Part shown: positions 1 to 64,000 of the stretch, piece by piece
Layout: the number at the start of each line of letters is the position of its first letter
Position numbering within the stretch: the first letter of the stretch is position 1
Source: Coriobacteriia bacterium
GTDB taxonomy: Bacteria; Actinomycetota; Coriobacteriia; Anaerosomatales; PHET01
DNA length: 64,000 bases
Assembly: GCA_034370385.1 (NCBI GenBank)
Contig: JAXMKZ010000005.1
Location: 62,001 to 126,000 of the forward strand
Direction: 5' to 3'
The notes under the pieces: model-generated
Told to the model about the DNA's origin: nothing
What the model saw: only the letters and a program-made list of their open reading frames with translations
Database searches by the model: none
Position numbers and translations under genes: made by a program

Positions 1-41
1 AGACTCCCGCAAGTCACGTCGATGCCCCAGCGTGCCGCACC

Positions 42-230
42 GTGCGCTACACGGTCATCGACATCGCGCTGTACGAGGGCCGCACGCCCGAGCTCAAGGC
101 CGCCTGCGTCGCGGCCATCCGCGCAGCGCTGGCCGCCGACCCGGGCATCGAGCCCTCTGAGGTCGCTGTGGCGTTTCGCGACATGAGCACGCTCGACCTC
201 GACGTGCTGCCCGGCGAGGCCGACGAGTGA
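42..230 (+). CDS. Tautomerase-superfamily-like small protein (5' end uncertain)
   Basis: The 62-residue product has the pattern of 4-oxalocrotonate tautomerase-like proteins: a first beta strand, then EGRTPELK, an amphipathic helix and a second strand (VAVAFRDM). The family uses an N-terminal proline as catalytic base. The GTG start at 42 gives no proline at position 2. The frame stays open to the left edge of the window, so the true start may lie upstream or the gene may be damaged. Its stop overlaps the next start as GTGA, which suggests translational coupling to the hydrolase that follows. The family call rests on pattern only and is tentative. Confidence 0.45.
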   Translation: MRYTVIDIALYEGRTPELKAACVAAIRAALAADPGIEPSEVAVAFRDMSTLDLDVLPGEADE

Positions 231-1078
231 AGCCGCAGGGGGCGATTCGGCTCGCCGGTGAGACCTGGTACATCCCCGGGCTGACGAACTCCGGCTACAC
301 CGACGGCCTCGTGATCGACACGGGCGCCGAGTGCGAGCCGTACCGGGAAGCCACTCTCGACACGCTTGTCGTGACACACGGACACGCCGACCACTTCTCG
401 ACAGGCGCCGTCGTGCGAGGCCTGGGCGCGCGGGTGATAGCCGCACGCGACGACGCCCGGCTCGTGGAAAACCCCGAGGTGAACATTCGGGGCATGTTCT
501 CGTGGGCTCGGCCGGGAGACCAGCTCATCAGCAAGCTGTTCATGGGCACGCCGTGCCCGGTGGATGGGCTCGCAGAAGAGTGGGCGGATGACCGCGCTCG
601 CGTGGTTCCACTTGCGGGACACACGCTAGGGCACATCGGCGTGCTCACCGCAGACGGAGTGCTCTTCAGCGGCGACGCACTCTACCAGCGCGCTTTGTGG
701 GAGCGCCACCCACTCCCCTACGCGATCGACCCGCACATGGTGGCGGAATCGGTTCGCCGCATCGATGCCCTCGACTTCGAAATCCTCGTGCCGGGACACG
801 GCGTGCCGTGCAGCAAACAAGAAGCGTCCGAGCACATCGCCCACCACATCGAGCGCATCACCGAGATCGAACACTTCCTGCTCGCCAAGCTCGCACAGGA
901 GCGCACCACCGAGGAGGCGATCGCGCTGGTCTCGGCGAAGTGCGGCCTGTCAGACAACCCGGCGCAGTACTGGCTGGCGGTCACCACGGTCAAGGGCTTC
1001 CTCGGCGAGATGCTCGGCCGCGGCGCGATTGAGTTCTACGTGCGCGACAACGTCGGCTGGTGGCGGGCGAAGGCGTAG
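227..1078 (+). CDS. Metallo-beta-lactamase-fold hydrolase
   Basis: This 283-residue cytoplasmic protein carries the metal-binding set of the MBL fold: HGHADH at residues 51-56, a histidine in AGHTLGH near 132, an aspartate in FSGDA at 150 and a histidine in PGHG near 191. After the core comes a helical C-terminal domain (about 195-283) of the kind seen in glyoxalase II-like and LACTB2-like hydrolases. Together these predict a binuclear metal site that hydrolyses a thioester, ester or phosphodiester. The substrate cannot be read from sequence. The start is GTG, overlapping the stop of the upstream tautomerase-like gene. There is no signal peptide. Confidence 0.85.
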   Translation: MKPQGAIRLAGETWYIPGLTNSGYTDGLVIDTGAECEPYREATLDTLVVTHGHADHFSTGAVVRGLGARVIAARDDARLVENPEVNIRGMFSWARPGDQLISKLFMGTPCPVDGLAEEWADDRARVVPLAGHTLGHIGVLTADGVLFSGDALYQRALWERHPLPYAIDPHMVAESVRRIDALDFEILVPGHGVPCSKQEASEHIAHHIERITEIEHFLLAKLAQERTTEEAIALVSAKCGLSDNPAQYWLAVTTVKGFLGEMLGRGAIEFYVRDNVGWWRAKA

Positions 1079-1137
1079 CGTTCGTGCGGAGAGCCCCCGC
1101 ACGTCGCCTCATGTGGCTACGATCCTCGTCGCCCGTA

Positions 1138-4100
1138 CTACGCCTTGCGCGCCCACTTGAAGCTCGCGAACTGTCCGGAGACCTTCTCCATGAAGTCGGG
1201 TAGACCGCCCCTGTACTCGAGGTCCTTGAGCCTGGCCTCGGCCGCCTCGGTGGTGAGCTTGCCCGACTGCACGTCCTTGATGACGTCCATGCCCGCCTTG
1301 AGATTGGGGGGCGGATCCTTCACGCCGTAGCCCTGCTTGGCGTAGCCGTCGCCCACACCTTCGAGCGAGTGGACGGCCTTGTCGGCTTGCTTGTACGCGT
1401 CGAGGACGTTGCCTTCGTTGTAGGAAGCGACGATCTTGGTCTCGTAGGTCTTGCCCAAGCCGTCGGGGTCGAGCAGCGTGGACTTGCCGGCCTTGACCAT
1501 GTCGACGTTTGGTGTGATCTGCGTCTTCTCCCACTTGCCGGTCTTCTCGTTGTAGACCGTGCCCTGATCGGCCATGTCGACGCTCGCCTCGGCGTGGTAC
1601 TGGTCGGTCGCGAGCTGCTGGTGGTCCTTGGCCCACTTGGCCGCTCCTTTGGGGTCGGTGGGACCGCCGGTCTCCGCGGCGAAGATGCGGTGTGACTCGG
1701 CCGCCCACTTCTCCTTCTTCAGCTCGATGAAGCGGCGCTGTCCGGTCACAGGGTCGGTGGAGACGTAGCCCACGCGGTAGTCGCGGTCCACACCATCAGG
1801 GGTGCCGAAGCTCTCGACCTCGATCTTCTTGCCGTTGGCCTCGGGCACGTTCTCAGCCACCCACTGCTCAAGCTTGCGGTCGTGCCCCTCGTAGATCTCC
1901 GCGCGGGTCTCGTGCATCTTCTTCCACAGGTCCGGGTGGCGCTTCTTGAGCTCGCGCATCGCGTCGGGGTCGCGCAGGATCTTCTCCACGGTGGCGCGGT
2001 CGACCTTGCCGCCATCGGCGGTCTTGGCCGCAAGGTCTTCAGCGAGCTTGGCGGCGCGTTCCGCCGGCGTGCCCTTGGGCTTCTTGGGTGCGGGCTTCTT
2101 GGCGTCAGCGTCCGCGGCAGGCTTCTCGGCAGCGGGCTTCTCCGCAGCGGGCTTCTCGGGGCCGTCGGCGCCGGGCTGCTTGGGCGGCGCGTCCGGTGCG
2201 GGCTTGGTCGCGTCCGGGCCAGCGGGCTTGGTGGCATCGGGGCCGGCGGGCTTGGTGGCCGCATCCGGCCCGGCCGCAGGCTTCGCACCGTCGGGCGTCT
2301 TCGCGCCCTTCATCCCCGCGATCTTTTGCAGGAAGCGGATGAGGCCCTCGTCGCGCAGCTGCTGGCCCACGCGCTTCATCGCGTTGGTGACCGACAGGTT
2401 GGGCTCGTTGTAGAGCTCCTTGGCGAAGGCGTAGGCGATGAACAGCGCCCACCCGATGGCCTTCTTCTCGCCCGAGAGCTTGGTGAGGAAGTCCGGATCG
2501 GTCAGTGCGCCTTCCAGCGAACCGGTCAGCAGCGAGGACTGCGACCACAGCCAGTCTTCGAGCGAGTCGCCGCGCAGCCACGCCTCCATCGCCGAGACCA
2601 GCACCGGCTTGAGCATCCCGATGGCCACTGAGCCCACCACGCCCAGATACGCGCCGCTCGCCACACCCAACGCGATGTCGCCGCACCATGAAACCCATTC
2701 GAGCGTGTTCTCGATCTGCTCGTACCACCACGCGGCGTCCAGGTGCTCGTGCTTCTGGAGCATGATCTGGTCGTGCGCGAAGCTCCACAGGCTCGTGCGC
2801 ATCAGGAACAGGCCCTCGGCGCCCATGGTGAGCGAATGCTCGTTGACCAGTGCGTAGAGCCGCTCGCGGTGCTCCGGCGGCACGAAGGTGCCGATTACAT
2901 TGAGGCACCCGTCGCGCTCGACCTCCCACGCTGCCGAGAAGGGCTCGGTGTTCACGCCCAGCAAGCGCAGCGGCACGATTGCCGAGAACTGCGTTGCGTC
3001 ATGACCGGGCACGGTGACGCGCAGCGCGGCGGACAGCGGGTCGGGACCGGTGGGGAGCTCGCGTTCGATGGCTGCTCGGAAGGTCGCGCTGGGAACGTTG
3101 GCGGGTCGCACCCCGGCGGGCTCGATCGTGAACCCGCCGGCCTTGAGTGCCGCGTGCCCCGCCGAGGACTCATCGCCGCCGGGCTCGATGACCGCGGACT
3201 GTGCGAGGCCAATGTCGGGGGTTATCTCGCCGGTGGCCGCATCGCGCACGAACACCCGCAGGTCGATGTTGACGGGGGTGGCGCTGCCGTCGGCCTTGAG
3301 CGCGAACGCGCCCGTGGACGGGTCGATGTTGGCGCGGTCGACGAACACGCCCTCCTGCGTGACGATGACCTGCACCTCTCGGCGGAGCGGTTCGTAACCG
3401 TCGGCGGTCGCGACCACGACGAGCGTGGATGCGGTCTGCGGGCGACCCGGATCCAGGCGATCGCCGGCGCTCTCGGTGAGCGTGAGCGTGGCGGTCGCGG
3501 AACCGGTCGACACGATGTCGGGGGTGGCGAGCAACCGAGCGCCCTCGCGCCATTCGGTGTCGAAGCGCCACGCGGTGCCGGTGTCCGGCGCGATCCAGAC
3601 GCTGACCTCGGTCGAGGCGCCCGAGTCCGCGGCGAGCGTGACGCTGTCCGGGCGCGCGTCGATCTCGGGCAGCGGCTCGAGCTCGACGGTGACGAGCTCG
3701 GTCAGCATTTGCTCGCCCACCTGCGCGGTCACGCGTACCAGCGCGCTCTCAGGCGGCTTCGCGACGGAGGTGGAGTCGGGCTGGGAGGCAACCACCGTGA
3801 CGGCGCGACCGCCCTCGTAGTCGACGGGTGCCGAGAGGTCGAGCCACTCGGAATCCTCGGCGAACGCGATGGTGGTGCGCACGGCCGCCGGATCGAGCGC
3901 GGGGTTCTCGGCATCGGCGCCCACAAGCTCGACCAGCGCCACCAGCGTGGTGCCCTGGCCGCCCTGGGTGCGCAACGCAGTCGCGGGCTCGAGCCGTGCG
4001 ACGATGCGGCTCATGCCGGCGACCGCCACGGGAACGGAAGCGGTGGTGCTGCCCAGCGGCGCACGCGCCTCGACGGTGATCGCGGCGCCCGGCGCCACCT

Positions 4101-5124
4101 CGCCGATCTGCGCGATGGAGGTCGACAGCGTGCCGTAGGCGGTGGGCGGCTGCGCGACGACGCCGGCCGGGACATGCAGGACGACCGCCACGTCACTGGC
4201 GGAGCGGTAGCTGCCATCCGGCATCACGGCGAAGGCCTGTGCCGAGAAGGGCGCCGCGTGCTGCGCGCTCACGATGAGCCGGCCCGCCGAAAGCTGCAGC
4301 ACGTAGCCCACCGGCTGGTCGGGCGCGGGCTCCTCGGCGCCGGACTTGGTCCGCGCGCTCGCGGCAGCACCAGCGAGAGCGATCGCGGCCGCGGCAACCG
4401 CAGCGATGCCACCGGTGACCGTGCGCCAGGGCGAGGTGTCGCCGCCTGGCAAGGCCGGACCGGCGGTGGTGCCCGAGGCGTTGAAGCGGAGTGAGGCGAG
4501 AACTGACTCGATGTCGTTCACCATCGCGTTGAAGTTGGCGTCAGTCTCATCACTTGCGATGTTGCCACCTCCTGAGACGTAGATGCCGCCGTCTTCGGTG
4601 GGAATCCAGTACTGATACGCCGTCTGGAACCAGTTGCTGTAGTTGCCAGCATCGGGATTCGCGTACTCCTTGAATACGCCGATGTTCGACCAGGCTTCAA
4701 GACCTCCTAGGGTCGTCTTCTTGGCCCCGGTCCAAACGTAGTCCACCTGGACGGCGACCTGGTCACCGCTCCCGTACAGCGTCACTGATCCCCCCGAACG
4801 TGTGGCGAAGTCCTCAAACGAGGTGAAGTAGTTCTCCTCCGGCTTGCCCGTGTACGGATTCTTGGGGGTCTTGAGCCTGACGAAGATGTCTGCCGTGCCG
4901 CCCCACTCCATCATGTCGGCGCCTTGGTACTCGCCGCTCACAGAGAAGGAGTCCTCATCGTTGCTGCCCACGGTCCAAAAGTCAGGAGCGTCGTAGCTGG
5001 TGACGAGAGTATCGGCCGCAAGCGCGACCGTCGGCATCACGAGGATGGCCGCGATCAAGGCGAGCGTCAGAGCAGCCACAACCCTCCGGGCGGCGGCGTG
5101 GCGGCGAGCTCGAATCCGCATCAC
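1138..5124 (-). CDS. Large secreted multidomain protein, function unknown
   Basis: The product has 1328 residues. It begins with an Arg-rich signal peptide (cleavage likely after VALA near residue 36), followed by a roughly 170-residue globular domain loosely like PsbP-type folds. A hydrophobic segment near 238-257 may be a membrane anchor. Beta-rich, Ig-like modules fill about 270-720, and a second hydrophobic region lies near 790-830. A low-complexity linker of Lys/Pro/Ala/Asp repeats (KPAGPDAT units, about 945-1030) leads to a charged C-terminal domain of about 290 residues. Long linkers before a compact terminal domain are common in exported effectors, but I do not recognise a known toxin motif here. 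The gene overlaps the upstream zinc-ribbon gene by 4 bp, so the two are probably co-translated. Confidence 0.85.
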   Translation of the reverse strand: MMRIRARRHAAARRVVAALTLALIAAILVMPTVALAADTLVTSYDAPDFWTVGSNDEDSFSVSGEYQGADMMEWGGTADIFVRLKTPKNPYTGKPEENYFTSFEDFATRSGGSVTLYGSGDQVAVQVDYVWTGAKKTTLGGLEAWSNIGVFKEYANPDAGNYSNWFQTAYQYWIPTEDGGIYVSGGGNIASDETDANFNAMVNDIESVLASLRFNASGTTAGPALPGGDTSPWRTVTGGIAAVAAAAIALAGAAASARTKSGAEEPAPDQPVGYVLQLSAGRLIVSAQHAAPFSAQAFAVMPDGSYRSASDVAVVLHVPAGVVAQPPTAYGTLSTSIAQIGEVAPGAAITVEARAPLGSTTASVPVAVAGMSRIVARLEPATALRTQGGQGTTLVALVELVGADAENPALDPAAVRTTIAFAEDSEWLDLSAPVDYEGGRAVTVVASQPDSTSVAKPPESALVRVTAQVGEQMLTELVTVELEPLPEIDARPDSVTLAADSGASTEVSVWIAPDTGTAWRFDTEWREGARLLATPDIVSTGSATATLTLTESAGDRLDPGRPQTASTLVVVATADGYEPLRREVQVIVTQEGVFVDRANIDPSTGAFALKADGSATPVNIDLRVFVRDAATGEITPDIGLAQSAVIEPGGDESSAGHAALKAGGFTIEPAGVRPANVPSATFRAAIERELPTGPDPLSAALRVTVPGHDATQFSAIVPLRLLGVNTEPFSAAWEVERDGCLNVIGTFVPPEHRERLYALVNEHSLTMGAEGLFLMRTSLWSFAHDQIMLQKHEHLDAAWWYEQIENTLEWVSWCGDIALGVASGAYLGVVGSVAIGMLKPVLVSAMEAWLRGDSLEDWLWSQSSLLTGSLEGALTDPDFLTKLSGEKKAIGWALFIAYAFAKELYNEPNLSVTNAMKRVGQQLRDEGLIRFLQKIAGMKGAKTPDGAKPAAGPDAATKPAGPDATKPAGPDATKPAPDAPPKQPGADGPEKPAAEKPAAEKPAADADAKKPAPKKPKGTPAERAAKLAEDLAAKTADGGKVDRATVEKILRDPDAMRELKKRHPDLWKKMHETRAEIYEGHDRKLEQWVAENVPEANGKKIEVESFGTPDGVDRDYRVGYVSTDPVTGQRRFIELKKEKWAAESHRIFAAETGGPTDPKGAAKWAKDHQQLATDQYHAEASVDMADQGTVYNEKTGKWEKTQITPNVDMVKAGKSTLLDPDGLGKTYETKIVASYNEGNVLDAYKQADKAVHSLEGVGDGYAKQGYGVKDPPPNLKAGMDVIKDVQSGKLTTEAAEARLKDLEYRGGLPDFMEKVSGQFASFKWARKA

Positions 5125-5768
5125 GACCGCCTCCTCAGCGCCACCGACGCCGTCTTGACCGCCATCGTGAGCGCCGATGCCGTCGCGACGCCCATGGGCA
5201 CCAAGGACAGGAGCGCCTCTCCGCCGACAAGGCCCCCGATCAGCGTGAACAGCAGAGAACCCGCCTGCACGAGCGCGGTCCCCAGCGCCACCAGCCCGGT
5301 GACCGTGCGCAAGGCCCCGCCCTTCGAACCGGTGATCAGGGCCAGCGTCGCAGTGAGCGCACCCGCCAGAACGCGAGGAACTGCAGCAGCGACCGCACTC
5401 GAACCGCCGGACAGCGCCGCGACAGCAAGATCAAGAGCCGTGGTGGCCGCCAACCTGAGTCCGGGTTTGCGCAGTGAGGACTGAACCGCCCTGCGCGCGG
5501 TCGGCACCGCAGCGCTCGCCAGCATCGCCCGCAGATCAGGCGTCTCGCCGGCGATCACCGTCTGCCACGGGAGCGCCGCAGCCATCGAAGCGGCCGGAGC
5601 GACCGTCTGCAGTACCGCGCCGGCCAACACGGCCCGGCTTGGGGCGGAAGCGGGCGTGGAGCTGGGCGCAGGAGCCCTTCTGGGCTCTCCGCAGCTTCTG
5701 CAGAATCTATCGGAGCCCACAAAGCGGCCTCCGCATCGTGTGCAGAACACCGCAGCACCCTCAGCCAT
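5121..5768 (-). CDS. Zinc-ribbon membrane protein
   Basis: The 215-residue product starts with a zinc ribbon (CTRCGG, then CRSCGE, residues about 9-29) and a Pro/Ala-rich stretch. Several hydrophobic segments follow, the clearest near residues 155-200. Zinc ribbons of this type usually tether small membrane or PH-domain proteins and have no enzymatic role. It is the first gene of a two-gene unit with the 1328-residue secreted protein (4-bp overlap), so a role in its export or anchoring is plausible but unproven. Two other zinc-ribbon proteins lie within 3 kb. Confidence 0.75.
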   Translation of the reverse strand: MAEGAAVFCTRCGGRFVGSDRFCRSCGEPRRAPAPSSTPASAPSRAVLAGAVLQTVAPAASMAAALPWQTVIAGETPDLRAMLASAAVPTARRAVQSSLRKPGLRLAATTALDLAVAALSGGSSAVAAAVPRVLAGALTATLALITGSKGGALRTVTGLVALGTALVQAGSLLFTLIGGLVGGEALLSLVPMGVATASALTMAVKTASVALRRRS

Positions 5769-5911
5769 GAAGCCCCCTTCCCCGTCCCTCCCGCCAACTA
5801 TACCGTCGACATCCCGAAAGGTCTCCCTGAGCCAGCACTGCCAAGACGGTCGCCCTGGGGACGCACTGCTACCATGGCAAGGATCGGCTTCTACCGCCTG
5901 AGGGAGGGCTC

Positions 5912-6535
5912 GTGCAGGACAGTCGAACGACAGCGGGCACGTCCGGCCAGGAGCCGCGGCCGGACCAGATCGAATGGACCTACAACATTCCGCTGCTGAC
6001 CAGCAGATTCATGCTGTGGGACTTCCTGCGCGTCATCCTTCTGTCCGTCGTGGCGATGTATGTGATCGTCGCGGTAGGCGGCCTGATCGTCGAACGCGAG
6101 CTGATCATCCTGCCGCCCCAGGTCTTCTTCCTCACAGCCGGGATCATGCTGGGCCTCTTCGTGCTCACCAGCCTGCTGCTGGGCAACTATCAGGGTGCGC
6201 GGTTCACCGTGGGCCCCAAAGGCGTGGAGTACCGCGCCGAGAAGCGCGAGCGCTCGATGAACAAACTCGTCATCCTGGTGGGACTCCTTGCGCGCAACCC
6301 CACCGCCGCCGGCGCCGGGACTCTGGCGATGACGCGTGAGCATCTCTTTTTGCCCTGGGCGAGCATCCAACGCGTGGTGGTCCACCGCCGGGAGCGCGTG
6401 ATCTCGCTGCACAACTCGTGGAGGACGGTGCTGCGGCTCCACTGCTCGCCCGAGCTCTTCGACCAGGTGGTCGACGCGGTGAGTGTGCACCACGCGGAGC
6501 ACTCCGTCGCCGCAGACTCCTCGGCCCGAATCTAG
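5912..6535 (+). CDS. Two-pass membrane protein with soluble C-terminal domain
   Basis: The 207-residue product has two clear transmembrane segments (about residues 39-61 and 70-91) and a basic, beta-rich C-terminal region that resembles bacterial PH-like domains in outline. The GTG start follows a strong ribosome-binding site (AGGGAGGG). The gene is transcribed away from the zinc-ribbon gene at 5121-5768, across a 143-bp divergent promoter gap. Its TAG stop overlaps the TAG of the convergent gene downstream, so the two genes share CTAG at 6532-6535. Function is not known. Confidence 0.75.
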   Translation: MQDSRTTAGTSGQEPRPDQIEWTYNIPLLTSRFMLWDFLRVILLSVVAMYVIVAVGGLIVERELIILPPQVFFLTAGIMLGLFVLTSLLLGNYQGARFTVGPKGVEYRAEKRERSMNKLVILVGLLARNPTAAGAGTLAMTREHLFLPWASIQRVVVHRRERVISLHNSWRTVLRLHCSPELFDQVVDAVSVHHAEHSVAADSSARI

Positions 6536-7155
6536 ATCATGCGCGCGGCCAGGAGAGCCTGCTTGGCCTTACTCTTGCCCGAGCCCAGAATGATCTTGTA
6601 CTTCTTGCCGGTGGTCTTGATGATGAGCAGATCGGTCGTCGAGGTGTTCTCGTCGTAGCCTTCGCTGGTCTTCAGAGACGCCTTGGTGATGGTGGACCGG
6701 TCGATGGCGAAGTTATCGGCCGTCTCGGCCAGCGCCGCATCGGGCGACATCTCGAGATAGCGCTCCGCGAAGGCGGAGTACGAGCTCATTTGCGCCCCCC
6801 ACTGACCGAAGAAGCCCTTGCCCTCTGCCTTGGCTCCGTCCCGCGCATCGGCCACGAGCTGCTTCATCATCGCCCCGGTGATACGAGCGAACACCACGCG
6901 CCGATCAGTGAGAACCATCGTGTACTGCTTGCTCTTCACGCCCATGAACCCTGCCTTGACCGTGGCGCTGGAGATCACGGAGTGAACCTGCTCGCCGCCA
7001 CCGGTCGACGCGCTGAGCGGCGCGGCCGGGGCAGGCCCCGGGGGCGGGGCCGCGACGGGCGCGGTGGCCACGGGGCCGCCGCACGAGGCGCAGAACTGAG
7101 CGCCCTCCGCCAACCCCGTTCCGCACTTCGAGCAGAACCGCGCAGTGTCGTTCAT
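6532..7155 (-). CDS. Zinc-ribbon protein with PH-like domain
   Basis: The start chosen is ATG at 7155, because it follows GAAAGGGAG and begins directly with the zinc ribbon; a longer open frame upstream lacks such support. The 207-residue product has CSKCG and CASCG pairs (Cys 8/11 and 22/25), a Pro/Ala linker, and a domain beginning near residue 57 with a YTMVLTDRRVVFARI strand-turn-strand like bacterial PH domains. No transmembrane segment is evident. The gene sits 16 bp downstream of the RDD-family gene and is probably co-transcribed with it. The specific role is unknown. Confidence 0.75.
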   Translation of the reverse strand: MNDTARFCSKCGTGLAEGAQFCASCGGPVATAPVAAPPPGPAPAAPLSASTGGGEQVHSVISSATVKAGFMGVKSKQYTMVLTDRRVVFARITGAMMKQLVADARDGAKAEGKGFFGQWGAQMSSYSAFAERYLEMSPDAALAETADNFAIDRSTITKASLKTSEGYDENTSTTDLLIIKTTGKKYKIILGSGKSKAKQALLAARMI

Positions 7156-7171
7156 CGGCTTCTCCCTTTCG

Positions 7172-8447
7172 CTACTGGAGGAACTCCACGCTGTCGACGC
7201 GTGGCGTGTTGTCTTCCACGATGATGAAGTACCGCGACTTCTGAGGCCCTGAGTTCCACTCCTCGTTGACCTCGACGACCCAGAGCCCGGCGTCCTCGTA
7301 GACCTTGGCGACTTCGAACTGAATGAGCGCACCGCCCGCGGGGACGAAGAACCAGGACTCCTCCTCTTGGAAGTTCCGGGTCGCGTGAGCCCGAGCCGCG
7401 TCGACGTCGTTCTCCTTCAGAGAGTTGAGGAGGTTGCCCACGGCATCCACGGCGGTCTCCGGATTGCGCGGGTCCTTCAGGGTTTCGTCCTCGGTCGCGG
7501 AGTCGGGCTGGGGTTCGGATTCGGCGGGGGCCTGGGTGCCGGGAGTCTCGGTTGCGGGGATCTCAGTCCCGGGCGTCTCGGCAGGCGCCTGAAGAGGCGT
7601 GGCGCCCTCGAGTGCCTCCACCCCACCCGCGGCCGAGCGCGCAAGCACCACGCCGCCGGCCACGCTCCCCGCGATACTCACCAGTAGTGCGGCAACCAGC
7701 ACGCCGATCGCGGCGCCCTTGCCCGTCTTGAGCGGCACTCCTCGCGCGGCCAAGTCGGCGGCACGTACGACCTGGGTCTTGGCTGCCTTGTCGCCTAGCC
7801 GCCTGCCTTCCTTGTTGACGAGCACCAGAGCGGGCTCGATAAGGTTTCCGATGACCGGGATGGTGTTCAGCGCGTAGAGAACGACCTGGCGAAGAACAGT
7901 GCTCCCACCGGAAGCCTGAGCTCCCGTTTCCGAGGAGACCACCACGATGCCGGCAAGGCGCTTTCCGAATCCCGCACCTCCAAAGACATCTCTGCCCAGC
8001 GAGTACGCAAGCTGCCACAAGCCCGCCACAACGGCGAGCACCGCTCCCACGACGGAGAACTCCTCACGCGCACTTGCAGCAACAAGCAGCAGCACGACCA
8101 AGGGCAGCAATGCTCCGGCGATGACCCCGTCCGCGATCCAGGCGAACAGACGAGCTCCGACGGGACCCTTGGCGTAGCCCGAGCCGACCACGCCCAAGGG
8201 TGCCTGCGGACTCGACGGTGCAGGGTAGGCTGCAGCGGGTTGCGGTGCAGCGGGTTGCGGTGCAGCGACCGGCATGACCGCTGTCGGCTGAGGCGGCACA
8301 GGTGCGGTGGGCGGTTGCGGTGCCGGGGGCGGGGGCGGGGGCCGAGAACTGCTCCGTCTCAGGGCCGCCGATCCGCAGGTCAGCCCCACAGAAGGAGCAG
8401 AACGTACTGTCGTCTGGAATCTGCACACCACACTGCGGACAGTACAT
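7172..8447 (-). pseudogene. RDD-family membrane protein with zinc ribbon, frameshifted
   Basis: Translation from ATG 8447 gives a zinc ribbon (CPQCG and CSFCG) followed by an Ala/Pro linker. That frame then degenerates beyond the tract at 8325-8341. The adjacent frame continues the same Pro/Gln-rich linker into a typical RDD domain (ADGVIAG start, GKRLAGI signature, several transmembrane helices), then a further helix, a Thr/Glu/Pro-rich spacer and a globular C-terminal domain of about 100 residues. The two halves join if one C is removed from the three C5 runs on the coding strand. Either the gene is broken, the assembly has a homopolymer error, or expression is phase-variable. Apart from this, it is a long, normal coding region. 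Confidence 0.8.
8325..8341 (-). repeat. C5G repeat tract at the frameshift
   Basis: The coding strand holds three runs of five cytosines separated by single guanines. The zinc-ribbon frame and the RDD frame meet here. A change of a whole 6-bp unit keeps the frame, whereas gain or loss of one C switches it, so the observed split corresponds to one extra C (or two missing). Confidence 0.8.
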
Positions 8448-8563
8448 AAGGTTCCCCACTCGCCGTACCGACTTTCGTGCATTGTAGTGCAACGGTCCGA
8501 GCGGTTCGGGTCGAGATAGGGCTTGGTGGTCCGTCGCGAGCCCGCGGTCATTTCGCTGACGTG

Positions 8564-9253
8564 CTACTCGCGGAACTCCGCCTTCAAGTGGCTGCCATCG
8601 CAAAACGGCTTGTTCGTCGAGTGGCCACAGCGACACAGCGTGACGCGGTTGCGGACTTCGTACGGCTCGCCATTCGAGTCGAACACCGGAATGCCGCCGC
8701 GCACCCACAGCGGGCCGCTGAAGCCCAATGCGGGGTCTTCGACGATGGCAATCGACGCCTCGAGGTCGGGCTCGTGGGGCTCGTCCTCGCCCTCTTCGCA
8801 GAACACGTAGCGGCCCGAGGGGCACAGCATCGCTTCCTCGCGAGCGAGTGCTCGGGTCTCGGCGTCCGCACACTCCCCGACAAGATTCCACAGGCCGCCG
8901 GCCCGATCGCAGAAGCGCGCCTCGGCACACAGTTGGCGCGCATCGTGAAGGGTCACGCCCGGTCCGTCGATGTCGGTGGCCGTCTCGGAGAAGGGGAGGT
9001 GGCCGGCCGTCTCGGTGCCGTCGAATCCTGCACTCTCGTGGCTGCCGTCGCAAAACGGCTTGCTCGCCGAAGCTCCGCAGCGGCACAGCATGTAGCGGTA
9101 GGGTGCGTCGATGCGCTCGACCTCGCGCCAGCCTACGGACTCGCCGGCTTCGTTCGTCGCAATCTCGACCCGGATGAGCGGCACATCGCCGGAGACCAGA
9201 TACGGCCCGTTCTCGCTCACCGTGACCCTCATGCGTTTCGCCCGCTCGTCCAC
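8564..9253 (-). CDS. Double CDGSH iron-sulfur domain protein
   Basis: Two complete CDGSH motifs, CRCGASASKPFCDGSH in the first half and CRCGHSTNKPFCDGSH at the C-terminus, predict two [2Fe-2S] clusters with 3Cys-1His ligation. Between them is a Cys-containing segment (CAEARFCDRAGG and further Cys) like the Fer4_19/DUF1271-type domains often linked to CDGSH proteins. The GTG start at 9253 is preferred because GGGAGG lies just upstream; a longer open frame lacks a comparable site. At 229 residues it is longer than single-domain mitoNEET-like proteins. A redox or electron-transfer role is likely, but the partner is unknown. Confidence 0.9.
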   Translation of the reverse strand: MDERAKRMRVTVSENGPYLVSGDVPLIRVEIATNEAGESVGWREVERIDAPYRYMLCRCGASASKPFCDGSHESAGFDGTETAGHLPFSETATDIDGPGVTLHDARQLCAEARFCDRAGGLWNLVGECADAETRALAREEAMLCPSGRYVFCEEGEDEPHEPDLEASIAIVEDPALGFSGPLWVRGGIPVFDSNGEPYEVRNRVTLCRCGHSTNKPFCDGSHLKAEFRE

Positions 9254-9367
9254 ATGTCCTCCCTTGCGCCAAGCTGATGCCGAAAGACAACAGTGTAGCG
9301 CCCGTCGCGAAGGAGCCACCCCGGTGTTTCGGAACGGCCCATGCAAGCGGGACACGGAAATCGGGAC

Positions 9368-9730
9368 TCAGGCGTCGCCTTCAGGGGTCATGTGCGCCGC
9401 AGCGATGGCGCGCGCCTCACGAAGCTGCCGGATAACCGGCCATTCGGTGAAGGCGAGCCAGAGCATCGCCGCGATGTTGACGACGGGCACGAACATGAGA
9501 AGCCCGAGCGCTCCGGAGTAGCCCGCCTTGCGGTAGATCTGCCAGAACGCGACAACCGTGACGGCGATGCCAACAATGACGACGACGGCCAGGAGCCAAG
9601 GCTGCAGCATGAACAAGCCACCGCGCGGACCGCCGAACCCCGGCGGCCCGCCTGACCCGCCGGGGAACGCGCCGCCCGGTGGAGGACCCCCTCCCGGAAA
9701 CGCAGCACCTGTCTGTCCATTCATTCTCAT
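9368..9730 (-). CDS. Small membrane protein with Gly/Pro-rich N-terminus
   Basis: The 120-residue product has a Gly/Pro/Phe-rich first third (residues 8-38) and then two transmembrane helices, roughly 42-63 and 75-95. The segment YRKAGYSGALGLLMFVPVVN is like that in small membrane proteins annotated with DUF5684-type domains. AAAGGAG precedes the ATG. It lies 25 bp after the exporter permease gene on the same strand and may be part of that transcript. Function is unknown. Confidence 0.65.
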   Translation of the reverse strand: MRMNGQTGAAFPGGGPPPGGAFPGGSGGPPGFGGPRGGLFMLQPWLLAVVVIVGIAVTVVAFWQIYRKAGYSGALGLLMFVPVVNIAAMLWLAFTEWPVIRQLREARAIAAAHMTPEGDA

Positions 9731-9755
9731 GCACTCCTTTCTAGGCCGAGGCGCG

Positions 9756-10946
9756 CTACTGGTAGCGCAGCGCCTCGATGGGGTCGAGCTTGGCGGCGCG
9801 GCGCGCCGGGTAGTAGCCGAAGATGATTCCGATGGCGGTCGATACTCCCACCGCCAGCAGGACCGAGCCGCTCGTTACCACGGCGTTGAGGGTCGAAAAC
9901 GCGGTTATCGCCGCCGCGATACCCCAGCCGAGAAGTATGCCGACGAGCCCGCCCACTACGGTCAGGGCCACCGCCTCGGCCAGGAACTGCGAAGTGATGT
10001 CGCCGCGGGTAGCGCCGATCGCCTTGCGAAGCCCGATCTCGCGGATGCGCTCGGTGACCGTGGTCAGCATCATGTTCATGATCCCGATGCCGCCGACCAC
10101 GAGCGATATCCCCGCTATCGAGCCCAGTAGCATCGTCATCAGAGATGTGATGGTCGAAACCGTCTCGGCGAGATCCTCTTGCGACGAAACCTCGAAATCG
10201 GCCTCATCGGGGTTGCTCGTATCGTGGCGGGACAGCATCAGACTCTCGATGGCGCTCTTGGCGGCGCTCATCTGCTCCTGGCTTACCGCCTCCACGTAGA
10301 TCGAATTGAGGTCGTCCGAACCGGTGAGATAGAGCTGCAGGGTCTTGAGCGGGACGTAGGCGGCATCGTCGCCACCCCCGAAACCACTGCCTTTCGAGGC
10401 CGCGACGCCGACGACGGTGAAGGGCATCCCGTTGATGCGTACACGTTGACCCACGGGGATCGAGCCCTCGCCGAAGAGTTCCTCGGACGTTCCTGATCCG
10501 AGCACGACCACGCGTTTCGCGCCCACGACATCGTCTTCGCCGAGCCAAGCGCCGTAGCTCGTCTCGATGCTGCGCACTCTCGCATATTCGGGGGTTGTTC
10601 CGGTGACGGCAACGTTCGTGTTGTTGGACTCCGCCGCGATGGCGTACTGCCCGGACGCGACCGGAGCGACAGCTGCGACACCCGCGATCTCTTCAGCGAT
10701 CGAGGTGGCATCTTCGACCGAAAGGGGCCGGGCGCCGACCCCCCCTCCGGTCGACGTGACCGTCAGCAGGTTGGAGCCGATCGCGCTCACTTCGTCGGTG
10801 ATGGAGGCCTTGGTTCCGTTGCCGATGGAGACGCCTACGATGACGGCTGTGATCCCCACCACGATGCCGAGTATGGTCAGAAGCGACCGGGAACGGTTCG
10901 CGGTCAGGGAGCCGAGGGTCTCGGCGGTGAGGTCGGATACGCGCAC
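9756..10946 (-). CDS. MacB-like ABC transporter permease
   Basis: The 396-residue product has the MacB/FtsX topology: an N-terminal helix (ANRSRSLLTILGIVVGITAVIVGVSIG), a large extracytoplasmic domain (about residues 50-260), and three C-terminal helices containing ERIREIGLRKAIGATRGDI, the usual coupling segment. The GTG start at 10946 lies 2 bp after the stop of the ATPase gene and follows GAGGAG. The long open frame upstream of it only shadows the ATPase. With the adjacent ATPase and adaptor it forms a three-part exporter of the YknXYZ/MacAB type, likely for peptides, antibiotics or other amphiphiles. Confidence 0.9.
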   Translation of the reverse strand: MRVSDLTAETLGSLTANRSRSLLTILGIVVGITAVIVGVSIGNGTKASITDEVSAIGSNLLTVTSTGGGVGARPLSVEDATSIAEEIAGVAAVAPVASGQYAIAAESNNTNVAVTGTTPEYARVRSIETSYGAWLGEDDVVGAKRVVVLGSGTSEELFGEGSIPVGQRVRINGMPFTVVGVAASKGSGFGGGDDAAYVPLKTLQLYLTGSDDLNSIYVEAVSQEQMSAAKSAIESLMLSRHDTSNPDEADFEVSSQEDLAETVSTITSLMTMLLGSIAGISLVVGGIGIMNMMLTTVTERIREIGLRKAIGATRGDITSQFLAEAVALTVVGGLVGILLGWGIAAAITAFSTLNAVVTSGSVLLAVGVSTAIGIIFGYYPARRAAKLDPIEALRYQ

Positions 10947-10948
10947 TT

Positions 10949-11629
10949 CTACGCCTCCTCGAAGATCAGGCCGTCGCGGATGTGGACCGTGCGGTCGGCG
11001 TGCGCGGCGACGGTCGCCTCGTGGGTGATCAGCACGATGGTGCGACCGGCCTGGCGCAGCTGCTCGAATGTGGCGAGGATGAAGTCGCCGGTCGTGGTGT
11101 CCAGGTTGCCGGTGGGTTCGTCGGCCAGGATGAGCGTGGGGTCGTTGACCAGCGCGCGCGCGATGGCCACGCGCTGCATCTGTCCGCCCGACAGCTGGTT
11201 CGAGCGCTTGTCCCACAGCTCCTCAGGCATACCTGCAGCCTCGAGTGCCGCGGCCACACGCTCTTCACGATCAGCCGGTGGTAGTTCCGAGTAGATCAAG
11301 GGCAGACGCACGTTGCGACGCACCGTCGCCCGAGGCAGCAGATTGAACGACTGGAATACGAAGCCGATGGAGCGGCTTCGCGCCTCCGCGAGCTCATCGT
11401 CGTCGAGCGTCGAGACATCCACGCCTTCGATCAGGTAGTTGCCGGCGGTGGGCGTGTCGAGCAAGCCCAGCAGGTTCATGAGCGTCGACTTGCCCGATCC
11501 GCTTGGTCCCATGATGGCCACGAACTCGCCGGGCTCGACGGTGAAGGTGACGCCGCGAAGCGCGCGCGTCGCCGTATCGCCGGTCACGTAGGTCTTGACG
11601 AGGTTTCGCGCCTCGAGAATCGGAGCCAT
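10949..11629 (-). CDS. MacB/LolD-type ABC transporter ATP-binding protein
   Basis: This 226-residue ATPase has Walker A GPSGSGKST (about residues 40-48), the signature LSGGQMQR, Walker B LILADEPTGNLD and a switch histidine in LITHEATVA. The closely related family energises MacB-like permeases. Its ATG overlaps the stop of the adaptor gene by one base (TGATG), and its own stop is 2 bp before the permease start, so the three are one operon. Confidence 0.95.
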   Translation of the reverse strand: MAPILEARNLVKTYVTGDTATRALRGVTFTVEPGEFVAIMGPSGSGKSTLMNLLGLLDTPTAGNYLIEGVDVSTLDDDELAEARSRSIGFVFQSFNLLPRATVRRNVRLPLIYSELPPADREERVAAALEAAGMPEELWDKRSNQLSGGQMQRVAIARALVNDPTLILADEPTGNLDTTTGDFILATFEQLRQAGRTIVLITHEATVAAHADRTVHIRDGLIFEEA

Positions 11630-13101
11630 CAGTTGCCGCCCCCTGGGGCTCCGCTAGGCCGGCTGCCGCCCATGCCACCCGGTGCAGGCGGCATGAATCC
11701 GTTGCGCTCCTCTGGCGCACTGGATGAGGCCGTCGAGGCAATCTGCTCGCCAGCTCGAAGACCCGTCACGATCTGGACCTGCGTGTCGTCCGACGGACCC
11801 GTGGTGACCGTGCGCTTCTCGGTGGATCCTCCTTCCGTCACGACCGTCACGTACTTCGTGGTCCCGTCCACCTTCACCGACGACTTCGGCACGAGGACCG
11901 CGTCGGGCACAACCACGGTCACGATGTCCGCAGTCGCCGTCATGCCACTTCTGACCTTTGGGTCCTGCTCGCCGAGCGCAAGCTCGACCGCGTAGGTCGA
12001 GACCGTGCCGTCATTCACGGCGTTGGGCGACACCCACGTCACCTTGGCGGGCAGCGTAAGTCCGTTGAGAGCATCGAAGGTTACCGTCGCCTCCTGGCCG
12101 GTTTTCACGTCGGCGATGTCGACCTCGTTGACGGCCACCGAGACGATCAGTTCCGAGGTGTCGGTGATGACCACCGCGGCCGACGAGCCCGTGGAGCTGC
12201 TGGCGCTACCGCCCGAGCCCGTTGCCGCGGCCGTGGATGCACCGCCGGATGACGACGCCCCGCCACCGGATGTGGAGCCTCCTTCGGACACGTTGACCTG
12301 GGTCACGATTCCGTCCGATGGGGCGACCACCACGGCGTTATCGACATCCGCAAGGGCGTCAGCGTGGTTCCGCGAGGCGTTCGACCGTGACGTCTGCGCA
12401 CTCGTGAGTCCCGCGTGTGCGCTGGTCTGCGATGCTTTGGCACTCTTCTGGCCCGACCTGGCACTCGTGAGTCCCGCGCGCGCGACATCCACGCTCTTCT
12501 CCGCTTCATCGATCTCGGCGGTCGTCGCGGACCGAGTCCCCGTGAGGCTCTCGAGTTCATCAAGCTTGTGCTCAGCCTGCATCACCTGGAACTCCGCCTG
12601 CTCAACCTGCTGATTGGCCTGGGCGACCTGCTGGTTCGCCTGCGCAACCTGTTGCCTGGCCTGGGAGACCTGCTGATCAGCCTGCGAGAGCTGCGCCTTA
12701 GCCGAGCGCACCGCGCTCTGCAGCTCCTCATCATCGATCGTGAACAGCTCATCGCCGACCTTGACGCTGTCGCCGACCGCGACTTCGACCGAAGTGACGG
12801 TGCCGCTGACCAGCGGGTAGATCTCTTCAGACTCCGCGGGTTCGGCCTGGCCGTCGGCGGATGCCGTGACCACGAGCTGCCCGGTCTCGACGACGGCCGA
12901 TGCCACGGGCGCAGGCGCGGGGCTCACAGCCTGCATGATCATCGGAAAGACCGCGAATCCGATGACCACTACGACGAGTGTCACCAGCGCTGCGATCGCC
13001 CATCGCGTGCGCCGCTTCTTGGCGGTACGGGGTGCAGCGCTCGCCGCAGGCAGGCTGCGCGCCGGCACATCCGCCAGGCCACCTGTGGAAAGTTCGGACA
13101 T
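11629..13101 (-). CDS. MacA/HlyD-family efflux adaptor
   Basis: The 490-residue product has a cytoplasmic N-terminus, one membrane anchor (about residues 33-55), a biotinyl-lipoyl-like segment (VEVAVGDSVKVGDELFTIDD), and a long coiled-coil hairpin marked by QANQQVAQ-type heptads (about 140-250). A Ser/Gly-rich insert (TSGGGASSSGG) is followed by the barrel and membrane-proximal domains. The C-terminus is Gly/Pro-rich. GGAGGA lies upstream of ATG 13101. No outer-membrane factor is encoded nearby, as expected for a Gram-positive version. A palindrome at 13193-13214, 92 bp upstream, is probably its operator. Confidence 0.92.
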   Translation of the reverse strand: MSELSTGGLADVPARSLPAASAAPRTAKKRRTRWAIAALVTLVVVVIGFAVFPMIMQAVSPAPAPVASAVVETGQLVVTASADGQAEPAESEEIYPLVSGTVTSVEVAVGDSVKVGDELFTIDDEELQSAVRSAKAQLSQADQQVSQARQQVAQANQQVAQANQQVEQAEFQVMQAEHKLDELESLTGTRSATTAEIDEAEKSVDVARAGLTSARSGQKSAKASQTSAHAGLTSAQTSRSNASRNHADALADVDNAVVVAPSDGIVTQVNVSEGGSTSGGGASSSGGASTAAATGSGGSASSSTGSSAAVVITDTSELIVSVAVNEVDIADVKTGQEATVTFDALNGLTLPAKVTWVSPNAVNDGTVSTYAVELALGEQDPKVRSGMTATADIVTVVVPDAVLVPKSSVKVDGTTKYVTVVTEGGSTEKRTVTTGPSDDTQVQIVTGLRAGEQIASTASSSAPEERNGFMPPAPGGMGGSRPSGAPGGGN

Positions 13102-13192
13102 GGGTCCTCCTCGTTCGGATTCTCTTCCGAGAAGGACACTACCGACCGACCGACGAACGCGCGTCGGCCTGATGGGGTGACTTCGAGCGGGC

Positions 13193-13214
13193 GACTACTC
13201 CGACAGGAGTACGC
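13193..13214. promoter_or_regulatory. Operator-like palindrome upstream of the exporter operon
   Basis: The arms GACTACTCC and GGAGTA flank a short centre. The site matches the perfect 22-bp palindrome at 15210-15231 at 18 of 22 positions with identical spacing. It lies between the response-regulator gene and the adaptor start, in the position of a promoter element. I infer that it is bound by the adjacent NarL-family regulator. Confidence 0.6.
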
Positions 13215-13231
13215 CCGAGGACGTGCGGCGG

Positions 13232-13918
13232 CTACTCGGCCGCCGAGCCAGGCTCGACGAGCCCCGACTCGTACGCGGTGACAACGAGCTGCGCGCGGTC
13301 TCGCGCGCCCAGCTTGAGCATCACGTGGCTCACGTGGGTCTTCGCCGTGGCGGGGCTGATGAACAGCCGCTCGCCTATCTCAGCGTTGGACAGGCCGCGT
13401 CCGGCAAGACCCAACACCTCGAGCTCACGCTCGGTCAGTTGCTCGAGGCCGGATACGTTGGCCGGACGTGACTCGGGCTGACGGGCGAACTCCGCGATGA
13501 GACGCCGCGTCACGCTCGGTGCCAGCAGCGCCTCGCCCGCCGCCACCACGCGCACCGCCTCCAGGAGCGCCTCCGGGTCGGCGTCCTTGAGCAGGAAGCC
13601 GCTGGCACCGGCACGCAGCGCCTGGAACACGTACTCGTCCAAATCGAAGGTGGTGAGCACGAGAACGCGCACGTGGGCCGTGGAAGAATCGCCCGCAAGC
13701 GCAGCCGTCGCCTCGATCCCGTCCATGACCGGCATGCGAATATCCATGAGGACGACGTCCGGATCCAGCGCGCGGACCGCGGCGAGCGCCTCTTCGCCGT
13801 TCGCGGCCTCGGCCACGACTTCAAGGTCAGGCGCTGAGTCCACCAGCATCTTCAAACCACTACGCACGAGAGCCTGGTCGTCGACAATCAGCACTCGAAT
13901 CATGTCGCCCGTGCTCAC
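13232..13918 (-). CDS. NarL/FixJ-family response regulator
   Basis: The 228-residue product has a receiver domain (acidic pair in VDDQ, phospho-acceptor Asp in DVVLMDIRMP near residue 59, Thr in VLTTFD, Lys in LLKDADPE) and a C-terminal LuxR-type helix-turn-helix (LTERELEVLGLAGRGLSNAEIGERLFISPATAKTHVSHV). Its GTG start overlaps the kinase stop as GTGA, so the two are co-translated. The exporter operon follows on the same strand after 130 bp, so this system probably controls it in response to an envelope stress or a substrate. Confidence 0.95.
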   Translation of the reverse strand: MSTGDMIRVLIVDDQALVRSGLKMLVDSAPDLEVVAEAANGEEALAAVRALDPDVVLMDIRMPVMDGIEATAALAGDSSTAHVRVLVLTTFDLDEYVFQALRAGASGFLLKDADPEALLEAVRVVAAGEALLAPSVTRRLIAEFARQPESRPANVSGLEQLTERELEVLGLAGRGLSNAEIGERLFISPATAKTHVSHVMLKLGARDRAQLVVTAYESGLVEPGSAAE

Positions 13919-15153
13919 TTGTCTCTCCCTGCGAGCGGAATCGTGGCCGTCACGCGGAAACCGCCGCCCGGCGCCGGACCTGCGCTGAACGCGCCTCCCA
14001 GTGCGGCAACCCGCTCGCGCATCCCCGTGATGCCATGACCCGCCGCATCGGACACCGATGCCCCGACCCCATCGTCCGTCACCACGATCGTCAGCTCATC
14101 CTCGGACCGATCCACCGCGACAACCGCCAGCCTCGCCCCCGCGTGTCGCACCACGTTCGTCAGGGCCTCCTGCACGATACGATACGTCGAGACCTCCACG
14201 TATGCGGGTACGTCTCCCACGTCGCCGACCTTGAGGTCGACGCTCACTCCGGACTGTTCGACGGAAGCGGTCAGTTCGCCAAGGCGAGTGATGCTACCTG
14301 CGGGCGCGAGCGGTGCTTCGTCTTCGCCGCCGCGCATGACGCCCAGAATCGCGCGCAGCTCGTCGAGCGCGGACTTGCTCGTGGCTCGTATCGCCTCAAG
14401 GGCTTGGCGCGCACCTTCCGGATCGCTCTCGACCACCTGCGTGGCCGCGCCAGCCTGCACGGCGATGATCGACAGCGAGTGCGCCGTGACGTCATGGAGC
14501 TCCCGCGCGATACGCAGCCGCTCCTCCTCCACCCGGCGACGAGCATTCTCTTCGCGCGAACGCTCTGCTTCAAGCGCACGCTGTTCCACTTCGGCAACGT
14601 AGGCCCGTCGGTTTCGCGTGGCGTCGCCCACGGCTGCGGCGAAGGCGAACAGTGCGGTGATGCGCACGGCCTCGGCGAAGACGCGTCCCGTCGGCTGACC
14701 CGGCAGCGACGTGACAAGCGCGATTGCGATGGCAACCACGGTCAGCGGCACGAGGCGCCGACGCTCCAGAAACGTCCCCGCGGTGTAGAGCGCGATCAGT
14801 GGGGCCAGCATCAGAAGGATCGGGGGCTGTCGCGTGAGATCGTAGACGCTCGTCGCCACGACCGAGATGAGTACCACGCTGACCGGAAAGCGACGGCGCC
14901 AGACGAGCGGCAGACACGCCACTGCGACTAACACGAACGCCAACATCGTCGGCGCCATGACCCGCGTATTGAAAAGCGGTGCAACCACCACGATGTCGCC
15001 GGGACCGGGACCTCCGGGGCCCGGCGGCGCTCCCGCCAAGAAGATCTGGATGACCGCCAGCTGCAGCCAGTTGAAGAGCAAGACCGCCACTGCAAGCGCC
15101 CAGTCGGACAGCACCGCCGTGTTCTCACCCGCTGTCACGCTTCGATTCGTCAT
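13915..15153 (-). CDS. NarL-type sensor histidine kinase
   Basis: From ATG 15153 the product has 412 residues. About five or six transmembrane helices form the sensor region (residues 15-165), with a short coiled coil next. HisKA_3 dimerisation carries the phospho-acceptor in RELHDVTAHSLS, and the HATPase domain shows DDGVGA and GHGITGMRERV. There is no large extracellular domain, so sensing is probably within the membrane, as in DesK- and LiaS-type kinases. The upstream frame is open to 15288 but overlaps the next gene and the palindrome, so the internal ATG is preferred. Confidence 0.92.
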   Translation of the reverse strand: MTNRSVTAGENTAVLSDWALAVAVLLFNWLQLAVIQIFLAGAPPGPGGPGPGDIVVVAPLFNTRVMAPTMLAFVLVAVACLPLVWRRRFPVSVVLISVVATSVYDLTRQPPILLMLAPLIALYTAGTFLERRRLVPLTVVAIAIALVTSLPGQPTGRVFAEAVRITALFAFAAAVGDATRNRRAYVAEVEQRALEAERSREENARRRVEEERLRIARELHDVTAHSLSIIAVQAGAATQVVESDPEGARQALEAIRATSKSALDELRAILGVMRGGEDEAPLAPAGSITRLGELTASVEQSGVSVDLKVGDVGDVPAYVEVSTYRIVQEALTNVVRHAGARLAVVAVDRSEDELTIVVTDDGVGASVSDAAGHGITGMRERVAALGGAFSAGPAPGGGFRVTATIPLAGRDK

Positions 15154-15209
15154 GGTGCGATGGTACGCCTCATCCAAGCCTTGGCGCATGGGCCCTGCGG
15201 AGCGGACGC

Positions 15210-15231
15210 GACTACTCCCACGGGAGTAGTC
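15210..15231. promoter_or_regulatory. Perfect 22-bp palindrome upstream of the two-component operon
   Basis: The arms GACTACTCCC and GGGAGTAGTC are perfect 10-bp inverted repeats with a 2-bp spacer. The site lies 57 bp upstream of the kinase start and touches the stop codon of the neighbouring hydrolase gene. A near-identical copy precedes the exporter operon, which suggests autoregulation by the response regulator. Confidence 0.65.
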
Positions 15232-17251
15232 AGACCAGCCGCCGCGGGATACGGAACTGCTCGCCACTCTCCAAGACGAGCTCCCCATTCTCGAACGCCT
15301 TGATCTCGTCGTCGATCACGAACTCGTCGGCGGTGGAACGCATCTGGGCATCACACTCGACACGAATCGACCAGCCATCTCGCTCCAACGTGGCAACGCG
15401 ACGCGTCACGACGCGAGCGGACAGCGGGTCGCTCTCGGCGATCTCGAGCACGTCATCGACCTCGGTGGCGAAGCGCGTCTCCGTGGCGGGCATCAACTCT
15501 TCGGCGACCTCACGGTCCTCCACCCTGTGCACGCCGGTGACCGGGTCGTCCACGCGGCGACGCTCGCGCTCATCGCGCTCGTGCAGCCACGCGTCGGCCG
15601 CCTGCTCGGGCGCCTCGAAGGGAGCCGCCAGTGTGGGCCCGGGGTGCTCCAGAATCGGCAACTCCAGCGCGCTCGGCCCGGCGACGAACGCCGTGACGGT
15701 AGCCGCTTCGGGTGCCGGCCATGCATGCGGCCAGTGCGTGGTGGACAGTGCGAGCCGCAGGCGCTGGCCCGCCGCCACTCGCTGTCCGATGGCATTGAGT
15801 TGCAGTCGCACGCTGAACCGCTCACCCGGCACGAGCGGGGCGGGGAACTCATCACTGTCGCGATGGGTGAGGTTGAGCTGACCCCACGTGAGCAGGGTGA
15901 CGGCGCCATCGGGCCCGATCTCGGACAGCCGGGCAGCCACGAGCGCCACCGGACGGTCACAGGCCAGCTCCAAATGCACGATCGGGAAGCCGAGCACCTC
16001 GATTTCGGAGTCAAACCGCGTCGTTTCGAACACCAGCGAGTACTCATCGTCCGGGCGCTGATCCGAGGCGAGCTCATGGTCGCGGCCGTTGGCGCACCAC
16101 ACGCCCGCAGTCCGGCCCACGTGCTGCGGCGTGCTGATGGCCACCCCCACGCCGGCTGCCCCAGCATCCGGCGCTGCCTCCGTGAGCCGCGATTCCTCGC
16201 CAAACACCCAGCTTCGAGCCGTTGCGCCTGCGGGCGGCCACGCATTCTCGGCCACCCAGCGGCCCGGGCGCTCCTGATAGGTATCCGAGGGCGGTAGCGA
16301 TTCCTGCATCCACACGCGCAGAAGCGGATCGCGTTCCACGCCGGTGTCCATGTCCTTGAGCCACCGGTCGAACCAGCGCAGACACTCCTGGAGGAACCCT
16401 ATGAGCGGACCGGGCTTGCCCCGATACGGCGCGACGTGCGCCCACGGTCCGATGATGCCGCGCCGCTCGCAGGTCAGATGCTCGAGCAGGCGAGGAACCG
16501 CGTTCGTGTACGCGTCGGTCCAGCCGCCAACGACGAGCGTGGCCGCCTCGATGGCGGCGTAGTCCTCGCACACCGAGCCCTGCCGCCAGTAGTCGTCGCG
16601 CACCTGATGCGACACCCACGGCTCGATGAACGCGGGCGTCCTCGCCAGTCGATCGAGCCACACATCGCGCCAGTCATCACGGTGGCGAGGATCGGGCGGG
16701 AGCGCGTTGTACATGCGCATCCACGACGCCCACTTGAGCATGTCGCTGCCGAGCAGACAGCCGCCCACGTAGTGGCAGTCGTCGCGGTAGCGGTCATCGG
16801 TCGAGTACATCGTGACAACCGCCTTGAGCGCGGGCGGACGACGTGCAGCGATCTGCAACCCGTTGAAGCCGCCCCACGAGTAGCCGATCATGCCCACAGC
16901 CCCCGAGCACCACGGCTGCGCAGCGAGCCACGCGATCACCTCGACCGCGTCGTCCTGCTCCTGGGCGAGGTACTCGTCGCAGATGATGCCGTCCGAGTCG
17001 CCGGTCCCGCGCAAGTCCACCCGCACGCCCGCGTAGCCGAACCCGGCGAAGTACGGATGGCGGGTGGAGTCCTGGCTCGCATTCGCATCGTCCTTGCGGT
17101 ACGGCAGGTACTCGAGAATGGCGGGCACGGGGGTGTCATCGGCATCGACCGGCAGCCAGATGCGAGCGGCCAGCCGCGTCCCGTCCGAAAGTGGTATCCA
17201 GGTGTTCTCTATCTCCCGAACGATGTGCGGGAACGCGCTGCGGATGCTCAT
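15230..17251 (-). CDS. CocE/NonD-family serine hydrolase (X-Pro dipeptidyl-peptidase-like)
   Basis: The 673-residue protein has an S15-type alpha/beta-hydrolase domain with the nucleophile elbow GYSWGG (Ser near 125) and the RVDLRGTGDSDG segment. A C-terminal jelly-roll domain typical of the family follows (about 380-580; DEYSLVFET, RLRLALSTTHWPHAWP). Members cleave acyl esters or X-Pro peptides. No signal peptide is present, so it acts in the cytoplasm. The last 90 residues extend beyond the usual family core. The substrate is unknown. Confidence 0.88.
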   Translation of the reverse strand: MSIRSAFPHIVREIENTWIPLSDGTRLAARIWLPVDADDTPVPAILEYLPYRKDDANASQDSTRHPYFAGFGYAGVRVDLRGTGDSDGIICDEYLAQEQDDAVEVIAWLAAQPWCSGAVGMIGYSWGGFNGLQIAARRPPALKAVVTMYSTDDRYRDDCHYVGGCLLGSDMLKWASWMRMYNALPPDPRHRDDWRDVWLDRLARTPAFIEPWVSHQVRDDYWRQGSVCEDYAAIEAATLVVGGWTDAYTNAVPRLLEHLTCERRGIIGPWAHVAPYRGKPGPLIGFLQECLRWFDRWLKDMDTGVERDPLLRVWMQESLPPSDTYQERPGRWVAENAWPPAGATARSWVFGEESRLTEAAPDAGAAGVGVAISTPQHVGRTAGVWCANGRDHELASDQRPDDEYSLVFETTRFDSEIEVLGFPIVHLELACDRPVALVAARLSEIGPDGAVTLLTWGQLNLTHRDSDEFPAPLVPGERFSVRLQLNAIGQRVAAGQRLRLALSTTHWPHAWPAPEAATVTAFVAGPSALELPILEHPGPTLAAPFEAPEQAADAWLHERDERERRRVDDPVTGVHRVEDREVAEELMPATETRFATEVDDVLEIAESDPLSARVVTRRVATLERDGWSIRVECDAQMRSTADEFVIDDEIKAFENGELVLESGEQFRIPRRLV

Positions 17252-17349
17252 GGGCTAGTTGTTCCCCGTTTCGCGCGGAACTCCTACTCCCGCGTCCTTG
17301 CCGCATACTGGCAGTAGCAACTTCGACCGGTGCCACTTGGGAGCCACAC

Positions 17350-19575
17350 GTGTCCGACCCCCCGCCCATCGCCAGGCGAACTCCGCTCTACCTCGCGGCC
17401 ATCGGGCTGTCGGCCTTCCTGCTGTTCACGCTCGAGCTCTATGCTGGGCGCGTCGTGCTGCCCGCGTTCGGCGGGACACCTGCGGTGTGGACGACCGCCC
17501 TGTGCTTCTTCTCGGCCACGGTGTTTCTGGGCTACCTCTACGCACACACACTCACCCAGCGCCTCTCCCGCCACACGGGCAGCGCGGTCCATGTCGGCCT
17601 GGCGATCCTCGCAGCGGCGGCGGCGGTTCTCGCGCCCCCCGTGGTGGGCCTCGGGGCTGCCGGCGGGATCCCTCCGGTGCTCAGCGTGCTTGCGGCTCTC
17701 GCCCTGATCTCAGGTGCGCCGGTGCTGCTGTTCTCCACGACCACGCCGCTGTTGTCCGCGTGGTACTCCCAGGACAGTTCGGACCCCTGGTGGCTCTACG
17801 CTGTCTCGAACGCAGCTAGTCTCGCCGCGCTGCTCGCCTACCCGTTCCTGATCGAACCCTTCGTGCCGCTCTCGTCGCAGCGTGTCGCCATCACTGCGGG
17901 GCTTGCGGTGCTGACGGTACTGCTTGCGACCATCGTGGCGCTGAGACCACGGGCCGCCGCCCTCGCGCGCACCGCAGCGGAGCAGCCGGCGGCACCGATG
18001 CCGGCGCGGCGCACGATGGCTTGGTGGGTGTTCGCAGCCGCAGTCCCCGCAGGACTGCTCTTGGCGACGACGACGCATATCGCCACCGACCAGGTCTCGG
18101 CCCCGCTCCTGTGGATTGGTCCGCTCAGCGTCTACCTCGCGAGCTTCGTGGTCGCCTTCTCTCGGGTGGGCCCTCGCGCCACCCGCGTGGCTGAGCGCCT
18201 GGTCCCTGCCGCCGCCACGCTGATGTGGCTGCCCTACGTTGCCCGCATCAGCTGGCCGCCGCTCCTGCTGATCGGCCTGATGCTCGCGACGTATGCGGTG
18301 CTGGCCGTGGCGATCCACGGGCGCCTCGCTGCGGAGCGGCCGGCCGAAGCGCATCTCACGCGGTTCTACCTGCTCGTTTCGGCGGGCGGGTTGCTGGCCA
18401 CCACGCTCGTGGCGCTCGTTGCGCCGATCGTCTTTGACGCGGTCTACGAGTTTCCGCTGCTCATCGTCGCGGGCCTGAGCGTGCTCGCCACGATTCCGGG
18501 GGCGGCGGCACCGACACGTTCCTCGGACGTGCGCACGATACTGCGCGAGACCGGCGGCCGCCTGGCGCCCTACGCTGCGGTCGCTGCCGTGCTGCTCGCC
18601 GCCGCGGCGATGGACTCGGTCGCGTCCATCATGCTCGTGGTCGTCGTGGTCGTAGTCGGCGTTCAGGTGATCGCACTGGGCCGCACGCCTCGAGGTCTCG
18701 CGATCGCGACGGCCGTGGCGCTGGCCGCCCTCATGCTCGCCTTCATGCCCTCGCATGTCCTGCGCGTCCGCACGTTTTTCGGCATCACCGAGGTCCGCTC
18801 CGCTTTCGGGGGCGAGGCCTACGAGGAGATTCACGGCACGACGCTGCACGGGCTCCAGTTCCGCGACGCTCGCGGCACCGAGCCGACATCCTACTTCGTG
18901 AGGTCGGGCCCCTTAGGCGAGGTGTTCGCCGACGTGGAGCGCCGCAAGCCCGCCGGGGCTTCGATCGGGGTCGTGGGCCTGGGTGTGGGAACGATGGCGG
19001 CCTACGCACGAGACGCCGACCGGCTCTCGTTCTTCGAAGTCGACCCGGCCGTGATCGCCATCGCCCGCGACGAGCGCTACTTCACCTACCTGTCGCAGGC
19101 CGCAGCCAAGCCCCGAGTGGTGGTGGGCGATGGGCGCCTGTCGCTTGACGGCGAACCGTACGGCGCCTTCGACGTGCTGCTTCTGGACGCGTTCTCGTCG
19201 GATGCCATCCCGGCGCACCTGCTCACGCGCGAGGCGATGCAGACCTACGCGCGAACCGTTCAGCCCGACGGCGTCATCGCGTTCCAGCTGACCAACCGCC
19301 ACTTCGACCTGGCCCCGGCGGTGGCTGCAACCGCCCGCTCTATCGGCCTTGGAGCCCTCTTGGGCGAGTACCCGCCCGATCCGGCCGACCGAGAGCGGCT
19401 GGCAGCCCAGAGTTCCCGCTGGCTGCTCGTGGGCCGACCCGCGGCGCTATCGACGTTCGCAGCCAAGGGTTGGACGGAGCCGACGGACGGGCCCGTCCTC
19501 ACCGACGACTACTCCGACGTACTGCGGCTGCTGCGTTGGCGGCGAGCGCCCGCTCCCCCAGCCGAGAACGAGTAG
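17350..19575 (+). CDS. Membrane-anchored spermidine-synthase-like protein
   Basis: The GTG at 17350 gives a 741-residue product. Roughly the first 470 residues contain many transmembrane helices, in the arrangement seen in multipass proteins fused to SpeE-like domains. The C-terminal part is a Rossmann methyltransferase-like polyamine-synthase fold with GVVGLGVGTMAAYA (nucleotide-binding loop), FFEVDPAVI (acidic residue) and LLLDAFSSDAIPAHLLT (catalytic-region loop). The cytoplasmic enzymes make spermidine from decarboxylated S-adenosylmethionine; what the membrane-fused forms make is not settled. The long open frame upstream of 17350 shadows the divergent hydrolase. Confidence 0.85.
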   Translation: MSDPPPIARRTPLYLAAIGLSAFLLFTLELYAGRVVLPAFGGTPAVWTTALCFFSATVFLGYLYAHTLTQRLSRHTGSAVHVGLAILAAAAAVLAPPVVGLGAAGGIPPVLSVLAALALISGAPVLLFSTTTPLLSAWYSQDSSDPWWLYAVSNAASLAALLAYPFLIEPFVPLSSQRVAITAGLAVLTVLLATIVALRPRAAALARTAAEQPAAPMPARRTMAWWVFAAAVPAGLLLATTTHIATDQVSAPLLWIGPLSVYLASFVVAFSRVGPRATRVAERLVPAAATLMWLPYVARISWPPLLLIGLMLATYAVLAVAIHGRLAAERPAEAHLTRFYLLVSAGGLLATTLVALVAPIVFDAVYEFPLLIVAGLSVLATIPGAAAPTRSSDVRTILRETGGRLAPYAAVAAVLLAAAAMDSVASIMLVVVVVVVGVQVIALGRTPRGLAIATAVALAALMLAFMPSHVLRVRTFFGITEVRSAFGGEAYEEIHGTTLHGLQFRDARGTEPTSYFVRSGPLGEVFADVERRKPAGASIGVVGLGVGTMAAYARDADRLSFFEVDPAVIAIARDERYFTYLSQAAAKPRVVVGDGRLSLDGEPYGAFDVLLLDAFSSDAIPAHLLTREAMQTYARTVQPDGVIAFQLTNRHFDLAPAVAATARSIGLGALLGEYPPDPADRERLAAQSSRWLLVGRPAALSTFAAKGWTEPTDGPVLTDDYSDVLRLLRWRRAPAPPAENE

Positions 19576-19690
19576 CGCATCACCCGGCGCCCGTCGCTAC
19601 CGTGGCGCCGTTGCTGTTTGACGCCCCGCGCGAAACGGGAATCCTCACGGCACACCCCGGGCGGACTCCCCCGACGAGAGGCGCGCACCC

Positions 19691-21124
19691 ATGACTGGTC
19701 CTTCGATTCCGCGCTCGAAGATCCGCGATATCGAGCACCTCTCACCTGAAGAGCGTGCCGCCGTAGGAAAAGCGGCCCGGGGTCGGGTGCCGCGCAGCAG
19801 CCACGCCGCATGGGTACCGCGCGATGACCGCACGGATCCGATTCAGCAGCTGCGGACGCAAGAAGCCACCCGCATGACCGAACTGCTGCCCATCCGCTAC
19901 GGGCGCATGCTGCGTTCACCTTTCGCCTTCTACCGTGGCAGCGCCGTCATCATGGCGTCAGATCTGGCCACCACGCCCACGTCCGGACTCAGGGCGCAGC
20001 TGTGCGGCGACGCGCACCTCGCCAACTTCGGCATCTATCGGTCACCGGAGCGCGCCCAGGTCTTCGACATCAACGACTTCGACGAGACCGTGCCCGGGCC
20101 CTGGGAGTTCGACATCAAGCGTCTTGCGGCGAGCTTCGAGATCGCACTGCGCGAGCGCGACGTCTCTGCCCGGTGGCGACGCGACATCGTCCTGACCGCT
20201 GTGCGGGCATACCGCGAGGCGATGACCGAGTTCGCGGCCATGCGCAACATCGACGTCTGGTACGCCCGCCTCGACGTGGAGCACCTGATCACCGGCGTTG
20301 CCACCACAGGGACCGGCAAAGCCGTAGTCAAGACCACGCGCGCCAATCTGGAGAAGGCCGCCAGCAAGGACAGCCTGCGCGCGCTATCGAAGCTCACTCA
20401 TCTCGTTGACGGCGAGCCACGAATTGCCAGCAACCCTCCGCTTGTCGTTCGCGCGGAGGAGCTCCTGACCGGCGAACAACTCGAGCGGTTCCAGCCGGTC
20501 ATCGAGGAGTTCTTGCGCAACTACCGAGCCAGTCTGCCTGAGGACCGTCGCCGCCTCCTCGACAGCTACCGATTCGCAGACATCGCGCGAAAGGTCGTGG
20601 GCGTCGGATCGGTCGGGGCTCGCGCTTGGATCGTCCTCATGCTGGGTCGCGATACGTGTGATCCACTGTTCCTCCAGATGAAGGAGGCGACTTCATCGGT
20701 ACTGGAGCCCATCGTGGGGCGGAGCCGGTTCCGTCACCATGGACGTCGCGTCGTCGAAGGACAACGCCTCATGCAGGCATCGAGCGATGTGACGTTGGGC
20801 TGGTATCGCATCCGCGGGTTCGACGGCCTTCCGCACGACTACTACGTTCGGCAGCTCTGGGACGGGAAGGGCAGCCTCGACCACACGAAGATGAATCCGG
20901 TGATGTGGGCGCCGTACGCCCGCGTCTGCGGCTGGACGCTCGCCCGCGCCCATGCCCGGTCGGGCCATCGCATAGCGATCTCGGCGTACCTCGGTCGAGG
21001 CGATACGCTTGACCGGGCGCTGGCGGATTTCTCCGTGGCCTACGCGAATCAGAACGAGCGCGACTACGAGGCACTCAAGGCCGCTGCGGGGCGCGACGAG
21101 ATCGCCGTGGAGTACGGCATCTGA
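19691..21124 (+). CDS. DUF2252 domain protein
   Basis: The 477-residue product matches the DUF2252 family, which resembles aminoglycoside phosphotransferase and protein kinase folds. The diagnostic motifs are FYRGSAVIMASDL, LCGDAHLANFG and FDINDFDETVPGPWEFDIKRLA, where the Asp residues would sit in the catalytic and metal-binding loops. GAGAGG precedes the ATG. Function has not been established for the family. The gene has its own 115-bp upstream gap and is probably transcribed singly. Confidence 0.9.
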   Translation: MTGPSIPRSKIRDIEHLSPEERAAVGKAARGRVPRSSHAAWVPRDDRTDPIQQLRTQEATRMTELLPIRYGRMLRSPFAFYRGSAVIMASDLATTPTSGLRAQLCGDAHLANFGIYRSPERAQVFDINDFDETVPGPWEFDIKRLAASFEIALRERDVSARWRRDIVLTAVRAYREAMTEFAAMRNIDVWYARLDVEHLITGVATTGTGKAVVKTTRANLEKAASKDSLRALSKLTHLVDGEPRIASNPPLVVRAEELLTGEQLERFQPVIEEFLRNYRASLPEDRRRLLDSYRFADIARKVVGVGSVGARAWIVLMLGRDTCDPLFLQMKEATSSVLEPIVGRSRFRHHGRRVVEGQRLMQASSDVTLGWYRIRGFDGLPHDYYVRQLWDGKGSLDHTKMNPVMWAPYARVCGWTLARAHARSGHRIAISAYLGRGDTLDRALADFSVAYANQNERDYEALKAAAGRDEIAVEYGI

Positions 21125-21160
21125 GAAGCGACGGGCCCGGCAGCTGGCACGAGTGTTCGG

Positions 21161-22975
<1,815 letters not shown>

Positions 22976-23125
22976 GCGCTTCTCAACTCCATGAAGGTCG
23001 TGGGTGACGCATACGAACGTACGCGCGGGTGTGAAGGGTAGCACGCCGCGCGCCATTTCGTGGTATCGGGCCGCCACCAAAGACGTCGAGGGCGTCGAGA
23101 CCCTGATGAAGGAACCCAACAGACG

Positions 23126-23449
23126 GTGTCGAATCTCCCGCTCATGACCGCCCAAGTACACCGAGCTCCCGGCGCCGCTCAAGATCCGGAAAGCCACCCC
23201 AGCGTTCGCAACCTGCTGGGCCTGCCCACGGTGATCGTCGGCTGGGGCGTCGGCGTGGCGCTGAGCGCGTACACGACCTACTTTCTGGTGCTGTGCTACC
23301 CGCCCCTGCTCGCCAACGACACCGAAACTCTGCACGCGGTCGTCGCGGAGCACGGAACGGTGCTCGTGACCGGCGTACTCGTCGGGACAGTGATCGTTGT
23401 GCTCACGCTGAGCGTGACCATCATGGTGCGCCTCTACAACAACCGCTAG
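23126..23449 (+). CDS. Small two-helix membrane protein, DUF485-like in outline
   Basis: The product of about 107 residues has a Pro/His-rich N-terminus and two transmembrane segments (LLGLPTVIVGWGVGVALSAYTTYFLVL, then VLVTGVLVGTVIVVLTLSVTIMVRLYN). The pattern resembles DUF485 proteins, but the match is not strong. The GTG start at 23126 has AAGGA upstream; ATG 23144 is an alternative. It is divergent from typA and convergent with the cytochrome b gene. Confidence 0.55.
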   Translation: MSNLPLMTAQVHRAPGAAQDPESHPSVRNLLGLPTVIVGWGVGVALSAYTTYFLVLCYPPLLANDTETLHAVVAEHGTVLVTGVLVGTVIVVLTLSVTIMVRLYNNR

Positions 23450-23506
23450 GCTCGCGCTCGAGCTCGGCACATCGCGCCCGGAACCACGCACCACTCCTGG
23501 ACGCTG

Positions 23507-24343
23507 TCAGATCGACGGCTCCGCCACCGGCTCAAACGCGCCGTGATCGTCGCCGTGGGCATCTCCTTCGTCGCCGTGGCCATGCGCTCCCTCGACGACC
23601 TCAAGCTCCTTGAGACCGAAGAAGTCCAGCGCGCACGGCACGTCCACGCTGAACGCCAGGTAGAAGTGCACGGTGGTCATGATGATGAATCCCCAGTTGA
23701 GCACGTAGTGGAGCATGCGGGTCACCCAGATGCCGGTCGCCCCGGCGAGCGACGCGGTCAGGCTGTAGAAGCTCCCGTCGATGATCGGGAACTGGTAGCG
23801 CCAGATCAACAGCCCGGTTATCGCCTGCATGACCATCATGACGAGAAAGAGGCTGTATGACATCTTCTGCATGACGTTGTACTTCGCGACATGGGGCTTC
23901 TGGTCGCTCAGGTACCCGTAGTACTTCAGCACACCCCCCGCGGTGGCGAGGTCCTTCTTGCCGATGGCGAACTCACGCCAGTCCGCATTGGTCTTGGAGT
24001 AGAACGCGTACCACAGCCGCCAGATGAGCACCGCGATGACGATGATCATGAAGAGGTAGTGCACGTTCGTCATGAACGTGCGCCCCCCATAGGTGAACGG
24101 GAACCGAATATACATCCCCGTGAATCCTAGGATGATCATCGAGACCATGTGGACCGCGTGCAGCACCTTCGGCGTGGCAGGCGGTCGCGAATCATGCTCG
24201 GGCCACTTCCCCTCGATGAAGGACTTGCGGAAGCGCCCCTTGATCACGAACATCGAGAAGTGCCACACGAGAAACAGCAGCACTAACAGGTACAACGCGC
24301 TGAACACCGTATCCAGCCACACGTTGATCTCGGTCAGCGACAT
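23507..24343 (-). CDS. Cytochrome b-type membrane subunit
   Basis: The 278-residue integral membrane protein has about four or five helices with histidines placed as in di-heme cytochrome b subunits of Ni/Fe hydrogenases and formate dehydrogenases: VLHAVHMVSMI, TNVHYLFM, RMLHYVLNW and TTVHFYLAF. The C-terminal tail is His/Asp/Gly-rich (HGHGDEGDAHGDDHG), which could bind metal. AAGGGGGG precedes ATG 24343. No catalytic partner (hydrogenase, dehydrogenase or ferredoxin) is adjacent, so its electron donor is unknown. It probably passes electrons to or from the quinone pool. Confidence 0.85.
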   Translation of the reverse strand: MSLTEINVWLDTVFSALYLLVLLFLVWHFSMFVIKGRFRKSFIEGKWPEHDSRPPATPKVLHAVHMVSMIILGFTGMYIRFPFTYGGRTFMTNVHYLFMIIVIAVLIWRLWYAFYSKTNADWREFAIGKKDLATAGGVLKYYGYLSDQKPHVAKYNVMQKMSYSLFLVMMVMQAITGLLIWRYQFPIIDGSFYSLTASLAGATGIWVTRMLHYVLNWGFIIMTTVHFYLAFSVDVPCALDFFGLKELEVVEGAHGHGDEGDAHGDDHGAFEPVAEPSI

Positions 24344-24391
24344 GAAGCGCCCCCCTTGTCGTCCTCCGGGCACCCGCAAGGCGCCCGGCAC

Positions 24392-24408
24392 AAAAACCCG
24401 CAGGGGTT
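24392..24408 (-). terminator. Rho-independent terminator after psuG
   Basis: On the minus strand, AACCC and GGGTT form a 5-bp stem around a CTGC loop and run directly into a short T tract. It lies about 20 bp after the psuG stop and before the cytochrome b gene, in the correct orientation. Confidence 0.65.
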
Positions 24409-24426
24409 CATTTCAACGCCGAGGGC

Positions 24427-25341
24427 TCAGTCCCTCTTCGGAAAAGCCGCCGCAATCCGTGCCGCCAGACGAGCGTTGCTCCACACGAGGCGCTTGTTGG
24501 CTTCCTCGGTCACCCCTCCCGACAGCTCATGAAGCCTCGCGAGAAGGAACGGTGTCACCTCTTTTCCGTGCACACCGGCGGCCTGCGCCTCAGCTAGAGC
24601 AGTCGAGGTCCAACCGTCCAGCACGTCCGCGTCGATAGCATCCGCCTCATCGATGGGGTTCGCGATGACCGTTCCGCCCGTCATGCCGATATCTGCGCGA
24701 GCGCGCAAGACCGCCGCGATCTCCTCAGGAGAATCGAAGCGCGCGTCCACGCCGTACTCGCTCGCTCGCTTGTAGAAGGCGGGAAACTCGTCGGTGCGAT
24801 AGCCGAGCACGGGAACACCGTGCGTCTCGAGCACCTCAAGCGTGAGAGCGAGATCCAGGACCGACTTCGCTCCTGCGCAGACGACGGCAACGTCGGTCCT
24901 AGCCAGTTCAAGCAGGTCAGCACTGATGTCGAAGGTGCGCTCAGCGCCACGGTGCACGCCTCCGATGCCCCCGGTGGTAAAGACGCGGATGCCGGCCAGT
25001 GCGGCGATCACCATCGTCCCCGCGACCGTCGTGGCTCCGTCTGCGCCTCGCGCCGCAAGCACGGGCAGGTCACGGCGAGACGCCTTCACGATGCCGTCGG
25101 GTCCCGCCTCGGCAAGGCGCTCGATCTGCTCGCGGGACAGGCCCGCCGTCAGACGGCCTGCAAGCACCGCGACCGTGGCGGGCACAGCGCCGTTCTCGCG
25201 GACGACCCGCTCGCTTTCCAGGGCGCACTCGAGGTTGGCCGGGTACGGAAACCCGTGGGAGATGATCGTCGACTCGAGGGCCACCACGGGCATCCCCTCG
25301 TCAATCGCCGTACGAACCTCCGGTGACAGAACGACGCTCAT
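24427..25341 (-). CDS. psuG: Pseudouridine-5'-phosphate glycosidase
   Basis: The 304-residue product matches PsuG over its full length: VVALESTIISHGFPYPANLE near the N-terminus, RDLPVLAARGADGATTVAGTM, FTTGGIGGVHRGAE, and the ANPIDEADA and EVTPFLLARLHELSGG segments. It cleaves the C-C glycosidic bond of pseudouridine 5'-phosphate to give uracil and ribose 5-phosphate. The ATG at 25341 overlaps the stop of the kinase gene as ATGA. The long N-terminal extension of this open frame shadows the kinase gene. Confidence 0.96.
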   Translation of the reverse strand: MSVVLSPEVRTAIDEGMPVVALESTIISHGFPYPANLECALESERVVRENGAVPATVAVLAGRLTAGLSREQIERLAEAGPDGIVKASRRDLPVLAARGADGATTVAGTMVIAALAGIRVFTTGGIGGVHRGAERTFDISADLLELARTDVAVVCAGAKSVLDLALTLEVLETHGVPVLGYRTDEFPAFYKRASEYGVDARFDSPEEIAAVLRARADIGMTGGTVIANPIDEADAIDADVLDGWTSTALAEAQAAGVHGKEVTPFLLARLHELSGGVTEEANKRLVWSNARLAARIAAAFPKRD

Positions 25342-26264
25342 GACAGCTCCTCCAGCATCTTCATCAGCGCGACACGGCTCACGCGCTCGCTCACGGTCGT
25401 TTCGCTTCGCAGCGCCAACTCGCTCATGGCGCGTCCCCACTGCGCTGCCTGTGTGGTCGTGGCTCCTTCGCACAACGCCAGCGCCACGCCCGCGGCAAAC
25501 GCATCCCCCGCTCCGGTCGCGTTGAGCACGGGCACGGGACGCGCCTCCAGGCACACAGCGCCGCCCGCGTCGGCGGCAGCTACACCGCGCGCGCCATCCG
25601 TCACGAACGCGCGGCGACAGCCCAAGGACAGCAGGGCTTGGGCCAGAACCTGCGCCGACGGCTCATCGCGCAGCCCGGTGATCGTCTGCGCCTCGGCGAT
25701 GTTGCATTTCAGGCCGTCAAGCCGCTCGAGCGCAGCGTGCGCTCGCCCTGCCTTGGCGGTCGAGACGGGGTCCAGCAGCAGCGGAGCAGCCGCCATCTCG
25801 GCAAGCCACACGAGCGACTCCTCGGAGAGGTTCGTGTCGCAGACCACCAGATCGGCGGCTGCCAGAACGCCGGAGGCGCGCTCCAGCACCTCCGGCGTCA
25901 ACCGCTCCAGCGGACGCATGTCCGATAGCGCCAGCGCCATGTCGCCGTCGGCATCGAGGATGGCCAGATAGACGGACCCGGGCAGCTCGTCGCAGACGAG
26001 CGACGCGGACGTGTCCACGCCGACCGCTCGAGCGTGGCGTTGGAGCTCACGCGCATTGTGGTCGCCCCCGAACGCCGTCACGAGCGCGACGTCGGCTCCA
26101 AGGCGCGCCAGGTTCTCGGCGATGTTGCGCCCCACGCCACCCGCGCTCACGGACGCGTGCCCCGGATTGGAGTCGTGCGCGATGAGCGGGTTGACGCTGT
26201 GACCGACGACGTCGGTGTTGGCGCCCCCCACGACGACGATGCGAACGGGCCGGTCGGTGCTCAT
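25338..26264 (-). CDS. psuK: Pseudouridine kinase, PfkB family
   Basis: The 308-residue PfkB-family kinase begins VVVGGANTDVVGHS and carries the first PfkB signature region (SAGGVGRNIAENLARLGADVALVTAFG) and the C-terminal NATGAGDAFAAG, with the catalytic Asp in GAGD. Translational coupling to psuG identifies its substrate as pseudouridine, which it phosphorylates at the 5' position. The pair salvages pseudouridine from RNA breakdown. Confidence 0.92.
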   Translation of the reverse strand: MSTDRPVRIVVVGGANTDVVGHSVNPLIAHDSNPGHASVSAGGVGRNIAENLARLGADVALVTAFGGDHNARELQRHARAVGVDTSASLVCDELPGSVYLAILDADGDMALALSDMRPLERLTPEVLERASGVLAAADLVVCDTNLSEESLVWLAEMAAAPLLLDPVSTAKAGRAHAALERLDGLKCNIAEAQTITGLRDEPSAQVLAQALLSLGCRRAFVTDGARGVAAADAGGAVCLEARPVPVLNATGAGDAFAAGVALALCEGATTTQAAQWGRAMSELALRSETTVSERVSRVALMKMLEELS

Positions 26265-26338
26265 GGGTCTCGGGTCCTCCAGGGCTCGGGTAGTCTCTCC
26301 CCTTCTACCCTAGTTGCCCGCGCGCCACCGCCCCGACC

Positions 26339-27397
26339 TCAGGCTTCGAGCATGCCGGAGGCGAGCTCCGAGAGCGTTGCCGTCGTGGCTCGCGCCTCGG
26401 TGAGCGAAGCCGCCGCACGCTCCGACTCCCCTTCGGCGAGGGCCTTCTCGGCCTCAGCGAGCGTGGCGGTGGAACTCTCCGTCAGAACAAGCACGACGCC
26501 CGCCAGCTCGCGAATGTTATCGAGCCGACGTACCACGGCGTCGCGCATGTTCTCTACCGACAGGGTCAACGCGCCGATCTCGTCCCCGGTGCGATGCACG
26601 ATGCTCGCCTCAAGATGCCCCGCAGCCACCTCGTCAGAGAAGTGCTTGGCGGCGGTCAACGGCGTCGCGATCGAGCGATAGAGCCACACGCTCATGGCGA
26701 GGGCCACGAAGAGCGCCACGCCGATCGAGACGAGGATCGCTGCCCGCGCCAGTTCGCTCGCTTGCTTCTCTGCTCGCGTCGCCAGCAGCGCCTCGGCCTC
26801 GGCATCACGCACCAAGCCGCGCAGGAGCCCGTCGCGGAACGCCTCCTCCTTCACGTGCACGGCGCGCCTCATCTCGGACGCGGGAGTGCCTTCTTCCGCG
26901 TAGAGGTCCGTCTCGACGCTGGCGCGGAACGAGCCGTTCTCCATGCGGCGAAGCCGGATGGGCGTGCCCCCCGAGAGAGCCTCGGTGTTCACCCACTTGG
27001 CCACATCGATCCTCAGGTCCTCCCAGGTGCGCGACATGCGTTCGTAGTCCTCGGAAGGCAGACCGGCCTCAAGCCGACCGAGCGCCATGAACACCGACTG
27101 ATCCACCCCGATGAAGCCGCCGTACTCGGTCGAGATCTCTTCGGAACTAGTAGACGCCTTCATGCTCAGGGCGAGGTTAGTCGCCTCCGAGAAGTACTCC
27201 GTGAGCCGCTGACTCGCCTGAGCCAGAAGTCCCGCGCGCGCTTGGGCCTCTGCAGCGGCCGACGCCGACGCAGCAGCCTGCGCGTACTGGTAGCTGGCGA
27301 AGCCGCCTACCACTAGGTTCGCGAGGACGACGATGAACATAGCCAAGACGATGCGCAGGCGTACGGTCGTGCGTACGCGGCGGTGGCGTTCGGTCAC
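26339..27397 (-). CDS. HAMP-domain membrane receptor lacking an output domain
   Basis: The 352-residue product has an N-terminal helix (about 15-38), a helical extracytoplasmic sensor of about 180 residues, a second helix (about 222-244) and a HAMP domain starting WLYRSIATPLTAAKHF with the GDEIGALTLSVENM second half. An Ala/Glu-rich helical tail of about 75 residues follows. No kinase, methyl-accepting or GGDEF domain follows. The GTG start overlaps the upstream 69-residue gene as GTGA. It may signal through a separate partner or be a truncated chemoreceptor-like protein. Confidence 0.75.
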   Translation of the reverse strand: MTERHRRVRTTVRLRIVLAMFIVVLANLVVGGFASYQYAQAAASASAAAEAQARAGLLAQASQRLTEYFSEATNLALSMKASTSSEEISTEYGGFIGVDQSVFMALGRLEAGLPSEDYERMSRTWEDLRIDVAKWVNTEALSGGTPIRLRRMENGSFRASVETDLYAEEGTPASEMRRAVHVKEEAFRDGLLRGLVRDAEAEALLATRAEKQASELARAAILVSIGVALFVALAMSVWLYRSIATPLTAAKHFSDEVAAGHLEASIVHRTGDEIGALTLSVENMRDAVVRRLDNIRELAGVVLVLTESSTATLAEAEKALAEGESERAAASLTEARATTATLSELASGMLEA

Positions 27398-27603
27398 AGT
27401 TGGATGCCCATCTGCGTTGCGGCGATCACGAGGCGCTCGCGCTTCTGCAGGTCGTCCACGTCGTTCGGAGAGACCATCGTGACGAGGAAGCCGGACTTGG
27501 CCGCCAGCTCGCCCTTGGCCCTGACGAGCCCGATCGGGTCGCCACCGTAGCGCGACTCAAGTTCCTTGCCTGCGCGAACGCACAGGTCGTAGAGAGTACC
27601 CAC
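27394..27603 (-). CDS. Small conserved-looking protein coupled to the HAMP receptor
   Basis: GTG 27603 with GGAAAGG upstream gives a 69-residue soluble protein (VGTLYDLCVRAGKELESRYG...). The frame stays open upstream to 27771, but that part has poor coding character. It contains no motif I recognise. It overlaps the HAMP gene by 4 bp, which suggests equal expression and perhaps a direct partnership. Confidence 0.6.
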   Translation of the reverse strand: MGTLYDLCVRAGKELESRYGGDPIGLVRAKGELAAKSGFLVTMVSPNDVDDLQKRERLVIAATQMGIQL

Positions 27604-27813
27604 GGCAGGTCGACCTTTCCGGCATGTGCGAGCAGTGTCGTCGGATTCGGAGCCCGAGCGTATCGGGACGAGTACGCCCATTGGGCCACACCGACAAGCC
27701 GCCGTGGTTACAGCCGGGTAATCCTTGCGTGAGTTTCTCGTGGCTTTGTGACGCCGGTCACTGCCCAGCACGCGGGGAGTGTCCGGGACGTTTCCGCAAG
27801 CCGGTCCCGACCG
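27604..27813. other. 210-bp intergenic region, no gene seen
   Basis: It separates the acetyltransferase stop from the 69-residue protein. It contains a small inverted repeat (CCCGA, GCGTA, TCGGG at 27653-27667), 50 bp upstream of the small gene, that could be a leader hairpin. No known riboswitch pattern is visible. Confidence 0.4.
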
Positions 27814-28341
27814 TCACTCACGCCACAGCTCGGGCGCGCCCAGAGCCTCGGCCACCTTCACGACTCCGGCGGCATCGACCAGCGCACCCTCGACAAGCTC
27901 GATGACCATCCACGCCTCAGGGGGATTGATAGGATACGGGGCGAGAATCCCGTGCGGCATGGCCGGCTCGAAGCCCCCCTTGGGGTAGTAGTCGGGGTGC
28001 CCCAGAACCAGCGAAAGCTCCGCGCCCTCTGCGCGTGCCGCTGAAAGACCCGCTTCTATGAGAGCCTGACCCACGCCGGTGTTCTGGTTCACCGGGCTGA
28101 CGGCGAGCGGTGCGAGCAGGGCAGCAAGCTTCGACCCCGCCCACGCCCGTGTAAACAGGATGTGGCCGGCCAGCTCACCGTCGATGTAGGCCCCAAGCGA
28201 CCATTCCGGGACCCAGACGTCCTCCTCCGCGCGTAGCGCCTCGACGAGCTCGTACTCGACCTCAGAGCCGAACGCAGCGCAGACGACATCCTTGATCGCC
28301 GGCTCCTGTAGGGGGTCGACCGGTCGTATCTGCATGGGCAT
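27814..28341 (-). CDS. GNAT-family N-acetyltransferase
   Basis: The 175-residue product has the GNAT acetyl-CoA-binding order: ELAGHILFTRAW, LAPLAVSPVNQNTGVGQALIEAGLSAARAEG (a Q/N-x-x-G-V-G-x-A-type loop), then LVLGHPDYYPKGGFEPA. The last segment is typical of YhbS-like members. GGAG lies upstream of ATG 28341. The acceptor substrate is unknown. It is divergent from the glycosyltransferase gene with a 60-bp gap. Confidence 0.88.
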   Translation of the reverse strand: MPMQIRPVDPLQEPAIKDVVCAAFGSEVEYELVEALRAEEDVWVPEWSLGAYIDGELAGHILFTRAWAGSKLAALLAPLAVSPVNQNTGVGQALIEAGLSAARAEGAELSLVLGHPDYYPKGGFEPAMPHGILAPYPINPPEAWMVIELVEGALVDAAGVVKVAEALGAPELWRE

Positions 28342-28401
28342 ACAGCATCTCCTCTCGCCCACCACTGTCGTACGGGTAGCAGATTCCCGATACTTCAGGA
28401 T

Positions 28402-29577
28402 ATGAACACCGCAATCGCCCTTGTTCTGGGATTCGCCTGCGTCCTCGTGTTGGTCGAGTGCGCCTTGTTCGCCCGCAACGTCTCGCGCCTGCCCTTGCTG
28501 CTGGGCGCGCAGACGGCCGGACCGGCAGCGTGGCCCCGGGTCTCCGTGATCATCGCAGCGCGCGACGAGATCGGCTCGGCTGGCGCTGCCCTGGCGACGC
28601 GGCTCACCGATGACTACCCCAACCTCGAGATCGTCTTCGTCGACGACCGCTCGACGGACGGGACGGGGGATGCAGTCCGAGAGGCGGGCGCTGGTGACGC
28701 ACGCCTCACGGTCATCCGGGTCGACGAGCTGCCGGCAGGCTGGCTCGGAAAGGTGCACGCCCTCGACACGGGCATGCGAACCGCCACGGGTGAGTGGCTG
28801 CTGTTCTCCGACGCCGATGTATCCATCGAGCGCGGAGCCCTGCGCAAGGCCGTCGCCTACGCGCTGGGCGAGAAGCTCGACATGATCGCTCTCGTGCCCG
28901 AGTTTCGGATGGGGAGTCCGCTCGTCGACGCGGTGTGGGCCGACTTCATGCGCGCGCTGGCACTCATCGTCGACCCTCGAGCGGTGCGCGACCCCCGCCG
29001 CCGCACGGTGATCGGCTCGGGTTCGTTCAACCTCGTGCGTCGCGAGGCGCTCGAGCGCACGCCCGGCTTCGAGCACCTGAGGCTCGAGACCGGCGATGAC
29101 GTGGCACTGGCGCAGATGGTCAAGCAGGCCGGAGGTAGCGTGGCGATGGTCAACGGACGCGGGTGCGCCTCGGTGCCGATGTACGCCTCGATCGGCGAAC
29201 TCATGCGAGGCGTAGAGAAGAACGGCTCCTCGCTGGCCCATCGGCCCTTCGCACTCGTGATGCTCGCGTTCGCCGCCCTGCTCGCCATCGAGTACTCCCC
29301 TATCGCAGCGACACTCGCCGGCGCGATGTACGGTCCGGACTGGCTCCTTGCGCTTGGGGGCGTCTCGCTGGCCGCCACAACCGCGGTCTTCTGCGCCGCG
29401 CTGTGGGTGAACACCCGCACCTGGGCGGCGGGGCTGCTGTGGCCCATCGGCATCGCGCTCATGGTCTTCGCCCTGGCGCGTGCGACCTACCTCACGCATC
29501 GGCGTGGCGGCGTCGTGTGGCGCGACACGTTCCACTCTCTGGAAGAACTTGAGGCCGGCCGCCGAGTCACCCTGTAG
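28402..29577 (+). CDS. Family 2 glycosyltransferase, membrane-bound
   Basis: The 391-residue product has an N-terminal helix, a GT-A catalytic domain (VSVIIAARDE, VFVDDRSTDGTGD, LFSDADV as the DXD-like metal site, and a GDDVALA acidic motif near the acceptor site), then three C-terminal helices. This layout is close to HpnB-like and carotenoid/lipid glycosyltransferases. It probably transfers a sugar to a lipid at the inner face of the membrane. The acceptor is not identifiable. Confidence 0.9.
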   Translation: MNTAIALVLGFACVLVLVECALFARNVSRLPLLLGAQTAGPAAWPRVSVIIAARDEIGSAGAALATRLTDDYPNLEIVFVDDRSTDGTGDAVREAGAGDARLTVIRVDELPAGWLGKVHALDTGMRTATGEWLLFSDADVSIERGALRKAVAYALGEKLDMIALVPEFRMGSPLVDAVWADFMRALALIVDPRAVRDPRRRTVIGSGSFNLVRREALERTPGFEHLRLETGDDVALAQMVKQAGGSVAMVNGRGCASVPMYASIGELMRGVEKNGSSLAHRPFALVMLAFAALLAIEYSPIAATLAGAMYGPDWLLALGGVSLAATTAVFCAALWVNTRTWAAGLLWPIGIALMVFALARATYLTHRRGGVVWRDTFHSLEELEAGRRVTL

Positions 29578-29630
29578 GCGGTGGCGAAAGCGGATAGTCC
29601 CGCCCAGTTGCGCGCGGCTACACTGACGCC

Positions 29631-30464
29631 ATGAGCAACCCCACCGACACCGCAGTGGCCCGTGCCGTCGTCCTGATCGACGAGGCGGTCACGCTCGGCG
29701 AGCCCACGCCCACCCTCGCCCAGCTGGCGACCGCGGTCGGCCTGGTCCCCTCCGCGCTCAAGGAGCGCTTCACCGCGGCTGTCGGGCTCTCGCCCAAGCG
29801 CTACGCCGATGCGGCCCGCGCGAGGAACCTGCGAGACGGGCTCGCGGCGGGGATGCCCGTGGCCGACGCCGTGCACACTGCGGGGTACGGGTCGCAAAGC
29901 CGCGTCTACGAGCGCCACGGCGAGCTGCTGGGGATGACGCCGGCCGCCTTCCGGCGCGGTGCGCCCGGCGAGATCGTGCGCTACACGCTGGCGGACTGCT
30001 CGCTGGGCCGCCTCATCGTGGGCCTGACCGAGCGCGGCGTGTGCTACATCGCGTTCGGCGAGGACGACGCCGCTCTTCTCGCCGACCTGAAGGCCCGCTT
30101 CAGCCGCGCGGAGGTGCGCTCCGATGGCGGCGAAGGGGCGGCTCTCGCCGGCGCGGTCGTGCGCCTCGTCGACGACCCGGCGCACGGTGCCGACCTGCCG
30201 CTCGATGTTCGCGGCACCGCGTTTCAGCAGCGGGTCTGGCTCGCACTCACCCGCATCGCTCCCGGCGAGACGGTCACCTACGGCCAGCTGGCGCGGCGCA
30301 TCGGCAGCCCCACGGCCGTGCGCGCGGTCGCACAGGCGTGCGGCGCTAACCCGCTCGCCGTAGCCGTTCCGTGTCACCGCGTGATCGGCGCTGACGGCTC
30401 GCTCACCGGCTACCGCTGGGGCGTCTCGCGCAAGGAGTCGCTGCTGGCGCGCGAGCGCGCGTAG
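29631..30464 (+). CDS. AraC-type HTH plus O6-methylguanine-DNA methyltransferase
   Basis: The 277-residue protein fuses an AraC-like helix-turn-helix (about residues 10-105; LAQLATAVGLVPSALKERF, VADAVHTAGYGSQSRVYE) to an O6-alkylguanine methyltransferase domain with the active-site PCHRVIG (Cys near residue 248), the RIGSPTAVRAV helix and GYRWG. It lacks the N-terminal zinc-Cys domain of Ada that senses methyl phosphotriesters. It therefore probably repairs alkylated bases, and the HTH part may regulate through another signal. Confidence 0.93.
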   Translation: MSNPTDTAVARAVVLIDEAVTLGEPTPTLAQLATAVGLVPSALKERFTAAVGLSPKRYADAARARNLRDGLAAGMPVADAVHTAGYGSQSRVYERHGELLGMTPAAFRRGAPGEIVRYTLADCSLGRLIVGLTERGVCYIAFGEDDAALLADLKARFSRAEVRSDGGEGAALAGAVVRLVDDPAHGADLPLDVRGTAFQQRVWLALTRIAPGETVTYGQLARRIGSPTAVRAVAQACGANPLAVAVPCHRVIGADGSLTGYRWGVSRKESLLARERA

Positions 30465-30524
30465 GCGCGCGCCGCTTCGGGTATCACCTAGGAACCGATT
30501 CCCGAGACCCCGAAAGGAGCATTC

Positions 30525-31100
30525 ATGCCGAGCATCAAGGGCACCCGCACCGAGCAGAATCTGCTGAAATCATTCGCTGGTGAGAGCCAGGCGCGCATGC
30601 GCTACAACTACTTCGCAAGCGCAGCGAAGAAGGAGGGCTTCGAGCAGATCAGCGCGCTGTTCACCGAGACGGCGGACAACGAGAAGGAGCACGCCAAGGT
30701 CTTCTTCAAGCACCTGGAGGGCGGTCCGGTCGAGATTACCGCGACCTACCCCGCCGGCGTCATCGGCACCACCGCCGAGAACCTGCTTGCCTCAGCCAAC
30801 GGCGAGCTCGAGGAGTGGAGCGAGCTCTACCCCGACTTCGCCTCAGTCGCTGACGAGGAGGGCTTCCCCGCCGTCGCGGCGTCGTTCCGCGAGATCGCGA
30901 AGGTCGAGAGCTGGCACGAGAAGCGGTACCGCAAGCTACTGGAGAACGTCGAGAACCGCCGCGTTTTCGCGCGCGAGACGCTCGTCAAGTGGAAGTGCCG
31001 AAACTGCGGCTACGTGCACGAGGGCCCGCACGCCCCCAACGAGTGTCCAGCGTGCCACCACGCGCAGTCCTACTTCGAGATTCACTGCGACTGCTACTAG
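30525..31100 (+). CDS. rbr: Rubrerythrin
   Basis: The 191-residue protein is a standard rubrerythrin. A ferritin-like four-helix domain carries the diiron ligands (GESQARMRY, ADNEKEHAKVFF, EWSELYPDF with EEGF, and VESWHEKRY), and a C-terminal rubredoxin domain has CRNCG and CPACHH. It reduces hydrogen peroxide in anaerobes with electrons from rubredoxin or NADH-dependent reductases. AAAGGAG is 7 bp before the ATG. It is monocistronic and convergent with the aldo-keto reductase gene. Confidence 0.97.
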   Translation: MPSIKGTRTEQNLLKSFAGESQARMRYNYFASAAKKEGFEQISALFTETADNEKEHAKVFFKHLEGGPVEITATYPAGVIGTTAENLLASANGELEEWSELYPDFASVADEEGFPAVAASFREIAKVESWHEKRYRKLLENVENRRVFARETLVKWKCRNCGYVHEGPHAPNECPACHHAQSYFEIHCDCY

Positions 31101-31108
31101 GCGAAAGC

Positions 31109-31945
31109 TCACCAGGCGTACACGTCGGGATCCGGGCCGAGGCGAAAGCCCCGGTCCGCCCCGGCGATTGCCACCATGTCATCGTCGGTGAGCTCGAATC
31201 CGAAGACGTCGCGATTCGTCTGGATCCGCTCGTCGTGCACGGACTTCGGAATCGTGACGTAGCCGAGCTGAAGAATCCATCGCACCGCGACTTGGGCCGG
31301 AGAGACGCCATGCCGCGCGGCGATGTCGACGATGATCGGCTCCTCGCCGATGCGGCCCTTCATCAGCGGCGCCCACGCCTCGAGAGTCATGTCGTGCTCT
31401 GTGAGGTACGCCTGTAGTCCCGGCTGCTGGAGCCACGGGTGGAACTCGACCTGGTCGACGGCCGGCGGGACCTCAGCAATGGCGAGCAGTGCATCCAGGT
31501 GGTGCGGCAGGAAGTTGCACACGCCGATGGCCCGGGTGCGCCCCTCAGCCAGCAGCGACTCCATCGCGCGCCAGGTCCCCGCAAGGTGCTGCTGGACGGG
31601 CCAGTGCACGAGGTAGAGGTCCAGGTACCCGAGCCCCAGACGCTCAAGCGAGCGTGCCAGCGCCTCACGCGTCCCGTCGAAACCCTGCTCGTCGTTCCAG
31701 ACCTTCGTGGTCACGAAGAGCTCGTCGCGCGGCACCCCGCTTGCCCGGATTCCCGCGCCTACACCCTCCTCGTTGCCGTAGAGCGACGCGGTGTCCACGC
31801 TGCGATAGCCGCCGCGCAGGGCGAACTCCACCGCGTGCTCGACTTCGCCCATCGGGGACTTATAGGTGCCGAAGCCGAGTCGCGGCATCTCGACGCCGTG
31901 GGCGATGGTGGCGGTGGCTTCGGCCGTGAGCTCTCTGTGCGACAC
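31109..31945 (-). CDS. Aldo/keto reductase
   Basis: The 278-residue TIM-barrel reductase has the catalytic tetrad motifs: GYRSVDTASLYGNEEGVG (Asp and Tyr), VTTKVW (Lys) and LYLVHWP (His). The NADPH-binding end is LGYVTIPKSVHDERIQTN. It reduces aldehydes or ketones with NADPH; it is close to the 2,5-diketo-gluconate reductase / YvgN group. The start is GTG at 31945, just 3 bp after the stop of the upstream membrane-protein gene, so the two are probably co-transcribed. Confidence 0.93.
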   Translation of the reverse strand: MSHRELTAEATATIAHGVEMPRLGFGTYKSPMGEVEHAVEFALRGGYRSVDTASLYGNEEGVGAGIRASGVPRDELFVTTKVWNDEQGFDGTREALARSLERLGLGYLDLYLVHWPVQQHLAGTWRAMESLLAEGRTRAIGVCNFLPHHLDALLAIAEVPPAVDQVEFHPWLQQPGLQAYLTEHDMTLEAWAPLMKGRIGEEPIIVDIAARHGVSPAQVAVRWILQLGYVTIPKSVHDERIQTNRDVFGFELTDDDMVAIAGADRGFRLGPDPDVYAW

Positions 31946-31948
31946 GGG

Positions 31949-32659
31949 TCAGACGCCCTCGGGTGCCGCTACGTCGCCCGCCCGCATCTTCCGGGCCAGC
32001 CAGACAGCAAGGGCGATCTCCGCGAACGTCCATACGGCCGCCACCATGACCTCGTTGGTGGTGATGCCCCACTGCTCACGCGTAGCGACCGCCGTCGCTT
32101 CACCCGACAGCCCCAGAATTGCGAGCCCTAGCAGCGATAGCACCGTGAACGTCGCCCCGGCAGCAAGCCAGCGCACCTGCTTGGCGAGGAACTCAGTGGT
32201 CCTGAATCGAGGTTTGGCGTCGGGAACCGCTGCAAGCCGGAGCTTCTCCTTGTTCCACAGCCAACGGTACGCATTCATTCCCACCCACAGTTGGATGCCG
32301 ATCTGGACCACCGACGATATCGACGATGAGGCGGCGATAGCGGCGGGGTTCCCGCCGCTGGAGAAGACGGACACTATAAGGAGCGTGGTCGCCAGGGTAA
32401 GCGCCCACCAGCCCAGTACCATGCTCGACCCGTAGACGATGCCCCACAGGGGCATGAGCAGATACGCACCCCAGCTGAACCTCTCGAAGTCGGGCGGCAC
32501 GTCACCCACGCCCACGCTCGCAATGGTCGCGGTGCCCGAAGAACCCGTGTCCGTGTGTACCGCATCCACGCACTCGGGCCCATGCCCATTCGGACACGAG
32601 CCGTCATCTTGAACATACACCCAGTCGCCGCAGTCGCGACACCATCCGGTCTGTGGCAT
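31949..32659 (-). CDS. Membrane protein with N-terminal zinc-knuckle-like motif
   Basis: The 236-residue product begins with a Cys/His cluster (CRDCGDWVYVQDDGSCPNGH) that could bind one zinc. It continues with hydrophobic segments around residues 68-105, 115-130, 165-187 and 205-225; the FSWGAYLLMPLWGIVYG segment is typical of DUF2628-like small membrane proteins. AAGGGGCG precedes the ATG. Function is unknown. Confidence 0.7.
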   Translation of the reverse strand: MPQTGWCRDCGDWVYVQDDGSCPNGHGPECVDAVHTDTGSSGTATIASVGVGDVPPDFERFSWGAYLLMPLWGIVYGSSMVLGWWALTLATTLLIVSVFSSGGNPAAIAASSSISSVVQIGIQLWVGMNAYRWLWNKEKLRLAAVPDAKPRFRTTEFLAKQVRWLAAGATFTVLSLLGLAILGLSGEATAVATREQWGITTNEVMVAAVWTFAEIALAVWLARKMRAGDVAAPEGV

Positions 32660-32729
32660 GCGTCACGCCCCTTTCGCATCCCAGTCTAGCGCGGACGCGG
32701 GGCGAAGATGTGACCAGGTGATGGAACCG

Positions 32730-33602
32730 CTACCTGACGATCTTGCTGATGGGCATCTCAAGGATGTCCTCGGCGCCGGCGGCCTTCAGGCGCGGGATGA
32801 GGACGTTGACGTCGCACTTGTCGGCAACCGTCGTGATCTCGTAGTCCTCGGAGCCGTAGAGCTTGCTCACGGTGGGGCGCTTCATCGCCGGCAGCACCGC
32901 GATGACGTCCTCGAGCTTCTCGTGTGCCACGTTGAGCGAGAGCAGCACGCGCCCACGCGCCTCGATCACACCCAGCAGCAGCGTGCGGATCTCCTCGATC
33001 TCGCGGCGCCTCACCGGATCCGCCCACGCCTCGTGACTGGCAACGAGACGCGTCGTCGACGTGAGAATCGTGTCGACGATCTTGAGCCCGTTACGGCGCA
33101 GCGTCGAGCCGGTCTCGGTCAGGTCGACGAGCGCATCCATCATCTCGGGGACCTTGGCCTCGGTAGCCCCGTAGCTGAAGTGCACCTCGACATCGATGCC
33201 CAGGTCGTCGAAGAACTCCTTCGTGGCCTTGGGAAACTCGGTGGTGATGCGACTTCCTGCGGGGATGTCACGCGCCGTGGCGATGGCCGACTCCTGGGGG
33301 ACGGCCAACACCATGTTCACCACGCCGGTCCCCGTCTTGGCGTACGGCAGCTCGGCCACCTCGACCACGTCGGCGCCGCTCTCGCGCACCCAGTCGTGCC
33401 CGGAGATGCCGAGGTCGAAGAAACCCTGCTGCACGTAGACAGGGATCTCCTGCGGCCGCAGGATCTTCACGCGGTCGATGCGCGGATCCTCGCAGGTGGG
33501 GTTGTACTCGCGGCTGGACTTCTTGATGGCGATGTCGGCCTGGCTGAACAACAGCAGCGTCTGCTCTTCAAGCGAGCCCTTCGGCAGGGCGAGTGACAGC
33601 AT
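32730..33602 (-). CDS. hisG: ATP phosphoribosyltransferase, long form
   Basis: The 290-residue protein is long-form HisG. The catalytic domains (LALPKGSLEEQT, GFFDLGISGHDWV, ATEFPKATKEFF region and MDALVDLTETGSTLRRNGL, the PRPP-binding loop) are followed by the HisG_C regulatory domain (VLPAMKRPTVSKL onward), which binds histidine. It starts histidine synthesis from ATP and PRPP. Long-form enzymes do not need HisZ. No other his gene is in the window. AAGGAG precedes the ATG. Confidence 0.97.
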   Translation of the reverse strand: MLSLALPKGSLEEQTLLLFSQADIAIKKSSREYNPTCEDPRIDRVKILRPQEIPVYVQQGFFDLGISGHDWVRESGADVVEVAELPYAKTGTGVVNMVLAVPQESAIATARDIPAGSRITTEFPKATKEFFDDLGIDVEVHFSYGATEAKVPEMMDALVDLTETGSTLRRNGLKIVDTILTSTTRLVASHEAWADPVRRREIEEIRTLLLGVIEARGRVLLSLNVAHEKLEDVIAVLPAMKRPTVSKLYGSEDYEITTVADKCDVNVLIPRLKAAGAEDILEMPISKIVR

Positions 33603-33690
33603 CGTGGTTGCTCCTTCATCCCGAGAGGCCGCGCGGACGGCGCAGCGCGCACCACCACTCTACTGTGCTAGAGCGCAGAAGGGAACTCCG

Positions 33691-34086
33691 TCAGCGTAGG
33701 AAGACGGTTTCGGCCCCCGAGAACCCCGTGATCAGAAGCACGAACGCACCGAGCATGTACAGCAGCGGCGGGACGAACAGCAGGCCGAGCCAGTAGCGAC
33801 GCGATGCCCCGACGAAGACCGCGAAGATGAGGGCGTCGATGACACCCAGGAGCACGATGATGCCGGCGGGACCCAGTGTGTCGGCCATGGCGAACAGCTG
33901 GGGCAGCTCGGTCCCGGCTTCCCCATATGCGAAGAGCATCACCGGCACGAAGACGACCGCGAAGGCGATCTGGACCGCTGCGCACAGCATCGAGATGGCC
34001 AACGCGATCCAGAAGACCGGGTCGTGCGTCGCGCTGGCTCGAAGCAGCCCCGCGCGCGGCATCCCTACTCGTGTCCGCTCGTCCAC
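33691..34086 (-). CDS. Small membrane protein, three or four helices
   Basis: The 131-residue product has hydrophobic segments at about 24-52, 74-92 and 97-122 and a short basic N-terminus. GGAGGCGAGGAC precedes the GTG start. There is no motif I recognise, and no link to the toxin gene next door beyond strand and a 60-bp gap. Confidence 0.6.
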   Translation of the reverse strand: MDERTRVGMPRAGLLRASATHDPVFWIALAISMLCAAVQIAFAVVFVPVMLFAYGEAGTELPQLFAMADTLGPAGIIVLLGVIDALIFAVFVGASRRYWLGLLFVPPLLYMLGAFVLLITGFSGAETVFLR

Positions 34087-34146
34087 GTCCTCGCCTCCAT
34101 GGGTCTTAGTACCCCGACGCCCGGCGCCAGAATCCGCGGGGCCGCA

Positions 34147-34401
34147 TCAGTAATGGTAGCGCAGCTGAGCGACCAGAATCGCGTCATCCTGGATCCGGTA
34201 CACGATGCGGTGCTCAGCGGTGATACGGCGCGACCAGTAGCCTGACAGCGCATGCCTGAGCGCCTCCGGCTTACCCACCCCCTGAAACGGCGTACGCCGG
34301 ATATCCTCGATAAGTGCATTGATGCGTCGGACGATCGCTCGATCGGTCTTCTGCCAGAAGAGATAGTCCTCCCACGCGGAATCGTCGAAGACGACCTTCA
34401 C
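34147..34401 (-). CDS. YoeB/Txe-family toxin
   Basis: The 84-residue protein has the YoeB pattern: MKVVFDDSAWEDYLFWQ at the start, IRRTPFQGVGKPEALRHALSGYWSRRI, EHRIVYRI and the terminal RYHY, whose His-Tyr pair is part of the mRNA-cleaving active site. The family cuts mRNA on the ribosome and is normally neutralised by a YefM antitoxin encoded just upstream. Here the GTG start overlaps the antitoxin stop as GTGA, but the antitoxin is truncated (see 34398-34496). Confidence 0.92.
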   Translation of the reverse strand: MKVVFDDSAWEDYLFWQKTDRAIVRRINALIEDIRRTPFQGVGKPEALRHALSGYWSRRITAEHRIVYRIQDDAILVAQLRYHY

Positions 34402-34496
34402 TCGACAAGCTCCCGCTGGGTACCGCCGCCGGATTCAAGCCTTTCAATGGACTCGAGCAGCCGACGAGCGTTCTTCGGAGCGCGCAGCAGGCAACA
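34398..34496 (-). pseudogene. Remnant of a YefM/Axe-family antitoxin (C-terminus only)
   Basis: The last 32 codons before the toxin read as a YefM C-terminus, with LLRAPKNARRLLESI and an ending of RELVE before TGA. Upstream of LLRAP the frame turns into non-antitoxin sequence and reaches a terminator-like hairpin and then a stop codon at 34548. The DNA-binding N-terminal domain of about 50 residues is missing. The only in-frame start candidate is a TTG at 34508. The toxin-binding part is retained, so a short peptide could still neutralise YoeB if translated. Confidence 0.7.
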
Positions 34497-34510
34497 CCGC
34501 CAACGCAAAC

Positions 34511-34536
34511 GGCGCCCCGCGGGTTCGCGGAGCGCC
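34511..34536 (-). terminator. Hairpin downstream of the 32-residue ORF
   Basis: GGCGCCCCGCG and CGCGGAGCGCC pair as an 11-bp stem with one mismatch and a 4-base loop. On the minus strand it is followed by GTTTGCGTT, a weak T-rich tail. It lies 56 bp after the stop of the micro-ORF and just before the antitoxin remnant. Confidence 0.5.
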
Positions 34537-34591
34537 GATTGGTGTCGCTAGCCACCGCCGGGGGATGCCGACAGCGGCGCAAGGGGGTGAG

Positions 34592-34690
34592 CTAGATCAA
34601 CCCGGTTATGAGCGCGAGTGCGATGGCACTCGCCACCAGCAGGAAGGTTCGGCCGAAATACACGGAACCTTCGCTGAAGCTGTCAACCAT
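34592..34690 (-). CDS. 32-residue single-helix membrane micro-protein
   Basis: ATG 34690 is preceded at optimal distance by AAGGAGG, one of the strongest ribosome-binding sites in the window. The peptide starts MVDSFSEGSVYFGR and is then almost entirely hydrophobic (TFLLVASAIALALITGLI) up to its TAG, giving one transmembrane helix. A hairpin terminator follows, and an AT-rich divergent promoter region lies upstream, shared with a LysR gene. These signals together support a real gene. Function is unknown. Confidence 0.6.
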   Translation of the reverse strand: MVDSFSEGSVYFGRTFLLVASAIALALITGLI

Positions 34691-34719
34691 CGTGGCCTCC
34701 TTCGTCGAATCGGTGCGGG

Positions 34720-34815
34720 ACGCGAATGTGTTTTCATTTCCCTAGCTATTATCGGTCCTCGAATACAGAAGATACATTGCAGATTTCTTACTTATATCGT
34801 AAGTTCTACTTACTT
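34720..34815. promoter_or_regulatory. AT-rich divergent promoter region with LysR-type half-sites
   Basis: In a GC-rich genome this stretch is strikingly AT-rich. TTACTTAT occurs at 34788 and again at 34810, 22 bp apart, and the blocks ACTTA, TAAGT and ACTTA alternate at 34790, 34800 and 34808. GATAAT on the minus strand (near 34750) is a candidate -10 box for the micro-ORF. The arrangement fits LysR autoregulation of a divergent pair. Confidence 0.5.
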
Positions 34816-35748
34816 ATGCTGAATGTGAACCGTCTCAAGATGCTGCGTGATGTGGCGGCTCGCGGCACGATCGCTGCTGCCGCCGAGGGTCTGCTCATGT
34901 CCTCATCAGCCGTCTCACAGCAGATGGCCGTCTTGGAGCGTGAGGCCGGCGTCCCCCTGCTCGAGCGCCACGGCCGCGGTGTACGCCTGACCGATGCGGG
35001 CGTTCGCCTCGTCCACAACACCGAGCGGGTACTCGCCGCACTTGAGCAGGCCGAAGCCGATCTGGTGGACTCTTCACGGGGCATCGTCGGTCACCTGCGC
35101 GTGTCGGCCTTCCCCAGCGCGGCGCGTACGGTCCTCGTGCCGGCGCTCGTCGAGATCGGTGCCGCGCACCCCAACCTGCGCATCTCGATGGTCGACCTCG
35201 AGCCTGAGGAGGCCATCCCTGCCCTCAAGTCACGCGCCGTGGACGTGGCGCTGACCTACGAATGGGACCTGCTCCCCACACTCGAAGACGAGGGGGTCGA
35301 GCGCGAGCAGCTCTTCGGAGAGCGCGTCTACCTTGCCCTGCCTGTGGCCCATCCGGCCGCCGCCTCCAGCCAACCGGTGGCCCTTGCGACCCTGGCGGAA
35401 ACCGAGTGGATCGTCGGCCGCGACTCCACCTCGATGCTCGAGTTCGTGCAGTCGGCCACGCGGCGCGTCGGGTTCGAGCCGCGCACCGATTTCCACTCGA
35501 TGGACTTCGATGTCATCCTCGCGGCCGTCGAAGCCGGGCTGGGGGTAGCGCTGGTGCCTCCCCTCGCGTTCGCCTACGACCTGCCCGGGGTGGCTATTCG
35601 CGAGGTCGCCGACTTGGAGCTGAACCGCCTCACGTGGGCGGCCATCAGGAGAGGTTCCGGCGAGACACCGGGCATCCACGCCGTGCTGGCATCACTGCGC
35701 ACGCATTCGGCCGCCGTGGTCGCACGGCTACCGGGACCAAGGAACTGA
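34816..35748 (+). CDS. LysR-family transcriptional regulator
   Basis: From ATG 34816 the product has 310 residues. The winged helix-turn-helix is standard (LKMLRDVAARGTIAAAAEGLLMSSSAVSQQMAVLEREAGVPLLERHGRGVRLTDAG), followed by a linker helix and the periplasmic-binding-like effector domain. The open frame extends 30 codons upstream into the AT-rich promoter region, but family alignment favours the internal ATG. The likely target is the divergent micro-ORF or an unlinked operon. The effector is unknown. Confidence 0.93.
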   Translation: MLNVNRLKMLRDVAARGTIAAAAEGLLMSSSAVSQQMAVLEREAGVPLLERHGRGVRLTDAGVRLVHNTERVLAALEQAEADLVDSSRGIVGHLRVSAFPSAARTVLVPALVEIGAAHPNLRISMVDLEPEEAIPALKSRAVDVALTYEWDLLPTLEDEGVEREQLFGERVYLALPVAHPAAASSQPVALATLAETEWIVGRDSTSMLEFVQSATRRVGFEPRTDFHSMDFDVILAAVEAGLGVALVPPLAFAYDLPGVAIREVADLELNRLTWAAIRRGSGETPGIHAVLASLRTHSAAVVARLPGPRN

Positions 35749-35791
35749 GCGCGGAATCCGGGCCGGGGACGGAGGGCGGACGCTCTCTCGC

Positions 35792-36418
35792 TCAGTCCGC
35801 GATCACGAGCGTTGAGCGCGAGAACGAACCCGTCTCGACCGCCTTGAGCGCGAGCGCCGCGACGTCGGCCCGAGCCACGCGCGTCGACTTGGGCAGCAGC
35901 GAGCCGTCCAGCGACAGCCGGTAGCGCCCGGTCAGTGAACCGTCGCTCAGGCCCACAGGGCGCACGACCGTCCAGTCGACCCCGCTTGCCGCGATGCGCT
36001 GCTCCATGCGCTCCATGTCGTCGTACACGGGCTTGAGCACCGTGGCGATCATGAGCCGGAAGCCGGCTGACATGCGCCGGTCCGTTCGAGCGAACGCGCC
36101 GGCCGCACTCACCGCGACCAGCCGGTCCACCTCGTGGCTGGCCATCGCGTGCAGCACGTTGGCGATACCCTCAGAGTAGACGCGCACGTCTCGTCCACCG
36201 CCCGAGCCCACCGCGAAGACCACTGCGTCACAGCCCGCGACTGCGGGTTCGATCTCGTCGAAGGACCTGGCGTCGCCGGTCACGACTTGGAGCCTCGGGT
36301 GCACGATGTCGAGGGGCGCGGAGTGCGTGAATGCCCGGACCTCGTGCCCGTGACCGAGTGCCTGCTCAACGACGTGCCGTCCGGTGCGGCCTGCCGCACC
36401 AACCACAAGGATACGCAT
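35792..36418 (-). CDS. NAD(P)-binding Rossmann protein, NmrA/SDR-a5-like
   Basis: The 208-residue product starts MRILVVGAAGRTGRHVVEQAL, a GxxGxxG dinucleotide-binding loop, and continues with the atypical short-chain-dehydrogenase pattern (DAVVFAVGSGG, LVAVSAAGAFA, VDWTVVRPVGLSDG). Members act as NAD(P)H-sensing regulators or flavin-reductase-like enzymes. It lacks the Tyr-x-x-x-Lys catalytic pair of classical SDRs. It is convergent with the LysR gene. Confidence 0.88.
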   Translation of the reverse strand: MRILVVGAAGRTGRHVVEQALGHGHEVRAFTHSAPLDIVHPRLQVVTGDARSFDEIEPAVAGCDAVVFAVGSGGGRDVRVYSEGIANVLHAMASHEVDRLVAVSAAGAFARTDRRMSAGFRLMIATVLKPVYDDMERMEQRIAASGVDWTVVRPVGLSDGSLTGRYRLSLDGSLLPKSTRVARADVAALALKAVETGSFSRSTLVIAD

Positions 36419-36462
36419 GGAGTCCCCTTCCTTCTGCCGCGAGCGTAGCGCATCGTAGCGCT

Positions 36463-36493
36463 GCAGGCCGCCCCGGAAGCCGGGGCGGCCTGC
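36463..36493. terminator. Strong GC hairpin in the intergenic gap
   Basis: GCAGGCCGCCCCGG and CCGGGGCGGCCTGC form a perfect 14-bp stem with a 3-base loop. It lies about 25 bp after the stop of the lipoprotein gene at 36518. There is no T tract, so it may act as a transcript-end stabiliser or an attenuator-type element. Confidence 0.5.
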
Positions 36494-36517
36494 GTATCCG
36501 TTCCATCGGATCGAGCG

Positions 36518-37354
36518 CTACCTGACCTTGACGGGCACAGCCACTTCCGTGCCGTCCACGAAGTACGGCTGATCGGGGCTGTTGACCTTGTTCATCATGT
36601 CGAACTCGAAGATGCCCGCTGTGCCCAGGTCCGCGTGTACCGCTGCGAACAGGGTATCGGTGAGCGGCAGGGGGTAAAGCTCAACGGCGACGTCGGTGCT
36701 CTCGCCAGCAGGAATCTGCTGAAGGCCCACGCGAGCGCCAGGCGCACCATCCTCGTCCAGATGCATGACGATCCACGCCCCGCCGGGAGCCAGAACGCGC
36801 TTCACGGTGAGAGACTCCGTCTCTCCAGGCTGGTCCTCGACCTCGATCGCCGCAGTGCCCGCGTCGGCCTTCACGCCGAACTCGCGCACGGTGACCATCT
36901 TGGCGAGCTCCTTCTCGTCGACAAAGTACGGCCGATCAGGACTCATCGTCGGCGCCATCATGTCGAAGTCGAACTCGCCCTTCTCACCTCGGTCGGCGTG
37001 TATCGCAACGATGACCTTCTCGGTGCCGATCTCGTCGAGCTTGACCTTCACGTTGGTGGATTCGCCCTTCTTCACAGGCGCGATTCCCACCCGCATACCA
37101 GGCTTGCCGTTGTCGTCGAGGTGGACGACGATCCACGCGGCGCCGGGCGCAAGCACCCGGTCGATCGTCAGCTCAGTGGCACCTTGCTGCACCTCGGTCA
37201 CCTCGAGTTGCGCACTGTCTGCCGATGCGACGTAACCCCACACGTCGGGGTTCTCGCTCATCTCGGCGTCGGCCGGGTTTGAGACACAGCCGACAGCGAG
37301 AAGCATCAGAGCCAGTAGGGCAACCGCCGTAGCGGCAGTTCGAATACGGTTCAT
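36518..37354 (-). CDS. Lipoprotein with two DUF7282-like repeats
   Basis: The 278-residue product has a lipoprotein signal (LALMLLAVGC, lipobox Cys near residue 23) and two tandem repeats of about 110 residues. Each has VLAPGAAWIVVHLD or VLAPGGAWIVMHLD, an HAD segment, a EFDFDMM-like segment and a (D)QPYFVDG-like end, as in DUF7282 proteins. It starts 14 bp after the copA stop and is probably the last gene of the copper operon. It is exposed on the outer face of the membrane, and metal binding there is plausible but not shown. Confidence 0.75.
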   Translation of the reverse strand: MNRIRTAATAVALLALMLLAVGCVSNPADAEMSENPDVWGYVASADSAQLEVTEVQQGATELTIDRVLAPGAAWIVVHLDDNGKPGMRVGIAPVKKGESTNVKVKLDEIGTEKVIVAIHADRGEKGEFDFDMMAPTMSPDRPYFVDEKELAKMVTVREFGVKADAGTAAIEVEDQPGETESLTVKRVLAPGGAWIVMHLDEDGAPGARVGLQQIPAGESTDVAVELYPLPLTDTLFAAVHADLGTAGIFEFDMMNKVNSPDQPYFVDGTEVAVPVKVR

Positions 37355-37368
37355 CTCATGCCTCGTTT

Positions 37369-40296
37369 CTAGTTAGTGGTCTTGGTCAGGCTGGGCTTGA
37401 AGCGGCGCAGGAGCAGTGAGCTCGTCACGACGCTGACGCTGGAAAGCGCCATCGCCGCACCCGCAAGCTCGGGCTTAAGGAGCCCCAAGGCCGCTACGGG
37501 GATGCCCAGCGTGTTGTAGCCAAGCGCCCACACGAAGTTCTGCTTGATCTTGCGCATCGTCGCGCGCGACAGCTCGATCGCCGTCACCACGTCACGAAGG
37601 TCGTTCTTGATGAGCACGATGCCGCCGGTCTCCATGGCGACGTCGGTACCGGCACCCATGGCGATGCCGACATCGGCAGCCGCAAGTGCAGGAGTGTCAT
37701 TGATGCCGTCGCCCACCATGGCGACCGTCTTTCCGGCCGCCTGCAGCTTGGTGACCTCGTCGGCTTTGTGCTCCGGGAGCACCTCGGCCAGCACGTGGTC
37801 GGGTGCGATGCCGGCCTGAGCGGCGATCGCTTCGGCGGTCCGGCGGTTGTCTCCGGTGATCATGTAGACGTCGACGCCGATCTTGCCCAGGCGCGCGACC
37901 GCTTCGGCCGAACTCTCCTTCAGCGTGTCTGCCACGGCCACCATTCCGGCGAGCTTCGCGCCCTCGACCCCAACGAGCATGACGGTCTTGCCCTCGCCCT
38001 CCAGCGCGTGGATGCGCGACTCGAAGGCGGCGATGTCGATGCCCTCGCGAACCATGAGCTTGCGGTTGCCGAACGCCACACGTCGGTCCATCACGGTGCC
38101 GACGACCCCGTGACCGGGAACAGCCTCGAACCCTTCGACTGCGGGCACGTCAATCCCGTCGGCCTTCGCCCGTGCGACGACAGCCTCGGCAAGCGGGTGC
38201 TCGGAGTTGCGCTCGAGCGCGGCGGCCAGCGTGAACATCCGCGTGGCGTCGTGCCCTTCGGCGAGCTCGATGTCGGTGACCACGGGCTTACCGTGAGTCA
38301 GCGTTCCGGTCTTGTCGAACACGATCGCATCGATCTTGTAGGCGGTCTCGAGTGCTTCGCCGCTCTTGATGAGGATGCCGTTCTCAGCACCCTTGCCGGT
38401 GCCGACCATGATCGCCGTCGGTGTTGCCAGACCCAACGCGCACGGGCAGGCGATGACGACGACCGAGACACCGGTCAGCAGTGCCTTCACGAACGGGGTG
38501 ATCATCATGTAGAAGTCAGGGTCCACGAAGTTCGGGACGACGAACAGCCATGCGAGGAACGTCGCGAGCGCCACGGCGAGCACGGCGGGCACGAAGACAG
38601 CGCTTATGCGGTCGGCGAAACGCTGTACGGGCGCCTTGGAGCCCTGTGCGTCCTCGACCAGCTTCACGATCTGAGCCAGCGCGGTGTCCGAACCGACCTT
38701 GGTTGCTCGGAACCGGAAGCTGCCGAGCTTGTTCATCGTGGCGCCGATGACGGTGTCTCCGACGCCCTTCTCAACCGGAATAGACTCGCCGGTGAGCATC
38801 GACTCGTCCACAGCGGAGGTGCCTGTGACCACGACACCGTCAACCGGAACCTTCTCGCCGGGGCGCACCACGATGAGGTCGCCGACGACCACCTGCTCGA
38901 TGGCCACATCGATCTCTTCGCCGCCACGCACCACGCGCGCCGTCTTGGCCGCGAGGCCCATGAGCTTCTTGATGGCGTCGCCGGTGCGACCCTTCGCCCT
39001 GGCCTCGAGCAACTTGCCCAAGAGCACGAAGGTGATGAGCAGCGCCGACGTCTCGTAGAAGACGGGCTCCATCGCAAGCGACGGCACGAACGTCGCCGCA
39101 AGCGAGTAGAAGTATGCGGCCGACGTGCCCACCGCGATGAGTGTGTCCATGTTGCCGGACTTCTGCTTCAAGGCGCCCCAGGCGCCGCGGTAGAAGCGCG
39201 CTCCGGCGATGAACTGAACCGGGGTGGCCAGCAGGAACATCAGGTACTTGCCGACCATCATCGGATCCCAGGCGCCGCCGACGGTGTTGGCCAGGAACTC
39301 AGAGACCGCGAGCGGCACCGCCATCATGAACGGCGGCACCATGGCGATGAAGAGCAGCGGGAGCGACAGTGCGAGCGAGAAGATGAACATGCGCTTCTCG
39401 GCAGCGTAGGCGCTGGCATGCGCCTCGGCGGCGACATCCTCGCCGGACGAGCCAGGAATCGTGTCGACCTTGACGGTGGCGCTGTAGCCCGCGAGCTTGA
39501 CCGCCGCGATCAGATCGTCGATTCCGATGACGGTAGGGTCGAACTCGACCGTGCCCGTCTCGATGGCCAGGTTCACGTTGGCGCCCTGGACTCCGGGCAT
39601 CGCCATGAGCGCCTTCTCGATCAGCGCTGAACAGCTGGCGCAGTGCATGCCCGTGAGCGACAGCGTGACCTTGCCGGTCACCGTCCCGGACGCGGACTTC
39701 TTCGCGGTGAGCGGCGTGGCCGTGTACCCCAGCTTCGCCACCGCTTCAGCGATCGCCACCGCATCGACCTTCGCGGGGTCGAAGCGGGCGACGAGCTTCT
39801 CCGTGGCGAGGTTCACGTTCGCGCTCTCGACGCCGTCGGTCTTGGGCAGCGCCTTCTCGATGAGCGCCGAGCAGCTGGCGCAGGTCATGCCGCCGACTGC
39901 GAAGGTGAGCTCTTCGAACTCCGGTTCGGCCGAAGCGGCCGGCACCACCGCGGGCTGCGCCGCCGATTCGATGACGGGCGTATAGGGCGCATCGAGCACA
40001 GGGGTCACGGGGACCGGTGCCTCGATGGCATCCGCCCGAGGTGCCTGCTCCGCGCCCTCTTCGAGGACCAGCGGGTCGCCGGGCGTGAACCCCGCAGCCA
40101 CGATGGCATCGACGAGCGCGTCAGGGGACACGTCATGGTCGAGCGTCACGGTGAGCGTTCCTGCTTCGGCGTCGGCCGAGGCGTCGATGACACCCTCGAT
40201 CGCACGCGCGTTGCCGGTCACGAGCTTTTCGCACGCGCCGCAGTGCATGCCCTGAACGGACAGCGTACGGACGCGATAGGTGGTATCAGCAGGCAC
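37369..40296 (-). CDS. copA: Copper-translocating P1B-type ATPase with three HMA domains
   Basis: The 975-residue pump has three N-terminal heavy-metal domains: GMHCGAC near residue 17, GMTCASC near 137 and GMHCASC near 217. Eight membrane helices follow, with the CPC metal site ([12 protein letters not shown]), the phosphorylation motif DKTGTLTHG, the TGES-type actuator (LTGES) and the nucleotide-domain HP motif (SEHPLAEA) with [10 protein letters not shown]. It exports Cu(I) across the membrane using ATP. GTG 40296 is preferred over an upstream TTG because GGAGG lies just before it. The gene overlaps the small upstream gene by 11 bp. Confidence 0.96.
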
Positions 40297-40549
40297 GGGG
40301 GCCTCCAAACCCGGGGTCCTCGTCGTAGGCGATCTCCAGCGGATAGACGCCGGAGGCCTCGAGGGCCCTGACGAACGCTGCTTCGCCTGAGGTCGGCGCG
40401 AGGAACGCGGTCAGGTAACCCCGATCGTTGATGTCGTGGGCGATCACGTCGTCGCTGTCATCGAGCAGTAGGCCCAGCATGCTGAACGATCCCTGCCCTC
40501 CGGCGAGTCGTGCCCGCACCACATGTCCATTGAACTGTTCTGCGCACAT
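40286..40549 (-). CDS. Small protein of unknown function overlapping copA
   Basis: The 87-residue soluble protein starts [15 protein letters not shown] and contains [25 protein letters not shown] and ends PGFGGPRAC. It does not resemble CopZ (no CxxC metal motif near the N-terminus). GTGAGG lies upstream. It sits between a cupredoxin gene (8-bp gap) and copA (11-bp overlap), so it belongs to the copper operon. The role is unknown. Confidence 0.6.
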
Positions 40550-40557
40550 GTTGGTAT

Positions 40558-41079
40558 CTACCTCACAACGATCTTGCCGAACACCATCTCCATGCCGCAC
40601 GCGAAGGTGTACTCGCCCGCATCGAGGGCGGCGAGCTTCACGGTGACCGGTCCGGCGGTGAGGTCCTCGAAGAAGTTGAGGTCCTTGCTCATAACCTGTG
40701 CGGTGCAGCCGGACGACTGCCCAAAGGTGATCTCGGCAGGCACGCCCGCTTCGAGCACGATGACGTTCGGGTCGTAGTAGCCCTTGGACAGGTCGATCTC
40801 GATGCGCTGGACGGATCCGTCAACGGTAGCGACGCCCTCGACGGGGTCGCCGGTGATGCCGTTGGCCGTCGGTGCGGTCGAGCCGCAGCAGGCGCATCCG
40901 GGCGTGGCCGAGGGGTCCGTCGCCGTCGCCGCAGGGGTCAATCCTTGAGAAGAAGCTGCATCCGCGGCCTGGACCGACCGGGCCGACGCGAACCGGTAGG
41001 CACCGAAGAACGCGGTCACGATGACGATCGCGATGATGACGTAGCGAGCGGTTCCGCTGGTGGTGGTTTGGCTTGCCAT
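40558..41079 (-). CDS. Membrane-anchored cupredoxin-domain protein
   Basis: The 173-residue product has one N-terminal helix (about 12-30), a linker with a GCACCG cysteine cluster (near residue 62), and a cupredoxin-like domain (YYDPNVIVLEAGVPAEITFGQSSGCTAQVM ... AGEYTFACGMEMVFGKIVV). The Cys and Met ligands in the last segment and the earlier Cys point to copper binding on the outside of the membrane. AGGAG precedes the ATG. It is probably a copper chaperone or sink working with CopA. Confidence 0.85.
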   Translation of the reverse strand: MASQTTTSGTARYVIIAIVIVTAFFGAYRFASARSVQAADAASSQGLTPAATATDPSATPGCACCGSTAPTANGITGDPVEGVATVDGSVQRIEIDLSKGYYDPNVIVLEAGVPAEITFGQSSGCTAQVMSKDLNFFEDLTAGPVTVKLAALDAGEYTFACGMEMVFGKIVVR

Positions 41080-41105
41080 GGTCTGAGTGCTCCTTAGTCC
41101 GTTGG

Positions 41106-42428
41106 TTAGTTGAACATTCCGCCGAGCGCCATGCCGGCGAAGATGGCCGCCCCGATGGCGACAGCGATGATGATCACTTCAGTCGGGTTGAATCCGAGAA
41201 AGCCCGAGGGCTGCTCGGTCTGAGCCGGAGCCGATCGTGCGTGCTGAGCGGATCCGTTAGGGCCGATCGATGCACCCGACGGGGAGGCGAGACGCCGGTC
41301 GCGACGGTTCGCGACCCACAGCGCAGCTCCGGCGGCGATGCCGGCCGCGAGCAGCCACAGCAACGGAGAGGCGCCGCTTGCGCCACCGCCACCGCCGCCA
41401 ACGATGAGCTGGCCCGACATCATGCCCATACCGCAGGTGAGTGTGTAGGTTCCCGCCTTGGCAGCCGGAAGCTCGACGGCCGTGACCGCGAACGGAGCGA
41501 CGTCAACAAGCACGCCGAGCTGCGGCAACGCGACTTGATCGGAGCACGCCGAGTCCTCGCGCCGATCGACCATGATCCGCACGGGGGTGTCTGCCGGAAT
41601 CTGTATGGCCGCCGGCACGAACTGGACGTTCTCGATGACGAGCGGTATCTCGACGACGCCGTCGGCGCCCTTCGTATACTCGCCCGCGTCAGCGATGGGC
41701 CCACCGAGCACCGCGGCCTTCACGCTGTTGAAGTTCACCGGCGCCCCCGTGAGCATGAGCCCACGGTTGATGAAGACGAGCCCGAAGATGATGACGCCGA
41801 CGGCGAGCACCATCATCATGCGTTCCTTCCACACCCGCGGGATCATCGATCCGGCGGTGCCGAAGGCGATCATCAGCGGTGCGGTGCCCAGTCCGAAGGC
41901 CGCCATTCCGAGCGCTCCGGTGGCGGCGCTGCCCGACGCGGCAGCGGTGACTTGGGCGGCCATGAGCGGGCCACACGGCAGCAGTCCGGTCAGCAGACCG
42001 AACATGACCGGAGTGGCCAGGGTGCCCTCGCCGGCCTCAGCGTCCGAGTTGGCCTTGCGGCGCAGCTTCATGAGCGCGGTCATCACGAACCTGGGCGGAC
42101 GCGGATTGAAGCGGGCTGCCCACCGGACCTTGCCGGTCATCCCCAGGCCGAGCACGATCATGAACGCGCCCGCCAGGTACATGACGTAGGGACGCAGAGC
42201 ATCAAAGTTGATGAATGCGCCCAGGGCGCCGAGCAACAGACCGACGAGCATGTAGCTCACGATCTTCGCGCCTTGGTAGGCGAAGTTCGGGGTCAGCCGG
42301 CGGTACCACGGACCATCCTCATCAGCCTTGACGGCATAGGTGAGAACGAGCGGGCCGCACATCGACACACAGTGAAGACTGGTGCCAAGGCCAAGCACGA
42401 GCATCGAAACGATGTAGGGAAACTCCAC
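41106..42428 (-). CDS. TauE/SafE-type membrane protein fused to a cupredoxin domain
   Basis: The 440-residue product has an N-terminal six-helix domain of the SafE/UreH-like type, with the diagnostic SLHCVSMCGPL near residue 18 and LTGLLPCGPLMAAQ. A cupredoxin-like domain follows (about 265-345; VQFVPAAIQIPADTPVRIMVDRREDSACSDQV ... GTYTLTCGMGMMSGQLIV), then a Gly-rich linker, a helix and a final hydrophobic segment. The Cys/Met residues suggest transport or delivery of copper. It heads the copper operon, and GAGGAG precedes its GTG. The substrate is inferred. Confidence 0.85.
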   Translation of the reverse strand: MEFPYIVSMLVLGLGTSLHCVSMCGPLVLTYAVKADEDGPWYRRLTPNFAYQGAKIVSYMLVGLLLGALGAFINFDALRPYVMYLAGAFMIVLGLGMTGKVRWAARFNPRPPRFVMTALMKLRRKANSDAEAGEGTLATPVMFGLLTGLLPCGPLMAAQVTAAASGSAATGALGMAAFGLGTAPLMIAFGTAGSMIPRVWKERMMMVLAVGVIIFGLVFINRGLMLTGAPVNFNSVKAAVLGGPIADAGEYTKGADGVVEIPLVIENVQFVPAAIQIPADTPVRIMVDRREDSACSDQVALPQLGVLVDVAPFAVTAVELPAAKAGTYTLTCGMGMMSGQLIVGGGGGGASGASPLLWLLAAGIAAGAALWVANRRDRRLASPSGASIGPNGSAQHARSAPAQTEQPSGFLGFNPTEVIIIAVAIGAAIFAGMALGGMFN

Positions 42429-42536
42429 GTGGATTCTCCTCGGGAATCGGAATCAGCGGCGCGCACGCCCACGAGGGCAGGTGCCACGCCAAGTCCAGTA
42501 CCGTCCACGTCTGAGCGGACGGCATCCGAGGAGCGA

Positions 42537-42902
42537 TCAGAGCCTGAGGCGTTGTCCGAGCGGTGGCTCGGGGGGCGGTGGTGGCGCGAGCTCCACCACG
42601 AACACCGGCTTCGAAGCGAAGGCCGGCATCATCAAAGCTACGGCCGCGACGAGCGCGCCGAGTAGCGAGAGTGTGAGCGAGTCGGCCCCGGCCGGGACCA
42701 CTGCTGCAGGCGAGGAGCTGAACACGTACTCGCCGCCACAATCCGAGAACAGACCCGCGCTCATCTGCATCCCGAACGGCCGGGCGCCACCCATGTCCAT
42801 CGAACAGCCGACCATGCGACAGGTCGGCACCGCAACAGCGAGCACCGCCAGAACCACGGCGAGCGCGATGAGGGCCTTTCGGCTTGTGAGTAGCGCGTTC
42901 AT
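42537..42902 (-). CDS. Membrane protein with Met/Cys-rich loop
   Basis: From ATG 42902 the product has 121 residues: an N-terminal helix, a loop with CRMVGCSMDMGG and MQMSAGLFSDCGG, a second helix and a Pro-rich tail. The Met/Cys content of the loop fits copper or other soft-metal binding. It lies between the nickel transporter gene and the TauE/SafE gene, 108 bp upstream of the latter. Alternative start is GTG 42941. No family recognised. Confidence 0.6.
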   Translation of the reverse strand: MNALLTSRKALIALAVVLAVLAVAVPTCRMVGCSMDMGGARPFGMQMSAGLFSDCGGEYVFSSSPAAVVPAGADSLTLSLLGALVAAVALMMPAFASKPVFVVELAPPPPPEPPLGQRLRL

Positions 42903-42951
42903 GCCGCCCGTACTGCAAGACGTGTGCCGAACGAGTTGCACCTTCGTGATA

Positions 42952-44001
42952 CTAGGACGCCGCCGGGTCCGCAGGTGGCCCGCCCTTGCGTCGGCGCAGG
43001 GCGAACCCGGCGCCGACGGCGATCAGCAGCACGGCCCCGGCACCCACCAGACCCGACGTAGTGGTGCCCACATCCACGGCCGACCCGCTCGCAGCGCCCA
43101 CTTCTTCGGTCTGCGCGCCGTCGGTGGGAAACGCGTAGTCCGGCAGCACGGCGGTGAGCCCTTGGAACTCAGCGAGGGCGGCGTGGACACCGGCCGGCGC
43201 CTCAAGCTCTGCGGTTCCGGCAACCTTCTCGATCGACCACTCAAGACCGTCCGAGTACGGCGATGCGAACCACGAGAGAAGGCCGCCGGCTACCACGGCC
43301 GCGATCGCCAGGCCGACGATCACCGTCCGAAGTCTCAGTCCGGCCACGGAGTCGCGATTCGACGTGCGGGTAAGTAGCTCAGGCTGAGCAATCGACACGA
43401 AGAACACGACCGCGCCGGTGACGAACCCCTCAACGATACCGATCGCGAGATGGATGGGCTGCATGAGCGCGAGAAACGCCGTGAACGGTAGCGCGCTGAT
43501 CCCCGAAAACAGCGTCTGAAGGACCACGGCGAACGACCCGAGCTGCAGCGCCGCGACCGCCGCGATGATGGCGCCGCTGACCACGCGGAACTTGCTCGTC
43601 GCATCCCCCGCGATGGGCTTGTAGATGAACGGGTAGGCGACGAACGCCGGGAAGAACCCGAGGTTGAAGATGTTGGACCCGAGAGCGAGCAACCCGCCGT
43701 CACCGAAGAAGAGCGCTTGGACGGTGAGTACCGAAGCCATCACGATGAACGCTGCGTGGGGTCCCAGCAGAATGGCCAGTATCAGTCCGCCCCCGAGATG
43801 CCCGCTCGACCCCGTGCCCGGAATCGTGAAGTTCAACATCTGCGATGCGAAGATGAAGGCGCCGGCGACTCCCATGAGCGGGATGCGGGCCGCGTCGTTC
43901 TCCTCCCTCACTTTCTTGGCGCAGTAGACCGTCGTGACGGCGGTGGCGGCCCACATGGTGGCGCCGACAGCGGGTGAAAGCAGTGCGTCTGCCATGTGCA
44001 T
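42952..44001 (-). CDS. cbiM: ECF nickel/cobalt transporter substrate-binding subunit (CbiM/NikMN fusion)
   Basis: The family needs an N-terminal Met-His to coordinate the metal. ATG 44001 gives [13 protein letters not shown], so I prefer it to ATG 44016, which would add five residues. The 349-residue product has the CbiM membrane core ([26 protein letters not shown] with ligand His residues, [14 protein letters not shown]) and, at the C-terminal end, an additional module like CbiN/NikN ([16 protein letters not shown]). The divergent NikR makes nickel the likelier cargo. Confidence 0.9.
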
Positions 44002-44053
44002 CTGTGGACTCTCCATTCCGCGCGTTCTTGTCGAAGTCGTATCCCATGGGTGT

Positions 44054-44072
44054 CACGCATCACCAATGCGTG
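44054..44072. promoter_or_regulatory. Inverted repeat upstream of cbiM
   Basis: CACGCAT and ATGCGTG are perfect 7-bp arms around a 5-base centre, 53 bp upstream of the cbiM start. It may be a second regulator site or an overlapping promoter element for the transporter gene. Confidence 0.4.
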
Positions 44073-44158
44073 CTACGCTCGAGCTCAGGTTCACCTCCCC
44101 GCGGCATGCTGTCAAGCATCCTGGGGCAGTTCGCACGAATTCGTGACCGCATGTTCCC

Positions 44159-44192
44159 GTCATGGCACGCAGCCGATGGACCGTGCCATGAC
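44159..44192. promoter_or_regulatory. Putative NikR operator upstream of nikR
   Basis: GTCATGGCACG and CGTGCCATGAC are perfect 11-bp arms with a 12-bp spacer. Inside them, ATGGCA-N16-TGCCAT has the 6-16-6 geometry known for the E. coli NikR operator. It lies 23 bp before the nikR start, between the divergent nikR and cbiM genes. Confidence 0.6.
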
Positions 44193-44214
44193 CTGCGCGA
44201 AAGGAGCGTCTCTG

Positions 44215-44634
44215 ATGTCGGAGATAGTGCGTTTCGGAGTTTCGACCGATGAGCGGCTGTTGGAGCGATTCGACGCGCTCATCGCCCAGAAGGGATACGT
44301 CAACCGCTCTGAAGCGGTGCGCGACCTGATTCGCAATGCGCTCGTCGAGGAGCAGTGGAGCGGCGGCGAGGGTGAGGCGGTCGGAACGGTGACGTTGGTC
44401 TACGACCACCACTCCACCGATCTGGCCGACAAGCTCACCGAGCACCAACACTCACACCACGAAGAGGTCATCTCCACGCTCCACATCCACCTCGACTCCC
44501 ACAACTGCTTGGAGGTCGCGGTGCTTCGGGGCTCCGTGGATGTCATCAAGCACATCGCTGACGGGTTGATCGGTACCAAGGGTGTCAAGCACGGCAAGTT
44601 CGTGGCCACCACCACCGGCGACGACCTGGTCTAG
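44215..44634 (+). CDS. nikR: Nickel-responsive regulator
   Basis: The 139-residue product has an N-terminal ribbon-helix-helix ([37 protein letters not shown]) and a C-terminal ACT-like nickel domain with the ligand set seen in NikR ([37 protein letters not shown], three His and one Cys). AAAGGAG precedes ATG 44215. It represses nickel uptake genes when nickel is high. It is divergent from cbiM and first in the operon with cbiQ and cbiO. Confidence 0.95.
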
Positions 44635-44645
44635 GGCGAGAGGCC

Positions 44646-45458
44646 ATGTCCGCCATCGAATCCGGCATGTACCAACTGGGCTGGCTCGACCAGTTCTCAC
44701 GCGGCGACACCCCACTGCACCGGATAGACCCGCGAGCGAAAGTGCTCGCCACCTTCGTCTTCTTGGTCTGCGTCGTCTCGTTCGACCAGTACGACCTGCT
44801 GGCCTTGGCCCCGTTCGCGCTCTTCCCGATAGCTTTGGCCAGCCAGAGCGGCATGCCCGGACGCGAGCTGTGGAAGCGCCTTGCGGCCGTGGCTCCGTTC
44901 GCCGTGCTCGTCGGTGCGCTCAACCCGTTCTTCGACACCGAGGCCGTCGTCCAAATCGGGTCGGTGGTGATATCGGGCGGGGTCTTGAGCTGGATGACGA
45001 TCATCGCCCGCTTCCTGCTGACAACGAGCGTGGCGCTGATCCTCATCGCCACGACGGGGATGGCCGGGGTCTGCGCCGGCCTTGAGAAGCTCGGGCTGCC
45101 CGATGTCCTATCGACCCAGTTGCTGCTCCTCTACCGCTACCTCTTCGTCCTGGCTGAGGAGATCATGCGCATGGCGCGTGCCCGGTCGCTGCGCTCCTTC
45201 GGCAGCAAGGGCATGGGGCCGACCGTGTACGCGAGCATGCTCGGTCACCTGCTCATTCGCACGGTTGCCCGCGCACAACGCGTCTACAACGCGATGAGCT
45301 GCCGGGGCTTCGATGGCCGCGTCCGAACCATGCGCGTGCTCAAGATGCGCCGCGCTGACTGGGTCTTCCTCGCAGGATGGTCTGCGGCGTTCGTCGTCTT
45401 CCGCACGGTGAACATCTCCGTGCTGCTTGGCAACCTGATCACGGGAGTCCTCTCATGA
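44646..45458 (+). CDS. cbiQ: ECF transporter transmembrane (T) component
   Basis: The 270-residue membrane protein starts in the cytoplasm with GDTPLHRIDPRAKVLATFVFLV, a typical CbiQ motif. The two coupling-helix motifs appear as MARARSLR and YNAMSCRGFDGRVR, matching the Ala-Arg-Gly-type signatures. It links the substrate subunit to the ATPase. The gene follows nikR by 11 bp, and its stop overlaps cbiO as ATGA. Confidence 0.93.
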   Translation: MSAIESGMYQLGWLDQFSRGDTPLHRIDPRAKVLATFVFLVCVVSFDQYDLLALAPFALFPIALASQSGMPGRELWKRLAAVAPFAVLVGALNPFFDTEAVVQIGSVVISGGVLSWMTIIARFLLTTSVALILIATTGMAGVCAGLEKLGLPDVLSTQLLLLYRYLFVLAEEIMRMARARSLRSFGSKGMGPTVYASMLGHLLIRTVARAQRVYNAMSCRGFDGRVRTMRVLKMRRADWVFLAGWSAAFVVFRTVNISVLLGNLITGVLS

Positions 45459-46210
45459 GCCATCACTCCATCTCCGTGTGCGCCCTCGGCTTCGCCTATC
45501 CGGACGGCACCCGCGCGTTGACCGACGTCTCCTTCGAGGTGGGGCACGGCGAATCGATTGCCCTGGTCGGTGCGAACGGCGCAGGCAAGTCGACACTGCT
45601 CGCCCATCTCAACGGCTTGCACGAAGCGCAGGAAGGGTCCGTGCGAATCGGCGAGGTTCCGCTGGCCAAGGAGACGCTCGCTGATGTCCGCAAGACCGTG
45701 GGGATGGTGTTCCAAGACCCCGACGACCAGCTGTTCATGCCGACGGTGCGCGAGGACGTCGCGTTCGGACCGATGAACCTCGGGCTACCGACCGAGTGCA
45801 TCGTGGAGCGCGTCGACGACGCACTGGCCCGCGTGGGCGCTTCCGACCTCGCCGAGCGCCCACCCTATCGCCTGTCAGGCGGCGAGAAGCGCGCGGTCGC
45901 GATCGCCACCGTGCTTGCGATGAAGCCCAGCATTCTCGTCTTGGACGAGCCGTCGAGTGACCTCGATCCGCGCGCGCGCAGGCGACTCATCGAGCTGCTC
46001 AAGTCGTTCGAGCACACGAAGATCATCGCGACACACGACCTCGATCTGGCCGTCGAACTGTGCGAGCGCACCATCGTGATGCGCGATGGCGCGCTCGTGG
46101 CCGATGGTCCCACGAGCGAGGTCTTCGCAGACGAGCCACTACTCGAACAGTCCGGGCTGGAACAGCCGTGGTCGTTGCGCGGGTGCGCGGCTTGCGGGGC
46201 CACACGATGA
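45455..46210 (+). CDS. cbiO: ECF transporter ATP-binding protein
   Basis: The 251-residue ATPase has Walker A GANGAGKST, the Q-loop in MVFQDPDDQLF, a variant signature LSGGEKRAVA, Walker B ILVLDEPSSDLD and a switch His in IIATHDLDLAVEL. These are typical of CbiO/NikO. The C-terminal CAACG near the end is unusual and could bind metal. The open frame starts upstream but only the ATG at 45455 gives the family N-terminus. Confidence 0.93.
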   Translation: MSHHSISVCALGFAYPDGTRALTDVSFEVGHGESIALVGANGAGKSTLLAHLNGLHEAQEGSVRIGEVPLAKETLADVRKTVGMVFQDPDDQLFMPTVREDVAFGPMNLGLPTECIVERVDDALARVGASDLAERPPYRLSGGEKRAVAIATVLAMKPSILVLDEPSSDLDPRARRRLIELLKSFEHTKIIATHDLDLAVELCERTIVMRDGALVADGPTSEVFADEPLLEQSGLEQPWSLRGCAACGATR

Positions 46211-46223
46211 CTCCGCCGGTGGG

Positions 46224-46841
46224 CTAACCCTCCGTCACCGCCACCAGCACCTCGTTGTGCCGGGCGAACCAGGGCTTCCAGGGAGAATCGAACTGCGCCG
46301 CCACCGGCTCACCTGCGGCAACCAGTCCCTGGTCCGCTATCCACTCGCTGATGCGGGCGATCGACTGGGCAACAGCGTCGTCGTTGAGGTAGCCCGAGAA
46401 ACGCAGGGCGACTGCGAGATGCTCAGGTACCGCCTCCAGCGTCACCCGTGCGTCGCCCGGCCGAGGAAGCTCGTCCAACGAGGAGAACCTTGACGGCATG
46501 GTGAAACTCACGACGTACTCATCGGCACAGCGCACCGTGCACAGCGGCTCTGCGGCCTCAAGCTGCTCGTCTCGGGCGCGCTCGGCGGTGACGGGAACCG
46601 TCATCTCGATCTTCTCGCCGCGCGCCGCGGCTGCGGTCACCGGAGCGGTCATGGGAATCGAGACCGAGGAGGTGTTGTTGCCGAAGATGTAGTCCGCAAG
46701 CGCATTGAACGCGACGTTCGCTGCCTGGCCGTAGCCGTCGGCGTGCACGCGAGCGTTCGCCGTCAGGTACGGCGCGTAGCGGCGCAGCTCTATCCCGTCG
46801 GCGGACTGCAGTACTTCGTAACGGGGGCTCTCAACAGACAT
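46224..46841 (-). CDS. SOUL-family heme-binding-like protein
   Basis: The 205-residue product matches SOUL/HBP: YEVLQSADGIELRRYAPYL, FNALADYIFGNNTSSVSIPMTAPV, IEMTVPVTAE and the late ALRFSGYLND. GGAAGGA precedes the ATG. SOUL proteins bind tetrapyrroles in the cytoplasm or bind nothing known. It is 46 bp downstream of msrB on the same strand, so the two may be a redox/heme pair. Confidence 0.9.
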   Translation of the reverse strand: MSVESPRYEVLQSADGIELRRYAPYLTANARVHADGYGQAANVAFNALADYIFGNNTSSVSIPMTAPVTAAAARGEKIEMTVPVTAERARDEQLEAAEPLCTVRCADEYVVSFTMPSRFSSLDELPRPGDARVTLEAVPEHLAVALRFSGYLNDDAVAQSIARISEWIADQGLVAAGEPVAAQFDSPWKPWFARHNEVLVAVTEG

Positions 46842-46887
46842 CGCGTTCCTTCCCTGAACTCCGTGAATCCGTGTGCGAACGACTGCT

Positions 46888-47307
46888 CTAGTCCGCTCCC
46901 CCGCCGCCGGAAGCAGGTTCGAACGCGATCGACACCGAGTTGATGCAGTAGCGCAGCCCGGTCGGCGGCGGGCCATCGGTGAAGACGTGGCCAAGATGGC
47001 CGTCGCACACGGCACAGCGCACCTCGACGCGCTCCATTCCAAAGCTCCGGTCGCGATGCTCGACGACGGCGTCAGGCTCCACCGGTGCGAAGAAGCTCGG
47101 CCACCCGCAGCCGGAATGAAACTTCGTCTCGCTCGCGAACAGTATCGAGCCACAGCCCGCGCAGCGATACGCGCCCGCCTCCGACATGTCCGTCAGCGCG
47201 CCCGAGAACGCCGGCTCGGTACCCGCCCGCCTCAGCACGCGGAACTGCTCGGGTTCGAGCAGCGCTCGCCACTCATCATCTGTCCGGACGACCTTTTCGC
47301 GCGTCAC
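46888..47307 (-). CDS. msrB: Peptide-methionine (R)-S-oxide reductase
   Basis: The 139-residue product is Msr[23 protein letters not shown], two zinc-binding CxxC pairs (CAGCG and CAVCDG), [10 protein letters not shown], and the catalytic Cys in RYCINSVSI. It reduces the R form of methionine sulfoxide with thioredoxin. The start is GTG at 47307. It leads the pair with the SOUL-family gene. Confidence 0.96.
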
Positions 47308-47441
47308 TGTGGTGGACCTCCCTTGTCGAGCGCATCCGCCGGCGACTACCGTCGCCCGACGACAGGGTATGTACCCCGAGCAACCCGCACAGGTTGGCGC
47401 GTGCGGCCAAGTAGAGTCGAACGTGAGGAGTCGGGCCCACC

Positions 47442-48776
47442 ATGGAGCACTTCGATGTGATCGTGATCGGAACCGGCCCCGCCGGCCAGACGGCGGCGAG
47501 CGAGTTGATCGCGGCGGGCAAACAGGTCGCCGTGACCGATGGGCGCGCGTACGGCGGCACCTGCAGTCTGCGCGGGTGCGAGCCGAAGAAGGTGCTGTTC
47601 GCAGCGGCCGAGGTGGCCGAGCGAGCGGCCGCTCAGACAGGCAATGGCATCGCCGGTTCGCTTCGCGTGGACTGGCCGGATCTCGTGGAGTTCAAGCGCA
47701 CGTTCACCGACCCGGTGTCCGCCTCCGTCGAAGGCTGGCTCACCGGCTTGGGCGTGACGACGTTGCACGGCCGTGCGCGCTTCATCGCGCCCGATGCGGT
47801 GGAGGTTGCCGGGGCACCGTACTCCGCGGATCACTTCGTTGTGGCCGTAGGGGCGCTGCCGATCGATCTCGGCATCCCGGGCGCTGAGCACGTCGTCGAT
47901 AGCGAGGGGTTCATGGCGCGCGACCGGCTCGCCGATCGAATCGTCTTCATCGGCGGTGGCTTCATCTCCTTCGAGTTCGCTCACATCGCCGCCGCTGCCG
48001 GGGCGGCCTGCACCATCCTTCACCGCAGCGCGCAGGTACTCAAGGGCTTCGATCCTGAACTGGCGAACATGCTGGCGGATGGGTACCGGGCCCGTGGCAT
48101 CGATGTCCGCACCGACGCACCCGTGATCGAGGTGCGCCGTCGAGGCGCCGCCTACGAAGTCGTGTGCGGCGACGGCACGATCACCGAGTGCGACCTGGTG
48201 GTCCACGGAGCGGGCCGCGTGCCGGATACGGCCGGGCTCGATCTGGAGGCGGCCGACGTCGCGTTCGGACCACATGGCATCCTGGTGGACTCCGCAATGC
48301 GCTCGACGAGCAACCCGCGTGTGTTCGCGGCCGGCGATGCCGCTTCGAGCGGCGCCCCACTGACGCCGGTCGCGATCGCCCAGGCTCGAGTCGCGGTTGC
48401 CAGAATCGCGCAGACCGGCCCGGCGGAGTTCAACCCGGTGATCGCACCCTCTGTCGTCTTCTCGGACCCACCGCTCGCGGCCGTCGGCCTTACCGAGGAC
48501 GAGGCGCGCAAGCGTGGTCTCGATGTCGAGGTCAAGCTCACCGAGACGGGCACCTGGGCATCCTCGCGCCGCGTCGGTCAACGAGTCTCGGGCGCCAAGA
48601 CCATCGTCGAGATCTCCAGCGGACGCATCGTCGGCGCACACCTGCTCGGGCATGGGGCAGAGGAGGTCGTCAACGTGTTCGCCACCGCGATGCTGGGCGG
48701 GTTGAGCGCCGAAACGCTCAAGTCAGCTGTCTGGGCGTACCCGACCAGCGGCTCAGAGATCGTCTACCTGCTCTAG
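47442..48776 (+). CDS. Class I pyridine-nucleotide disulfide oxidoreductase homologue
   Basis: The 444-residue flavoprotein has an FAD-binding loop ([15 protein letters not shown]), the redox disulfide [13 protein letters not shown] (Cys 45 and 50 region), an NAD(P)-binding loop ([11 protein letters not shown]) and a dimerisation domain ([14 protein letters not shown]). The C-terminal motif reads YPTSGSE instead of HPTxxE, so the proton-relay His is replaced by Tyr. It probably reduces a thiol, quinone or other small acceptor; the exact substrate is uncertain. Confidence 0.88.
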
Positions 48777-48786
48777 GGGGGGCTCG

Positions 48787-49173
48787 CTAGACGGCCTGAC
48801 CTACCAACAGGCCGGCAATGACCGCTACCGCACCGAGCACGACGCTGCCTAAGAGGTTGGCCGACCCCTGGACAAGGAGCCCCCGCTCGAAGAGGACGAT
48901 GCTCTCGTATGCCAGAGCCGAGAATGTCGTGAACCCTCCGAGCACGCCGACGCCGAGGAAGAGGCGGGTCGAAGCCGACACGAGACCGCGATCGACCGAC
49001 AGAGCCATGAGAAGTCCCAGCAGAAACGCTCCGGCCACGTTGATGACGAGCGTGTGCCACGGGAACGAGGCGCCCCAGCGGTCGGTGATCCATTCGCCCA
49101 GCGCGTAGCGCAGCGCACCACCGATGCCTGCGCCGATGAACACCGCTACCGCTCCAGCCAGCTTCATCTTCAC
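48787..49173 (-). CDS. crcB: Fluoride channel CrcB
   Basis: The 128-residue four-helix protein has GAGIGGALRYALGEW, HTLVINVAGAFLLGLL and GGFTTFSALAYES, the family's fluoride-path motifs. It forms a dual-topology dimer that exports fluoride. The GTG at 49173 overlaps the stop of the LOR/SDH gene (GTGA); ATG 49167 is an alternative that removes two residues. No fluoride riboswitch is seen upstream, as the gene is coupled to its neighbour. Confidence 0.95.
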   Translation of the reverse strand: MKMKLAGAVAVFIGAGIGGALRYALGEWITDRWGASFPWHTLVINVAGAFLLGLLMALSVDRGLVSASTRLFLGVGVLGGFTTFSALAYESIVLFERGLLVQGSANLLGSVVLGAVAVIAGLLVGQAV

Positions 49174-50399
49174 CCCCGGGGTTCGAGCTCGAGCACCAGC
49201 TGCTCGAGAAAGAGTCCGACGTCGGTCACGACCCCTATGGTCTGCCACGAGCCGCGGTCGGCAAGCTTGGTCACCACCGCCGGGTTGATGTCGACGCACA
49301 CCGTGGTCACAGCCGCAGGCAGCATGTTGCCGGTGGCGATGGAGTGCAGCATCGTCGAGAGCATGAGGCATGATCCGGCCCGCTGCGCGTAGCGACGCAT
49401 CTCGCGCTGCGCCGTCATGGCGTCGGTGATGACATCGGGAAGCGGCCCATCGTCGCGAATGGAGCCCGCAAGCACAAACGGCGTTCCGGTCTTCACGAGC
49501 GTGTACATCAACCCACTTGTGATGTCGCCTGCCTCCACGGCAGCAGCAATCGAGCCGCGACCGCGGACCGTGTTGATGGCGCGCAGGTGGTGCTGGTGAC
49601 CGCCGTGCAGGGGCGTGCCCTCCGTGAGCGACACTCCGAGCGAGGTGCCGAACATCGCAGACTCGATATCGTGCACGGCTATCGCGTTCCCGCCGAACAG
49701 CACGCTCACGTACCCCAGCTCAACGAGGCGCGCCAGATGCTCGGCTGCTCCCGTGTGAACGACGGCCGGGCCGACCACGGCGATCGTCTCGAGCCCCGCC
49801 TCACGCGTGTCGCGAAGCATTCGGGCGACCTCGGCCACGACCTGCGCCTTCGGCTTCTCAGACGAGACCGCGCTCGCCATGAACTCGAAGGCCTGGCTCG
49901 AACGAGGCCGCTCCTGCGGATGCACGCGGATGCCGTTGTGGCCGATCACGTAGAGCTCACCCGCGCACACGTCCGCCATGGGGATGGCGTCGGCTACTGC
50001 GGACTCGACGTCGATGCGCACGCCCAAGTCCATCTCGGGGTTGGACACGTGCACCCACGCGCCAGCCACGCGCACGTTCGTGTCGAGGTTGGTTGTGGAG
50101 TAGAACCCCTCGGGAAAGACGCCATCATAGGGCGCCGCCGCGAACTCCGCATCGCGCGGCTCGCAGGCGACCGCACCGTGCTCGGAGATCGCCACCAGAA
50201 TCTCGTCGAGCAACACGCGTGTCTCGGCCCGCACGCGAAGCGTGGCCACCGAGGCGTCCTCGTTGGTGCGACCCACCTCAAACGAGAGGGTCTCGAACTC
50301 GCCGCCCATCGCGATGATGTGGTCCATCACCTCCGACACGATGCCGGAATCGATGAGGTGGCCCTCGACGCGCACGTCCTCAAACGGGTTGTGATGCAT
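49170..50399 (-). CDS. LOR/SDH-domain enzyme, probable ornithine cyclodeaminase type (TIGR00300-like)
   Basis: The 409-residue product matches the archaeal and bacterial LOR/SDH family (TIGR00300-like). Recognisable segments are GHLIDSGIVSEVMD near the start, GEFETLSFEVGR, GVFPEGFYSTTN, VVGPAVVHTGAAEHL, FGGNAIAVHDIE, SLTEGTPLHGGHQHHLRAIN, and AMTAQREMRRYAQRAG. Some members were shown to convert ornithine to proline and ammonia, using a bound nicotinamide cofactor. The assignment to that activity is by family. GGAGG precedes ATG 50399. It is translationally coupled to crcB. Confidence 0.85.
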   Translation of the reverse strand: MHHNPFEDVRVEGHLIDSGIVSEVMDHIIAMGGEFETLSFEVGRTNEDASVATLRVRAETRVLLDEILVAISEHGAVACEPRDAEFAAAPYDGVFPEGFYSTTNLDTNVRVAGAWVHVSNPEMDLGVRIDVESAVADAIPMADVCAGELYVIGHNGIRVHPQERPRSSQAFEFMASAVSSEKPKAQVVAEVARMLRDTREAGLETIAVVGPAVVHTGAAEHLARLVELGYVSVLFGGNAIAVHDIESAMFGTSLGVSLTEGTPLHGGHQHHLRAINTVRGRGSIAAAVEAGDITSGLMYTLVKTGTPFVLAGSIRDDGPLPDVITDAMTAQREMRRYAQRAGSCLMLSTMLHSIATGNMLPAAVTTVCVDINPAVVTKLADRGSWQTIGVVTDVGLFLEQLVLELEPRG

Positions 50400-50506
50400 G
50401 GAATCCTCCGAAGAATCGATACCGCAAGCGCGGACGCGCCACGAGACAGTATCACCGAGGAGGGGTATGAGCGAAAGCCCGCGGCGAGGCTCCCGTTCGG
50501 TCACCG

Positions 50507-50929
50507 TCAGTTCAAGAACGATCCGTGCGGTCCGACAGTCCCCTGCGTGCACGGCTCGATGGTACCGTTGGCGTCGAACGAGTAGGCGCCCTCGCCTATC
50601 GTGGGGTTACCCGAATCGGCAGGGTCGTCACCGGATGGACAACGCGGCGTCGTCCCGATGATGTTCTCTACTCTGATCGGGTGGTTATCGTCGACGATGC
50701 CCTCGAGTTCGCTCAATTCAGCACCCGCGTGCACGCCGGGGTAGAGCTGCGCTGCGCGCGTGAGGAGGCTCTGGTTGTGGAAGCAGGTACGTTGCTCCGC
50801 CGTCGCGCGCGCTGAGACATATACCGGGAGCGCCAGCAGAAGCAGCACCGCGAGGAGTCCGAGCACGACGAGAATCTCGACCATGGTGAAACCCCGGTCG
50901 GCCTTTGATGCGCGGTGCAGTCGGTCCAC
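50507..50929 (-). CDS. Type IV pilin-like protein (pseudopilin)
   Basis: The 140-residue product has a class III signal: DRGFTMVEILVVLGLLAVLLLLALPVYVSARA, with cleavage between Gly and Phe and the conserved Glu at position 5 of the mature chain. A short ComGC-like C-terminal domain follows, with Cys residues able to form a disulfide (TCFHN, RCPSG, PCTQG). It would enter a type IV pilus or competence pseudopilus. No assembly genes (PilB, PilC, PilD) are in the window. It starts GTG at 50929. Confidence 0.88.
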   Translation of the reverse strand: MDRLHRASKADRGFTMVEILVVLGLLAVLLLLALPVYVSARATAEQRTCFHNQSLLTRAAQLYPGVHAGAELSELEGIVDDNHPIRVENIIGTTPRCPSGDDPADSGNPTIGEGAYSFDANGTIEPCTQGTVGPHGSFLN

Positions 50930-51005
50930 TCGGGTACCCCCGCCGAAGCGTTTGCTGTCTGGCCAGAAGGATAGGGACGTTAATGCTTGCTGTCCACGCG
51001 CTCAG

Positions 51006-51029
51006 CTGTCCCAGCCCCCCGAGGGACAG
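51006..51029. terminator. Hairpin after purE
   Basis: CTGTCCC and GGGACAG form a 7-bp stem around a 10-base loop, right after the purE stop and before the pilin gene. There is no T tract on either side, so its role as a terminator is tentative. Confidence 0.45.
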
Positions 51030-51033
51030 GTGC

Positions 51034-51495
51034 CTACCCCTCGGCCATCGTCCGCTTCAGCTCGATGATGCGATCTCGATACGCGGGCATGGACGTACCG
51101 AGCATCTGACAGGCGAGAATAGCCGCGTTCTCGGCACCATTGATGGCCACGCACGCAACCGGCACCCCGGTGGGCATCTGAACCATGGAAAGCAACGAAT
51201 CGAGCCCTCCCAGATCGCTCGTCTTCATCGGCACCGTGATCACGGGCAACGGAGTGAACGCTGCGACGACTCCCCCAAGGTGGGCGGACTTACCGGCGGC
51301 GGCGATGATGACCTTCATCCCGCGATCCGCCGCAGTCGATGCCCAACCGTGGACCTGCTCAGGGTTACGGTGGGCGCTCGCCACGAGCATCTCGAACGGC
51401 ACGCCCAGTGAATCCAACCGGTCCGCGCACTTCTGCATCACGTCGAGGTCGGACTTCGACCCCATGACTATCCCAACGAGCGGAGTATCGGACAT
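51034..51495 (-). CDS. purE: 5-(carboxyamino)imidazole ribonucleotide mutase
   Basis: The 153-residue product is class I PurE: VGIVMGSKSDLDVMQKC, VASAHRNPEQVHGWA (with the catalytic His) and AAAGKSAHLGGVVAAFTPLPVITVP. It rearranges N5-CAIR to CAIR in purine synthesis. GGAGGC precedes ATG 51495. It is in the same direction as purD with a radical SAM gene between; purK is not in the window. Confidence 0.97.
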   Translation of the reverse strand: MSDTPLVGIVMGSKSDLDVMQKCADRLDSLGVPFEMLVASAHRNPEQVHGWASTAADRGMKVIIAAAGKSAHLGGVVAAFTPLPVITVPMKTSDLGGLDSLLSMVQMPTGVPVACVAINGAENAAILACQMLGTSMPAYRDRIIELKRTMAEG

Positions 51496-51560
51496 GGCTG
51501 CCTCCAACTGTTCTCTGACGTCGTGCGAGCGATGGTTTCAGGCAGGGTAGCAGACCACCG

Positions 51561-52928
51561 TCACCGCGGCGAGAACTCCGCATCCTCGGTTTGCGCAGCA
51601 GCCTGTGCGAGTGGGTGTTGCTCGCCATCCGAACCACACGCCGCCGCACCGTCACCGAACAACAGCTTGCGCTCCTCGCCGCTGAGAGCGGAGCGTGCCT
51701 GGTCGCGCACGCTGTTCACCCCGATGAAGAACTCCCGCATCATCGCCACGAGCAGGTAGCGGCCCGTCTGGGTCAGTTCAAGGCGCTCCGCGTTGTCCAC
51801 GCTGAACGCACCTGCGCCGCGCAGGAAGGCGATCTCGATGGGCAGACCGCGCTCGATGTCGACGCCGAAGTCCGCGACGAACGCCCGTCGGTCCAGGATG
51901 AGTCCGAACAGCCCCATCAGCATGCGATACCGCATGAGATCGCGCCGCGCGAAGGTCTTCTTGCGAACAGCAGCGGTGACGCCGGAGCTGATGCGCTCCG
52001 CGTACTCCTCCAAGGAGAAGGTGTTCACGTAGAGCGCGCCGTCAAGGAAGCTGAAGGCGCCGGAACCGATGCCGACGTAGTCCTCGTAGTCGACGATGTA
52101 TTCGTCGATCATCCCGCCCCCGGTGCGAGAGAACGTCCACGCGCTCGCCGGCTCGAAGCGCTCCGCCAGGCCCTCGGCGATCGTGTGGTAGTAACGTCCT
52201 TCGCGCGCGTAGTCGACCTTGCCCACCGTACGCCTCAGGGACTCCTCCACCACCGGCGAAGCCATCAGTGGGTAGAACGTGGTCTGGTTGCAGCCCGTGT
52301 TCTTGAGGACCTCGAGATCGTTGGCGAGCATCTCCGGCGTCTGGCTCGGGAAGTTGAAGATCATGTCGACGTTCATCGAGTGGAACGTGCCCTCGATCGA
52401 CTTGAGCCGCTCCACGATCTGCTCGGCCGAGCCGTACTTGTCGTAGCGGTCCATCTGCTTGAGCAGGCCGTCGTCGAAGGACTGCACGCCGACGCTCAGG
52501 CGGTCCACCCGGTCAAGGAGCGGGTCCATCCACTGCGGGTAGAGGTGGTTAGGGTTCGTCTCGCTCGACACCTCACGAATCGTGAAGAGCTCCTTGGCGA
52601 GGTCGATCGTCTTGGCCAGTTCGCCGACGTCGACCGTCGGGGTGCCGCCGCCCACGTACATCGCACCGAAGTCGTAGCCCAGATCGGCGACCATGCGCAT
52701 CTCGTCGCGCAGGTGGGCGAAGTAGGCCGTGGCCCGCTCGGCGTGATACGGGAAGCGGTTGAACGAACAGTACGGGCAGAGCCGCTCGCAGAACGGGACG
52801 TGCACGTACAAGAGGCATTCACGCCCTGCAATCGGTGCAGGCAGGGAGGTCAGCGCCGTCTCTTCGAGCCGCAGGTAACTCCCGCTTGCGCGGCGCATGA
52901 CGTTGGTGAGGAGACGCTCAGACAGCAC
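51561..52928 (-). CDS. HemN/HemW-type radical SAM protein
   Basis: The 455-residue product has a HemN/HemW-like radical SAM core: YVHVPFCERLCPYCSF (CxxxCxxC cluster), MYVGGGTPT, SSETNPNHLYP, LSVGVQSFDDGLLKQMDRYD, and MIFNFPSQTPEML. Family members act in heme handling or, in HemN, coproporphyrinogen decarboxylation; the two are not separable by these motifs. It starts GTG 52928, 8 bp after the purD stop, so it is probably co-transcribed with purD. It may use heme or a related tetrapyrrole. Confidence 0.86.
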   Translation of the reverse strand: MLSERLLTNVMRRASGSYLRLEETALTSLPAPIAGRECLLYVHVPFCERLCPYCSFNRFPYHAERATAYFAHLRDEMRMVADLGYDFGAMYVGGGTPTVDVGELAKTIDLAKELFTIREVSSETNPNHLYPQWMDPLLDRVDRLSVGVQSFDDGLLKQMDRYDKYGSAEQIVERLKSIEGTFHSMNVDMIFNFPSQTPEMLANDLEVLKNTGCNQTTFYPLMASPVVEESLRRTVGKVDYAREGRYYHTIAEGLAERFEPASAWTFSRTGGGMIDEYIVDYEDYVGIGSGAFSFLDGALYVNTFSLEEYAERISSGVTAAVRKKTFARRDLMRYRMLMGLFGLILDRRAFVADFGVDIERGLPIEIAFLRGAGAFSVDNAERLELTQTGRYLLVAMMREFFIGVNSVRDQARSALSGEERKLLFGDGAAACGSDGEQHPLAQAAAQTEDAEFSPR

Positions 52929-52936
52929 AGCGTCGC

Positions 52937-54229
52937 CTAGTCTCGCTCGCGCAACGCGCGCAGCCCGATGTCGCTTCGGCAAAACGCGCCCGGGAAGGAG
53001 ATTCGTCGGGCGGCCTCGTAGGCCCGCTCGCGCGCCAGCGAGAAGTCGGAGGCGACGGCGGTGACATTGAGCACGCGCCCACCGGCCGATAGGAGCTGCA
53101 TATCGTCGTCGATCTTCGTCCCGGCGTGGTAGACCAAGACACCCTCGACCTGCTCCGCCTGCTCGATGCCGGTGATCGGCTTGTCGGTCTCGTAGAAGTC
53201 CGGATACCCCTGGCTCGCGAGCACGACCGAGACCGCCACTTCATCGCGCCACTTCAGTGTGACCTCGTCGAGCCGGCCCTCGGCACACGCCAGTAGAACC
53301 TCGGCAAGGTCGGTTCTGAGCCGCGGCAGCACCACTTGCGTCTCGGGGTCCCCGAACCGTGCGTTGAACTCGAGCAGCTTCGGTCCCTCGTCGGTCAGGA
53401 TGAAGCCGCCGTACAGGACGCCTCGGTAGTCGATGCCCTCGTCAGCGAGCGCGTCGGCTGAGGCCTGCATGATGTCGATCATCGCCTCGTACTCAGTGTC
53501 CGTCACCAACGGTACCGGCGAGTAGACACCCATGCCGCCCGTGTTGGGGCCCGTGTCCCCATCGCCCACGCGCTTGTGGTCCTGCGCCGGAGCCATCGGC
53601 AGCATCGTGCGGCCGCTGACGAATGCGAGCAGCGAACACTCGGGACCGGACAGGAACTCCTCCACGAGTACCTGGTGGCCGGCGTCGCCGAAGCGCCCTT
53701 CAAGACACTCCTCCACGGCGGTGAGCGCCGACTGAAGATCGGTCGCCACCGTGACGCCCTTGCCTGCGGCCAGTCCGTCGGCCTTGATGACGATAGGAAC
53801 ACCCCACTCGCGAACTGCGTCGAGTGCGGCCGCGCGGTCGAGGGCGTCGAAGGTGCGGGAGCGGCCGGTAGGCAGCCCGTGGCGCTCCATGAGTTCCTTC
53901 GCGAAGGTCTTGCTGCCCTCGAGGCGCGCACCGGACGCTCCGGGACCAAAGACGGGGATGCCCACCGAGCGCACTTCATCGGCGACCCCTGCCACGAGCG
54001 GCGCTTCAGGCCCGATCACAACGAGATCCACGGCGTTCTCTATGGCGAACGAGGCGACAGCAGCCGGATCGTCCACCGAAAGCGGCGTGTTGATGGCGTC
54101 AGGCTCGAGTGCGGTGCCGCCGTTGCCGGGCGCGACGAGGATGCGCTCGACGAGCGGGGATGCGGCCAGCGAACGCACGATGGCGTGCTCGCGACCGCCG
54201 GAACCGATGACGAGGATGCGCATGCCCAT
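52937..54229 (-). CDS. purD: Phosphoribosylamine-glycine ligase
   Basis: The 430-residue product has the GARS ATP-grasp layout: ILVIGSGGREHAIVRSL, VVIGPEAPLVAGVADEVRS, VPIVIKADGLAAGKGVTVA, LVEEFLSGPECSLLAFV and GVLYGGFILTDEGPKLLEFNARFGDPETQVVLPRL. It adds glycine to phosphoribosylamine in purine synthesis. The ATG at 54229 or the following ATG could be used. Confidence 0.98.
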   Translation of the reverse strand: MGMRILVIGSGGREHAIVRSLAASPLVERILVAPGNGGTALEPDAINTPLSVDDPAAVASFAIENAVDLVVIGPEAPLVAGVADEVRSVGIPVFGPGASGARLEGSKTFAKELMERHGLPTGRSRTFDALDRAAALDAVREWGVPIVIKADGLAAGKGVTVATDLQSALTAVEECLEGRFGDAGHQVLVEEFLSGPECSLLAFVSGRTMLPMAPAQDHKRVGDGDTGPNTGGMGVYSPVPLVTDTEYEAMIDIMQASADALADEGIDYRGVLYGGFILTDEGPKLLEFNARFGDPETQVVLPRLRTDLAEVLLACAEGRLDEVTLKWRDEVAVSVVLASQGYPDFYETDKPITGIEQAEQVEGVLVYHAGTKIDDDMQLLSAGGRVLNVTAVASDFSLARERAYEAARRISFPGAFCRSDIGLRALRERD

Positions 54230-54341
54230 TGCAGGAGCCCTTCACGTGGGACGCTGTCGGCAATCCGGAAACGGCGCTCGCCGTTCACCTTCGGATTGTA
54301 GCGAAGCGACGCGGCAAGCGCGCGGCGGGTACCATCGCATC

Positions 54342-55721
54342 ATGAGCCGCGTCGTCGACATCGCACTACCTACTGACGCTGAGGCGCTCCTCGATGCGCT
54401 CGTGAGCCGGGGTCATTTCGCCGCCGTCGTGGGCGGCGCGGTTCGAGACGCGCTGCTCGAGCGGATCGTCGGCGACCTGGACGTCGTGACGGCGGCGACC
54501 CCCGATGGGGTGCGTGAGTCCTGCGAGGGCACCACCTGGTGCCAACGCACGTACGCCGTCGGCGAGCGCTACGGCACGATCGGCGTCGTGCTTGCCGACG
54601 GAACGGTCGTCGAGGTCTCGCAGCTTCGGGGCGCGGATTTCGCCGAGGACGCGAGCCGGCGCGATTTCACCATCAACGCGCTGGGTGCCGCGTGGCCGGG
54701 GCTCGCACTGCTCGACGCCGTGGGTGGCCTCGCGGATCTCGACGCCGGAATCCTGAGAGCGCCCGGGGAGCCATCGGAGCGGTTCGCCGAAGACCCGCTG
54801 CGCGTCTTGCGAGCGGCGCGCTTCGTCGCCGACCTCGGGTTCGTGCTGGACCCCGCGACTGAGGCGGCGGCGGCCGCTACGGCCCCGCTGCTAGCCGACG
54901 TATCGGCGGAGCGCGTTCGCGACGAGCTTACGGCGCTGCTCCTTGGCGAGCAGGTCGGCGAAGGGCTCAGCGTGGCGCTGCGCACGGGCGCGCTGGCCGA
55001 GGTGCTGCCGGAGGTCGCTGCCCTCGACGGTGTGACACAGCCGACCTTCCACGACCTCGACGTCTTCGCGCACACCGTGCAGACGGTCGACAGCACCCCC
55101 GCGATCTTCCGGCTGCGCTGGGCCGCGCTGCTCCACGACGTCGGCAAGGGGCCGTGTCGCACGGTAGAGCCCGATGGGCGGATCCGCTTCTTCCGCCATG
55201 CGAAGATCGGCGCCGAGATGACGGCGCGCATCTGCGAGCGCCTGCGCTTCTCGAAGGCGCAGTCGCGTGCCGTGACACACCTTGTCGCCGAGCACATGCG
55301 CCTCGGAGACCTCGTGATCGACAACCCCCGCGCAGTTGACCGCGCGGTGCGGCGCTTGGACCTGTGGGCTTCGAGCAGCGCCGACGCGGTACGGCTCGCG
55401 AGTGCCGAGGACGCGGTCGATCTCACGATGGCCGACTTCGCGGCGACCGCCCACCGAGCCGACGCCCCCGCCGTGCGCACACGCCTAGACGCGGCGGTCC
55501 GTGCCTCACGCGGACGCGGAACGCGCACCCGACCCGGCTCCGTGCTTGGCGGCACAGAACTCATGCGCGAGCTTGGGCTGCCCGAGGGCCCGTGCGTCGG
55601 CGACGCGCAGCGCGCGATCGAGGAGGCGGTGGCACACGGCGAGCTGCGAGCCGACGACCGACCCGGAGCCCTGCGCGTGGCGCGCTCCGCGGTGGCTCGC
55701 GGACGCGAGGGGCGCACCTAG
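54342..55721 (+). CDS. cca: CCA tRNA nucleotidyltransferase (class II)
   Basis: The 459-residue product has the class II head (AAVVGGAVRDALL, GDLDVVTAATPD), the adjacent EDASRRDFTINALG and LRAPGEPSERFAEDPLRVLRAARFVA motifs, and an HD-type phosphohydrolase segment (WAALLHDVGKGP). It adds CCA to tRNA 3' ends. The upstream open frame shadows purD. It is divergent from purD. Its stop TAG shares CTAG with the stop of the convergent toxin gene. Confidence 0.95.
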   Translation: MSRVVDIALPTDAEALLDALVSRGHFAAVVGGAVRDALLERIVGDLDVVTAATPDGVRESCEGTTWCQRTYAVGERYGTIGVVLADGTVVEVSQLRGADFAEDASRRDFTINALGAAWPGLALLDAVGGLADLDAGILRAPGEPSERFAEDPLRVLRAARFVADLGFVLDPATEAAAAATAPLLADVSAERVRDELTALLLGEQVGEGLSVALRTGALAEVLPEVAALDGVTQPTFHDLDVFAHTVQTVDSTPAIFRLRWAALLHDVGKGPCRTVEPDGRIRFFRHAKIGAEMTARICERLRFSKAQSRAVTHLVAEHMRLGDLVIDNPRAVDRAVRRLDLWASSSADAVRLASAEDAVDLTMADFAATAHRADAPAVRTRLDAAVRASRGRGTRTRPGSVLGGTELMRELGLPEGPCVGDAQRAIEEAVAHGELRADDRPGALRVARSAVARGREGRT

Positions 55722-55984
55722 CGAGTCCGATAGACGTCCGCACGGTGGTCGATGCGCGTCACACGGATGATCGCGTCGTGCTCGATGCGGAAGACCACTC
55801 GGTACGGTCCGCGCTTGGCCACACGGTATCCCGCAAGGTCCTGCTCGAGCTCCTTGCTCAGGCGCAGGGGATTCTCCAGCAACGGCCCCGTGATGAGCTC
55901 AACAATCGCTGCGGCAGCGAACTCCGGAATCCGGGCGAGCACCCGATCGGCCGCGGCAGCGACCTTGAGCTCGTAGGCGGCCAC
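55718..55984 (-). CDS. RelE/ParE-family toxin
   Basis: The 88-residue product has the RelE fold pattern: YELKVAAAADRVLARIPE, LENPLRLSKELEQDLAGYRVAKRGPYRVVFRI and a final IIRVTRIDHRADVY. The Arg/Tyr and basic residues in GYRVAKRGPYRVVF fit the RelE active region, which cleaves mRNA on the ribosome. It lies 3 bp downstream of its antitoxin. Its stop overlaps the cca stop. Confidence 0.9.
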   Translation of the reverse strand: MAAYELKVAAAADRVLARIPEFAAAAIVELITGPLLENPLRLSKELEQDLAGYRVAKRGPYRVVFRIEHDAIIRVTRIDHRADVYRTR

Positions 55985-55987
55985 CGG

Positions 55988-56263
55988 CTAGCCCTTCGGC
56001 AAGTACTTGGCGCGCAACTCGGCAGCGGTGAAGTACTCGCCCCGGTCGATTTCGGCGTCCGCTGCCCGAATCTCCTCAAGCGCGCCGGGCGTGGACAGGA
56101 TGTCGAGAGTCTCCTCGAGGCTCTCGAGATCGTCCGGGCTCATGATGATCGCGGCGGGCTTGCCGTGACGCGTGATGATGACACGCTGCTGCTGACTCTC
56201 GACAAGATCGACGATCTCGGAGAGGTGGGCTTTGACGTCGGCGAGCGAGCGTGTCTCAGACAT
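55988..56263 (-). CDS. Phd/YefM-family antitoxin
   Basis: From ATG 56263 the product has 91 residues. It starts METR-like (MSETRSLADVKAHLSEIVDLVE), then RVIITRHGKPAAIIMSPDDLESLEETLDIL, a standard Phd/YefM fold; the C-terminal part (from about 60) should wrap the toxin. A further ATG 18 bp upstream is possible. A palindrome covers its start region, which fits autoregulation by the complex. Confidence 0.9.
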   Translation of the reverse strand: MSETRSLADVKAHLSEIVDLVESQQQRVIITRHGKPAAIIMSPDDLESLEETLDILSTPGALEEIRAADAEIDRGEYFTAAELRAKYLPKG

Positions 56264-56281
56264 GACCAGAATTCTAGTCAT
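56262..56281. promoter_or_regulatory. Operator palindrome over the antitoxin start
   Basis: ATGACCAGAA and TTCTAGTCAT are 10-bp arms that pair at 9 of 10 positions. The element overlaps the antitoxin start codon, so binding by the antitoxin or the antitoxin/toxin complex would block transcription initiation or elongation. Confidence 0.6.
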
Positions 56282-56344
56282 ATCGAGTGAGGTGGTCAAC
56301 CGCCGTCACCGTATCGGCGGCCACCACCGCCTCGACTCCTGGTA

Positions 56345-56575
56345 CTACAACCCGCTACGCGTGCGTATCTCGAGCAACGCGCCATCGATCAGTGCGCTCG
56401 AAGCGAACGCCGACAACGAGGACTTGATCTCACCCGCCACGGTGTCGTAGTCGTCGTTGCTGAAGTCCTCAGCGCGCTTGCCGAGCTTCATCGCCGTCGA
56501 GCGCATGCATATCTCCGCTGCCGGTTTGCCCACCAGCGGCGCGAGAACGTCGACGCTGTTGCTGTAGATGCTCAT
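56345..56575 (-). CDS. Small protein of unknown function
   Basis: ATG 56575 with AAGGGGG upstream gives a 76-residue soluble protein (MSIYSNSVDVLAPLVGKPAAE ... SDDYD-like acidic segment ... ALLEIRTRSGL). No domain recognised. It lies 13 bp downstream of the membrane-protein gene at 56589 and is probably co-transcribed with it. Confidence 0.55.
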   Translation of the reverse strand: MSIYSNSVDVLAPLVGKPAAEICMRSTAMKLGKRAEDFSNDDYDTVAGEIKSSLSAFASSALIDGALLEIRTRSGL

Positions 56576-56588
56576 CTCGCTCGCCCCC

Positions 56589-57386
56589 TTAGGCCTTCGG
56601 CTTCTGGATATCAACGGCCAACGAAGCACCGGTCGCCACGATCGTGAATCCGAACCACCAACCTGCGTCGATGATGCTTCCGCTTTGGTAGGTACCGTTC
56701 CAGACAGTCACGTTGTAGGCGACGTCGGAGATTGCCACCAGAACGTACCCACCCACCGCGCACCACCACGGCCAGGCGATTCGCCCGCCCGCCAGCTTGC
56801 CTGCCGTGATCGCCAGCGCCACGCCGGGAAGCAGAATCAACCAGATGTCGCCGAGCGGATAGAACATGGAGATAGCCTTGGCGAGCTGGTCCATCGACGT
56901 GTCGGCGAGGATTGGTGAGAACACCGTGAAGTAGAGTCCGATCGTTGCCAGAACGCACAGCGCCCCCGATATCAGCAGTGCCGGTTTCAGGTCGAACAGC
57001 GCCTTGAACGAGAGGAGGGCCGTCAGCACTCCGACGGCAGCAAACGGATACATGGACAGGTAGAAGACGTCGGCGAGACTCGGGAACGGAACCTCGACAG
57101 CGAGAACCGCTTCGTAGTAGGTCCAGACGATTTGGCCCAGCTGGAACGATGCCACGCCCGCCGCAAGCCAGGCCCACTGTTTGCCGACGGGCTCGTTGAG
57201 TCCGAGCTGGAGCACGGCCCACACCATCACGAGCACGGCGAACACTCCCGTGATCACACTCGGAGCGTTGCTAAGCCACGCGCTCGCGCCTTCCCCCGCG
57301 GCGACGATCGCAGCGTACAAGGCGACCGAGATGGCCACCCCGACACCGAACACGAGCCACGTGCGCACCGAGACTACCTTGCCCAT
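56589..57386 (-). CDS. Multipass membrane protein, sensor-domain-like
   Basis: From ATG 57386 (preceded by GGGGAGGG) the 265-residue product has about seven to eight transmembrane helices. The segment FPSLADVFYLSMYPFAAVGVL is typical of integral-membrane sensor domains seen at the N-termini of GGDEF proteins, but no signalling domain follows here. Function is unknown. It is one of a pair with the 76-residue protein. Confidence 0.7.
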   Translation of the reverse strand: MGKVVSVRTWLVFGVGVAISVALYAAIVAAGEGASAWLSNAPSVITGVFAVLVMVWAVLQLGLNEPVGKQWAWLAAGVASFQLGQIVWTYYEAVLAVEVPFPSLADVFYLSMYPFAAVGVLTALLSFKALFDLKPALLISGALCVLATIGLYFTVFSPILADTSMDQLAKAISMFYPLGDIWLILLPGVALAITAGKLAGGRIAWPWWCAVGGYVLVAISDVAYNVTVWNGTYQSGSIIDAGWWFGFTIVATGASLAVDIQKPKA

Positions 57387-57527
57387 GTGCCCTCCCCCCA
57401 CGTTGAAGCCGCCGAAGTGCGACTCCCCTTCCTTTATCGGGCTCGTACCCGAAACCATGAGCACGAATGCGGGGCGCCGCAGGCGTGCCGCGCCGGGCGC
57501 TGCAGAGTCGCGTGCGACGCGCTGTAC

Positions 57528-58112
57528 CTACCCGGCCACCGCCGCGAACAGCATCCACGCCCCCACGAGGCCGACGATCGCGCCTGCGATCACGCAGGCC
57601 CAATACGTCGCCCGGTAGCCGGCATCGTGGTACGGACGCCATCCCGTGGTCACCGGAACGGGTCGCAGCACCGCCTCTCCGCGAAGTGCCAGCAGAATCG
57701 GAGCGAGCCCCATCGGCACGAACACGACCGCGCATATGATCCAGCCCCAGGCGACACCCCCGTCCCCCGGCGGGCTCAGTCCCATCACCGCGAACTGGTA
57801 GCCCAGTGAGACGAAGAGCCCCACCCAGACCGGAAGCAACAGGTTGAATCCGCCGGCGCGCAGCGAGAACAGCAACGACAGCCCGCCGAACAGGAACCCG
57901 CCCAGAATGGACACCGGGACGAGTCCCGCCCAGAGCGGGGCGGGGAACGCGATGACGTACGGACCGCCGGCCGCGACGAAGCCGCCAATGCTCATGATCG
58001 CCCGCGCAGCGAAGTTCAGAAACGTCACGGCGAAGGCCAGGGCCGCCGAACAGACCGCCAGGCCGACCAGCAAGCCTACGGTACGAGCCGTCCATGCACC
58101 CCGTTCGGTCAC
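57528..58112 (-). CDS. Multipass membrane protein
   Basis: The 194-residue product has about five hydrophobic helices (near 10-30, 50-72, 85-105, 120-140 and 170-190) with small charged loops. There is no recognisable motif. It starts GTG at 58112 and lies downstream of purA on the same strand, with a 30-bp gap. Confidence 0.6.
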   Translation of the reverse strand: MTERGAWTARTVGLLVGLAVCSAALAFAVTFLNFAARAIMSIGGFVAAGGPYVIAFPAPLWAGLVPVSILGGFLFGGLSLLFSLRAGGFNLLLPVWVGLFVSLGYQFAVMGLSPPGDGGVAWGWIICAVVFVPMGLAPILLALRGEAVLRPVPVTTGWRPYHDAGYRATYWACVIAGAIVGLVGAWMLFAAVAG

Positions 58113-58142
58113 TGGCGCCCCTTCGGGTCTCAGAGCACCTCG

Positions 58143-59432
58143 CTACGCCCGCGGCTCCCAGCGGCGCATGATCGTCTGCTCGCGGCTCGGACCGACCGCG
58201 ATCATCGAGACCGGAACGTCCGCCAGCTCCTCGAGGTAGAGAACGTAGTCGCGCGCCTCCTTGGGCAGCTCCTCGAAGGTGCGACAGTGCGTGATATCGC
58301 TCTTCCAGCCGGGCAGCTCCTCGTAGATGGGCTTGGCGTGGTGGAAGACCGTCTGGTGGCACGGCAGGTTGTTGTACCGATGCCCTTCGTACTCGTAAGC
58401 GACGCACACCTTGATGGTGTCGAGCTGCGAGAGCACGTCGAGCTTCGTGATGATGAGGTCGGTGAGACCCGAGATCTGCACCGTGTAGCGCACGATCACC
58501 GCGTCGTACCAGCCGGCGCGGCGCTCGCGGCCCGTCGTGGTGCCGAATTCGTGGCCCACATCGATAAGGTGGCGGCCGGTCTCGTCGTCGAGTTCTGTCG
58601 GGAACGGGCCTGAACCGACGCGCGTGATGTAGGCCTTCGCGATGCCGAGGACGCGATCGATGCGGCGGGGCCCCACGCCGGCGCCCGTGCACGCGCCACC
58701 CGCCGTCGGCGACGACGAGGTCACAAACGGGTACGTGCCGTGATCGAGGTCGAGCAGTGTGCCCTGCGCTCCCTCGAACAGCACCCACTGATCGGCGTCG
58801 AGGGCCTTGTTGACCACGAACGACGTGTCGGCGATGTGCGGCTTGATGCGCTCGGCGTAGGGCAGGTACTCCTCGGCGATCTGCTCGACCGTGTAGGTGG
58901 GCAGGCCATGGAGCTTCTCGAGAAGGTCGTTCTTCTCGTGCAGCGCCGCCTCGACCTTCTTGCGGAAGATGTGCTCGTCCTGCAGGTCTTGGACGCGCAG
59001 TCCCATCCTGCTCGCCTTGTCCATGTACGCCGGTCCGATGCCTCGACGCGTCGTGCCGATCTCCAGCTTGCCCAGCCGGCGCTCGGACGCTCCATCCAGG
59101 TCCTTGTGGTACGGCATGATGATGTGAGCGTTGCAGCTGATGAGCAGCCGGTGCGTGGAGAGATCGTCGGCCTCGAGCCGGTCCATCTCCTCGAGCAGGA
59201 CCTTCGGGTCGATGACGCACCCGTTGCCGATGACCGGCGTGATGTGCGGGTACATGATCCCGCTGGGAATGAGGTGCAGCTTCAGGGTGCGCCCGCCGTG
59301 AATGACGGTGTGCCCCGCGTTGTTCCCGCCCTGGAAGCGGACGACGTAGTCGAAGTCGTCTGCGATGAGGTCGGTGATCTTGCCCTTACCTTCGTCGCCC
59401 CACTGGGCGCCGACGAGGACGATTCCGGCCAT
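58143..59432 (-). CDS. purA: Adenylosuccinate synthetase
   Basis: The 429-residue product has the PurA motifs: [17 protein letters not shown] (GTP loop and catalytic Asp), [48 protein letters not shown] and the [29 protein letters not shown] region. It joins IMP and aspartate using GTP. The gene is the usual length. It is first in a minus-strand run with the membrane-protein genes downstream. Confidence 0.98.
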
Positions 59433-59548
59433 ATGATGACTCCCGTGCTCTCTGAATCGGCTCCGCGGACACTGATAGCCGCTCCCGAGCCGTGCGCTGC
59501 CTGCTCCCGAAGGCGCGCGTGCGCTCCACTAGGGTGAAGCGAACCGGA

Positions 59549-59566
59549 GCGTAGTATGCTCTACGC
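59549..59566. promoter_or_regulatory. Inverted repeat in the purA-hemerythrin gap
   Basis: GCGTAG and CTACGC flank TATGCT in the 194-bp divergent gap. TATGCT could be a -10 box for the hemerythrin gene. No other feature is seen in the gap. Confidence 0.35.
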
Positions 59567-59626
59567 GCGCACGGAGCGCCAGCGCACAGAAGGCAAATCA
59601 CGACGGCGAGCACGACAGAGGGGGCG

Positions 59627-60043
59627 TTGAAGGCTATGGGGCGATGGACTCCGGCGCTTCTGACCGGCAACTCGGTGGTCGACGCCGAGCACCGGGAACT
59701 CATCGCACTGGTCGACCGACTGGAGCTGACGGGTAACGGGCCCGACGGAACCGGCATAGCCGAGGCGCTCGACGAGCTCACGGACTACGTCCACGTCCAC
59801 TTCCAGATGGAAGAGAAGCTCATGCGGCGCGAGGGGTACCCTGCCGACGCGTTTGAGGCGCACATCGCCGAGCATGAGACGCTTCGCCGCAAGACCGAGG
59901 AGTTCGCGCGGGAGTACGAGGATGGGAAGCTCGATTCAGTGGACCCGGTCGTGGAGTTCCTCTACGAGTGGTTCTCGCACCACATAGCCCAGGTCGATAC
60001 CGCCATGGCTGAGCACGTACGCGCGAACCATGCGCGATCGTAG
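59627..60043 (+). CDS. Bacteriohemerythrin
   Basis: The 138-residue four-helix protein has the diiron ligand set of hemerythrins: DAEHREL, YVHVHFQMEEKLM, HIAEHETL and HHIAQVD. It binds oxygen (or senses it) in anaerobes and microaerophiles. TTG 59627 is given; ATG 59636 is equally plausible, as AGAGGGGG lies upstream of both. It overlaps the CapA gene by 14 bp. Confidence 0.95.
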   Translation: MKAMGRWTPALLTGNSVVDAEHRELIALVDRLELTGNGPDGTGIAEALDELTDYVHVHFQMEEKLMRREGYPADAFEAHIAEHETLRRKTEEFAREYEDGKLDSVDPVVEFLYEWFSHHIAQVDTAMAEHVRANHARS

Positions 60044-61283
60044 GGGTCGGACCAACGGCAGGTCGCAGATCGGGGCGTATCGACGAGCGCGCCGTCGGCG
60101 GCTCACCGTGCTCAGCGTGGTCGCCCTCGTCGTCATCGCCGCGCTGGGCGCAGGGGTCGTACTCGGCTCCGACTACGTGCGCGGCCTCGGGGACGCACAG
60201 CCGCTCCCGCCGTCTTCGGCTAACGCCACATCCGCGCCAGCCACCCAGCCCGTCGGCAGCTCACAGGCTGCAACGGCTTCGGCCGAGGCCTCGGTCGCCT
60301 CGGCGTCTGCCCCCTCGCCAGACACCACACGCATCATCGAGATCGGCTGGGTCGGCGACCTCACCCCCGGCTCGAAGTACGGCAACCCGCCTGAGGACGG
60401 TCGCGCGCTGTTCGAGTACACGCGTGAGTACCTGACCGAGCCCGACATCATGATGGCGAATCTCGAGGGCACCTTCGGTACGGGTGGACCCTCGAAGTGC
60501 GACGGCCGAGACTCCTCTGTGTGCTACGCCTTCCAGGCTCCTCCGAAGAACGCAGAGTCCCTGGCGTGGGCAGGCATCGACGTGGTCAACCTCGCGAACA
60601 ACCACACGCGCGACTACCTTGCCGAAGGTCTCGCCTCGACGCGCGAGGCGCTCAAGGCCCATGAGATCGCGTACACGGGACTTGTCGACACCGTTGCGAT
60701 CGAAGAGGTCGACGGCGTGCGAGTCGCGATCCTCGGGTTCTCGCCGTACTCGTGGAGTCCTGATATCGGCAACCTCACGGCCGCAAAAGAGCTGGTCCGC
60801 GCGGCCGGGAAGGACGCCGACATCGTGGTCGTGCTGATGCACGCCGGTGCCGAAGGCGCAGACAAGACGCGCACACCGAAGGGGGCCGAGACCGCCTACG
60901 GCGAGTTCCGCGGTGACTCGCGGGCCTTCTCGCATGCGGTCATCGACGCCGGTGCCGACCTCGTGCTGGGCTCGGGTCCACACGTGGTGCGCGGCATGGA
61001 GGAGTACAAGGGCCGGCTGGTGGCGTACTCGCTGGGCAACTTCGCAGGCTGGAAGAACTTCTCGCGCGCCGGGCGGCTTGCGCTTTCCGGCCTGCTGACC
61101 GTGCGTCTGGATGAGGACGGGCGGGTCGTTGACGGAAGATGGCGCTCACTTCGGATCGCCGAGCCCGGGGTACCGAAGCCGGATTCCGACCACACTTCGG
61201 CCAAGCTCGTGCAGAGCCTGTCCGAGCAGGACTTCGAGACGCCGGTACAACTCGAGAAGGACGGCACCTTCACCTTCGAGTAG
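60030..61283 (+). CDS. CapA-family protein
   Basis: The 417-residue product has an N-terminal anchor (about 24-47), a Ser/Ala/Pro-rich linker (55-98) and a CapA calcineurin-like phosphoesterase domain: EIGWVGDLTPG, IMMANLEGTFG, VNLANNHTRDY, VVVLMHAGAE and VLGSGPHVVRGMEEYKGRLVAYSLGNFAGW. CapA-type proteins act in poly-gamma-glutamate synthesis, but many have other or unknown roles. Only CapA is present here. It overlaps the hemerythrin gene. Confidence 0.9.
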   Translation: MRDRRGRTNGRSQIGAYRRARRRRLTVLSVVALVVIAALGAGVVLGSDYVRGLGDAQPLPPSSANATSAPATQPVGSSQAATASAEASVASASAPSPDTTRIIEIGWVGDLTPGSKYGNPPEDGRALFEYTREYLTEPDIMMANLEGTFGTGGPSKCDGRDSSVCYAFQAPPKNAESLAWAGIDVVNLANNHTRDYLAEGLASTREALKAHEIAYTGLVDTVAIEEVDGVRVAILGFSPYSWSPDIGNLTAAKELVRAAGKDADIVVVLMHAGAEGADKTRTPKGAETAYGEFRGDSRAFSHAVIDAGADLVLGSGPHVVRGMEEYKGRLVAYSLGNFAGWKNFSRAGRLALSGLLTVRLDEDGRVVDGRWRSLRIAEPGVPKPDSDHTSAKLVQSLSEQDFETPVQLEKDGTFTFE

Positions 61284-61331
61284 TGGCCGGAAGAGTACGC
61301 ACACAGCGCCGTGCACCCGCGAACTCCGCGC

Positions 61332-62348
61332 CTACCGCGCCGCGCTCGCCACGCCCTCGACGATGGGCGCTGGGGCAGGACCGAAGAGTCGCACGGTGGC
61401 CTTCACATACCAGGCGGCCGCCTGCACCTGCACCACATAGGCGATCGCCAGAACGAGCGCCGCTTCAGGACCGAAGCTGGCGATGGCGATACCCAGTGCG
61501 ATGGAGAGGTTTCGCATCACGGTGCCGTAGACGAGTGCGATCGCGTCACCGCGCGGCAGCAACGCCCGTCCCACCACCGTCGACAAGGCAAAATTGACCG
61601 CGTAGAACAGCGACAGCGGCACGGCGATGACCAGTAGCAGTTCGGGGCGGCTGACGATCATCTGCGCCTTGAGCCCGATGGCCAGAAACACGATGGCAAG
61701 CACGCCGATCGTCGAGATACCGGGCAGCACCGGCAGGACGGCGCTCTTGAATCGCTCGGCTCCCATGCGCCGCATGAGCACGAAGCGTGTGATCTGCCCC
61801 GCCAGCATCGGCACGCCGACGACAAGCAGCACCGTTCGGATCACCGCGAACAGGTGGACCGGCACGATGGCACCGGCCATCACCTTCAAGTAGAACGGCG
61901 CCAGCAGCGATGCGGCCACCAACCCGATCACCGTCATCTTCACGGCTGCGCCGACGTTGCCCTTGGCAAACCCGGTCCAACTGATCGTCATTCCGCTTGT
62001 GGGGAAGAGCCCCGCGAGCACCATGCCGACGTAGAGCGCCGGCTCCTCAGCGAAGAAGACGTGCGCGAGGCCCCACGCGATGAGCGGCAGGACGATGAAG
62101 TCGAGCCCCATCGCAAGCCCGACCGCCTTCGCATCCTTGCCCGCCGCGAGTTCGCTCAGCCGGAAGTTCACGAGCATCGGGAAGACCATGAGCATGGTCA
62201 GCGGAAGCACCAGTACCGACAGCGGCGTCAGGTCGAAGACCAGCCCGGCGACCAAGCCGAGCACCAGGGCGACGGGGATCAACACCACGAGATGCTTGGA
62301 GAGATTCGCGAGGACCGCCGTGGGACCGGTGGATGGAGACTCGGGCAT
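61332..62348 (-). CDS. BASS/Acr3-like transporter
   Basis: The 338-residue membrane protein has about nine to ten helices in the bile-acid:sodium symporter/arsenite-exporter superfamily layout. FPMLVNFRLSEL, LAGLFPTSGMTISWTGFAKGNVGAAVKMTVIG and ALVYGTVMRNLSIALGIAIASFG are its conserved helix-break motifs. No conserved Cys as in Acr3 is evident, so the cargo (arsenite, organic anion or sulfur oxyanion) is open. A CsoR/CstR-type palindrome lies upstream. Confidence 0.86.
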   Translation of the reverse strand: MPESPSTGPTAVLANLSKHLVVLIPVALVLGLVAGLVFDLTPLSVLVLPLTMLMVFPMLVNFRLSELAAGKDAKAVGLAMGLDFIVLPLIAWGLAHVFFAEEPALYVGMVLAGLFPTSGMTISWTGFAKGNVGAAVKMTVIGLVAASLLAPFYLKVMAGAIVPVHLFAVIRTVLLVVGVPMLAGQITRFVLMRRMGAERFKSAVLPVLPGISTIGVLAIVFLAIGLKAQMIVSRPELLLVIAVPLSLFYAVNFALSTVVGRALLPRGDAIALVYGTVMRNLSIALGIAIASFGPEAALVLAIAYVVQVQAAAWYVKATVRLFGPAPAPIVEGVASAAR

Positions 62349-62410
62349 GGGTCACACTCCAGAAACGACGTGCGGGGACTCCGGAAACGGAGCATGGGCG
62401 GGCAGTCCGT

Positions 62411-62426
62411 ATACCCGTAGGGGTAT
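62411..62426. promoter_or_regulatory. CsoR/CstR-like operator upstream of the BASS transporter
   Basis: ATACCC and GGGTAT flank a GTAG centre (16 bp). This resembles the operators of the CsoR family, in particular those of CstR, which are bound by copper-, nickel- or persulfide-responsive repressors. It lies 63 bp before the transporter start, in the gap after the FAD-dehydrogenase gene. No CsoR-family gene is in the window. Confidence 0.55.
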
Positions 62427-62463
62427 TCTAGGCGGGGAGGCGATTCCGTGCAACCCTCTGCCG

Positions 62464-63843
62464 CTAGGCTGCTCCCGAGGCGATCGCTCGTGCCGCTATG
62501 ACGCCGCTTGCCCCTGCCTGGACCAATCCGCGCGTGATGCCGGCTCCGTCACCCACCGCGTACAGCCCCTCGATGCGTGTGCGCAGCGTGCTGTCGACTT
62601 CAAGCCGCGACGAGTAGAACTTGACCTCGACGCCGTACATGAGCGTGCTCGGACCGGCAATACCGGGAACGAGTGCATCGAGCGCCTCCAGGAACTCGAT
62701 GATGTCTGTCAGATGCCGGTAGGGCAGCACCGCAGACAGGTCCCCCGGTGTCGCGCCGTGCAAGGTGGGCTCAGCGAGTCCCTGGGCGATGCGCTCGGGC
62801 GTCGAGCGTCTGCCGGCCTTCAGGTCGCTGTAACGCTGAACAAGGATGCCGTCGCCGAGCAGGTTGGCAAGACGCGCAATCGAGCGCCCGTACGCGAGCG
62901 GATCGTTGAAGGGCTCGGTGAAGCGCTGGCTGACAAGGACGGCGAAGTTGGTGTAGCCGGTCTTGGACTCGGCGAAGCTGTGGCCGTTGACCGTCACGAC
63001 GTCGCCATAGCTCTCGGTCGTGACCTCCCCGTAGGGGTTCATGCAAAACGTGCGCACCGTGTCGCCGAACGTCTTCGTGTGGTAGATGAGTTTCGCCTCG
63101 TAGAGGGGCGTGGTGAGGCGCTCCATCACCGGCGCCGGGCACTCGACACGCACACCGATATCGACCGCATTGTTCGCGAGCGGAATCCTCAGCGCCTGGG
63201 CCTGCTGAGCGAGCCAATCGGCGCCCTCACGCCCCGGTGCGGCGATGACAGCGTCAGCTCGCACGGTGCTGCCATCGGAAAGCTCGACGCCGATGACGCG
63301 CCCTTCCTCGGCAAGAATCCGGACCGCCGCCACCTCCGTCCGGATCTCTACGCCCACCTGCTCGAGGTGCTCCCTCATGGCGTCGAGCACCTTGGGGGAT
63401 CGCTCGGTACCCAAGTGCCGGATTCGCATGGGGATGAGCTTCATGCCGGCAAGCGTCGCCTCGTGCTGGAGCGCGGTCGCGGTCTCGGCATCCGGCCCGT
63501 GGACCTCTTCAACGGCGCCGAACTCGAGCCACAGCCCATCCGCGTAGGACAGCAACTCCTCGAGCGCCGGCTTCTCAACGTAGTCCGGCAGCCAGCCGCC
63601 GACCTCCGTGGTCAAGGTGAGTTTGCCATCGGAGAACGCGCCGGCCCCTCCCCACCCGGTCATGATGTCGCACGTCCTGCAGCCCACGCACGCCGTCTCG
63701 CGCGCCGGGCACCGCCGCTTGGAGATCGCATGACCCTTCTCGACGATGAGCACCCGGTCGACTCCTCTGCGGGTGAGCTCCAGAGCCGCGAAGATGCCGG
63801 CCGGGCCAGCTCCAACGATGATGACTTGAGTGGCGTCTGACAC
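62464..63843 (-). CDS. FAD-dependent dehydrogenase (COG2509-like)
   Basis: The 459-residue product has an FAD-binding loop (VIIVGAGPAGIFAALEL), a Cys-rich segment (RRCPARETACVGCRTCDIMTGWGGAGAFSDGKL), and the C-terminal GLYAVGDGAGITRGLVQAGASG motif. Such uncharacterised FAD-dependent dehydrogenases are widespread. The four Cys in the segment may bind a cluster or a metal. The substrate is unknown. It is 35 bp downstream of the dnaB 3' end on the same strand. Confidence 0.87.
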   Translation of the reverse strand: MSDATQVIIVGAGPAGIFAALELTRRGVDRVLIVEKGHAISKRRCPARETACVGCRTCDIMTGWGGAGAFSDGKLTLTTEVGGWLPDYVEKPALEELLSYADGLWLEFGAVEEVHGPDAETATALQHEATLAGMKLIPMRIRHLGTERSPKVLDAMREHLEQVGVEIRTEVAAVRILAEEGRVIGVELSDGSTVRADAVIAAPGREGADWLAQQAQALRIPLANNAVDIGVRVECPAPVMERLTTPLYEAKLIYHTKTFGDTVRTFCMNPYGEVTTESYGDVVTVNGHSFAESKTGYTNFAVLVSQRFTEPFNDPLAYGRSIARLANLLGDGILVQRYSDLKAGRRSTPERIAQGLAEPTLHGATPGDLSAVLPYRHLTDIIEFLEALDALVPGIAGPSTLMYGVEVKFYSSRLEVDSTLRTRIEGLYAVGDGAGITRGLVQAGASGVIAARAIASGAA

Positions 63844-63878
63844 GCGTGATCTCCTTGCGCTGCGACGCGCGCTGCGCC

Positions 63879-64000
63879 CTACAGCTCGCGCGCGGGATTC
63901 GTGAACTTGGTGTACTGCTCGATGAAGACCAGGTCGGCGGTGCCGAGCGGGCCGTTGCGGTGCTTCGCCACGATGATCTCGGCTGTGCCCAGATCGGGTC
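63879..64000 (-). CDS. dnaB: Replicative DNA helicase, C-terminal end (partial)
   Basis: The window cuts the gene. The last 40 codons on the minus strand read ...LGTAEIIVAKHRNGPLGTADLVFIEQYTKFTNPAREL and TAG. That is the typical end of the RecA-like domain of DnaB, including the KHRNGP motif at the arginine-finger region. The rest of the gene lies beyond the right edge. Confidence 0.93.
   Translation of the reverse strand, partial: PDLGTAEIIVAKHRNGPLGTADLVFIEQYTKFTNPAREL

Follow-up and report, generated by a model that had tools for sequence, protein, structure and literature searches.

Two probable NikR operators in a divergent nickel-uptake locus of a Coriobacteriia bacterium

In a 64,000-nucleotide stretch of DNA from a Coriobacteriia bacterium (hereafter the window), a perfect palindrome lies upstream of nikR. 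It is probably the nikR-proximal NikR operator of a divergent nickel-uptake locus (nikMN / nikR-nikQ-nikO), in which a second operator at 44050–44076 would serve nikMN. Our best reading is thus one of two predicted NikR operators, one for each divergent promoter, with the palindrome serving nikR. As a probable NikR operator, the site would add a bacterial group that has been little studied to those known to use this kind of switch. The present work provides a concrete candidate motif of NikR for one order of uncultured Coriobacteriia, which would help to call nickel regulons in the genomes of this order. In addition, the motif would link those of Deltaproteobacteria and Helicobacter pylori as variants of a single half-site that is used in several directions.

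Genes of the nickel locus

The features of the locus are collected in Table 1. The product of nikR carries both a ribbon-helix-helix and a NikR_C domain (30.2 bits for PF01402 and 104.4 bits for PF08753) and scored well above the NF003381 cutoff of 105; the older equivalog TIGR02793 was missed (132.5 bits against a cutoff of 175.45). When the protein was aligned to the solved chains 1q5v and 2bj1, the His/Cys ligand positions (QH, LHIH and C) were all present, and we take these residues to be the His3Cys nickel ligands. The nikR gene is divergent from a cbiM-type gene, and cbiQ and cbiO are located downstream of nikR. The start of cbiM was placed at 44001 because of an upstream GGAG, with an alternative ATG at 44016. 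Its product remained below the cutoffs of all NCBIfam CbiM equivalogs; the call as CbiM plus PDGLE was made by Pfam. From the gene context, the locus encodes a predicted nickel ECF transporter of the nikMN-QO type.

Table 1. Coordinates of genes and predicted regulatory elements of the nickel locus in the window
Feature	Position	Strand	Basis
cbiM/nikM fused to PDGLE (nikMN type)	42952..44001	-	PF01891, PF13190
Site A, direct repeat GTGTCAC-N13-GTGCTAC, 20 bp spacing; predicted NikR operator of cbiM/nikM, probable	44050..44076	.	profiles and conservation in relatives
TTGACA, conserved GTCAA column; putative -35 of cbiM promoter	44110..44115	-	alignment of 14 intergenic regions; inferred
TTCGCA, conserved element; putative -35 of nikR	44130..44135	+	alignment of 14 intergenic regions; inferred
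Site B, perfect inverted repeat; predicted NikR operator of nikR, probable	44159..44192	.	sequence, window-free profile, alignment to relatives
nikR, 139 aa, RHH + NikR_C	44215..44634	+	NF003381 (215.9 bits), PF08753, PF01402
cbiQ/nikQ	44646..45458	+	TIGR02454 (144.7 bits, cutoff 111.8)
cbiO/nikO ATPase	45455..46210	+	TIGR01166 (218.2 bits, cutoff 211.8)

The locus adjoins a gene for a P-type metal ATPase with three HMA stretches (37369–40308). Also nearby are a DsbD-like membrane protein fused to a cupredoxin-like domain (41106–42428) and an open reading frame of 134 aa (42537–42941) for which no family match was found.

A perfect palindrome upstream of nikR

A first-pass annotation of this DNA had pointed out perfect inverted repeats just upstream of nikR, between the divergent genes, and this was borne out. 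The sequence GTCATGGCACG-N12-CGTGCCATGAC was matched once in the window and in 0 of 100 shuffles, and it occurs at a single location in the 2.69-Mb genome. The same holds for the core ATGGCA-N16-TGCCAT that had been highlighted, which is found at one place in the genome. The palindrome spans positions −56 to −23 relative to the nikR start and contains the half-sites ATGGCAC (44162–44168) and GTGCCAT (44183–44189), with a start-to-start spacing of 21 bp. Its arms extend past the 7-bp half-site by an outer GTC/GAC.

The palindrome is unusual for the 213-bp intergenic region, though perfect 11-bp arms are not rare across the window. For arms of 11 and loops of 3–25, five matches were listed in the window, compared to a mean of 1.7 in 20 Markov surrogates, and four of these five belong to one nested repeat at 36463–36493. 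Among surrogates of the 213-bp intergenic region, only 2 of 3000 (0.07%) held such a repeat. The nested repeat lies between genes, is a longer perfect inverted repeat with a loop down to 3, and is probably a terminator-like stem.

A second, more conserved site on the cbiM side

We built a half-site profile from the sites of 36 relatives, leaving the window out. In the cbiM–nikR intergenic region exactly four half-sites stood out with this profile: the 9-mers CGTGCTACG (14.5 bits) and GGTGTCACG (7.0 bits) and both palindrome arms (7.28 bits each), the next score being −0.4. The palindrome arms are therefore weaker half-sites than the best one, and all four are of the type that is common to other nikR loci of the lineage. 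Position 4 of the half-site is C or T in the profile of the relatives, C accounting for 51% in one half and 64% in the other. A whole-site profile was then made from those 33 of the 36 sites that scored at least 13 of 14, again excluding the window. Its best match in the window's own genome was 44050–44076 (E 0.0029), followed by a match with E 1.83 (150 of 403 candidates scored).

In both sites the two half-sites are about two helical turns apart (21 bp in the palindrome and 20 bp in site A). The partner site on the cbiM side had been missed in the first-pass annotation and is more conserved than the palindrome. Given site A, the proposal of a single site controlling both transcripts was dropped. 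The prediction of a NikR-type site itself gained support, as the arms were recovered with a profile free of the window. A half-site of a wholly new type was not supported: GTGCCAT is a variant of GTGYTAC and close to the deltaproteobacterial GTGTTAC.

Conservation of the half-sites upstream of nikR

NikR was present in 60 of the 99 genomes searched (the window's own among the 99), and 64 named loci were included as well. The nearest named nikR loci come mostly from MAGs labelled Coriobacteriia, Actinobacteria or Actinomycetota, and one from Anaerosomatales. Among the relatives listed, with at least 64% identity, GTGYTAC and GTAGCAC are recurrent words of the regions upstream of nikR. Pairs of 7-bp half-sites (GTGYTAC or its complement) 20–22 bp apart precede this gene in the window's order. 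For counting, 126 loci were reduced to 105 by collapsing those with identical last 150 bases and dropping those with fewer than 250 bases upstream. The loci scored derive from many families of the order; since nikR loci are related, the shuffles given here do not gauge independent events.

In the group with at least 69% identity (31 upstream regions, window included, L021, L022, L023 and L025 left out), a direct repeat at d=20 was found in 25 regions compared to 0.24 in shuffles, and an inverted pair at d=22 in 14 compared to 0.11. The direct repeat at d=20 was also found in 13 of the 18 regions in the group with 54–63% identity (shuffles 0.06). Among 41 loci from other lineages, six had the direct pair at d=20 (shuffles 0.15), five an inverted pair at d=20 and five an everted pair at d=21. 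Fifteen of the 105 loci (L112–L126), more distant members of the class that fall outside all three identity groups, were counted separately, and the direct pair at d=20 was found in none of them. The motif is thus a feature of the order and of a few neighbours and does not extend to the whole of the Coriobacteriia. In total, the direct pair at d=20 was absent from 6 of 31, 5 of 18 and 35 of 41 regions. Among the six misses in the first group, L013 and L071 have an everted pair and L092 an inverted one, and no convincing half-site pair was seen in L083, L086 and L088.

An alignment of the intergenic region was made with 14 of 25 loci, 11 being omitted for their different length or layout. The two arms of the palindrome line up here with the nikR-side pair that most other loci carry, which consists of GTGCTAY or GTGSCAC and similar words, N14/15, and GTRGCAC and similar words. 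We thus regard the palindrome as the window's symmetric form of a second site whose position is conserved. The geometry was read in 16 loci (window included) that were picked by hand after their layouts had been read. Eleven of these have an inverted nikR-side pair, three a direct and two (the window and L074) an everted one, while all 16 have a direct pair on the cbiM side. The calls of direction are weak in several rows because of words like GTGSCAC.

The first-pass annotation had made conservation in orthologous loci a touchstone of its proposal. Position and half-site type of site B are indeed kept in part of the order, namely in the 15 hand-picked relatives, with other layouts elsewhere, but the palindrome core ATGGCAC-N13-15-GTGCCAT was found in 0 of 98 other related genomes. 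In the three other genomes of the same family, two have a nikR-side direct pair at d=20, and the third a single inverted pair at d=21 (−158/−137).

Genome-wide distribution of the motif

A motif search in related genomes, which had also been suggested, was positive for the direct repeat only. The pattern GTGYTAC-N13-GTGYTAC, taken from these loci, gave 31 matches in 29 of the 99 genomes, 24 of them within 300 bp upstream of nikR, compared to four matches for the backwards control. The window's genome is outside these 29, site A having one mismatch. A search of this genome with two mismatches allowed was uninformative (18 matches versus 68 in the backwards control). The inverted pattern GTGYTAY-N14/15-GTRGCAC was not enriched genome-wide; its control matched more often. 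As the core was absent from the 98 other genomes and the inverted pattern did not rise above its control, the case for site B comes from position and profile and not from a genome-wide signal of its own.

With the 33-site profile, 41 of the 99 genomes had matches at E up to 0.1, a count that includes training loci. From the matches away from the nikR site, a subset of 18 stretches (17 in relatives and the one in the window's own genome with E 1.83) was annotated by script, and ten proteins near such matches were classified by Pfam. Among these matches, we found some that precede CbiM genes, in G003, G045 and G073 by Pfam and in G058 by the start MHMADALISP only. Others are located before genes for Peripla_BP_2 proteins (G011:C64 and G058:C21) or for an SBP_bac_5 protein (G011:C200). 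Further matches are close to genes for a DtxR-type regulator or a subunit of serine dehydratase, for which a link to nickel is not evident, and several are unexplained.

Putative promoters and proposed regulation

In the intergenic alignment, the minus-strand TTGAC and the plus-strand TTCGCA have the look of −35 elements of two back-to-back promoters, in which case each operator would cover the start of its own transcript. The putative −10 of cbiM, GAACCT (44087–44092), is poor. No promoter in the region reached the threshold of a sigma-70 scan, so the positions of both promoters, taken from the alignment, are putative. A terminator-like stem (44003–44022; shuffles 0.1) was seen within the cbiM leader.

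In the proposed mechanism, a nickel-loaded NikR tetramer would set one ribbon-helix-helix dimer on each 7-bp half-site, and half-sites that are 20–22 bp, or two helical turns, apart would be spanned by one tetramer. The palindrome overlaps the presumed transcription start of nikR, where bound NikR would bring about autorepression of nikR-nikQO. Site A is placed immediately downstream of the presumed promoter of cbiM, where bound NikR would repress nikMN.

As a speculation with a low chance of being right, NikR of this group might read near-symmetric 7-mers (GT-N3-AC), so that half-site direction would be free, and two NikR tetramers about 114 bp (near 11 turns) apart across the back-to-back promoters might act together, perhaps by looping. 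Across species, the nikR-side pair occurs in inverted, direct and everted forms, while its spacing stays at 21–22 bp. The centre distance of the two pairs is 111.5–115 bp (sd 0.82) in the 16 picked loci. In the 14 of these where the distance to the cbiM start was read, it lies between 32 and 105. The spacing between the pairs is not universal: it is about 86 bp in L069 and about 69 bp in L093, both from the window's family, and the geometry of the promoters might be enough to keep the centre distance constant.

Alternative readings of the palindrome

A different dimeric regulator might bind the palindrome, with NikR using the cbiM-side site only. The outer bases by which the perfect arms exceed the NikR half-site would suit such a regulator, as would the lack of the core in the other 98 genomes. 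However, both arms fit the half-site profile of NikR loci and sit where relatives carry their second pair, and we consider a separate regulator unlikely.

It is quite improbable that the repeat instead acts as an RNA hairpin in the nikR 5′ leader, with the 11-bp stem upstream of the Shine-Dalgarno sequence tuning translation or mRNA stability. The stem is part of the predicted fold of 44120–44235 and ends seven bases before AAAGGAG at 44200, but the fold has a z-score of only −1.43, with 16 of 200 shuffles folding equally well. Pairing was not conserved when counted in 17 hand-picked loci (window included): the 7-mer arms are fully paired in 1 of 16 relatives, and on average 6.4 of the 11 arm positions pair, whereas the half-site pattern GTRNYAC is retained at 5.2 and 5.9 of 6 positions. 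A comparison with Rfam gave two matches (E 0.15 and 0.94), both far below their gathering scores. The weak fold, the single paired relative and the missing Rfam support ruled out the hairpin as the main reading.

A functionless chance palindrome, which the mean of 1.7 such repeats per window-sized surrogate might suggest, is hardly credible given the 2 of 3000 intergenic surrogates and arms that fit an independent profile built without the window.

Comparison with known NikR systems

We compared the predicted NikR operators and their regulator with NikR systems described elsewhere. The residues aligned with R3, T5 and T7 of E. coli NikR, presumably its DNA-contacting positions (we take chain 1q5v to be this protein), are R6, G8 and S10 in the window protein. 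Among 78 proteins with at least 54% identity, these three beta-strand positions read RGS in 53, RGA in 12, RSS in six, RSA in five, and RGT and RST in one each. For the NikR of Geobacter uraniireducens, Benanti and Chivers are said to have described a distinct binding mode in 2010.

The accessible part of PMC545781 gives the deltaproteobacterial NikR motif as GTGTTAC-[N13/14]-GTAACAC upstream of nikMQO-type operons, with an everted GTAACAC-[N13/14]-GTGTTAC in Desulfotalea psychrophila and Desulfovibrio vulgaris. As far as that text goes, the two systems share the half-site (GTGYTAC/GTGTTAC), the 20–21 bp spacing and the nik(MN)QO targets. In contrast to the inverted and everted pairs described there, the main site here is a direct repeat. 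Further differences are the C or T at position 4, a separate pair for each divergent promoter and the GTGCCAT half-sites in the palindrome of the window. The same part of PMC545781 cites the E. coli/enterobacterial operator GTATGAT-[N13/14]-ATCATAC; its 7-14-7 layout is common to the palindrome, which is in line with the predicted NikR-type site, while the half-site differs.

For Helicobacter pylori NikR, the portion of PMC5385501 available describes a TRWYA dyad 15 nt apart, with 20 nt, or two turns, between the centres. TGYTA within GTGYTAC fits TRNYA, and the direct repeat here has exactly 15 nt between the pentamers and 20 bp between their centres. A strict GTG..AC frame is found here, unlike the A/T-rich pseudo-palindromic sites described in that portion for H. 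pylori. No NikR motif is given in the accessible part of PMC2667541. Among the literature found for NikR together with Coriobacteri-, none was evidently on NikR sites, which does not imply that such sites are unpublished, as most subscription papers lay beyond the search.

Further observations in related genomes

A small protein of about 83 aa, usually starting with MC and containing a QQWLEQLHHLADH-like stretch, was found in 88 of the 99 related genomes (for instance L200:1237-1488 on the minus strand, and G000:C11:149577-149825 in the window's own genome). Pfam gave no match to it, and NCBIfam none above cutoff. Its gene lies on the same strand as nikR and at most 300 bp upstream of it in 24 of the 60 nikR-bearing genomes, and in several of these a NikR-type site lies between the two genes.

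Six nikR loci of the Desulfuromonadales type (L022, L025, L026, L029, L035 and L038) have repeated upstream words like CACTATATCTTGT. These words resemble NrdR boxes, and the region may therefore belong to a neighbouring gene. Some loci are filed in unexpected places: L009, filed as an archaeon, has a nikR locus of the window's kind, and L021, filed as a gammaproteobacterium, stands beside Desulfuromonadales-like loci. L199 (G058) and L211 (G011) have a nearly identical stretch in common. These oddities may reflect binning errors or transfer.
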